DNA of 35,291 bases from Nitrososphaerota archaeon (GTDB taxonomy: Archaea; Thermoproteota; Nitrososphaeria; Nitrososphaerales; Nitrosopumilaceae), in contig VBPL01000017.1 in NCBI GenBank assembly GCA_005877205.1, positions 1 through 35,291 on the forward strand, written 5' to 3'. The notes beneath the pieces were generated by a model that was given only the letters and a program-made list of their open reading frames with translations, ran no database searches and had not been told where the DNA came from. Shown one piece after another: positions 1-35,291 of this stretch. Made by a program: the position numbers and the translations under genes. The first letter of the stretch is position 1. Each line of letters begins with the position of its first letter.

Positions 1-93
1 ACTTTTGAATAATGCTTGCTTTGCTATGTCCTTACCTGGTTTTGTAGACAGCAGGGCCTCTTTGCTGAAAATAGATTCGTCCTTACTGCTCAC
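1..93 (-). CDS. Truncated N-terminus of an unrecognised gene
   Basis: An open frame enters from the left edge and begins at a GTG at 91-93; 31 codons are visible, starting (V/M)SSKDESIFSKEALL. The piece is polar and lysine-rich with no signal peptide or membrane segment. An AT-rich box (GCATAAATAG on the minus strand, centred near 118) lies about 26 bp upstream of the GTG, the spacing seen at other leaderless starts in this window. I do not recognise the family. The rest of the gene lies outside the window, so both start and identity are inferred. Confidence 0.5.
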   Translation of the reverse strand, partial: MSSKDESIFSKEALLSTKPGKDIAKQALFKS

Positions 94-178
94 ACAATGG
101 CACAACTTTTTTGCTATTTATGCATTAAGCTAAATTTCTAATTACTTAAAATAAATTAGGACGTCTGTCAGAAAATTC

Positions 179-982
179 ATGAAAGTAATAGAGGTGTTAG
201 AAGAAGCTGCAAGAAGAGTTTATGATAATGTAAAGCACCTTCCTGGAACAGAAGAATCAGGTGGAGATTTTGGCAGGGGAGCAGGCGGCGATATATCAAG
301 AAGAATCGATATACTTGCAGAGAAGACCGTATTAGATTACTTAAAAGAGATAAATTTTGAATGTGTTGTACTAGGCGAAGAGTGCGGTCGTGTTGAACTA
401 TCTAAGAAGCCAATTGGGTTTGTTATAATGGATGCTGTTGATGGTTCAACCAATGCAGTCAGGGGGATTCCCTTTTCTTGTTGTTCGCTTGCGTTTGCTA
501 CCGGTAACAGACTTGGTTCAGTTACGGATGCAGTTATCATTGACCTGTATAGTGGAGACCTATACTCTGCATCAAAAGGCAATGGCGCATTCATGAATGG
601 CCATAAAATCCAAGCACGCAAGGAGAAACCCCTATACTTTGTAGTTGGTCTGGACATATCCGGAATTTCACCTGATACACTTCAAAGATTGTCACCAATT
701 ATTACTGCGTCAAATCACATAAGACATTTTGGAGCTGCAGCTCTTGAACTTGCAATATTTGCACGCGGCTTGGTGGACTTGTTTATTGATTTACGCGATA
801 AGCTAAGGATTACAGATATTGCGGCAGGGTACCTTATTGCACAAGAAGGTGGCGGGCTTATCGTTGATAAAAACGGCAAACCGCTTGATTCAGAATTAGG
901 TTATGATAAAAGAATTTCATTCATAGTCGCTGCCAATAAGGAAATTCTCAATGAGACAATGAAGAAGATCGGTATTAACTGA
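179..982 (+). CDS. Inositol monophosphatase / fructose-1,6-bisphosphatase family phosphatase
   Basis: A 267-residue Mg-dependent sugar-phosphate phosphatase of the IMPase/FBPase (SuhB-like) superfamily, probably cytoplasmic. Visible metal-site motifs are GEECG (residues 66-70), DAVDGSTN (85-92, matching the family DxxDGTxN) and ITDIAAG near residue 200 (the usual WDxAAG with the Trp replaced). Length is normal for the family. Archaeal members often act on both inositol-1-phosphate and fructose-1,6-bisphosphate, so the substrate cannot be fixed from sequence. An AT box (ACTTAAAATAAATT) centred near 153 puts the predicted transcript start at the ATG, suggesting a leaderless mRNA. It diverges from the truncated gene at the left edge. 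Confidence 0.9.
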   Translation: MKVIEVLEEAARRVYDNVKHLPGTEESGGDFGRGAGGDISRRIDILAEKTVLDYLKEINFECVVLGEECGRVELSKKPIGFVIMDAVDGSTNAVRGIPFSCCSLAFATGNRLGSVTDAVIIDLYSGDLYSASKGNGAFMNGHKIQARKEKPLYFVVGLDISGISPDTLQRLSPIITASNHIRHFGAAALELAIFARGLVDLFIDLRDKLRITDIAAGYLIAQEGGGLIVDKNGKPLDSELGYDKRISFIVAANKEILNETMKKIGIN

Positions 983-1020
983 TAGATCATTTTGAAATTT
1001 TGCGTTATGAAAAATTATGG

Positions 1021-1128
1021 CGCCCTTGGCGGGATTTGAACTCGCGTCGAGGCCGTGACAGGGCCCCATTCTAGACCGGGTTTTACGAGGATTGGATCTT
1101 AACCACATCCCCACTATACTACAAGGGC
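1021..1128 (-). tRNA. tRNA-Asp (GTC) with an insertion (probable non-canonical intron) before the anticodon
   Basis: The acceptor stem GCCCTTG/CAAGGGC with discriminator G, the anticodon loop CTGTCAC on a GGGCC/GGCCT stem, and the T loop TTCAAAT are all recognisable. GTC is the aspartate anticodon. The gene is 108 nt. About 36 nt lie in excess between the D-arm and the anticodon stem, while the 3' part has normal length. A non-canonical archaeal tRNA intron 5' of the anticodon is the simplest reading. I could not place the bulge-helix-bulge splice sites exactly. The T stem has one A-C mismatch (second pair from the loop). CCA is not encoded. Confidence 0.85.
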
Positions 1129-1225
1129 GTGAAATATTGTGGACGAAAATCTGAGTTTAAAGCTTTCTTTTCATCTAAAAATTTTGTAAAAGACTAAATT
1201 ATACACAACTATGAACCTTCGCTAT

Positions 1226-1299
1226 GGGTTCGTAGCTCAGCCAGGTAGAGTACCGGACTTTTAATCCGGCTGTCCGGGGTCCGAATCCCCGCGAACCCG
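1226..1299 (+). tRNA. tRNA-Lys (TTT)
   Basis: Acceptor stem GGGTTCG/CGAACCC with discriminator G, anticodon stem CCGGA/TCCGG around loop CTTTTAA (anticodon TTT), and T arm CGGGG/CCCCG are all intact. It is 74 nt with no intron and no encoded CCA. An AT-rich box (TAAATTATA, about 1195-1203) lies about 26 bp upstream of the first base, as expected for an archaeal tRNA promoter. Confidence 0.96.
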
Positions 1300-1400
1300 C
1301 TTTCGCTTGAATCGTAATCATATTTTGTGTATTCTGTGGTTTTTTATTCTTAGGTTAGTAACAGTAACCACTTAGTACTTCAAAAATAAAGGGGTTCTAA

Positions 1401-1610
1401 CTAACTTAGGTTCAGTTCTGGGAATTCAGCTTGCTTAACTCCCAAATCACTCTGAAGGGTTCTAATCTTTTTAGCATATTCTGCCATTTTGGCATTGTCG
1501 CTTTGCACTTTGGCAATCTTGTATCCTCGCCAAGCTTTCTTCAATGCCCCCCAGGTCTGTCCCGCAGCGTAGTTAGGGTTGTTCGATTGTGGTTGTACGA
1601 ATTGGTACAT
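1401..1610 (-). CDS. Small orphan protein, 69 aa
   Basis: I do not recognise a characterised family. The protein begins MYQFVQPQSNNPNYAAG and continues as a basic, amphipathic helical segment (GALKKAWRGYKIAK, then alternating K/E/Q), with no Cys, signal peptide or membrane segment. The body resembles a small soluble helical or nucleic-acid-associated protein, but that is only an impression. It is probably real: minus-strand GATAAAAAATT centred near 1634 lies about 25 bp before the ATG, the leaderless spacing used elsewhere here, and composition matches neighbouring genes. It stands alone between tRNA-Lys and a transposase-fragment region. A 74-residue frame on the other strand is treated as a shadow. 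Confidence 0.65.
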   Translation of the reverse strand: MYQFVQPQSNNPNYAAGQTWGALKKAWRGYKIAKVQSDNAKMAEYAKKIRTLQSDLGVKQAEFPELNLS

Positions 1611-1943
1611 GAGAGCAAATTACGAGAATTTTTTATCTGCGGGCATGTGAAGTAAAATCAATATAAAAGTCAAGAATACTACATTAAAATCGTGTTTTTG
1701 GCTTTAGTGGTTTGTAGAAAATTTTGGTTTGGTGCGGGTTTTTCAATTATTTTGGTTCTGTTATCATTAACGGTTGTTCCTTTTGGTTGTTTCATTTTAG
1801 TTGGTCATTCTGACTCCTTTTCACGTTCCCAATGCCATTTTATTGACGGATTGAATGAAATGTTCACATCTATACTCATCTTAGTTCTGGTTTTGCCTTT
1901 TCCCCAAACCAGTTTTCACATGCTGCTGTAAAATATGGATTAA
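1611..1943. other. Intergenic stretch without a supported gene
   Basis: This stretch is AT-rich. Apart from the promoter-like box of the 69-aa gene near 1634, I see no convincing gene. Two short minus-strand frames (1805-1879, 24 codons; 1679-1795, 38 codons rich in K, N, P and Q) and a plus-strand frame at 1692-1931 lack promoters, ribosome binding sites or recognisable content. It continues directly from the stop codon of a transposase fragment, so part of it may be the end of a decayed insertion sequence. No clear terminal inverted repeat was found. Confidence 0.5.
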
Positions 1944-2081
1944 TCATGTTTTATTTTTCATTGCTAGTTCTAGCAAGTCCATCCATTTAGCTTTCTCTTT
2001 TACTATTCCAATCTTCTGAGCAGGAGTTCTATTTTGTAAAGCCATGTGAGGTCTTACAAAGTTGTAATAGATGCTTCTCTC
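1944..2081 (-). pseudogene. C-terminal fragment of a DDE transposase/integrase (IS remnant)
   Basis: Reading the minus strand gives RSIYYNFVRPHMALQNRTPA, about 20 further residues, and then a TGA at 1944-1946. The pattern YYNFxRPHxxLxxxTPA is the hallmark C-terminal end of DDE/rve-type transposases such as IS6/IS240-like and IS3/IS481-like elements. An in-frame TAA at 2082-2084 lies immediately upstream, so only about 45 codons survive and the catalytic core is missing. The fragment lies 14 bp from the argH stop codon. It marks an old insertion that has been truncated. Confidence 0.75.
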
Positions 2082-2095
2082 TTAGAATTTAGTTT

Positions 2096-3565
2096 TCATG
2101 GTCTACCTTTTATCAAAGCTTTGACCTTACTGTTGAGACCTTCAAGTGCTGCTCTGACTTCATTTGTTCGCTTTGTTGTTCCTACCGTATAGGCTCGAAT
2201 TTTTCCCTTCCTGTCTGCAATCATGCGTTGTTGTTCGTGTTTACCTGATGACCCTTGTGACCTTCGACTTTCAAGTGATGACTCGGGAGTAGTAGATTGG
2301 ATAATCTTATGCAAATCTTTTGCACTTATTTCATTGTTAGAAATAACACGATTCACTTCAGAAACCGATAGGTCGGATAACTTCTTCCTTGAGGTTGAAG
2401 CGATTTGTACCAGTTGACCAACAATTCCGTGAGCAACTCTAAATGGAATTCCTTTTCTTACCAAATTTTCTGCTATATCAAGTGAGATTGAATAGCCACT
2501 GTCTATTGCTTGACGTAATTTCTTTTCGTTTACTTTCATTGTCTTGAAAATTGAGTTGATGACCAATAATGAAGATATTATGATTTTAGATGTAGGCCAT
2601 ATTGAGATCTTGATCTGTTGAAGATCCCTATTGTAACCGGATGGAAGCCCTTTCAGATTTGATAGCACTGCTACATGATATCCTATAACCTGAGCAGTCC
2701 TTCCACGAATTAGCTCTAGCACGTCCGGGTTTTTCTTTTGTGGCATAACACTTGATGTTGAAGTAAACTTGTCAGATAATTCAATGAACGAAAATTCCGA
2801 AGAAGACCATATGATTAGATCTTCTGCCAATCGACTAAGGTTTGTCATCAAAATAGCAGCATCCCCTAAATATTCTGCTGCAAAGTCACGAGATGTTGTT
2901 GCATCAATTGAATTTTCGATTAGACCTTTGAATCCGAGCATTTTTGCGGTTACCTGCCTATCTATTGGAATACTTGTACCTCCGACGGCACCTGCTCCCA
3001 ATGGAGACTCGTTTACTCGTCCATATGCAACGTAGAATCTATCAAGATCTCTGAAAAGTGCGTCCGTGTATGCAAGAAGAAAATGTGAAAAAAGTCCCAC
3101 CTGAGCTTGTTGAAGATGAGTATACAATGGCATAACTACACGGTGGTATTTTTCTGCCAATGTTATCAGAGTCCCTATGATTTCATTTAGACAGAAGCAG
3201 ACAGTGTTGATATCATCACGTATTTTCATGCGTATGTCTAGTGTAATCTGATCATTTCTTGATCTGGCGGTATGCATTTTCCCTCCTGCTTCCTTACCGG
3301 CTTTTTTGATTACCAGAGATTCTATTAGCTCATGAATATCTTCTGCATCTGATTTTTTAGAGAGATTTTTCTTTTTCAATTTCTCAAGTGCAGTCAAAAT
3401 TTTTGCTGCTTCCGGTTTAGTGATGATTTTATTTTCTAAAAGCATTAGAGTGTGTGCTTGACTTCCCAAAATGTCATACAAAACGATTTCAAAGTCATCA
3501 GAAATTGATGAAAGAAATTCAAGTGTGCTCTCGTCCAATTTTCCTTTTAATCTTGATCTGTACAT
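2096..3565 (-). CDS. argH: Argininosuccinate lyase
   Basis: Cleaves argininosuccinate to arginine and fumarate, the last step of arginine synthesis; a cytoplasmic homotetramer in the fumarase/aspartase superfamily. Signature motifs are present: HTARSRND in the N-terminal third, the catalytic-loop signature STSSVMPQKKNP near the middle, and an acidic/Ser-rich C-terminal region. The ATG at 3565 (MYRSRLKGKL) is preferred, giving 489 aa. An in-frame start 33 nt further up (3598) would overlap the TATA box at 3586-3594. With the chosen start the box centre lies 25 bp upstream, so the mRNA is probably leaderless. The same box serves the divergent gene at 3616. The 3' end abuts a transposase remnant. 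Confidence 0.95.
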   Translation of the reverse strand: MYRSRLKGKLDESTLEFLSSISDDFEIVLYDILGSQAHTLMLLENKIITKPEAAKILTALEKLKKKNLSKKSDAEDIHELIESLVIKKAGKEAGGKMHTARSRNDQITLDIRMKIRDDINTVCFCLNEIIGTLITLAEKYHRVVMPLYTHLQQAQVGLFSHFLLAYTDALFRDLDRFYVAYGRVNESPLGAGAVGGTSIPIDRQVTAKMLGFKGLIENSIDATTSRDFAAEYLGDAAILMTNLSRLAEDLIIWSSSEFSFIELSDKFTSTSSVMPQKKNPDVLELIRGRTAQVIGYHVAVLSNLKGLPSGYNRDLQQIKISIWPTSKIIISSLLVINSIFKTMKVNEKKLRQAIDSGYSISLDIAENLVRKGIPFRVAHGIVGQLVQIASTSRKKLSDLSVSEVNRVISNNEISAKDLHKIIQSTTPESSLESRRSQGSSGKHEQQRMIADRKGKIRAYTVGTTKRTNEVRAALEGLNSKVKALIKGRP

Positions 3566-3585
3566 AAATTTAGGAATTAGAATGG

Positions 3586-3594
3586 TTATATATA
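3586..3594. promoter_or_regulatory. Bidirectional TATA box shared by argH and the SufT-like gene
   Basis: The sequence TTATATATA contains the self-complementary octamer TATATATA. Its centre (about 3590) is 25 bp from the argH ATG (3565, minus) and 26 bp from the ATG of the plus-strand gene (3616). Archaeal TBP boxes sit about 26 bp before the transcription start. One box can therefore position leaderless transcripts in both directions, and no other good TATA box fits in the 50-bp gap. Confidence 0.7.
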
Positions 3595-3615
3595 GCATAG
3601 ACGCTTTTTTGATTT

Positions 3616-3936
3616 ATGTCACAGGCATCTCAAGAGCTGAGAAAACATATTTTTGATGAGCTCACAAAAATTGTCGATCCTGAAATAGATGTCTCTATAA
3701 TGGAACTAGAACTTATAGACAATATTGATATTAATGGTTCAGAAGTGAAAGTTGATCTTCACTTGACAAGCCCTTTCTGTCCTGCCATATTTGGATTCAA
3801 GATTGCTCAGGACGTTCACGATTATCTGCTCAAAATAGATGGCATCAATGACGTAAATGTGAATGTCTCAAACCACTTTATGGCTGAGGCCATAAACAAC
3901 CAAGTAAATTCAAGTAATAATCCCAAAAAGCCTTAA
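3616..3936 (+). CDS. MIP18/SufT-like (DUF59) iron-sulfur assembly protein
   Basis: A 106-residue protein of the MIP18 (DUF59, PaaD/SufT) family, whose members help mature or load Fe-S proteins in the cytoplasm. The N-terminal segment (ELTKIVDPEIDVSIMEL) matches the family consensus around VxDPEl.vnIvdLGLI. The central LTSPFCP (about residues 54-60) carries the conserved Cys, and the C-terminal IDGINDVNVNV strand is also typical. It is a minimal single-domain version. The start is the ATG 26 bp from the shared TATA box. It converges on sdhB, whose product carries three Fe-S clusters; a functional link is plausible but rests on proximity only. Confidence 0.88.
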   Translation: MSQASQELRKHIFDELTKIVDPEIDVSIMELELIDNIDINGSEVKVDLHLTSPFCPAIFGFKIAQDVHDYLLKIDGINDVNVNVSNHFMAEAINNQVNSSNNPKKP

Positions 3937-3940
3937 GAGT

Positions 3941-4720
3941 TTATTTTCTAAATCCCATCAAGTATCCCCGAAGTAGTTGTATTGCCATTGCTGGGTCAAC
4001 TCCTTTAGGACAAACATGACTGCAAGAGCCAGCGAAGTGACATCTCCAGATTCCGTGTGACTGGTCCACAATTTTCAATCTGTCCTTTTTTCCCTGATCT
4101 CTGTTGTCTGCAACATATCTGTAGGCTTGAGCAAGTCCTTGTGGACCTATAAAAGATTCATCAGTTGCCATGGTAGGACAAGCCGAATTGCAAAGACCAC
4201 ACTTGATGCAATATGAGAATTGTAGAAACTTTTCAAGGTCTTTTGGCGTCTGAACAAATTCTTTAGTTCCAGGCGTTATTTCCGAGTCATCTCGCATGAT
4301 AAATGGTTTCATTTTTTTATGGTCCGAGAAGAGTTGTTTGAAATCTACCGCCAGATCCCTGATTATTGGGAAGTTACTCATGGGTTCCACGGTAACTACC
4401 TTTGAGCCGATCTCAGAAATCTTGGTATAGCAAGCAAGGGCTGGCTTTCCATTAATCTTCATTCCACATGATCCACAAGATGCTTGTCTGCATGAATATC
4501 GGACAGCTATTGAATGATCAAGATTCTGCTTTACATGTAAAATTGCTTCTAAAACCGTAGTCCATTTCTGAACCGGAATTTTAAATTCAGCAAATGTTGG
4601 AAGGGAGTCATTTGATGGGTTGAATCTAGATATCCTTAGAGTTATAGTGTTAGGTTGAGTTGTAGGTGTTGGAGCAGAGGTTGCTTCTTCAGATGCTTTT
4701 GGGATTGCAACTACAGCCAT
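3941..4720 (-). CDS. sdhB: Succinate dehydrogenase iron-sulfur subunit
   Basis: Carries electrons from the flavoprotein to the membrane quinone site of complex II. All three cluster motifs are visible in 259 aa: [2Fe-2S] ligands C77, C82, C85 and C97; [4Fe-4S] CIKCGLCNSACP (C171, C174, C177, C181); and CHFAGSCSHVCPKGVDP (C227, C233, C237), the normal [3Fe-4S] spacing. The first 25 residues form an A/T/P-rich extension (SEEATSAPTPTTQP) absent from bacterial SdhB. It is the last gene of the sdhA-C-D-B operon, starting 2 nt after the sdhD stop. It converges on the MIP18-like gene, with 4 bp between the stops. Confidence 0.95.
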   Translation of the reverse strand: MAVVAIPKASEEATSAPTPTTQPNTITLRISRFNPSNDSLPTFAEFKIPVQKWTTVLEAILHVKQNLDHSIAVRYSCRQASCGSCGMKINGKPALACYTKISEIGSKVVTVEPMSNFPIIRDLAVDFKQLFSDHKKMKPFIMRDDSEITPGTKEFVQTPKDLEKFLQFSYCIKCGLCNSACPTMATDESFIGPQGLAQAYRYVADNRDQGKKDRLKIVDQSHGIWRCHFAGSCSHVCPKGVDPAMAIQLLRGYLMGFRK

Positions 4721-4722
4721 CT

Positions 4723-5067
4723 TTACGACATCCCCATTCCTGCCATCAGTATAGTTCTTGAGCCATAAGCAACTAATGCTACCGTAGCTGCAATAGAACC
4801 ATAATTGATTGCTCTTTCGTAAGCAACACCTTGCTTTAGCTCTAAGAGAATTACTCGTAAGCCATTGAAGCCATGTACAGATAATAAGATCAGGACAACT
4901 TCAAGCATCAAAGCATAAGGCAGGAAATGATAATTTGCAATAACATTTTGGTACGATAATGAATCTGAGAATTTCTGTGTCATTCTAAATAGTATATGAA
5001 CCGCTACTAGCGCTACTGCTGCAAGCGCAGTTCCATAGTGTATTTTCATGATAATGCTTTCTCTCAT
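4723..5067 (-). CDS. sdhD: Succinate dehydrogenase membrane anchor subunit D
   Basis: A small anchor of complex II with three hydrophobic segments (about residues 9-26, 47-66 and 88-106 from the chosen start). HGFNGLRVIL in the second segment is the classic haem-ligand/quinone-site motif. The ATG at 5067 (MRESIIMKIH) is chosen over a GTG 12 nt upstream. GGTGAT, an excellent archaeal Shine-Dalgarno sequence, overlaps the end of sdhC directly in front of it (GGTGATTAAAATG). Start and stop of the two genes are almost contiguous, so translation is probably coupled. The C/D labels follow operon order and motif similarity and could be swapped. Confidence 0.88.
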   Translation of the reverse strand: MRESIIMKIHYGTALAAVALVAVHILFRMTQKFSDSLSYQNVIANYHFLPYALMLEVVLILLSVHGFNGLRVILLELKQGVAYERAINYGSIAATVALVAYGSRTILMAGMGMS

Positions 5068-5068
5068 T

Positions 5069-5503
5069 TTAATCACCAAATAGTACAGCTGCGCCGTACA
5101 TCATAGCTAATGCTGCAAGCGCTATTGAAACCCAAATGCACAGTCTTTGTTTATAGTTAAGTGAGGCTGCTTTGTATGGATATTCAGGTTCTCCTGGTTT
5201 GCCAACACCAATTCCCCCATGACCTAACATCACTCGGATTCCATTTGCGGTGTGATAGACACACATTCCTATTACTATAGTAAGTATGATGTGGCCTTGA
5301 GGAGTTTGTGTAAGTTCTAACATCTTCTCCCATGCTACTTTTCCATTTACTATCGAGCTTGTCTCGTATATGTGACCTATTAGGTATGCAAGTAATCCAA
5401 GCCCAGTTAGTCTTTGTAACCAATACGCAACTCGTTCTATTCCATACCGAGTAGGGTTTGCCATCCCTCTGATACCTTCGCGGTTGGATAGTCTTTCGGC
5501 CAC
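5069..5503 (-). CDS. sdhC: Succinate dehydrogenase cytochrome b subunit C
   Basis: The 144-residue haem-binding anchor of complex II has three hydrophobic helices. Family motifs are RLTGLGLLAYLIGH (quinone-site and first-helix signature) and YHTANGIRVML (the conserved HxxNGxR haem-ligand motif). The GTG start overlaps the sdhA stop (TAGTG). It is favoured over an internal ATG at 5464 because GAGAGG lies about 8 nt upstream of the GTG at the end of sdhA. The loop between helices 2 and 3 is Gly-rich (GHGGIGVGKPGEP). The gene is co-transcribed with sdhA, sdhD and sdhB. Confidence 0.92.
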   Translation of the reverse strand: MAERLSNREGIRGMANPTRYGIERVAYWLQRLTGLGLLAYLIGHIYETSSIVNGKVAWEKMLELTQTPQGHIILTIVIGMCVYHTANGIRVMLGHGGIGVGKPGEPEYPYKAASLNYKQRLCIWVSIALAALAMMYGAAVLFGD

Positions 5504-7215
5504 TAGTATTTCCTCTCCACCGGCTTGTATTTAGTAATAGTGACTGGATGGGTTTTCAGAATAGGTTCTTTGGTATCGTAATACACTAGAGTGTGGTGTA
5601 AAAAGTTCTTGTCATCCCTATCAGGATAATCAGTTCTTGCATGAGCACCTCTAGATTCCTTTCTTGCTATAGCTCCAACAAGAATAACTTCTGCGACGCG
5701 AAACATCGAATCAAGCTCCATAACATTGGTAAAATTGGTGTTATACTCCTTAGCTTTATCGTCTACATGTCTCCATGATTTTTGTCGTAATTCTCTGACT
5801 TTCTTTAGTCCTTCAACTAGATCTCTTTCATTTCTAAAAACGTATGCCTTTTCATTCATTATCTCGGTTAACTCTTGACGTGCTTCGTATGGATTTACAT
5901 TACCACTTCCTCTGAATATTCCATCAAAGATTCTTTTTTCGTCTGCAGCTACCAGATGTAGTGGAAAAGGTGTGGGTGATTTACCATCCAAGACGTACTT
6001 GGCTGCCAACTCTCCAGTAATTTTACCCCAAACAAGGCATTCGGCTGTAGAATTTGCACCCAATCTATTTGCTCCATGGACACTGTTACAAGCGACTTCT
6101 CCTGCTGCCCATACACCTTGAATTTCGGTTGCGCCGTCAATGTTTGTGTGAATTCCTCCCATCATGTAATGACAGACTGGTCTGACATCAATGGGTTCAT
6201 TAGTCGGGTCAACTCCTGAAAATTTCAAGGAGATTTCTCTAATGGCAGGGAGTTTTCTTATGATCAACTCTTTACCCAGATGTCTTAGATCCAGCTTCAG
6301 GCAATCTACACCTGTCTCATGTTTGAAGCCTCGTCCTTCGTTAATTTCGGTCATCATAGCACGAGATACGACGTCTCTTGAGGCAAGCTCAAGTTTACTT
6401 GGTGCGTATCGCTTCATGAACCGTTCACCGTCCTTGTTTAGGAGATAACCACCTTCTCCCCTAGCACCTTCTGTAATTAATATGCCTGATGGCAATATGC
6501 CTGTTGGATGGAATTGAACAAATTCCATATCTTTCAGTGCCATGCCAGCCCTGAAAGCCATGTCTAAACCGTCTGGAGTCGAAGCTAATGCGTATGTCGA
6601 GAAACTGTAAAGTCGTCCAGCTCCTCCGGTGGCTATGATTAGAGCTTTTGCCTTGAACGTGTAAAAGTTACCGCTTGAAAGTTCGATTGCTGTTATACCA
6701 CAGAATCTCTGTCCGTCATGAATAATCGATGAGACAAACCATTCGTTGTAGAACTCGATATTATCAAACTTTTGACAAGTATCGTACAGAGTCTGCATTT
6801 CATAAAATCCCACTTTGTCTTGTGCATAAGTTGCTCTTGGAAAGCTATAACCTCCAAAGTTTCTTTGACCAATTCTTCCGTCTTCTCTTCTTGACCAAGG
6901 CATTCCCCAATGTTCAAGTTGATAAACTTCGGAAGGCATTTCATAGACAAGTCTTTCAATTACATCTTGATCTCCGAGGAAATCACTTCCTTTTACGGTG
7001 TCATAAACATGGGACTCTATAGCATCACCGTCTTCAGGATAAAGTACGGCAGCTGTTCCCCCCTCAGCAGAAACTGAATGTGATCGCATTACTTGGAGTT
7101 TTGAGATCACTCCAATTTTGATCTGCGAGCTTGTTTTAGCAGCTTGAATTGCGGCTCTCAGACCTGCAAGACCAGATCCCACGATCAGGAGATCAAGTTC
7201 TATGCTGTTGACCAT
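5503..7215 (-). CDS. sdhA: Succinate dehydrogenase flavoprotein subunit
   Basis: Oxidises succinate to fumarate using covalently bound FAD on the cytoplasmic face of the membrane. The 570 aa begin with the dinucleotide fold (LLIVGSGLAGLRAAI). RSHSVSAEGG follows, in which H46 matches the covalent FAD attachment site. FHPTGIL, TEGARGEGGYLLN, HYMMGG and GVHGANRLGANS mark the active site and the FAD C-terminal half. In Nitrososphaeria the enzyme serves both respiration and the 3-hydroxypropionate/4-hydroxybutyrate carbon cycle. This first gene of the operon has a TATA-like box (CATATTTATG, centred near 7246), implying a leader of only a few nucleotides. Confidence 0.97.
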   Translation of the reverse strand: MVNSIELDLLIVGSGLAGLRAAIQAAKTSSQIKIGVISKLQVMRSHSVSAEGGTAAVLYPEDGDAIESHVYDTVKGSDFLGDQDVIERLVYEMPSEVYQLEHWGMPWSRREDGRIGQRNFGGYSFPRATYAQDKVGFYEMQTLYDTCQKFDNIEFYNEWFVSSIIHDGQRFCGITAIELSSGNFYTFKAKALIIATGGAGRLYSFSTYALASTPDGLDMAFRAGMALKDMEFVQFHPTGILPSGILITEGARGEGGYLLNKDGERFMKRYAPSKLELASRDVVSRAMMTEINEGRGFKHETGVDCLKLDLRHLGKELIIRKLPAIREISLKFSGVDPTNEPIDVRPVCHYMMGGIHTNIDGATEIQGVWAAGEVACNSVHGANRLGANSTAECLVWGKITGELAAKYVLDGKSPTPFPLHLVAADEKRIFDGIFRGSGNVNPYEARQELTEIMNEKAYVFRNERDLVEGLKKVRELRQKSWRHVDDKAKEYNTNFTNVMELDSMFRVAEVILVGAIARKESRGAHARTDYPDRDDKNFLHHTLVYYDTKEPILKTHPVTITKYKPVERKY

Positions 7216-7283
7216 GATTCGACATCTTCCTTTTCACACTTCATAAATATGTCTTGTGAAGGACTCAAACTATATCAGAATGA

Positions 7284-7293
7284 TTAATATATA
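7284..7293 (+). promoter_or_regulatory. TATA box of the PadR-family regulator
   Basis: TTAATATATA, centred near 7288, lies about 26 bp upstream of the GTG/ATG pair at 7312/7315. This predicts a leaderless transcript starting within the operator that follows. Confidence 0.6.
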
Positions 7294-7316
7294 TCGCTAG
7301 CGATATCACTAGTGAT
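7291..7316. promoter_or_regulatory. Tandem palindromic operator of the PadR-family regulator
   Basis: Two 12-bp perfect palindromes abut exactly: ATCGCTAGCGAT (7293-7304) and ATCACTAGTGAT (7305-7316), consensus ATCRCTAGYGAT. The first extends to a 16-bp perfect palindrome, ATATCGCTAGCGATAT (7291-7306). The pair overlaps the downstream edge of the TATA box and the predicted transcription start, and reaches the start codon. A dimeric winged-helix protein bound here would block transcription, so autorepression by the adjacent regulator is the natural inference. I noticed no further copy in the window. Confidence 0.7.
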
Positions 7317-7824
7317 GATTTCGGACTGGATTCAGCGAGTTGGCAGTTGCGTCCCGCGAGGATTTTCAAGATACTTTATCTTAGATGCGCTCAAGAAAAA
7401 ACCAAGTACGGGAAAGGAGATAATTGACGCAGCTATTGCTCAAAGTGACGGCAAGTGGAAGCCTTCACCAGGTTTGATTTATCCTTTACTTGGAAGACTA
7501 TTGGATGAGGGTCTAATAGAAGAGACCAAGGATGGAAAGTATCAGATAACTAAGAGGGGAAGGACCATTTCAGAAGACCTAGAAACAATGAATAAAATAG
7601 TGAAAAATCAACTTGATGTAGTCTTTAGAGTAGGTAGTGTAGGTAAATTCTTGACTATGGACCTCTTGGAGCGCATGTTTACCATAGGAAATTCCCTTAG
7701 CTCAAACATATCACGCATGACCAAGGAAGAGACTAGTAGATACAAGAAATTCCTCGAGTCAGAATTGCGTAAAGTCGAATCGGCAGAAAAAAAGTCGCAG
7801 GGAAAAGAGATCAAAATCAACTAA
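7315..7824 (+). CDS. PadR-family winged-helix transcriptional regulator
   Basis: A 169-residue DNA-binding protein. After a short N-terminal segment (SDWIQRVGSCVPRGFSR) comes a PadR-type winged helix: FILDALKKKPSTGKEI, then SPGLIYPLLGRLLDEGLIEE, then KYQITKRGR for the wing. The C-terminal half is helical and charged, likely the dimerisation region. The start is the ATG at 7315; a GTG one codon earlier (7312) is equally compatible with the promoter. Two abutting palindromes in front of the gene look like its own operator. It diverges from sdhA with about 97 bp between, but the operator lies next to its own promoter and about 45 bp from the sdhA box, so control of sdhA is not suggested. The ligand is unknown. 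Confidence 0.85.
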   Translation: MISDWIQRVGSCVPRGFSRYFILDALKKKPSTGKEIIDAAIAQSDGKWKPSPGLIYPLLGRLLDEGLIEETKDGKYQITKRGRTISEDLETMNKIVKNQLDVVFRVGSVGKFLTMDLLERMFTIGNSLSSNISRMTKEETSRYKKFLESELRKVESAEKKSQGKEIKIN

Positions 7825-7857
7825 GCAATAAATAATTGTAAAACTGTATAGCCGCAG

Positions 7858-8718
7858 TTGGCAAGTATCAGGAAATTAGTGTATGACAAATCAAAGCCTC
7901 TAGTTTTTCCAGGTGTCTACGACGCGATAACTGCCAAGATTGCACAGAAGGTAGGCTTTGAAGCTATGTTCCAGACTGGATACGGTACGTCTGCGTCTCT
8001 TCTTGGGATGCCAGACTATGGTTTCATAGGCTCTACAGAAACCATTGAAAATGCAAGAAGAATATGCAAAGCGGTATCTGTCCCGGTGATAGTAGATGTG
8101 GATACCGGTTACGGTAATCCTTTGAGCGTGTGGAAAATTGTTAATGAATTAGAAACCATAGGTGCAGCAGGTATTTTCTTAGAGGATCAGAAGTGGCCAA
8201 AAAGATGCGGACATATGGCAGGCAAGGAAGTAATTCCAAAGGAAGAATATGCCGAAAAGCTGCGTGCCGCCATTGATGCACGGAAGAGTAAGGAATTCAT
8301 AATTGTGGCAAGGACTGATGCACGTGCTACTGAAGGATTTGATGCTGCAATAGAACGAGGTTTATTATACAAGGAAATTGGAGCCGATGCTATTTTTGTT
8401 GAAGCGCCAAAATCAGTTGATGAAATGAAGAAGATAGGAAATTCAATCAAAGCTCCCTTGGTGGCAAATATGATAGAAGGAGGTGCAACACCTCTTCTTC
8501 CTTCAGACCAATTACACAAGATGGGCTTTAACCTAATTTTGTATCCTCTCTCTGTACTGTATGCTAGCACATTTGCTACAATTGAAATTCTTAAAGAATT
8601 GAAAGAATCTGGCACTACCTCCAAATTGAGAAAGCGTCTTGTCAATTTTGATCAATTCAACAATATTGTTGAACTTTTGAAATTTAGAAAGATGGAAAAT
8701 AAATACGCAACAAAATAA
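7858..8718 (+). CDS. Isocitrate lyase / PEP mutase family enzyme
   Basis: A 286-residue Mg-dependent C-C or C-P bond enzyme of the isocitrate lyase superfamily, closest in layout to 2-methylisocitrate lyase and carboxyphosphonoenolpyruvate mutase types. Key sites are metal-binding DVDTGYGN (residues 80-87), the loop with catalytic Cys KRCGH (115-119, C117) and VARTDA. It lacks the extra domains of large isocitrate lyases. The substrate is not resolvable; no prpC, prpD or malate synthase gene lies nearby. TTG is the only start that fits the AT box centred near 7831 (about 27 bp upstream), implying a leaderless mRNA. The gene follows the PadR-type regulator by 33 bp with its own promoter. Confidence 0.87.
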   Translation: MASIRKLVYDKSKPLVFPGVYDAITAKIAQKVGFEAMFQTGYGTSASLLGMPDYGFIGSTETIENARRICKAVSVPVIVDVDTGYGNPLSVWKIVNELETIGAAGIFLEDQKWPKRCGHMAGKEVIPKEEYAEKLRAAIDARKSKEFIIVARTDARATEGFDAAIERGLLYKEIGADAIFVEAPKSVDEMKKIGNSIKAPLVANMIEGGATPLLPSDQLHKMGFNLILYPLSVLYASTFATIEILKELKESGTTSKLRKRLVNFDQFNNIVELLKFRKMENKYATK

Positions 8719-8725
8719 AAGGCAA

Positions 8726-8739
8726 CAAAAAAGAAAAAG
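8726..8739 (-). terminator. T-rich terminator downstream of alba
   Basis: On the minus strand the sequence after the alba stop runs into CTTTTTCTTTTTTG (8726-8739). U-rich tracts without a required hairpin are typical archaeal terminators. It lies in the 41-bp gap between two convergent genes. Confidence 0.5.
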
Positions 8740-8759
8740 TGTTTGTCAAGGCACTTTGT

Positions 8760-9044
8760 CTATGAAGTGTTTCTCTTTACTTCAATTTCTATAGTAGAAA
8801 CATTCCTAGAACGTCCATCCTGTGACTGAAGCTGTTCTGAACCAATCTTGATGTTTCCGATGGAATAGCCGGCATTTTCTGTTTTTCGTGCGACTATCTG
8901 AGCTACGTCAACCGCACGGCCGATACTAAGTCCTCTTGCCTTGATTGAGATTTTTGGTTGGTTTGCCAGCTGTATGAGCGTAGAAGTAACATACGCCATC
9001 AGAGGCTTCTTACCGATGTAGATAGTTTCTCTAGATTCTGACAT
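8760..9044 (-). CDS. albA: Alba chromatin / RNA-binding protein
   Basis: A 94-residue Alba (Sso10b) family protein that coats DNA and RNA as a dimer. The start of the Alba fold is clear: ETIYIGKKPLMAYVTSTLIQL, including the Lys pair at the position of the nucleic-acid-contact and acetylation site. SIKARGLSIGRAVDVAQIV follows, then a hairpin and a final strand (VSTIEIEVKRN). The length is standard. Its ATG lies 26-27 bp from a self-complementary ATTTAAAT box (9067-9074) that also fits the divergent gene at 9098, so both appear to be leaderless genes sharing one TATA element. A U-rich terminator follows. Confidence 0.94.
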   Translation of the reverse strand: MSESRETIYIGKKPLMAYVTSTLIQLANQPKISIKARGLSIGRAVDVAQIVARKTENAGYSIGNIKIGSEQLQSQDGRSRNVSTIEIEVKRNTS

Positions 9045-9066
9045 GCGGTCCCTACAATTTGGGATA

Positions 9067-9074
9067 ATTTAAAT
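9067..9074. promoter_or_regulatory. Bidirectional TATA-like box shared by alba and the secreted-protein gene
   Basis: The self-complementary octamer ATTTAAAT is centred at 9070.5. The alba ATG (9044, minus) is 26.5 bp away and the ATG at 9098 (plus) is 27.5 bp away. The 53-bp gap has no other good TATA candidate on either strand. Confidence 0.62.
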
Positions 9075-9097
9075 CTAAGAATAGAAGAATTGTGGCA

Positions 9098-9502
9098 ATG
9101 AAGTTTTTGTTGCCGTTGTTTTTTGTTTTTGTAATTGGCGCTGGTTCAGCTTACGGATATGGAGAGGTTTCTACATTCGATTTTAAAATTGTCAATTCTT
9201 TGGGTGAAGAGATCAAATCTCCAGTGGTCGATCAGCAACTAAATCTACAGACATCTTTGAAGAACCTGAGTGGAAAAAGTGTTGATTGGACTTACATAGT
9301 ACAAATAATTAATTCCGATGGTGCTATTGTTGATTTAAAATACGCAGCAGGGTCCCTAGTAAAAAATCAAACTCTAACAGCTGCGCTTTCTTGGACTCCT
9401 CAATCCAGTGGAAATTACAAAATTGAGACATTTGTCTGGGATAACTTGCGTGACATAGATCCACTTGGACCAATGTCGACTTACATCATAACTGTTACTT
9501 GA
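9098..9502 (+). CDS. Secreted protein with an Ig-like (CARDB-type) fold, 134 aa
   Basis: The first about 20 residues are a clear signal peptide (MKFLLPLFFVFVIGAGSAYG), so the protein is exported. The remaining about 115 residues alternate hydrophobic and polar as beta-strands (FDFKIVNSLGEEI, LNLQTSLKNLSG, DWTYIVQIINSDG, ALSWTPQSSGNYKIETFVWD). This resembles one bacterial/archaeal Ig-like or CARDB-type domain. No enzymatic motif is visible, so binding or surface adhesion is possible but unproven. ATG 9098 is preferred to a GTG two codons upstream because it matches the TATA spacing. The tRNA-Ala gene ends 8 bp after its stop on the opposite strand. Confidence 0.72.
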   Translation: MKFLLPLFFVFVIGAGSAYGYGEVSTFDFKIVNSLGEEIKSPVVDQQLNLQTSLKNLSGKSVDWTYIVQIINSDGAIVDLKYAAGSLVKNQTLTAALSWTPQSSGNYKIETFVWDNLRDIDPLGPMSTYIITVT

Positions 9503-9509
9503 CATAAAG

Positions 9510-9583
9510 TGGACCGGGTGGGATTTGAACCCACGATCTCACCCATGCCAAGGGCGTATCCTACGAGGCTAGACGACCGGCCC
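9510..9583 (-). tRNA. tRNA-Ala (GGC)
   Basis: Acceptor stem GGGCCGG/CCGGTCC contains the G3-U70 pair, the identity element for alanine, with discriminator A. The anticodon stem CGCCC/GGGTG carries loop TTGGCAT (anticodon GGC). The T arm GTGGG/CCCAC is perfect. It is 74 nt without intron or encoded CCA. Confidence 0.96.
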
Positions 9584-9717
9584 ATATTTTCAATCAGAAC
9601 ATCAATCTGATTTGCATTAACTTTTTTTGAGAGGATATTAACGTTTAGTGCAATCCAAGAAATTAGCTTGGCCAAAATAGCATAAGATATTTAACTATCG
9701 GAGATTGAACTTTTCGC

Positions 9718-10557
9718 GTGGTCGTAGAAAGTAAAGCAATTATTTCCTACATTCAAATCCAAAAAGAAGATTTAGGAGTTTTCAGATTTAAACCAAAAGA
9801 GGGTGAATTACCGCAGTACAAGTCTGGCCAATTTATAACACTGGGCGCAAATGTTCCTTCTGAAAATAAAGTTATTCGGAGAGCTTACTCGATTGCATCT
9901 AATCCAGAGAACCGCAAGTATATTGAATTATACATTCGGTGGGTAAGAAAACCACTGCCAGGTCGCCTTACAACAGTCTTGTTTGGTTCAAAAGAAGGAG
10001 ATGAGATATCATGGGTCAGGGCAACTGGAGCTTTCACAATTGAAGAGAACAAGCCAAACGGCGAAAAAGATGACAGAAGAATTGTTTGCCTGGGTGGAGG
10101 CACGGGTTTGGCACCCTTCGTCAGTTATGCACGACATCTTCACACCATAGGTAGCAAAAGAGAGATAGTGATATTACATGGAGCAAGTTATGTCGACGAA
10201 TTGGGGTACAGAGATGAATTAACCCAGCTTGAAGAAGAAAGTCTCGATAAAGGTAAAGACAAGTGGAATTTCAGATACAGGGCAACAATCAGTAGGCCAG
10301 ATGAATGGTTTAACAGGACTTGGAATGGGCCTAAAGGAAGAGTAGAAACTTTCTTACAATCAAAGAATGGAGATATGTCTCCGCTTGAGAAACTCGTAGG
10401 AGAGAAGATCACTAAGGAAAATACTGTCTTTTTCATTTGCGGCTGGCAGGGAACCATTGATGGCTGTTTAGATGTTCTGACACCGAGGGGCTTTGTTACT
10501 GAGAGAAATAAGAGGCCAGACAAAAGCTTCGAAATAAAGTTTGAATCTTACGGATAG
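9718..10557 (+). CDS. Ferredoxin-NADP reductase-like FAD/NAD(P)-binding oxidoreductase
   Basis: A 279-residue flavoprotein of the ferredoxin-NADP(+) reductase (Fpr) superfamily. The N-terminal FAD barrel carries RAYSIAS (residues 55-61, the RxYS flavin motif). The NAD(P) domain has CLGGGTGLAPFVSYARHL and, near the C-terminus, the family FxCGWQGTIDG segment. There is no Fe-S domain, so it needs a separate ferredoxin or other carrier; two ferredoxins are encoded about 11 kb away, but no physical link is shown. The GTG start is about 28 bp from GATATTTAA (near 9690), suggesting a leaderless mRNA. It stands alone between tRNA-Ala and tRNA-Pro. Confidence 0.88.
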   Translation: MVVESKAIISYIQIQKEDLGVFRFKPKEGELPQYKSGQFITLGANVPSENKVIRRAYSIASNPENRKYIELYIRWVRKPLPGRLTTVLFGSKEGDEISWVRATGAFTIEENKPNGEKDDRRIVCLGGGTGLAPFVSYARHLHTIGSKREIVILHGASYVDELGYRDELTQLEEESLDKGKDKWNFRYRATISRPDEWFNRTWNGPKGRVETFLQSKNGDMSPLEKLVGEKITKENTVFFICGWQGTIDGCLDVLTPRGFVTERNKRPDKSFEIKFESYG

Positions 10558-10605
10558 ACAAAAATCGTTTGAAAAGATAATATTCTATTACTTGGGCGAA
10601 TCTAC

Positions 10606-10679
10606 GGGGACGTAGGTTAGCTTGGTAGACTGCCAGCCTCGGGCGCTGGATGTCGTGGGTTCAAGTCCCATCGTCCCCA
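10606..10679 (+). tRNA. tRNA-Pro (CGG)
   Basis: Acceptor stem GGGGACG/CGTCCCC with discriminator A, anticodon stem CCAGC/GCTGG with loop CTCGGGC (anticodon CGG), and T arm GTGGG/CCCAT are present. It is 74 nt with no intron or encoded CCA. GATAATATT lies about 26 bp upstream as a promoter box. Confidence 0.95.
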
Positions 10680-10765
10680 TTCCCTATGAAAATTATTGTT
10701 TCTCTGATGCACACTACACAAATACGATCGATGATTGAAATATAACAGCTAAATATACAAGTCAA

Positions 10766-11362
10766 TTGGCAGTTGCAATTTATCTTGCTCATCTGAATCC
10801 TGTTACCAAAGCACATGTAGAGATTATCGAAGATCTCAAAAAAGAAAATCAGGTCAGAGTGTTGCCTGTTATCTTCATGATTAATGGTAAGGAAGATAAC
10901 AGCAAGAGCTTTCCATTCAGTTATGAATTAAGAAAAAAAATGCTTCAAGCTGTATTTGCTGATTCAATCTCAGTTCTTCCAAATTACACATTTTATGCAC
11001 CGTTTGCAAAATATATGCCTCCGCTCCTTTCGCCATTTTCATGGAAAATAAAAAGACAGATTTTAAATGGTATCAAATCGGATTATTTTACGTATACTGG
11101 AGACAGGGCCGAGGGCTTTGTACTCAAGCTCTATGGACTTAATCCTAAGGTTGGAAAGAGAAAAGAAACATCTGCCTCTTTTGTAAAGCAAAAGATGTTT
11201 GAAGCAGCGACTGGCAAGGATACAGATTGGGAAAAATATGTTGAGCCTGAAGTGGTAAAGATAATACATGAAAATTGGGATATTGTAAAGAAATTTGCAA
11301 ATACACAGGATTTAACCTATCGAGTGCTTGGAATGAAATTTCCTAGTAGGGGATTCTGGTAG
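10766..11362 (+). CDS. Nucleotidyltransferase-like (HxGH/ISSxxR) protein, substrate unknown
   Basis: A 198-residue protein resembling the cytidylyl/nicotinamide-nucleotide adenylyltransferase superfamily. The N-terminus has AIYLAHLNPVTKAHVEII, where NPVTKAH stands in for the TxGH nucleotide-binding motif (Gly replaced by Ala). Near residue 137, ETSASFVKQKM fits the ISSTxVR motif, with Lys where Arg is usual. The middle and C-terminal parts match nothing I can name. Both atypical residues leave the reaction uncertain: NMN adenylyltransferase or a cofactor/lipid-headgroup transferase are possible. The start is TTG, with GAAATATAAC centred near 10740 about 26 bp upstream. It is probably monocistronic. 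Confidence 0.65.
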   Translation: MAVAIYLAHLNPVTKAHVEIIEDLKKENQVRVLPVIFMINGKEDNSKSFPFSYELRKKMLQAVFADSISVLPNYTFYAPFAKYMPPLLSPFSWKIKRQILNGIKSDYFTYTGDRAEGFVLKLYGLNPKVGKRKETSASFVKQKMFEAATGKDTDWEKYVEPEVVKIIHENWDIVKKFANTQDLTYRVLGMKFPSRGFW

Positions 11363-11397
11363 AAATAGATTAATTATCGACAGATTTGGTTTTTTGT

Positions 11398-12315
11398 ATG
11401 AAGTCTTTTGTTCCGAAATTTGTTTGGTTTGATGGCAAGTTTGTAATAGATGAAGATGCGAAGGTTTCGGTTATGACTCATGCTATTCATTACGGCACTT
11501 CTGTTTTTGAGGGATTGCGTGGTTATTGGAATTCTAAGAATTTGTATATTTTTAGACTTGATGATCATATCAAGAGGTTCAGAAATTCTGGAAAGGTGTA
11601 TTCTGTGTCACTCAGATTCACAGATAAAGAAATGGCTAATGCGATAATTCAGCTTTGTAAAAAAAATAATGTAAAGGAATCATGCTACATAAGGCCCTTT
11701 TACTTTGTTGGAAGATATGGCATAAATCTTCATGTGACGGAAAATGCTCCAACGCATGCTGCAATAGTTATGTTTCCGTTTGGAGATTTATTCAACAAGA
11801 ATGGAATTACGGCGGGCATCTCTTCATGGAGAAGAATACACGATGTTTCTACACCCCCGCTTGCAAAAATGGGTGGTAATTATCTTAATTCCATATTAGC
11901 AACGCAGGAATCCAAGAGAAATGGTTATGATGAAGCCATATTACTTGACCAACTTGGGAACATAAGTGAAGCTCCAGGAGAAAATATTTTTATCATAAGA
12001 AATGGAAAATTGTCAACCCCACCATCTAGTTCTTCGGCTTTGGAAGGAATAACAAAAGATTCTGTAGTAAAAATAGCTAAGGATCTAGGTTATGATACAA
12101 TTGAGCGTGAGATCCCTCGAACTGAAATTTATTTTGCTGATGAGGTCTTCCTTACAGGAACGGCGGCAGAGATTACTCCTATAATATCGGTAGATGGAAA
12201 GAAGGTAGAGGATGGCAAGGTGGGAAAAATCACTAGAAAAATTCAAGGTATTTACTCAGACGTAACAATGGGAAGAAACAAAAAGTATTCCAATTGGTTG
12301 ACACCGGTGTATTAA
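11398..12315 (+). CDS. ilvE: Branched-chain amino acid aminotransferase
   Basis: PLP-dependent transaminase for the last step of leucine, isoleucine and valine synthesis (class IV fold, 305 aa from this start). Motifs are HYGTSVFEGLRGY near residue 31, catalytic Lys in PLAKMGGNYLNS (K157), and GYDEAILLDQLGNISEAPGENIF, the family signature. ATG 11398 is chosen over a TTG 12 nt upstream because the AT box ATTAATTAT, centred near 11372, lies 26 bp before it, giving a leaderless mRNA. The next gene starts 1 nt after its stop, so it heads a unit running into the sugar dehydrogenase, Trm112-like and acetyltransferase genes. Confidence 0.93.
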   Translation: MKSFVPKFVWFDGKFVIDEDAKVSVMTHAIHYGTSVFEGLRGYWNSKNLYIFRLDDHIKRFRNSGKVYSVSLRFTDKEMANAIIQLCKKNNVKESCYIRPFYFVGRYGINLHVTENAPTHAAIVMFPFGDLFNKNGITAGISSWRRIHDVSTPPLAKMGGNYLNSILATQESKRNGYDEAILLDQLGNISEAPGENIFIIRNGKLSTPPSSSSALEGITKDSVVKIAKDLGYDTIEREIPRTEIYFADEVFLTGTAAEITPIISVDGKKVEDGKVGKITRKIQGIYSDVTMGRNKKYSNWLTPVY

Positions 12316-12316
12316 G

Positions 12317-13252
12317 ATGAGAGTAGCCCTAATAGGTACAGGGGGGTTTGGTAAGAATCACGCACGTGTTCTTTCTCAGCTTGGCGTTTTATCCGCAATT
12401 TGCGACGCAAATCCCTCTAGAGCCGAAGAATTTGGCACCAAATATTCTGTTAATTATTATTCAAGTATAGATTCTCTTTTGAATTCGGAGAAATTTGATA
12501 CTGCATTTGTCTGTACACCCACCTCAACTCATTTTAATATAGCAAAAACACTATTGCAGCAAAAAAAGAACATCTTTGTCGAAAAGCCGATGACATATCT
12601 TTCCCACGAGGGTGAAGAATTAGTAGATCTGGCTAGAAAAAATAAAGTAATTTTGACATGTGGTTATATTGAACGATTCAATCCCGCTGTTTCACTTGTA
12701 AAGGAATATGTTAAGACTAAAAAGTATGGCGAATTAATAATGCTCGAGTTTCACAGAGAGAACAGAATGCCACCTCATATCAAGGATGTGGGTATAATTT
12801 ACGATACTTCGGTTCATGATATTGATACTGCCATGTGGTTGTTTGATGACGTACCAGAGGTGGTATTTGCTCGGTCAGGTAAAATTAGACATGATCATGA
12901 AGATTTTGCTACAATAATGTTAGGATTCAAAGAAAACAAGGTGGCCATAATATCATCCAACTGGATTACTCCGATAAGAGTAAGAAAATTCAATGCCGTA
13001 TGTGGTGACGCGATAATTTCGTCCGATTTTATCACACAAGAGATAAAAATTGAAACCGATACTGGAGCAGAGATCCCACGCAAAGACATGGAAGAACCTC
13101 TTCTGTTGGAGATAAAAAATTTCATCGCAGCGACGGAAGGTAAGGAAGCCATAAGAGTAAAACCAGAACATGCTGTTTATACCACCAAGATAGCTGAAGC
13201 GGCACTTTTATCTAGTCACAAGGGAACCCCAATTTATCTAGACCTAAAATGA
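12317..13252 (+). CDS. Gfo/Idh/MocA-family NAD(P)-dependent sugar dehydrogenase
   Basis: A 311-residue oxidoreductase with an N-terminal Rossmann fold (RVALIGTGGFGKNHARVL), the catalytic segment FVEKPMT (the family EKP), and a C-terminal domain containing GYIERFNPAV and SVHDIDTAMWL. These segments resemble UDP-N-acetylglucosamine 3-dehydrogenases and WlbA/WbpB enzymes, which oxidise C3 of a UDP-amino sugar. An acetyltransferase of the matching WlbB/WbpD type follows two genes later, supporting a role in making a modified amino sugar for surface glycans. The sugar aminotransferase expected between them is not seen here. It overlaps the next gene by 4 nt (ATGA). Confidence 0.87.
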   Translation: MRVALIGTGGFGKNHARVLSQLGVLSAICDANPSRAEEFGTKYSVNYYSSIDSLLNSEKFDTAFVCTPTSTHFNIAKTLLQQKKNIFVEKPMTYLSHEGEELVDLARKNKVILTCGYIERFNPAVSLVKEYVKTKKYGELIMLEFHRENRMPPHIKDVGIIYDTSVHDIDTAMWLFDDVPEVVFARSGKIRHDHEDFATIMLGFKENKVAIISSNWITPIRVRKFNAVCGDAIISSDFITQEIKIETDTGAEIPRKDMEEPLLLEIKNFIAATEGKEAIRVKPEHAVYTTKIAEAALLSSHKGTPIYLDLK

Positions 13253-13518
13253 ACAAAAAAATGATGGAGATTCTTGCTTGTCCAATAGACAAGCATTTCC
13301 CGCTTGAGATTTTCGAGTTGAGCTCAAAAGAAGAAGTTGTTTCTGATGGTGCCATATTTTGCCCGAAGTGTTCGAGGTTCTATCCTATAGTAGAAGAAAT
13401 CCCAATTATGCTACCAGATGAACTAAGAGACAAGGATCAAGACATAGAATTCTTGAAGAAATACAAGAATACTCTTCCTAGGAAAATTGTTAGCGAAGGA
13501 TTACCGTGGCATTTGTGA
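13249..13518 (+). CDS. Trm112-like small zinc-ribbon protein
   Basis: An 89-residue protein of the Trm112/UPF0434 family, known as activating subunits for methyltransferases. The pattern is typical: [17 protein letters not shown], then [26 protein letters not shown]. The first half-knuckle reads CPID, so one of the usual four cysteines is replaced by Asp, while the second (CPKC) is intact. No partner methyltransferase is adjacent. It overlaps the dehydrogenase stop (ATGA), is translationally coupled with it, and sits inside a sugar-modification cluster, so a role there is possible. The charged C-terminal tail ends EGLPWHL. Confidence 0.82.
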
Positions 13519-13525
13519 TGTCAGT

Positions 13526-14002
13526 ATGGTAACGAATTTTGTTTCAGATAAGGCAAAATTAGGAAAAAATGTACGAATATGGCATTTTGCCTATGTAGGA
13601 GATAATACCGAGATTGGGGATAATGTCAAGATAGGTTCACTTGCACACGTGGACTACAATGTGAAAATAGGAGACAATACTATGATCGAAGGAATGGCAT
13701 ACATTCCTCCTCTTTCAAGAATTGGAAAGAATGTCTTTATTGGTCCCGCTGCCTCATTGACGAATGACCCCTATCCTCCTAGTAAGAAAATGATTGGAGT
13801 TATCATCGAAGATGGAGCTGTAATAGGCTCCAGAGCTGTTATCAAGGCTGGGGTAAAGATCGGCAAAAATAGTGTGGTTGCCATGGGTGCAGTAGTAACA
13901 AAAGATGTTCCACCAAATTGTGTAGTTGTAGGAGTTCCTGCCAAAATCAAATATTCGCGGGAAAAATACGATGAGAAAAGGAAAAAATGGGAAAGTGCCT
14001 AA
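13526..14002 (+). CDS. Left-handed beta-helix (hexapeptide) acetyltransferase, WbpD/WlbB-like
   Basis: Repeated hexapeptides ([57 protein letters not shown]) make a trimeric left-handed beta-helix acyltransferase. The segment [16 protein letters not shown] and the ending [14 protein letters not shown] match UDP-2-acetamido-3-amino-sugar N-acetyltransferases. It probably acetylates the 3-amino group of a UDP-sugar prepared via the upstream dehydrogenase. ATG 13526 (MVTNFVSD, 158 aa) is preferred over a TTG 39 nt upstream that would overlap the Trm112-like gene. Its 3' end overlaps that of the convergent small membrane gene by 4 bp. Confidence 0.86.
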
Positions 14003-14232
14003 TGACTAATTTGTTTGTGAAAGATCCAATTTTTTATCTTTGACATAATGAAAACCCAAATTACTACAAGCAAAAATGCGATAACAGCCTTAATACCGGA
14101 ATCCAGCAGATGAGCGAATGCACCAAAATCGGTAATAGAAATTGGTGCAATTATTGCAATAAGCAATCCTCCTCCAGCTATAATGAGTATCCACATTACG
14201 AAGATATATGCAAAGATAGAAGTGCCTTTCAT
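13999..14232 (-). CDS. Small two-helix membrane protein, 77 aa
   Basis: Two hydrophobic segments (about residues 7-30 and 45-64) separated by a polar loop ([12 protein letters not shown]), with a short basic tail ([13 protein letters not shown]). I do not recognise a family. It is the last gene of the gins23-mcm-hel308-glycosyltransferase string. It overlaps the transferase stop by 4 nt (ATGA), which strongly supports it as a real coupled gene. A role as an accessory of the membrane transferase is a guess from position. Confidence 0.72.
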
Positions 14233-15221
14233 AGCTTAATTCCCATCATAAATGATGTAATAATTGCCAGTACCGCCGAAAATACTGCTAATCTAAAGAT
14301 TACAGAACCAACCTCCTTCTCTGTCATAGGACCATGACCCAAGATCAGTCTCACTACTGTGATTGGAGCTTCTTTGTCAGTAGTAGCCTTAAGCTTGAAA
14401 TCTTCTGTGTGAACTACAGGGTTTGCTTTTATTTGCCTGTGTTCTATTATTCTTTTCATGCTGGAAAGAAAGAGAAAAGAGTTTATCACAGCTGGTAGCA
14501 AGGCAGTAGCTGCTATAATTTCAACATGTCCCACGATAGCTATTGTTCCATACATAGCACCCAAAGTCAAGGCGCCTGAGTCTCCCGGAAATATCTTACT
14601 TGGAAACTTGTGATATTTGTAAAAAGCTAGTGAAACAAAACCCAGAGGCAAACTTGCCAATGCGATATCATAATTTTGTACAATGAATAATGATATTGTT
14701 AACGCAAAGCTTGCGATCATCATAAAGCCGCTTGCAACCCCATTTAGAACATCAATTGAGTTTACTGTATTACCAGTGATTGGAATCATGAAAATTATCA
14801 AGGCTAAATAGAGTTCTGGAATCTTTACATATCCAAATAAAGGAAATTCTAAGTGAGGAACATATGCTCCCAATAGAATTATTGGAATAGCAGAAAATGC
14901 CAACGCTAGAGGTTTGAACCATCCTCCTAGAGCCTTCCTATCATCAGCTAGTCCTACTAGAAATGCAAGAGAAGTTGTGATCATAACTGCTAGGATCTCA
15001 ACTGATGGAAAGAAAGCATAAAGAGTCAATTCCGAAGCCAAAATTCCGGCAAGAATAGAGGGACCACCGGGTCGTGGAATCATTGTTTCCCCTACTTTGT
15101 TATAGTCCTTCACTACCAGATTTCTCTTGGTAAGTGTTTTGATAAGAACGGGTGTCAGGAAATAAGCTGTGCCAAATGCTATAGCGGAAATGATTATCCC
15201 AACGATTGGTTTCTCTAACAT
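14229..15221 (-). CDS. UDP-sugar:polyprenyl-phosphate sugar-1-phosphate transferase (MraY/WecA/AglH-like)
   Basis: A polytopic membrane enzyme (330 aa, about ten hydrophobic segments) of glycosyltransferase family 4. It transfers a HexNAc-1-phosphate from UDP to a dolichyl/polyprenyl phosphate carrier, the first committed step of archaeal N-glycan or surface-glycan assembly. Family motifs are VGLADDRK (Asp pair for Mg), NSIDVLNGVASG and FPGDSGALTLGA. The start overlaps the hel308 stop by one base (TAATG). A UDP-amino-sugar modification pair is encoded just beyond on the opposite strand, so this stretch looks like a glycan locus. Sugar specificity cannot be read from sequence. Confidence 0.88.
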   Translation of the reverse strand: MLEKPIVGIIISAIAFGTAYFLTPVLIKTLTKRNLVVKDYNKVGETMIPRPGGPSILAGILASELTLYAFFPSVEILAVMITTSLAFLVGLADDRKALGGWFKPLALAFSAIPIILLGAYVPHLEFPLFGYVKIPELYLALIIFMIPITGNTVNSIDVLNGVASGFMMIASFALTISLFIVQNYDIALASLPLGFVSLAFYKYHKFPSKIFPGDSGALTLGAMYGTIAIVGHVEIIAATALLPAVINSFLFLSSMKRIIEHRQIKANPVVHTEDFKLKATTDKEAPITVVRLILGHGPMTEKEVGSVIFRLAVFSAVLAIITSFMMGIKL

Positions 15222-17347
15222 TACCTTATCTTTTTTAGCTGCGTCTTTATGTTTTCTGCAATAACTGGTCCAATCTTGTCTATTTTTGCAAGTCTTTCAA
15301 TGGGTGTAGTAGCTAGCTCATCAAGGGTTTTAATGCCATTCTTAAAGAGAATCCTAGCTCGAACCCTTCCTATACCTCTCACTTTAACCAACTCTACAAG
15401 CTCCTCTTTTATTCCGTAGGCTATTCTTGCCCTTAAAGCATCAATCTCTTCCAAGACATTGTTTCTTTTTTCAAGTTTAGCTAGCTCATATAGTGCATGA
15501 ACAAGCCAATCAGCAGTTTCCACCATTCTGTGCATATCTCCAGATTCGATGCTCAGGTTATCAGATAGAAAGACCTCACTTGATTCATTGATCCAAGCAT
15601 GGACAGCAAGTAGACTTCTATTACAATCATATTCTGAAATATTTTCTACTAGCCCATTAGCATAATTTTCAAGGAGATTCCCTATAAGTTCATAGTCCTT
15701 GTTCCGTAGAGAAAACTTTGGGAAAAAGTCTTCGGAGCTTGTGATAAGATGAAGTAAGCCAAGTGTATGCCTTTTTCTTTTTGAAATTTTTTGCAATGAC
15801 TTTCTAAATAAAACGGAGGTTAGCGGATCGATATACAATGTAGAAGTCTTTTTTCCAAATTCAGTAGTGATAAATCTACTTCCCTTCTGCTTTACAAGTT
15901 CTTCAGATTCAAGATAGCCTAATGCTATTTGAATTTTGAATTTTATGGTAGTCTTTCGTTCCTGAAAACCACAAAGGGTTTTTGAAAAGAAATCTATTAT
16001 TTCGTCGTTTTTTATACCAGGATTAGTAGATATGAAACTTAGCACATGAATTCGTAATGCTTTATCATCTGTGAGTTTTGAGGTGATTGCTTCTGGAGTT
16101 CCATTAATGTAATAATCGAAAAGCTCTTCTCGGTTGGAGCTACCAACAATTATGGCTTCACCATATTTGTCGTATTGTGGCCTGCCGGCTCTACCCGATA
16201 ACTGTTTGTATTCAAGTACACTAATAGGTTTGTTTGCGCCAAATTTTCCATCATATCTGTTTATGTTAGCAATCACTACCCTCCTAGCAGGAAGATTTAC
16301 TCCTGAAGCCAAGGTCGGTGTAGATGCAATTATCTTGATTCTTCTGCTTCTGAACTCAGATTCCACGAGGTCTCTACAATTTTGATTGAGTCCAGCATGG
16401 TGAAAGGCAACTCCTTTTTTTACTAGCATCGCAAGATTTTTGATAAGTTCAGTATGCTCGTTTTCATCAAGAATTTTTTGTGAAATTTGCTGCAAGGTTT
16501 TCTCTTCTTCCTTGCTTAGTCTCTTTGCTACTGCATCCGATGCCTTTACCGCCAGAGAAACAGAACGCGTCCTTGTTTCCGCAAACAAAATGGCTTGTCC
16601 ACCATCTTTTAGTGAATCCAAACCCAAATCAACGGGTGCGCCCCTGACACTTGTTTCTATTTCGAAATTTTTTCTGTCTTGCATAGTGACTACTCCATCA
16701 TCGTATACTCCTTCCCAAAGAGGCACCGGTCTCCAGTCACTTTGAACTAGCTCACATCCTAGCCAATCAGAAATCTCATCAGCGTTTGTTACAGTCGCAC
16801 TAAGCGCAAGGATTTGGGGTTTCTGTGGCAGTATCTTTAGTTTCGTTAATACAATTTCGAGTGTTGGACCTCTATCATTATCACTTAGTAGATGTACTTC
16901 GTCCGCGATGACAAGACTTACCTCACTTATCCATTCAGCGCCTTGTCTAATTACCGAATCCATTTTTTCATTGGTGAGTACGATAATGTCATTTTGACCA
17001 AGATTTTTGTCTGTCTGGTCGTAATCGCCTGTTGAAATTTGAGTCCTTATTTTCCTCCCAGAATCTATTAATTCCAATTTTTTAAACTCGGAGAATTTTT
17101 CTGATGCCAGGGCTTTAAGTGGGCTAAGATATACAATCTTGCCTTTTTTGCCAAGCAGATGTTTGATGATTGCAAGAATAGCAATCAGTGTCTTTCCGCT
17201 TGCGGTGGGAGCAGAAACAAGGATACTATTTCCTTCTAATAATCCAGCCTTTACACTCTTTTCTTGAGGTGGATAAAGTGTTATGAAGTCGTTATTATGA
17301 AGAAATTCGATTGCATTTTGGGGAATATCTAGATTTTCTACTCTCAT
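15221..17347 (-). CDS. hel308: Hel308-type superfamily 2 DNA helicase
   Basis: A 3'-5' helicase of the Ski2/Hel308 type, associated with stalled replication forks. The 708 aa contain the Walker A motif SAPTASGKT (residues 45-53), DEVH (149-152), SATVTN, STPTLASGVNLPARR and QLSGRAGRPQYD, so all core helicase motifs are intact. The C-terminus ends with a helix-hairpin-helix pair (VKVRGIGRVRARILFKNGI), a Hel308 feature. Length is standard. Its ATG overlaps the mcm stop by 4 nt (ATGA), so replication helicase and repair helicase are translationally coupled. Confidence 0.93.
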   Translation of the reverse strand: MRVENLDIPQNAIEFLHNNDFITLYPPQEKSVKAGLLEGNSILVSAPTASGKTLIAILAIIKHLLGKKGKIVYLSPLKALASEKFSEFKKLELIDSGRKIRTQISTGDYDQTDKNLGQNDIIVLTNEKMDSVIRQGAEWISEVSLVIADEVHLLSDNDRGPTLEIVLTKLKILPQKPQILALSATVTNADEISDWLGCELVQSDWRPVPLWEGVYDDGVVTMQDRKNFEIETSVRGAPVDLGLDSLKDGGQAILFAETRTRSVSLAVKASDAVAKRLSKEEEKTLQQISQKILDENEHTELIKNLAMLVKKGVAFHHAGLNQNCRDLVESEFRSRRIKIIASTPTLASGVNLPARRVVIANINRYDGKFGANKPISVLEYKQLSGRAGRPQYDKYGEAIIVGSSNREELFDYYINGTPEAITSKLTDDKALRIHVLSFISTNPGIKNDEIIDFFSKTLCGFQERKTTIKFKIQIALGYLESEELVKQKGSRFITTEFGKKTSTLYIDPLTSVLFRKSLQKISKRKRHTLGLLHLITSSEDFFPKFSLRNKDYELIGNLLENYANGLVENISEYDCNRSLLAVHAWINESSEVFLSDNLSIESGDMHRMVETADWLVHALYELAKLEKRNNVLEEIDALRARIAYGIKEELVELVKVRGIGRVRARILFKNGIKTLDELATTPIERLAKIDKIGPVIAENIKTQLKKIR

Positions 17348-19428
17348 ACCCGGTTATAATGACCGGGTTTTGATTCATAAATAGCTGACTCTCGCTGCAA
17401 TTTCTTGATGTATTTCCTTGCTTCTTCATCTGTGAATTTACCTGTCTTGACCAATTCTTTGACAAAGGTTTTTTCCTCGACAGGTCTCTTTTCGTCGCCT
17501 TCAAGTGATTTCATTACATCCATGAACAATTGCATTTTTGAAACTTCGCTATGAGGTCGTCCTTGAAGAACCCCTAGATCAACTTTTCCAGTATTGACAT
17601 CCACTCCCGCATCTTCTAACATACTCTGTATTAGGAAGATTGCGCGTTCAGCATCTTCTGCATCAACTTGTGTTTTCATTAAAAGTCTAGCCCTAGCGGT
17701 TGCTAATCTGACGAGTCCTTCCAATTGTCTTGGCGTTACTGTAATCATACCTTCAGACTCCACATTTCGCATTTTCATATAGTATTCCAAAATCTTTTCT
17801 TCTGCCTCTTGAGTAAGATTTGGTTCACTTCTCTTAGCATATGACAGATACTTTGTCAAGATATCTACATCTATAAGTGATTTAATATCAGTTCCCGATG
17901 TTCTGTGAAGATTTAGGATGTGTCGCGCTATTCTGTTATCTCTTTCCTTTGATGGAATATCTCTTACAACGAAGATTAGATCAAAACGGGTGAGAAGCGG
18001 AACAGGAAGGTTAACATTTTCGGTGATATTTTTGAATGGATCATATTTTCCATACATTGGGTTTGCCGCAGCCAAAATAGAAGTCCTAGCGTTCAAGGTA
18101 GCAACAATTCCTCCCTTTGCAATGCTTACCGATTGTTGTTCCATAACTTCGTGTAACGCGCTTCTATCTTCAGGCTTCATTTTATCAAACTCGTCAATAC
18201 AAACCAGTCCTTGGTCTCCGAGAACGACAGCTCCTGCTTCAAGCATCATTATACCGATCTTGTCCCTAACAACCGCGGCTGTTAATCCTGCTGCGGTAGA
18301 ACCTCTTCCAGATGTATAAAGTCCTCTTGGAGCTATCCTTGAACAAAACTTCAACATTTCACTTTTAGCAGTACCAGGATCGCCCACAAGGAAGATATTG
18401 ATATCCCCACGGATCTTGGCACCGTCTGAAAGAAGTTTTTGGGTCGAGCCTACAATCAATAACAAAATGGATTCTTTGATTATGTCATGACCATGTATGT
18501 GCGGAGCAAATGATGCAACTAGTCTGTCATAAATATCTGCATTTTTTGCAAGAGACTTGATAATTTTTTCTTCATCTGGTGAAATTTCTTCTCTTTCGGT
18601 GCTTCTAGAAGTTTTGGTTCCCTTACCACCTAGAAATTCTATGTTATTTCCTTGTATTCTTAATCTATAGATAGCACTTTTACCCCTCATAGATGGAATG
18701 TGTTCTTGTTCAATTCTTACTATTCCCGTTAAGATTACACGGTCTCCTGGCCTTGCATTATCTACTAAATCTTGTAATACTGTAACATCTACATAGTGTG
18801 GCAGCTGACCTGGAGGCAGATCTTCAGGCAATTCCTGCAATCTAACCATCTGAAAATCTATGAATCGACTTTCTTCTGGACTAAGTTCTAAATCTCCAAG
18901 AGTGCATTTATCATCACCACATTTTGACGGTTGATTAAAATCAAGTCCTTTTTCTTGAATTCGTCTAGTTCTATGACCCTCCGGACAAATGTAGACGAGT
19001 TCTTTTGCAAGCGGTTTTATCTCAGATGATCTGACGACCATTCCTGATACACTAGTCATCTTTCCAATAATTTCTGCATTTATTGAGCGCAAGCTACGTT
19101 GTACTGGATAGTTCGATATTCGTACTCTAATATCATGTTGGATTTTTTCTGCATATTTAGGAAATCGTTGTTTGAGGATTTCTGTAATCGCAGTAGAAAA
19201 AGCTGTTAGCATTTCATCTGGTTTATTATTAAAATTAGATTCTATCTGAGGAACAGATACTAGATCATTATAATCTACTACAAGATACTGAATTTGTTTG
19301 GCCATCATCTGATCGATTTCTTCCACATATCTATAGACACCAGATTTGTCTCTAAATTGGGTTAAAAATTGTTTTACAAGATCTGAACGCGCTGCATCTG
19401 TTAGCATTGGTTCAGAAAGTGTTGTCAA
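17344..19428 (-). CDS. mcm: Replicative DNA helicase MCM
   Basis: The replicative minichromosome maintenance helicase (hexameric AAA+). The N-terminal domain carries a zinc site of C148, H152, C170 and C175 in the 694-residue protein. The ATPase has Walker A GDPGTAKS (349-356), Walker B IDEFDK (411-416) and LLTRFDLIFVV with the Arg finger region. A C-terminal winged helix (VKTGKFTDEEARKYIKKLQ) closes the chain. The start is TTG, forming a TTGA overlap with the gins23 stop; an ATG at codon 8 is an alternative. Position next to gins23 fits the archaeal CMG-type helicase assembly. Confidence 0.96.
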   Translation of the reverse strand: MTTLSEPMLTDAARSDLVKQFLTQFRDKSGVYRYVEEIDQMMAKQIQYLVVDYNDLVSVPQIESNFNNKPDEMLTAFSTAITEILKQRFPKYAEKIQHDIRVRISNYPVQRSLRSINAEIIGKMTSVSGMVVRSSEIKPLAKELVYICPEGHRTRRIQEKGLDFNQPSKCGDDKCTLGDLELSPEESRFIDFQMVRLQELPEDLPPGQLPHYVDVTVLQDLVDNARPGDRVILTGIVRIEQEHIPSMRGKSAIYRLRIQGNNIEFLGGKGTKTSRSTEREEISPDEEKIIKSLAKNADIYDRLVASFAPHIHGHDIIKESILLLIVGSTQKLLSDGAKIRGDINIFLVGDPGTAKSEMLKFCSRIAPRGLYTSGRGSTAAGLTAAVVRDKIGIMMLEAGAVVLGDQGLVCIDEFDKMKPEDRSALHEVMEQQSVSIAKGGIVATLNARTSILAAANPMYGKYDPFKNITENVNLPVPLLTRFDLIFVVRDIPSKERDNRIARHILNLHRTSGTDIKSLIDVDILTKYLSYAKRSEPNLTQEAEEKILEYYMKMRNVESEGMITVTPRQLEGLVRLATARARLLMKTQVDAEDAERAIFLIQSMLEDAGVDVNTGKVDLGVLQGRPHSEVSKMQLFMDVMKSLEGDEKRPVEEKTFVKELVKTGKFTDEEARKYIKKLQRESAIYESKPGHYNRV

Positions 19429-19940
19429 TTCCTATCTCCGGAAATTTGTTTTGTGAAATTAATACTTTGTAAATATACTGAATTAAAAAATATTTGTTCT
19501 TCTATTGAAAGTTTTTTTGCGAGATCGGAAGTCATTTTAGAGGAATCAGCCAAATTAATTATTTTACTTCGTCTTGTTCTAATTAGTGTATTCAGCATAC
19601 TTCCAACCCTATCCAGATCTTGTGTAGGTAATCGTTGTAAATACAATTTACATTTTATATAGAAATCAGATGGGAGTGTGGAAAGATCAAACGTGCCCTG
19701 GCTATTTTCTCTTACGATGGTTTGTTTGAGTTCAGCGACCATGTCAGTGGTATAGACATCCACTATTTTTTCTAATTCAAGTATTTCTGCTATCCAACGA
19801 GGTATGTTTTGGGTTTCGCTGTATTTCGCACCAATAGAGACCTCATGCATCTCAATTTTCATGTCATGCTTAAACGTAACTTTGACATCCTGAAGCCTAT
19901 ATCCTATCGTATAAAGTTGGGTTACATCTAAGATATTCAT
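19425..19940 (-). CDS. GINS complex subunit Gins23
   Basis: A GINS-family replication protein (171 aa) that joins MCM and Cdc45/RecJ in the replicative helicase. The N-terminal half holds VSIGAKYSETQNIPRWIAEIL, matching the B-domain pattern (G...iPxWLAxxL) of the Psf2/Psf3 branch. A helical A domain follows (STLPSDFYIKCKLYLQRLP, then a basic helix RTRRSKIINLAD). That domain order points to Gins23 rather than Gins51. It heads the gins23-mcm-hel308 string. ATG 19940 is chosen over the adjacent TTG. CTAGTTAAAGG on the minus strand, centred near 19974, is a weak candidate TATA box. Confidence 0.82.
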   Translation of the reverse strand: MNILDVTQLYTIGYRLQDVKVTFKHDMKIEMHEVSIGAKYSETQNIPRWIAEILELEKIVDVYTTDMVAELKQTIVRENSQGTFDLSTLPSDFYIKCKLYLQRLPTQDLDRVGSMLNTLIRTRRSKIINLADSSKMTSDLAKKLSIEEQIFFNSVYLQSINFTKQISGDRN

Positions 19941-19943
19941 CAA

Positions 19944-20240
19944 TATCCTTCAAACCTTCATGTTTCAAGCCTTTAACTAGTACGATCGATCAATTCTGTT
20001 AACAATTTACTTTGATCATTTGATCTTGTTTTATTATTATATTGAGACGAGTTCTCATAATCAAGAACGTATTGCATATTCATTAGTTCACTCAAAGGCA
20101 ATCAATCTTCTAGTTTTTAGCCCGTCACCGAACTTAATAACAACTGGTTATGCGATAATTACCTACAAATTCTATTTTATCATCGGTTCCAAAGATCTTG
20201 AAGACTTAATTTTATTAGTAGGCGAGATAGGTAGGAGCCT
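19944..20240. other. Divergent intergenic region between gins23 and rfcS
   Basis: About 297 bp between two divergent replication genes. It should hold both promoters. For rfcS, CTTAATTTTATTAG (centred near 20213) is 27-28 bp before the ATG; for gins23 there is a weaker AT box near 19974. A 74-codon plus-strand frame (20020-20244) crosses it and overlaps the rfcS start. It has atypical composition and no initiation signal, so I do not call it. The middle portion holds nothing else I recognise. Confidence 0.5.
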
Positions 20241-21194
20241 ATGACTGAATCTACCATGTGGGTAGAAAAGTATAGGCCAACCAAACTTTCCGCCATAATA
20301 AACCAGAAGGAGATAATAGGTAGTCTGAGATCTCTTCTGAAAAACACACCAGAAATGCCGCATTTGCTATTTTCTGGTTCCGCGGGAGTAGGAAAAACTA
20401 CAGCTTCGTTATGCCTTGCAAGAGAAATTCTTGGAGATTCGTGGCGTGAATATACTCTTGAGTTAAACGCGTCAGACGAACGTGGTATAAACATGGTAAG
20501 AGACAGGGTGAAGAAATTTGCTAGATTCTCAGGTCTTGATACAAGAATTCCTTTCAAGCTTGTTATTTTGGATGAAGCAGACGAAATGACTTCTGATGCT
20601 CAAACCGCTTTAAGAAGAATTATTGAGGATACTGCAAGACACTGCAGATTTATCATAATTGCAAATAACATATCAAAAATAATAGAGCCTCTTCAGAGCA
20701 GATGTGCTGTTTTCAAGTTCACAAGGATATCTGAAGACGATGTCATAAGCTACTTGGAAGAAATCTGTAAGAAGGAGAAAGTCAAGTATAACGAAGATGG
20801 TCTAAATACGATCTATTCATATTCTGAAGGAGACATGCGACATTCTATCAACATATTGCAGGCTACTGCAAGCTTAGGAACAGTAGATGAATCTAATGTA
20901 AAGGCCTCGGCTGGGCTTGCAAAAACAAATGATGTAGGTGAAATCCTAAAACTTGCCCTTGCCGGGAAGCTATCGGAAGCAAGAAATAAAATGATAGAGC
21001 TCATCAAGGTATACGGCATGTCGGAGTCTGATTTCCTAAAGTATCTAAATGAAGCGTGCTACAAACTTAAAACCGCCCATCTGTCAGAGATTTTGGAATC
21101 GATAGCAAAATATGATTATCGACTAATAATAGGCACCAATCCAGAGATTCAACTTTCGGCTTTACTTGCAGAGCTTGGCAAAATAGGAAAGTAG
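20241..21194 (+). CDS. rfcS: Replication factor C small subunit
   Basis: AAA+ ATPase subunit of the clamp loader that places PCNA on primed DNA. Within 317 aa are the RFC box MWVEKYRPTKLSAII, Walker A GSAGVGKT (residues 46-53), Walker B LDEADEM (110-116), sensor 1 IIANNISKI and the Arg-finger motif LQSRCAVFKF, followed by the collar helices. Length and motifs are standard. The ATG fits the AT box near 20213, giving a leaderless transcript. The stop codon lies 1 bp from the 3' end of the convergent tRNA-Ser gene. It diverges from gins23-mcm, so replication functions cluster here. Confidence 0.96.
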   Translation: MTESTMWVEKYRPTKLSAIINQKEIIGSLRSLLKNTPEMPHLLFSGSAGVGKTTASLCLAREILGDSWREYTLELNASDERGINMVRDRVKKFARFSGLDTRIPFKLVILDEADEMTSDAQTALRRIIEDTARHCRFIIIANNISKIIEPLQSRCAVFKFTRISEDDVISYLEEICKKEKVKYNEDGLNTIYSYSEGDMRHSINILQATASLGTVDESNVKASAGLAKTNDVGEILKLALAGKLSEARNKMIELIKVYGMSESDFLKYLNEACYKLKTAHLSEILESIAKYDYRLIIGTNPEIQLSALLAELGKIGK

Positions 21195-21195
21195 G

Positions 21196-21279
21196 CGCAG
21201 AGAGAGGGATTTGAACCCCCGCGTGCTTGCGCACATAGGCTCTCAAGGCCCACGCCATGCCGGGCTAGGCGACCTCTGC
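21196..21279 (-). tRNA. tRNA-Ser (TGA)
   Basis: Acceptor stem GCAGAGG/TCTCTGC ending in a G-U pair, discriminator G, anticodon stem TGGGC/GCCTA with loop CTTGAGA (anticodon TGA), a long variable arm (GTGCGCAAGCAC), and T loop TTCAAAT. The class II variable arm confirms serine. 84 nt, no intron, no encoded CCA. AT-rich TTTTAAC lies about 26 bp upstream on the minus strand. Confidence 0.95.
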
Positions 21280-21373
21280 GAGTCTTGTTCGGACAGACTT
21301 GTTAAAATTTGTTTAAAATTTGGCATTTTCTGTACTTGTTGGCAGGTTAAAATACAATATTCTTGAATAATCA

Positions 21374-21395
21374 AGAAAAATAAAAAGACGAAAAG
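21374..21395 (-). terminator. T-rich terminator after the 177-aa ferredoxin gene
   Basis: Directly after the TAA the minus strand reads ACTTTTCGTCTTTTTATTTTTC, a U-rich archaeal-type terminator. It runs into a perfect 7-bp inverted repeat (TTCTTGA, 4-nt loop, TCAAGAA) at 21360-21377, which may be part of the signal. Confidence 0.5.
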
Positions 21396-21396
21396 T

Positions 21397-21939
<543 letters not shown>

Positions 21940-21977
21940 TCACAGGATATGTTATTTAAACCTAGACATAGTTTAAA

Positions 21978-22424
21978 CTAAGGAAGCCTAGCGATCTCTT
22001 TTTCATGAATTTCAAGATTTGCTTGATCTACTTTAATTGCTTTTGTTGGACAAACTTCAACGCATGCCATACACCAAATACAGTCTGCCTCTTTTACCGG
22101 ATTTGCCTTGTCCGTGTAGTTCTTCCTGTCATTTCTACTTGTCTCACCCGGATTTTTATACCACTCGAATACCTTAACAGGACAGCTTAGTAAGCAAATG
22201 CCATCAGCAATACAGGAATCCCAGTCTACTGCAACAAATGTACCATGTACTCCTAGTGGTTTAATCTCTTCGCTTGCTGCTTGATAATCAGATTTCACTT
22301 TAGGATCTGAAGCAGCTTCTGCAAGACGCCCAGGCCCCCAAACAAGATGATAATTATCGCTTAATGGATCTTTGAATTTCTCCATTACTTGATGGTTTTT
22401 GGGAAAGTTTAGATCTATTGGCAC
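21978..22424 (-). CDS. Zinc-ferredoxin-type dicluster ferredoxin, 148 aa
   Basis: Paralogue of the neighbouring 177-aa ferredoxin. Cluster motifs are CIADGICLLSCP (C71, D74, C77, C81; predicted [3Fe-4S]) and [12 protein letters not shown] (C115, C118, C121, C125; predicted [4Fe-4S]). In the N-terminal zinc region H26 (YHLVWGPG) and H60 (GVHGTF) are kept, but the Asp of the ADPV zinc ligand is Asn (ANPV, N108). It lacks the inter-cluster insertion and His-rich tail of the other copy. The start fits CTTTAAATAAGT centred near 22451, about 26 bp upstream, so it has its own leaderless promoter. Both probably serve 2-oxoacid oxidoreductases or similar low-potential enzymes, as in other archaea. Confidence 0.9.
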   Translation of the reverse strand: MPIDLNFPKNHQVMEKFKDPLSDNYHLVWGPGRLAEAASDPKVKSDYQAASEEIKPLGVHGTFVAVDWDSCIADGICLLSCPVKVFEWYKNPGETSRNDRKNYTDKANPVKEADCIWCMACVEVCPTKAIKVDQANLEIHEKEIARLP

Positions 22425-22502
22425 AATATTGCAGAAATGTCGTTACTTATTTAAAGTGTAATACAAGATAAATTCATATTTTTCATAGACAGGTCGGTAT
22501 CG

Positions 22503-23147
22503 TTGGGAATTTTCAAGTACGATGTTTATCGAAGTCCAAACGTAGGTATTTACGCAAAGTGTAATGACAGATTTGTCTTTATTCCTAATGGTTTTGCCAT
22601 AACAAAGGTCAAGAATCTCTGTGAGTTTTTGAAGACGGATCATATCTTTACATCAGTTGCAAACACCAGACTTCTAGGTGTGCTCATGGTTGTCAATAAT
22701 AATGGTTTACTTTTACCACGAAATTGTTTGGAAGAAGAAAGGATTCAGCTAAAGAAAAAAACGAAACATACAGCAATAGGCAATCTGATTTGCGTAAATG
22801 ATAAGGGAGGAGTAATGTCACCTCTTATTCCCAACGAGTACGTAAAGAAAGTTGAAGATATTCTCGGTATCGAAGTAATAAGAAAGAGGATTGCTGGATA
22901 TCATCAAGCTGGTGCAATGGTGATAGCAACTTCTCGCGGCGGAATAATACATCCAGCAACTGAAGAAGAAGATATCAAGACTATATCGCAGGTACTTGGA
23001 GTAGAACTTGAACCAGCAACAATCAATGGTGGGTCACCTTTCATTGCTGCTGGTGTCCTAGCAAACAACGCTTCTTTGGTTGTTGGCGCTCTCACCAATG
23101 GTCCTGAGCTTGTAATGTTAACAAAGGCATTTAGAGTTGAAGACTAG
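22503..23147 (+). CDS. eif6: Translation initiation factor 6 (aIF6)
   Basis: Anti-association factor that binds the large ribosomal subunit at L23/L24e and keeps it from joining the small subunit prematurely. The 214 aa show the fivefold repeated alpha-beta pattern of IF6: YRSPNVGIYAKCNDRFVFIPNG, LGVLMVVNNNGLLLPRN, AIGNLICVNDKGGVMSP, GAMVIATSRGGIIHPAT and AGVLANNASLVVGALTNGPE. The start is TTG, about 26 bp after TCATATTTTT, implying a leaderless mRNA. The last 17 bp overlap the 3' end of hisS on the other strand. Confidence 0.94.
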   Translation: MGIFKYDVYRSPNVGIYAKCNDRFVFIPNGFAITKVKNLCEFLKTDHIFTSVANTRLLGVLMVVNNNGLLLPRNCLEEERIQLKKKTKHTAIGNLICVNDKGGVMSPLIPNEYVKKVEDILGIEVIRKRIAGYHQAGAMVIATSRGGIIHPATEEEDIKTISQVLGVELEPATINGGSPFIAAGVLANNASLVVGALTNGPELVMLTKAFRVED

Positions 23148-24411
23148 ATCTAGGATTATTTAATACAGATTCGATTTTGATCTGTTTTTCTGAACCATCT
23201 TTCATATTACGAACTATCACAGAATTATCTGCATATTCCTTTGGGGCTGCTATGATTACGTACCTTGAACTAGATGCCATTTCCATCTGCTTTTTTAGTG
23301 ATTTTCCTGTCAAATCTACCTCAGCGGCAACTCCCTTCAGTCTAAGTTGAGAAGCGATACTTGTTGCAATTTTTTTCATGTCTTCATTAACAAATACGAC
23401 CCAAACACGCGAACTGTCTGAATGAATCTTTATCCGCTGGTGTTCTATTGAGTGTGCTATACGCTCTACTCCCCCTGCCGCTCCCGTAGCACCGAGATCA
23501 TTTCTGCCAAATGCTTTTGTCAAGGTATCATATCGCCCGCCACCTACAAGTGCACCTAGATCCGAGCTACTATCAAAGACCTCAAACACTATCCCTGAGT
23601 AATAGTCAAGACCTCGTACTATACCAAAGTTTATTCTGATGTTTTCTACTCCACGATTTTTAAGAGATTCAAAAAGCTGTAAAATTTTGTTCCAGTTTTG
23701 TAATCTACTGACATCAATCTTTTTTTCTATTTCTTTGGGAGTTCCTTTAATTTGAGAAAATTCCAGAACTTTTTCCAAATCCGAAACTGAATATCCTTTT
23801 CCCTGATATTCTTGAATTATTTCCTGCTTTCTCTTTTTTTGGATCTTATCTACTGCTCGCAAGATATCGCTTACAACGCTGTCGGAATTCGATTTGAAAA
23901 TGTTTCTTACATGTGATTCTATAAGCTCTCGATCGCAGATATCTATTACAATGTTTTGTAGCTTTAGACTAGCGAAAAATTTGGATGTAAAGTCTATTAT
24001 TTCTGCATCTGATTCTATGTTTGGTTCTCCGTATATTTCTACATCCCACTGGTGAAAGAATCTGTATCTACCCTTTTGTGGTTCATCATAACGCCAGACT
24101 CCACCGAATGTTGAGAACTTCGCAGGAAGTCTCATCGATTTTTGAGATACCGCATAACGAGTGAGACCTATAGTGAAATCAAAGCGTAGAGCAACCTCAC
24201 GATCTCCTTTATCGGTAAAGTAGTAAATCTCATTCTTGATTGACGGACCACTCTTTGTTTCTATCACCGAAACCAATTCTATAGGAGATGGTTCCATGAA
24301 CTGAAATCCAAACAGATTTGATGTTTCAACGAATCTTTGCCGTACGTACTCGATTGTAGAAGACTCCCTTGGTTCTATGTCTCTCATACCACGCGGTAGA
24401 TCCAATTTCAA
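23131..24411 (-). CDS. hisS: Histidyl-tRNA synthetase
   Basis: Class II synthetase that charges tRNA-His. In 426 aa, LPRGMRDIEP starts the catalytic domain, motif 2 is VWRYDEPQKGRYRFFHQWDVEIYG, the histidine-specific motifs include RGLDYYSGIVFEV and GGGRYDTL, and motif 3 is GAAGGVERI. The anticodon-binding domain (VWVVFVNED...LRLKGVAAEVDL) ends the chain. TTG is the start: an in-frame stop lies upstream and TCTAAATGCA (near 24435) is at leaderless spacing; an ATG at codon 9 is the alternative. It is convergent with aIF6 with a 17-bp 3' overlap. Confidence 0.94.
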   Translation of the reverse strand: MKLDLPRGMRDIEPRESSTIEYVRQRFVETSNLFGFQFMEPSPIELVSVIETKSGPSIKNEIYYFTDKGDREVALRFDFTIGLTRYAVSQKSMRLPAKFSTFGGVWRYDEPQKGRYRFFHQWDVEIYGEPNIESDAEIIDFTSKFFASLKLQNIVIDICDRELIESHVRNIFKSNSDSVVSDILRAVDKIQKKRKQEIIQEYQGKGYSVSDLEKVLEFSQIKGTPKEIEKKIDVSRLQNWNKILQLFESLKNRGVENIRINFGIVRGLDYYSGIVFEVFDSSSDLGALVGGGRYDTLTKAFGRNDLGATGAAGGVERIAHSIEHQRIKIHSDSSRVWVVFVNEDMKKIATSIASQLRLKGVAAEVDLTGKSLKKQMEMASSSRYVIIAAPKEYADNSVIVRNMKDGSEKQIKIESVLNNPRSSLQL

Positions 24412-24504
24412 GACTCATTCTTTTTCTAATGCATTTAGACTTTCTGATTACGAGAAATCACAATTGACATAAATTAATAGTACTAGTCAGACTTAGCAAG
24501 ATCT

Positions 24505-24921
24505 ATGACATATCGGTACTTGGAACACATGACGGATGCATTCATTGAGGTCACCGGTACAACATTGGAAGAGGCCTTCGAAAATGCCGGAATCGCTACG
24601 GTTGATACAATTCTTGACATTAAATCTGTTGATGAAAAGACAAAAAAGAAGATCGAAATTAGTGCAGATGAGTTGGATAGTCTACTTTATACATGGCTTG
24701 AGGAAATAATCATACTAACGATAACTGAAGGATTTGCAGTAAGACGTTTTAGTGTACAAATTAGAAAGAACAGTAAATATTTTCTTAAGGCAGGAATAGT
24801 GGGGGAAGAGATTGATTTTGATAAACACCATTTTAAATTAGAAATTAAAGCGCCAACGTACCACCTTATGGAAATAAAAGAAGAGAAGCCTGTGGTGATG
24901 CGATTTCTTCTTGATCTGTAG
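24505..24921 (+). CDS. Archease
   Basis: A 138-residue archease, the activator of the RNA ligase RtcB, which joins tRNA exons after intron removal and repairs RNA. The family N-terminus is recognisable as YLEHMTDAFIEVTG (usual EHTADxgieV; the conserved Asp is D11). Further matches are LEEAFENAG, the central DELDSLLYTWLEEII and the terminal VMRFLLDL with its acidic end. The Thr-Ala of the usual motif is replaced by Met-Thr. RtcB is not in this window, but an apparently intron-bearing tRNA-Asp is. The ATG follows CATAAATTAATAG by about 26 bp. Confidence 0.92.
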   Translation: MTYRYLEHMTDAFIEVTGTTLEEAFENAGIATVDTILDIKSVDEKTKKKIEISADELDSLLYTWLEEIIILTITEGFAVRRFSVQIRKNSKYFLKAGIVGEEIDFDKHHFKLEIKAPTYHLMEIKEEKPVVMRFLLDL

Positions 24922-24961
24922 ACTAAATTATTAAATAACGTTTAGCCATACCTCAATAAGT

Positions 24962-25342
24962 TTGGTAGACGAAGAACTAGAGAGAATCATGAAAAAGAAA
25001 TTGACTGATATGACCGCTCGTAAGGTACCAGAAATTCTAGAACTTGATGATACCAATTTCGATAAGGCGCTAGTCGGCGAAACTCCTATGATAGTAGATT
25101 TTTGGGCTACGTGGTGCGGTCCGTGCCAATTCATGCTTCCTGTATTTACAAGACTTGCAAAAAAATACAAGACAATAAAATTTGCTCGTGTGAATGTTGA
25201 TGACTCACAAGGCATTTCTCAACGATATGGAGTCTATGCAATTCCAACATTCATAGTCTTTAAGAACGGGAAACCTGTCGACAAGGCAGTAGGGGCAGTT
25301 GGTGAACCTGGTCTTCACATGCTTGCTCAAAAATACGCCTAG
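24962..25342 (+). CDS. trxA: Thioredoxin
   Basis: A disulfide reductase of the thioredoxin fold, 126 aa. It carries the intact active site WATWCGPC (residues about 48-55), the cis-Pro loop YAIPTFIVFKNG, and an N-terminal charged helix of about 25 residues (LERIMKKKLTDMTARKVP) beyond the minimal fold. There is no signal peptide, so it is cytoplasmic. The start is TTG, following TTATTAAATAAC (near 24934) at leaderless spacing. It converges on aIF5B with a 4-bp overlap of 3' ends. Confidence 0.95.
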   Translation: MVDEELERIMKKKLTDMTARKVPEILELDDTNFDKALVGETPMIVDFWATWCGPCQFMLPVFTRLAKKYKTIKFARVNVDDSQGISQRYGVYAIPTFIVFKNGKPVDKAVGAVGEPGLHMLAQKYA

Positions 25343-27120
25343 TAACCGTAAGCCGGATTCAATTTTCTTTGAATTGTCATGATCTCTTTGAGGACTTCAA
25401 CTTCCTCTGGGCTTAACTTATGTTCAAATCTTTTTAGTAAAAGCTTGGCGTCGTGAGATGAAGGTAGAGAATAGAAAACTTCTTCTTCAGATATTTGTCT
25501 GCCTATAGTCACATTTTGGATTGATACAGCTACTTCTTGACCTTTTTTGGCCATATTGATTGATTTCCCACCGTCCTGAATTTGGTGCACTACTCCAATT
25601 CTTCTACCATCTGCATTCATAACGGCAACTTTTTGTCGTAACAAGCCAACATCCACACGTATACCAAAAACTGCTGGGTTGCTTTTTCTAAATATGTATC
25701 CTTTCAAAAACGTAAATTTGCAAATTGGAGTCAATTCTTGAAGAATTGCATTCTCTTCATTTGCTGTGTCTTCTTGAACCCAATTAAGGTAGTTATCGAT
25801 GAGGCTGTAGATTACCTGATCATGAAAAATCTTGATGTGATTTGCATCTGCTTCCTCCTGGGCATCCTGAAGAATTTTTACGTTAAATGCTATGACCACT
25901 CCAAGATGTCTGTCATGTTCCTTTACTGCCAATGCTTCTATGACATCTCTCCTAGTTACTGGTCCTATGTCAGCTATTGATATTGGAATATTCTGTCTTT
26001 TCAACATATCAGTTAGAGCCTCCAGTGAACCTATGGTATCACATTTTAGAATGATTCCTTTTGTATCAGCTTTTACAAAAACTGACTTCATCTCGGATTC
26101 GATCAATTTTCTGAATTCCTCAATCTTAGTTTCGTCGGTACTAGCATAGACTGGACTTCCAGGCAATACGCCTTCAAGATCAGGCGATGCAATCTTTATT
26201 CCAGCTGCAGCAACAACTTCGTTTACAGGTCTGAACTTGTCTCTGGGATCGCGCATTTCATCCAATGGTTTTGGTAAAAGTATTGCTTTTGGTTTGGTAA
26301 CTATTACTGAGTCTCTTTTAGCAAGTACTATAGAATCATTTTTTCTGAGATGGCCATCAATTAAGATGATATTAGCAGTAACTCCCAAGCCAATTTCTTC
26401 TTTAACTTCAAGAACTATTCCTCTGGTTGGCTTTTCCGTCTGGTCCAATTTTTTTTGCATATACTGTTGGGTCAGTCCTACCAAGACTGCTAATAATTCC
26501 GGAATTCCTTCTCCTGTTCTAGCACTAACCGGTACAATAGATACTTCTTTTGTGAAGTCCGTGACCCTGTAGAATGCTTCAGAGTTATATCCAAGTATCG
26601 ATAAAGTTCCTACCACATTGTAAAGGTGCTCATCAAGAGCCGTTTGTATTGAAGGATCTTGCTCCTTAATTGATTGTGTGATAAATTGCGACGTCGTTTT
26701 TTTCCACCCTGAAATCATGTCAACTTTGTTCAGAGCTACTACAAATGGTACTTTTCTGGTCTGTAATATTTTCAAACTTTCATTAGTTTGCGGTTGAAAT
26801 CCGCGGTTGACGTCTACAACCAAAATGGCAATATCCGCTGCAGAACCTCCTCTTGCTCTCAGATTTGTAAAAATTTCATGACCTGGTGTGTCAATGACTA
26901 ATAGACCTGGAATTTCATGTGTCCCCCCACTCATTTTCGTAAAAAGTGGACCACATACTTTCTTGAGTGTCTCAGTGGGAAGAAAGCTAGCTCCGATATG
27001 CTGTGTGATTCCTCCAGCTTCCCTGGCCTGAACACCAGTACCTCGAATCTTATCTAATAGTGAAGTCTTACCAGAGTCTACGTGACCTAGAACTACTACT
27101 ATAGGCTGTCGTATTTGCAA
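25339..27120 (-). CDS. infB: Translation initiation factor aIF5B (IF2-type GTPase)
   Basis: GTPase that promotes subunit joining during translation initiation. In 593 aa: the P-loop GHVDSGKT (residues 12-19; Ser where most have His), switch I GGITQHIG, DTPGH (77-81) and NKVD (131-134). Beta-barrel domain II (GIVLEVKEEIGLGVTANIIL), the domain III fold and a C-terminal domain ending QRKLNPAYGY follow. The eukaryotic N-terminal extension is absent, as usual in archaea. The start is TTG, 6 nt after the ndk stop. It is the last gene of the L7Ae-S28e-L24e-ndk-aIF5B operon. Confidence 0.95.
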   Translation of the reverse strand: MQIRQPIVVVLGHVDSGKTSLLDKIRGTGVQAREAGGITQHIGASFLPTETLKKVCGPLFTKMSGGTHEIPGLLVIDTPGHEIFTNLRARGGSAADIAILVVDVNRGFQPQTNESLKILQTRKVPFVVALNKVDMISGWKKTTSQFITQSIKEQDPSIQTALDEHLYNVVGTLSILGYNSEAFYRVTDFTKEVSIVPVSARTGEGIPELLAVLVGLTQQYMQKKLDQTEKPTRGIVLEVKEEIGLGVTANIILIDGHLRKNDSIVLAKRDSVIVTKPKAILLPKPLDEMRDPRDKFRPVNEVVAAAGIKIASPDLEGVLPGSPVYASTDETKIEEFRKLIESEMKSVFVKADTKGIILKCDTIGSLEALTDMLKRQNIPISIADIGPVTRRDVIEALAVKEHDRHLGVVIAFNVKILQDAQEEADANHIKIFHDQVIYSLIDNYLNWVQEDTANEENAILQELTPICKFTFLKGYIFRKSNPAVFGIRVDVGLLRQKVAVMNADGRRIGVVHQIQDGGKSINMAKKGQEVAVSIQNVTIGRQISEEEVFYSLPSSHDAKLLLKRFEHKLSPEEVEVLKEIMTIQRKLNPAYGY

Positions 27121-27126
27121 ACACTT

Positions 27127-27528
27127 TCACTTGAATACCACAGCTACCTCTTTTTCAAAACTTTCCTTAGAATCAGAGGCATGAATAATATTATCTGATA
27201 TTCCAAGTCCAAAGTCGCCTCTTATTGTACCAGGTGCTGCTTCAAAGGACTTGGTTAATCCTACCATTAGCCTCGTTGCTGCAATTGCGTTATCACCTTC
27301 TATTATTGCAGCAACTACTCGTCCTGATGTAATAAAAGAGACTAGCTCTCCAAAGAACGGCTTTGATTGATGAACAGAATAGAATTCTTCTGCCATTTGT
27401 TTCGTAAAAGTAAACATCTTGAGCTTTAGTATATTGAAACCCTTCTCTTCAAATCTAGAAATTATTTCTCCTACTAACTTTCTCTCTACACCATCAGGTT
27501 TTACTATGAATAGTGTTTGTTCAGTCAT
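27127..27528 (-). CDS. ndk: Nucleoside diphosphate kinase
   Basis: Transfers the gamma phosphate between NTPs and NDPs through a phospho-histidine. In 133 aa: [19 protein letters not shown] at the N-terminus and NIIHASDS with catalytic H116 near the end, both fully conserved. It lies between L24e and aIF5B; the ATG is flush with the L24e stop (TAAATG) and has no obvious ribosome binding site, so coupled translation is likely. Confidence 0.96.
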
Positions 27529-27732
27529 TTACTTTTTGACCTTAATACCGCCCTTAACGTATTTGTTGGTCCACTTTAGTCTTCTTGGATCACGTTTCAG
27601 GACTAGCATATTCTTCTTACATTTCGAAGAACAGAACCAAAATACTGTACCGTCATTTTTCACAAGCATCGTACCGGAACCTTTTGCTACTGGCCTATTA
27701 CAGAAACTACAAGGTTTAAGAAGAACACTCAA
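27529..27732 (-). CDS. rpl24e: Large ribosomal subunit protein eL24 (L24e)
   Basis: A 67-residue zinc-ribbon ribosomal protein. CSFCNRPVAKG and FCSSKCKKN provide the four zinc Cys, followed by the basic RDPRRLKWTNKY. The start is TTG. GTGAT, overlapping the S28e stop codon, sits 6 nt before it as ribosome binding site. The gene lies in the conserved archaeal translation operon; its product forms part of the aIF6 and subunit-joining interface. Confidence 0.95.
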   Translation of the reverse strand: MSVLLKPCSFCNRPVAKGSGTMLVKNDGTVFWFCSSKCKKNMLVLKRDPRRLKWTNKYVKGGIKVKK

Positions 27733-27739
27733 TTCTAAA

Positions 27740-27946
27740 TCACTTTATTTTTCTTGCTTCGCGTTCCGTTTCTCGTAACATAAGAATGTCAGACATTCTT
27801 ACCGAGCCCTTTACATTTCTAGTAAGAATTCTCCCTTTGTCTTTTCCGTCAAGAATCTTAACTCGAACCTGTATTACTTCACCTGCAATACCGGTTCTTC
27901 CTACGATTTGTATTACTTCAGCGGGAATAGGAATTTCGGTACTCAT
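27740..27946 (-). CDS. rps28e: Small ribosomal subunit protein eS28 (S28e)
   Basis: A 68-residue OB-fold ribosomal protein with the family signature at the C-terminus: [23 protein letters not shown]. The N-terminus ([25 protein letters not shown]) also matches. Its ATG overlaps the L7Ae stop by 4 nt, so the two are coupled. Confidence 0.96.
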
Positions 27947-28329
27947 TTGTTAGCTTGACCACCCTTTATCTGCGACAGTGATGCCACAATCTGATCAACT
28001 ATATGCTGAGCATCTCCTGAATCTATTATCGCAGCGGCTGCAGAGGTAACATCGATTCCCAAAGCTTTTCCTAGCTCTTGTCTGCTTGGGACGAATCCAT
28101 ACGGAATACTATGTTCCTCGCAGAGTATAGGAAGGTGAGCGACTACCTCTGGTGGTTCTACATCTTCAGCGATGATTACAAGTTTACTTATTCCTCTTTC
28201 AATAGCTTTTGTAACTTCGTTTGTACCTTTCTTTACCTTGCCACTTTGATGAGCAACCCTTACTGCTTCATAGATTGGGCTAACCAGATCAGAGGGCACT
28301 TGAAACTTTACGTAATAAGCTTTAGCCAC
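27943..28329 (-). CDS. rpl7ae: Ribosomal protein eL8 / L7Ae (kink-turn binding)
   Basis: Binds kink-turns in 23S rRNA and, in archaea, also box C/D and H/ACA RNAs and RNase P. The core [29 protein letters not shown] is diagnostic, and [18 protein letters not shown] contains the loop 9 specificity region. GTG at 28329 (giving MAKAYYVKF, the usual family N-terminus, 128 aa) is preferred over a GTG three codons earlier, because GGTGAT (28334-28339) lies just upstream as a Shine-Dalgarno sequence. It is the first gene of the translation operon; CACTTTTAAAACC near 28382 is the likely promoter box. Confidence 0.94.
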
Positions 28330-28333
28330 ATGT

Positions 28334-28339
28334 ATCACC
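28334..28339 (-). promoter_or_regulatory. Shine-Dalgarno sequence of L7Ae
   Basis: GGTGAT on the minus strand lies 4 nt before the chosen GTG start at 28329. It lies inside the coding frame if the upstream GTG is used, which argues for the shorter protein. It is the best ribosome binding site in the window in front of an operon-leading gene. Confidence 0.55.
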
Positions 28340-28389
28340 CATTGGGATCATTTCCATTCCTTGTGTGCTTTCAAATGGTTTTAAAAGTG

Positions 28390-29736
28390 TTATCTGCCTA
28401 CTGCCAACTTTATCTTCGACATGTATTTGCAGAAAATATCATCCAGACCAACTTGAGAGTCAGACTCCGCGTAGATCCTCGCTATTGGTTCGGTTCCACT
28501 TAATCTAACCATGACCCAGCTTGATTCGTCAAGAAAGATTTTGATGCCATCAGTAAAGTCTCTTTTGTAAGGTTCATTTTTTAATGTTCTAATTATTTTT
28601 TTGAAATCATCCTTCGAACATTCTATTTTGCCTTTCGTTGTATAAGATGGAGGTAGATTGGCCATTTCTTCCGACAAGGATCCTTTGGTGCTTGACAGCA
28701 AATCTAGCATAAGAGCCATTGCCATACAACCATCTCTTACTTGGTTATGTTTACCATACATAAAACCACCATTTTCTTCGAAACCGATTATTGCATCCTC
28801 TAAGACCATTTTGCGTGAAACCTCTACACTACCTACTTTTGTTCTTATTACCTTTGATCGTGTCTTGGTTGCGATTTTCTCTATTACTGATGTAGAATTC
28901 ACTGAAGTTACTACTTTAGATTTTGGATATCTATCCAATATGTGCTTTGATAAAAGTAATGCCGACCTATCACCAGTTAGGATACTTCCTTTCTCATCGC
29001 AGAAAATGCTTCTATCACCATCTCCGTCAAAGGCCACTCCAAAATCTGCCTTTGATCTTACTACTGTAGATGCAAGTTTGCCCAGATTCTGAGGTGTAGG
29101 CTCTGAGCCTCTTCCGGGAAAGGAGCCATCTATTTTCTCATTAATTACAACAAGCCCACAACCAAGTTCCCTGCATAATAAAGGAGCAGTCACGGCTTGA
29201 GCACCATTGCCAAGATCTAATATTACCTTAGGTCTGCGCGATCTGATTTTCTTTGCATTTATCTGTATCTTGATCCCTCCAAGATATTTGCCAACGGCCT
29301 GACTTTCATTTGTTATTGTACCAAATTTCTTTGCAATTTTCCATCTTTTCTTAAAATAAAACTCTTCTACCCTATGTTCATCTTCTCTTGATATTTCTAT
29401 TCCGTCTCTTGCTGCGACCTTTAGTCCGTTATACTCCTGAGGATTATGGGAGGCGGTCACCATGATTCCTCCATTATATCCAAGTTTTTTGGTAGCAAAT
29501 TGCAAACATGGAGTTGGTATCAAGCCACATATTGCAGAGTCTAACCCCGCTGCGCTTAATGCTGAAGACACTACTTTTGATATTATAACGCTGGATTCTC
29601 TGCCATCATAACCTAATAGGATCGGGCCTTTCTTGAAAAAACTTGCAATTGACAAGGTGATATCAGACACAAAATCTAGAGTTAGAGTCTTGCCAAATAT
29701 CCCTCTAATTCCGTTTGTACCAAATAATCTTGCCAT
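28390..29736 (-). CDS. glmM: Phosphoglucosamine mutase / phosphomannomutase family
   Basis: Interconverts hexose(amine) 6- and 1-phosphates for UDP-GlcNAc and glycan synthesis. From the ATG at 29736 the protein is 448 aa and begins MARLFGTNGIRG, the classic family N-terminus. The phosphoserine loop is TASHNP (S96), the metal loop DGDGDR (237-242), and the C-terminal phosphate-binding loop RLSGTEP. A longer frame from 29796 is rejected because it would run through the divergent tRNA-Leu gene. GlcN-1-P versus mannose substrate cannot be settled, but the glycan locus elsewhere in the window would consume UDP-HexNAc. The promoter probably shares the AT block 29751-29762 with tRNA-Leu. Confidence 0.92.
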   Translation of the reverse strand: MARLFGTNGIRGIFGKTLTLDFVSDITLSIASFFKKGPILLGYDGRESSVIISKVVSSALSAAGLDSAICGLIPTPCLQFATKKLGYNGGIMVTASHNPQEYNGLKVAARDGIEISREDEHRVEEFYFKKRWKIAKKFGTITNESQAVGKYLGGIKIQINAKKIRSRRPKVILDLGNGAQAVTAPLLCRELGCGLVVINEKIDGSFPGRGSEPTPQNLGKLASTVVRSKADFGVAFDGDGDRSIFCDEKGSILTGDRSALLLSKHILDRYPKSKVVTSVNSTSVIEKIATKTRSKVIRTKVGSVEVSRKMVLEDAIIGFEENGGFMYGKHNQVRDGCMAMALMLDLLSSTKGSLSEEMANLPPSYTTKGKIECSKDDFKKIIRTLKNEPYKRDFTDGIKIFLDESSWVMVRLSGTEPIARIYAESDSQVGLDDIFCKYMSKIKLAVGR

Positions 29737-29782
29737 GCTACCATCAACAATAGATAAATTTGTCTTAAAAGTCATGGTGCAT

Positions 29783-29867
29783 GCGGGAGTTGCCAAGCCT
29801 GGTCAAAGGCGCAGGGCTTAGGACCCTGTCTTTTAGGAGTTCGTGGGTTCAAATCCCACCTCCCGCA
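29783..29867 (+). tRNA. tRNA-Leu (TAG)
   Basis: Acceptor stem GCGGGAG/CTCCCGC with discriminator A, anticodon stem CAGGG/CCCTG with loop CTTAGGA (anticodon TAG), a class II variable arm, and T arm GTGGG/CCCAC are present. 85 nt, no intron, no encoded CCA. TAGATAAATT lies about 26 bp upstream. Its 3' end is 1 bp from the stop of the convergent zinc-finger gene. Confidence 0.96.
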
Positions 29868-29868
29868 T

Positions 29869-30054
29869 CTAATGAACTATGCACAGTTGCATTTCTTTGT
29901 GATGATGAAAATGTGTATTACAGAAATTGTTTGAACATTCATAACAATGCCAGTCACCTATAGTAGAGCACACCTTACAGGTTTTTACTGGATTATTATG
30001 ATCGTAACTATTTGACCTATTGTGACCTCTATGAGAGTTTCTGGGTCTGTCCAT
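29869..30054 (-). CDS. Small Cys/His zinc-finger protein, 61 aa
   Basis: The N-terminal half is polar, basic and His/Asn-rich (NSHRGHNRSNSYDHNN) and looks disordered. The C-terminal half has a dense ligand pattern: CKVC (C26, C29), then WHCYECSNNFCNTHFHHH and a terminal CIVH. This order (CxxC-CxxC-C-H-H) is reminiscent of B-box or other cross-brace zinc fingers with two zinc sites. I do not recognise a named family. AT-rich TTCTTAAC near 30075 could be its promoter. It is compact enough to be an RNA-, DNA- or protein-binding module; no target is suggested by neighbours. Confidence 0.65.
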   Translation of the reverse strand: MDRPRNSHRGHNRSNSYDHNNPVKTCKVCSTIGDWHCYECSNNFCNTHFHHHKEMQLCIVH

Positions 30055-30214
30055 TACTGTTCCTCAGTCAAGTTAAGAATTGAAAAACTAACCTTTCCCA
30101 TTCAATCACTCATTACGGAATTGAAGTATCTAGTCGTACTAGCATTTTAATAATAATTGATATTCCAAAAGGCTATTTAAGCATTAATAAAGTACGGCAT
30201 GTCTACCAATTAGA

Positions 30215-31072
30215 ATGAATAAAACAATTGTCGAACTTACCGTCTTAGGAAAGGACCATGAAGGTGTAGTAGCAGGTTTTACAAATTTCATTTTTCAAAA
30301 TGGAGGAAACATTGAGAAGATAAACCAAAATGTGGTAAAGGGTCTCTTTGGCATGTACCTCGAAGCATCTTTTACAAAAAAAATCGATATCCGAAAATTC
30401 AACCAAGAAGCCGAGAGACTAGCGAAGAACCTTAGAATGGAAGTTAATATCCATTATGAGGTATCCAAAAGAAAAAGAGTGGCAGTACTTGTAACCAAGG
30501 AAGATCACTGTCTGCAAGCCATACTTGAAGCAAGAGCAAAAAAGCAGCTTAAAGGAGAAATTGTTGTTGTGGTCGGTACAGAAAATACTTTGTCTCCTTT
30601 GGTTAAGAAAGCCAAGATCTCATTTATACTTGTCAATGAAAAAGATCAGCCAGCCGCAGAAGAGAAAATAATTGCTGTCATGAAAAAATACGACGTAGAC
30701 TTGATAGTTCTTGCTAGGTACATGAGAGTACTTTCTCCTAATTTTGTTTGGAGATATCCTAATAGGATTATTAACATACATCCATCGCTATTGCCAGCCT
30801 TTCCTGGCGCTTACGCCTACATTCAAGCATACGAACGCGGTGCAAAAATTGTTGGGTGTACTGCACACTACATAACCGAAGATCTAGATCAAGGTCCAAT
30901 AATCTTCCAAGATGCTTTTGCGATTGAGGAAAATGAGACCTTGGGATCACTAAAGAAGAAAGGACAAAGATTGGAAGCTAAGACATTGTTAGAAGCAGTA
31001 AAGATGCATCTTGATAGAAGACTTGAAGTGTATTGGGGCAAGGTACATGTGAAACCAAGAAGATCTAGATGA
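30215..31072 (+). CDS. purU: PurU-like formyltetrahydrofolate deformylase (ACT + formyltransferase fold)
   Basis: Predicted to hydrolyse 10-formyl-tetrahydrofolate (or a related formyl-pterin) to formate. An N-terminal ACT domain (residues about 5-80: VLGKDHEGVVAGFTNFI) is followed by a GART-type domain. The active-site segment is NIHPSLLPAFPGA with H189, and GCTAHYITEDLDQGPII carries the conserved Asp (D225). Length matches bacterial PurU. An alternative is a transferase acting on another formyl acceptor, since the C1 carrier of this lineage is not shown here. The stop overlaps the start of the creatininase-family gene by 4 nt (ATGA). TTAATAAAG near 30187 is the promoter box. Confidence 0.86.
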   Translation: MNKTIVELTVLGKDHEGVVAGFTNFIFQNGGNIEKINQNVVKGLFGMYLEASFTKKIDIRKFNQEAERLAKNLRMEVNIHYEVSKRKRVAVLVTKEDHCLQAILEARAKKQLKGEIVVVVGTENTLSPLVKKAKISFILVNEKDQPAAEEKIIAVMKKYDVDLIVLARYMRVLSPNFVWRYPNRIINIHPSLLPAFPGAYAYIQAYERGAKIVGCTAHYITEDLDQGPIIFQDAFAIEENETLGSLKKKGQRLEAKTLLEAVKMHLDRRLEVYWGKVHVKPRRSR

Positions 31073-31797
31073 TTGTAAAAGACTTCACCAACTTCGATAT
31101 TCACAAACAAACAAGAAAGAAATCCGTTGCATTAATACCAGTAGGCTCGATAGAACAACATGGACCTCATCTGCCAGTCTCTACTGATTCTGATATAGTC
31201 TCATACATAGCCAAGAAGATCTCAGATAAGATGGGCTTTCTTCTACTTCCCACAATTGAATACGGGGTTTCCTTTGAACACAGCCCATTCTTTAACCTCA
31301 GTATAACAGCCACTACTTTACAAAAGATATTGGTTGATCTGTGTGTTTCGCTTTATAAGAACAAAATCGCTACAATAATAATCCTAAATGGGCATCACGG
31401 GAATCACACCGCGTTAAAGCAGATACCCAAAAGGGTGAGTAAGATTCATGGTATTAATACACGAATTCTTGTCTATTCTTATTGGCACTTCATGAAACGG
31501 CAATTTGATCACGCAGGATTTGTAGAGACGTCCATAATGCTAGCTATCTCAAAAAGAGTTCAAATGAACAAAGCAAAGAAAGGCCTTGTTCCAAACGGCT
31601 TATCAGACCGAGAACTGGCTAGATTAAGTAGGCTTGCAAAGAAATCGTTCCCTTATGTAACAAAAAATGGAGTTTGGGGAGATCCCAGAAATGCTACCGC
31701 AAAAGATGGGAGAAGGATTCTAGATGAAATAGTCACTGCAATTGTTAAAGAGAGTCAAACTTGCCTTACCGGAAAAAGCCGAAAATTACACCAATGA
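31069..31797 (+). CDS. Creatininase / ArfB-type metal-dependent amidohydrolase
   Basis: A 242-residue enzyme of the creatininase superfamily. Metal-site motifs are GSIEQHGPHLPVSTD (E29, H31, D40) and NGHHGN (107-112), and the later HAGFVETS contains the conserved E153. The NGHxGN form, rather than the creatininase NGHxEN, resembles ArfB, the archaeal formamide hydrolase in riboflavin and F420 precursor synthesis. That assignment fits a lineage that uses F420 but is an inference. The usual Glu after HAG is Phe. It is translationally coupled to the PurU-like gene, so two predicted formate-releasing enzymes are adjacent. Confidence 0.82.
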   Translation: MIVKDFTNFDIHKQTRKKSVALIPVGSIEQHGPHLPVSTDSDIVSYIAKKISDKMGFLLLPTIEYGVSFEHSPFFNLSITATTLQKILVDLCVSLYKNKIATIIILNGHHGNHTALKQIPKRVSKIHGINTRILVYSYWHFMKRQFDHAGFVETSIMLAISKRVQMNKAKKGLVPNGLSDRELARLSRLAKKSFPYVTKNGVWGDPRNATAKDGRRILDEIVTAIVKESQTCLTGKSRKLHQ

Positions 31798-31842
31798 AAT
31801 TTTAATATATACCCTTGATAGAGTGAGTAATAAGTGAAATAG

Positions 31843-32073
31843 ATGTCAGTTGACATGGCAGTAAAAGTACTGGACGAGAGCCTAAACAAGGTTGTTCTTA
31901 TCAAGCTGAAAGGCGGCAAAGTGATAAGAGGTAATCTTCATGGATTTGACCAGCACATGAACCTGCTACTTGACTCTTCAGAAGAGATCCCTTCTGAGGG
32001 AGAGTCTAAAAGTCTTGGAACCATAGTTGTCAGAGGAGACAACGTAGTTATCATATCTCCTCCACCAACGTGA
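31843..32073 (+). CDS. Sm-like archaeal protein (LSm / SmAP)
   Basis: A 76-residue Sm-fold RNA-binding protein forming rings that bind U-rich RNA. Sm1 motif: [33 protein letters not shown]; Sm2 motif: [13 protein letters not shown] (the family IxxRGxxVxxI). It heads a unit with L37e, an association common in archaea. TTAATATATA near 31806 predicts a leader of about 11 nt, with GTGA shortly before the ATG, so this gene is not strictly leaderless. Confidence 0.96.
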
Positions 32074-32080
32074 GAGTATA

Positions 32081-32248
32081 ATGACCAAAGGCACTACCTC
32101 AATGGGAGGATATACCAAAAAGCATCCTCACATAAGGTGTAGAAGATGTGGAAAGAATGCTTTTCATGCAAGGCACAAAAGATGTGCTAGCTGTGGTTAT
32201 CCAGATCCTAAAATAAGAAAATATGGTTGGATCAAATGGTATACCTAA
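32081..32248 (+). CDS. rpl37e: Large ribosomal subunit protein eL37 (L37e)
   Basis: A 55-codon gene beginning [15 protein letters not shown]. It has the zinc ribbon [20 protein letters not shown] (four Cys) and the family ending [11 protein letters not shown], an unmistakable L37e. It starts 7 nt after the Sm-like gene with GTGAG overlapping that stop as ribosome binding site. Its TAA abuts the ATG of the next gene with no spacer. Confidence 0.97.
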
Positions 32249-33163
32249 ATGGAAGAAATTGCGGTTGTTCTTAGTTCTCTTGCAGGCGCATGCACTGCTG
32301 TAGCATTAAATAGAATTCCAAAAATAAGGCACAACAATCAAACTGCAAGCGTTAATCTTATTCTTGAAAATCAACTACAATCACTGAGAACAGAAAAGGA
32401 AATACTAACGAAAACGATTGCAAGGCTCCACCAACAAGATTCTGACCTTTCAAGAGTCCATAAAGACAAACTTTTGATTCGATACCAGCACGAGCTTGGA
32501 ACCACAATTGCTAAGATAGAAAAACTTGAAGTCGGAAGCAAATATCCTGACTTGGGTCCAATTGGGGATAGCCTAATTTCGTTAATGGACAACAAACTAT
32601 CTTTGCTAGATAAGAGATTACATGAAATCTCAACAAAGATTGTTCCAAGTACAGTGGAAACAAAACAACCAGAAGCAGCCAGAGGGGTATCACACGAAAA
32701 ACCACAGATAAGAAAGATTGAAACTAGAACAGAGACTCAAAAAGATAAACCCCAGACGTTATTGCCTCCAATTGAGAACTCAACGCCGCAAAGACATAGA
32801 TCCGTTGAGCTTAGCACCTTAACTGAAATAACTAACAAGATCCCGGAGTTTCCTGCAGAACTCATCAAACCATCTTCGGTGGAAGCAAATCAAATTCTCG
32901 AGGATGCGATCAAAGCAAAGACAACTGTTAAAGAATCCACGGATGCTTCCCCCGTAGTCATGCAAAGTACAAAAGAGGAAATTTCCGCATTGGATCTATC
33001 AAAGTCTGAGTCATTACCTGCACCAGAAAAGAAAGTTCAGCTTCCTGCACCAATCAAAATACCAGAAGAAGAAAAACTCGATGATGATGATAAGGATTTA
33101 GACAAAATAAAAAGCGAAATCATGAAGGCCCTATCAAAACTTGAACAAGTAGAGGTAGAGTAG
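32249..33163 (+). CDS. Unknown coiled-coil protein with N-terminal hydrophobic segment, 304 aa
   Basis: I do not recognise a family. Residues about 4-20 (IAVVLSSLAGACTAVAL) are hydrophobic and could insert in or lie on a membrane. About 35-130 form predicted coiled coils (heptad-like LQSLRTEKEILTKTIARLH, then LISLMDNKLSLLDKRLHEI). About 135-275 are low-complexity and Pro/Thr/Glu/Lys-rich, probably disordered (KPQTLLPPIENSTPQ). The tail is acidic, then helical (DDDDKDLDKIKSEIMKALSKLEQ). No Cys pairs or catalytic motifs are seen. It is sandwiched without spacers between L37e and rpiA, so it is expressed with them. A membrane-tethered scaffold is a shape-based guess. Confidence 0.8.
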   Translation: MEEIAVVLSSLAGACTAVALNRIPKIRHNNQTASVNLILENQLQSLRTEKEILTKTIARLHQQDSDLSRVHKDKLLIRYQHELGTTIAKIEKLEVGSKYPDLGPIGDSLISLMDNKLSLLDKRLHEISTKIVPSTVETKQPEAARGVSHEKPQIRKIETRTETQKDKPQTLLPPIENSTPQRHRSVELSTLTEITNKIPEFPAELIKPSSVEANQILEDAIKAKTTVKESTDASPVVMQSTKEEISALDLSKSESLPAPEKKVQLPAPIKIPEEEKLDDDDKDLDKIKSEIMKALSKLEQVEVE

Positions 33164-33835
33164 TTGACAATAGATGATGCCATAAAGGCATTATCTCCTC
33201 AAGCACTGAGGATGGTAAGGAACAATTATGTCATCGGACTTGGAAGCGGGAGAGCTGCAACCGCAATAGTGAGAATGTTATCATCATATCTGAAAAAAAA
33301 GAAACTGGTGGTGAAAGCTATACCAACATCTTTACAAATTAAGATAGAAGCCGAAAAAGGCGGGATATCCATAGTTGAACCGGATCAGATCAGCCACATT
33401 GATCTGGTTTTTGATGGTGCCGATCAAATTGACGCAAAAGGAAATATGATAAAAGGGGGTGGAGGTGCACTTTTACGAGAAAAAATTCTGATAAGCATTG
33501 CAAAAAAAGTAGTAATCATAGCTGATGAATCAAAATTTGTTAGAAGACTTAATCTGAAGGTGCCTGTAGAGGTACATCAGTTTGCAAGAAATACAGCCAC
33601 AATTCAAATCAGAAAATATGGCGGCATCCCACATATCAGAGTACTAGAACGAGATTATCCTTTTGTAACTGAAAATGGAAACATAATATTGGATTGTGAT
33701 TTTGGTGAAATATCTAGACCTAAAGAACTCGCAACAAAGATAATAGAGATTCCAGGTGTTATCGAAGTAGGAATCTTTTCAAAACCTGACATAATTTACA
33801 AAGCAAAAGAAGATGGCAAATTTGAAATCTTATGA
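33164..33835 (+). CDS. rpiA: Ribose-5-phosphate isomerase A
   Basis: Interconverts ribose-5-phosphate and ribulose-5-phosphate, feeding nucleotide synthesis. In 223 aa: VIGLGSGRAATAIV (phosphate-binding loop, usually GLGTGST), DGADQID (84-90), and KGGGGALLREKI with catalytic residues. The start is TTG immediately after the upstream stop, with GAGGT about 7 nt before it inside the preceding gene. Its 3' end overlaps the convergent dihydroorotase-family gene by 6 bp. Confidence 0.95.
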   Translation: MTIDDAIKALSPQALRMVRNNYVIGLGSGRAATAIVRMLSSYLKKKKLVVKAIPTSLQIKIEAEKGGISIVEPDQISHIDLVFDGADQIDAKGNMIKGGGGALLREKILISIAKKVVIIADESKFVRRLNLKVPVEVHQFARNTATIQIRKYGGIPHIRVLERDYPFVTENGNIILDCDFGEISRPKELATKIIEIPGVIEVGIFSKPDIIYKAKEDGKFEIL

Positions 33836-35224
33836 TGAGATAGTTCTTGGAACATATTTGCCGTAACCTGGCTTTGCGAGTACCGTAAAATCTTCAGCTA
33901 CGACTGAACCTCTAACAATTGTCTTTACAGGCCATCCTTTCAATTCCCATCCTTCATAAACACTATAATCAGAAAAGCCACCAAAAAGTTCGGCAGATAC
34001 CTTTGCTTCCTTTTTCATATCCACGAGAACAACATCAGCATCCGAACCCTTCTGGATTATGCCTTTTTTTGGATACATTCCAAATATTCTAGCGGTGTTC
34101 AGGCTTGTTAAATTCGATAACTGCTGAAGAGTTATCCTTCCTTTGTTAACTCCTTCATTTAGCAAGATGGGCACCATAGTACCTAATCCAGGAAATCCAG
34201 CTAAAGCATCCCATACAGTCTCTCCTCCTAACTTTAGCTTTACGCGATTTGCTACGTGATCAGTACCAATACAGTCAATGTTACTGCTTCTCATCCCGTT
34301 CCAGATGGCCTCAATGTCTTTTGATGATCGTATTGGTGGCATTACTTTAGCCAGATATCCTTTCTGTGATTCATACGATAATGTGAGATAATGAGGACAT
34401 GTCTCAACGAAAATTTTGGTACCATTCTTTTTTTCTGAAAATATGGCGTTGATTGCACCCTGTGATCCTACATGCGCAAAATATACAATACACCCTGCCT
34501 TTCTTGCCATCTTAGAAGCAATCAATATTGATTTTACCTCTGATTCTACCGGCCTGCTTTCAGACCATGCGGCAAGACCGTTTCTCTTTTTCTCTTTTTT
34601 CTCCCTCATACCACATGAGCACATTTGGTAATCTTCAGCGTGAATTAGAGCCGTGCATCCAAGAGATACTGCCTTGGCTATTATTCTCTCAACCATTTCA
34701 GGTTTCATTTCTACTCTTTCTTCTCGGAGAGACTTTTCGCCAGGTTGCATGTCCATGTAGACGTGGTCAACTTCGTCACCCAGATTCATGTATATCTTGA
34801 ACGACGTGATTCCTTTTTCTCTACAAAATTCCATTTCATCAATCTGATCTTTATGTAGTATAGCAGCATGAATTGAATAATCAACGTAATGCGACTTCGA
34901 ACTCTCCGCAAGATGAGAATCTAGATTCTTCTTGTAAGATCCACTTAGCCTCAACATACGCATCATTGTAGTTACCCCGCCAATCGCAGCAACTCTAGAT
35001 TCCGTTATTGCAGCCTCATTGATTGGTGAATATACTCCATAATGAACATGTGGATCAATTACGCCTGGAAGTGACACCAGTCCGCTACCATTTATAGTAG
35101 TATCGCATTGGGGAACATCGTTTGTTAGGCCAATTATCTTTCCGTCGTCTATTACAATATTCTTTTCAACTATTCCATTTGGCAGTACAACGTGTGAACC
35201 CGTAATTACTGCATCAAAGGTCAT
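33830..35224 (-). CDS. Dihydroorotase / hydantoinase-family cyclic amidohydrolase
   Basis: A 464-residue binuclear metal amidohydrolase. Ligands in order: DPHVHYG near residue 58, carbamylated Lys in SFKIYMN, HAED, FAHVGSQ and GTDH; ETCPHYL is the substrate-loop signature. It is most likely the pyrimidine pathway dihydroorotase, but the same fold includes hydantoinases and allantoinases, and the length is nearer to those. A Cys-rich, Lys-rich insertion (MCSCGMREKKEKK) after HAED is unusual. ATG 35224 is chosen over a TTG one codon upstream; GAATAATAC near 35251 gives leaderless spacing. Confidence 0.87.
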   Translation of the reverse strand: MTFDAVITGSHVVLPNGIVEKNIVIDDGKIIGLTNDVPQCDTTINGSGLVSLPGVIDPHVHYGVYSPINEAAITESRVAAIGGVTTMMRMLRLSGSYKKNLDSHLAESSKSHYVDYSIHAAILHKDQIDEMEFCREKGITSFKIYMNLGDEVDHVYMDMQPGEKSLREERVEMKPEMVERIIAKAVSLGCTALIHAEDYQMCSCGMREKKEKKRNGLAAWSESRPVESEVKSILIASKMARKAGCIVYFAHVGSQGAINAIFSEKKNGTKIFVETCPHYLTLSYESQKGYLAKVMPPIRSSKDIEAIWNGMRSSNIDCIGTDHVANRVKLKLGGETVWDALAGFPGLGTMVPILLNEGVNKGRITLQQLSNLTSLNTARIFGMYPKKGIIQKGSDADVVLVDMKKEAKVSAELFGGFSDYSVYEGWELKGWPVKTIVRGSVVAEDFTVLAKPGYGKYVPRTISS

Positions 35225-35291
35225 CAAGAATTTTGATTGAAGTCCCCGTATTATTCTTTGAGTAAATGAATAAAAGCAGATACCGTTCTTG

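Follow-up and report, generated by a model that had tools for sequence, protein, structure and literature searches.

A probable two-way core promoter built on one TATA box between alba and a gene for a predicted secreted Ig-like protein in Nitrososphaerota

Archaeal core promoters that act in both directions from one TATA box have been described in Pyrococcus. As set out in the passages of PMC6640164 considered here, the Pyrococcus TATA box is near-symmetric with TTTAAA as its most conserved part, TBP binds it symmetrically and TFB sets the direction of transcription; in Pyrococcus furiosus, BRE-TATA-BRE motifs lie midway between start sites ~50 bp apart, and a 49-bp example at PF1918 was confirmed in vitro. 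Bidirectional promoters with competition between polymerases are likewise described for bacteria in the sections considered of PMC12825309 and PMC10268837, both of which cite Warman et al. 2021. A literature search covering few subscription papers returned no Thaumarchaeal start-site map or bidirectional-promoter study naming alba/sec, the gene pair analysed here, and a search for start-site papers on Nitrososphaera viennensis found none.

Within the 35,291-nucleotide stretch of Nitrososphaerota DNA that was analysed (the window; contig VBPL01000017.1), alba, encoding the archaeal chromatin protein, occupies 8760-9044 on the minus strand, and the gene for a 134-aa predicted secreted Ig-like protein (sec) occupies 9098-9502 on the plus strand, with its ATG at 9098-9100. 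The 53-bp gap between them (9045-9097) contains the strandless octamer ATTTAAAT at 9067-9074, centred at 9070.5, and the bases between this centre and the start codon number 26 for alba and 27 for sec (spacing is counted throughout as the bases between the centre of the octamer, or of TTTAAA, and the start codon). The coordinates confirm the position, self-complementarity and mid-gap placement of the octamer put forward in the original prediction. When start codons are taken as start points, one TATA box lies midway between starts about 50 bp apart, as in archaeal shared-TATA promoters, and its centre stands ~26-27 bp before each start codon, as in leaderless archaeal promoters, pointing to leaderless starts at 9044 and 9098. 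An in-frame GTG at 9092 offers an alternative start for sec; since none of 30 sec-bearing relatives has a start codon that corresponds to this GTG, whereas a start codon corresponding to 9098 is present in all 30, 9098 is preferred.

Judged from its sequence, the gap is very probably a bidirectional archaeal core promoter in which one TATA box serves two leaderless, or nearly leaderless, genes. TBP would bind the single box in either orientation, and TFB would set the direction of RNA polymerase according to which of two flanking BREs it contacts. The conserved sequences flanking the box may accordingly be read as one putative BRE per direction. Initiation 26-27 bp from the TATA centre would then yield leaderless or nearly leaderless mRNAs, for alba from one strand and for sec from the other, and the two initiation complexes would be mutually exclusive.

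Orthologues of sec were found in 27 of 151 family genomes, distributed over 4 of 22 genera, and in 26 of these 27 loci the sec start codon stands exactly 27 bases from the TTTAAA centre. The exception is L141, where the octamer now reads ATTTAATT and the palindrome is lost; its sec frame carries an extra N-terminal stretch, and the sec start, beginning MKFL, lies far downstream of the box. A second set of 80 alba loci, overlapping in species with the first, was assembled, of which 77 were usable after three (L021, L033 and L074) had been dropped at contig edges. The alba ATG is located 26-28 bp from the box in 77/77 usable loci. In 30 of them sec stands opposite alba, and all 30 contain ATTTAAAT, embedded in a conserved core, GGATAATTTAAATCTAAGAAT (9062-9082 in the window), that covers the TATA box and both flanks at no less than 90% identity over 21 columns. 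In 30/30, a start codon (ATG in 20, TTG in 7 and GTG in 3) stands exactly 27 bp from the centre of TTTAAA, and the alba ATG in the same loci is spaced at 26 (21 loci), 27 (7) or 28 (2). The sec start codon is thus variable in identity and fixed relative to the TATA box, a pattern that an mRNA without a leader would need. TTG and GTG would be unusual start codons for a leaderless mRNA; in L139, which has a TTG start, the base before the start codon is A, so that a one-base leader is possible there. Two of the 30 sec frames are shortened, to 28 aa in L014 and 88 aa in L025. The sec-bearing loci form one clade and therefore do not amount to 30 independent tests; at the level of sequence, the alba/sec arrangement is kept at fixed spacing across related genera.

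Alba was identified by a PF01918 match of 57.9 bits against the Pfam cut-off of 25. The sec protein stays below the cut-offs for DUF7490 (18.5 vs 27 bits) and CARDB (12.7 vs 22.7). A structure model built from 27 orthologues (pLDDT 82, pTM 0.71) comprises an N-terminal helix and a beta sandwich. Among solved structures, its matches include a CARDB domain from Pyrococcus and carbohydrate-binding domains of Wzt (TM by query 0.54-0.67 for these), CARDB structure 3idu giving a TM of 0.57 by query. On the strength of this modelled CARDB-like fold, and with scores below the family cut-offs, the protein is described as Ig-like without a family assignment; its secretion is predicted from the hydrophobic N-terminal helix. 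The 27 rows of the sec protein alignment (A1) represent 26 of the 30 sec-bearing loci plus the window, L014 and L025 being left out for their short frames and L020 and L053 as near-copies. Domains similar to sec also lie inside very long frames in L090 (G000:C3:7946-8254; 37% identity, 1769 aa) and L093 (G000:C45:84812-85117; 32% identity, 1010 aa), which suggests a wider family of surface-protein domains.

A second shared-TATA divergent promoter is proposed at 3566-3615 in the window, between argH (start 3565, minus strand) and a SufT-like gene (start 3616, plus strand), with TATATATA at 3587-3594. The longest argH ORF starts at 3598, but it is the start at 3565 that is conserved; the latter lies 25 bp from the centre of the shared TATA box, and with this start the gap measures 50 bp. 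Among the best 30 of 57 genomes with a SufT-like match (61 searched), all 30 loci have a gap of 48-52 bp with a near-invariant core, ATGGTTATATATAGCAT, and conservation on both flanks. The earlier proposal that the alba/sec architecture is repeated here with a different TATA sequence is thus borne out, provided that argH starts at 3565. The two loci are alike in the shared TATA box and the conservation on both of its sides; they differ in the core (TATATATA as opposed to ATTTAAAT) and in distribution, argH/SufT occurring in every one of the 30 family loci examined and sec in a single clade. The sequence conservation at argH/SufT supports the shared-box reading independently.

Recurrence of the layout was assessed in 2,173,029 bases (2.17 Mb) from eight family genomes including the window. 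Genes were called by coding score alone, without promoter information, and some called starts are wrong (argH at 3598 rather than 3565, for example); a TATA-like A/T-rich region was visible at -24 to -30 before 498 codirectional starts. The original prediction had anticipated a peak in the distances between divergent starts near 50-54 bp. Such a peak exists among 395 divergent gaps (11 at 50-54 bp, 3 at 45-49 bp and 2 at 55-59 bp), but the count alone is weak, with P ~0.025 against the flanks at 35-49 and 55-69 bp and windows near 76 and 113 bp equally unusual. Since the bulk of divergent gaps falls at ~65-120 bp, the ~50-bp layout is that of a minority. The position of the palindrome was more telling. 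Allowing coding-supported alternative starts, an A/T-only self-complementary hexamer lay no more than 3 bp from the midpoint in 15 of 37 pairs with a possible gap of 48-56 bp, against 4.03 (sd 1.77) expected from dinucleotide shuffles, and 0/200 shuffles reached 15; among the 15 are the two pairs of the window, which gave rise to the test, and a pair that is probably an orthologous duplicate. Gap classes of 20-28, 29-37, 38-46, 58-66, 68-76 and 78-86 bp were at expectation. With the excess confined to gaps of 48-56 bp, the layout recurs, in a few percent of divergent pairs. What the original prediction called a recurring promoter layout is therefore real (15/37 vs ~4 expected) but modest in extent, the excess being ~11/395 pairs or ~3 percent. 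One shared-TATA candidate was seen in two genera (L112:13836-13887 and L195:9349-9399), with TTTAAA at the midpoint of a 51-52-bp gap; by eye, the genes look like two aminoacyl-tRNA synthetase genes, and from their N-termini, also by eye, the two pairs are probably orthologues.

The self-complementarity of the octamer, earlier taken as a signature of two-way use, did not hold up in that role. Among divergent genes whose gaps, at 90 bp or more, are too long for a common box, A/T palindromic hexamers are most frequent 24-28 bp before the start (538 starts), so palindromic TATA boxes are normal here even when unshared, and ATTTAAAT is present in 12 of 16 Nitrososphaeraceae without a divergent ORF. 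The palindrome as a mark of two-way use was rejected on both grounds: A/T palindromes commonly serve as one-way TATA boxes, and alba carries ATTTAAAT where nothing diverges from it. Exceptional conservation of the alba promoter was rejected as well, neighbouring promoters being similar: conservation of the 14-bp core is comparable at prpB, padR, sdhA and argH/sufT (names by eye, except alba, argH and SufT). Conserved 14-bp cores being ordinary at neighbouring promoters, conservation is necessary and by itself no proof of two-way use.

Three other explanations of the alba/sec gap were weighed. If the box were a one-way alba promoter, sec would be transcribed with a leader, either through read-through or from its own promoter inside alba, and the sec start near the TATA box would be coincidental. 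The conservation of the motif and both flanks at alba in lineages lacking sec is what such a promoter would show. A leadered mRNA needs no fixed spacing, however, and the exact 27-bp spacing was kept despite start-codon turnover in 30/30 loci, and in 26/27 of the other set, which makes this explanation unlikely. That the octamer is a chance product can be practically dismissed: although the gap is short and A/T-rich, and a palindrome would fall at the midpoint of ~4 of 37 such gaps at random, each of the 30 usable relatives with sec has conserved the octamer at fixed spacing, which speaks against chance.

The symmetry could alternatively serve a dimeric protein rather than TBP, the octamer then being an operator, for Alba itself or another factor, that overlaps the TATA box. 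Conservation across two families, including TTATCC downstream of the TATA box, is compatible with an operator. The 11-mer TTTAAATTATC, on the other hand, occurs 3x in its own 1.56-Mb genome, of which the window is contig C46, compared with 2x for its reversed sequence as control; these counts reveal no regulon, and a regulon built on this 11-mer was rejected on them. An alba paralogue of 84% identity on C15 lacks the element, 14-bp cores are conserved to a similar degree at prpB, padR, sdhA and argH/sufT, and the extended element is asymmetric beyond the octamer. An operator consequently appears improbable, more so than a one-way promoter.

Loci without sec bear on the origin of the two-way arrangement. 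In the 47 sec-less loci the octamer is CTTTAAAT (43), ATTTAAAT (3) or GTTTAAAT (1), located 26-27 bases from the alba ATG. Ten of them were read in detail; in nine, the first divergent ORF (178-197 aa) starts 49-114 bp from the alba start, and in the remaining one, L065, no divergent ORF was found. In L030, L038, L041, L047, L049, L080 and L083, from lineages lacking sec, alba faces a gene of ~183-188 aa at 84-114 bp, whose repeat-like sequence appears HEAT-like by eye. The TATA flanks are conserved on both sides in sec-less loci too, which means that any constraint on the putative sec BRE is not specific to sec. At alba in the 16 Nitrososphaeraceae, the octamer is ATTTAAAT in 12 and CTTTAAAT in 1, and 3 are without TTTAAA; none of the 16 has a divergent ORF of at least 70 aa within 150 bp of alba. 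Because ATTTAAAT stands at alba where nothing diverges, the octamer is probably older than sec at this locus and is not in itself a two-way mark. In several Nitrososphaeraceae, a same-strand ORF upstream of alba resembles the end of argH by eye. Four more loci from the window's own family were read, and three of them keep the motif or something close to it; L301 reads GTTTAAATTATG, outside the motif search pattern, and in L299, one of the four, a divergent ORF starts 34 bp from the box centre, not 27.

In an SdhA tree of 68 rows rooted at its midpoint, the sec loci all lie to the same side of the root branch, where the only sec-less rows are L021 and L033, labelled 'no' because these loci end at contig edges. 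The closest matches to the window's alba protein come from loci titled Thaumarchaeota and Nitrosotalea, and the SdhA tree places the window inside that clade. Within Nitrosotalea, locus L031 of N. devanaterra carries sec; Nitrosopumilus and Nitrososphaera are without it. In G116 (genus g1), which has no sec match, locus L265 appears from its length of 1786 to hold almost no sequence beyond the alba start. The simplest reading of these sequence distributions is a single gain of sec in the Nitrosotalea lineage, with loss elsewhere as the alternative. Relaxed constraint in a sec-less sister clade would fit the frequency of CTTTAAAT (43/47), and was barred by the outgroup result together with the confinement of sec to a single clade. 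The box is thus probably the old promoter of alba, common to Nitrososphaeraceae, which captured sec once in the Nitrosotalea lineage. The element would primarily be alba's; the ancestor of the Nitrosotalea clade would have acquired sec on the reverse side of it, and the 27-bp distance would have been maintained from then on. A more tentative extension, which we hold to be possible and rather doubtful, is that alba's ancient symmetric promoter was a landing site on whose cryptic reverse side sec was captured once, exactly 27 bp out, and that the two genes, competing for a single TATA box, have had their outputs linked ever since. If true, sec would be a traceable example of a gene captured by a latent bidirectional promoter. 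As sec is clade-limited, lineages with and without it can be compared to ask whether symmetric promoters are able to recruit new genes. Starts pinned 27 bp from the box also provide a sequence-only route to leaderless starts and to correction of gene starts, as for argH here.

Shared-TATA two-way promoters are thus already known from Pyrococcus, and alba/sec is likely a newly described, well-conserved instance, whose proposed mechanism draws support by analogy from the in vitro evidence in Pyrococcus. Both systems have one TTTAAA-type TATA box midway between starts ~50 bp apart; the BREs on its two sides and the setting of direction by TFB are described for Pyrococcus and putative at alba/sec. 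As far as the considered passages on Pyrococcus go, the reverse product studied is mostly antisense RNA, and leaderless transcripts do not predominate; at alba/sec, by contrast, both products are protein-coding and apparently leaderless, and several genera have conserved the pair. The present case would therefore extend shared-TATA promoters from Pyrococcus antisense RNA (PMC6640164) to conserved protein-coding pairs in ammonia-oxidising archaea. A likeness also exists to the bacterial and archaeal promoters of Warman et al. 2021, in which, by the accounts available here, symmetry of the core lets polymerase be loaded both ways, in some cases giving two mRNAs; the bacterial cases share a -10 element with starts most often 18 bp apart, whereas alba/sec shares a TATA box with starts ~53 bp apart.
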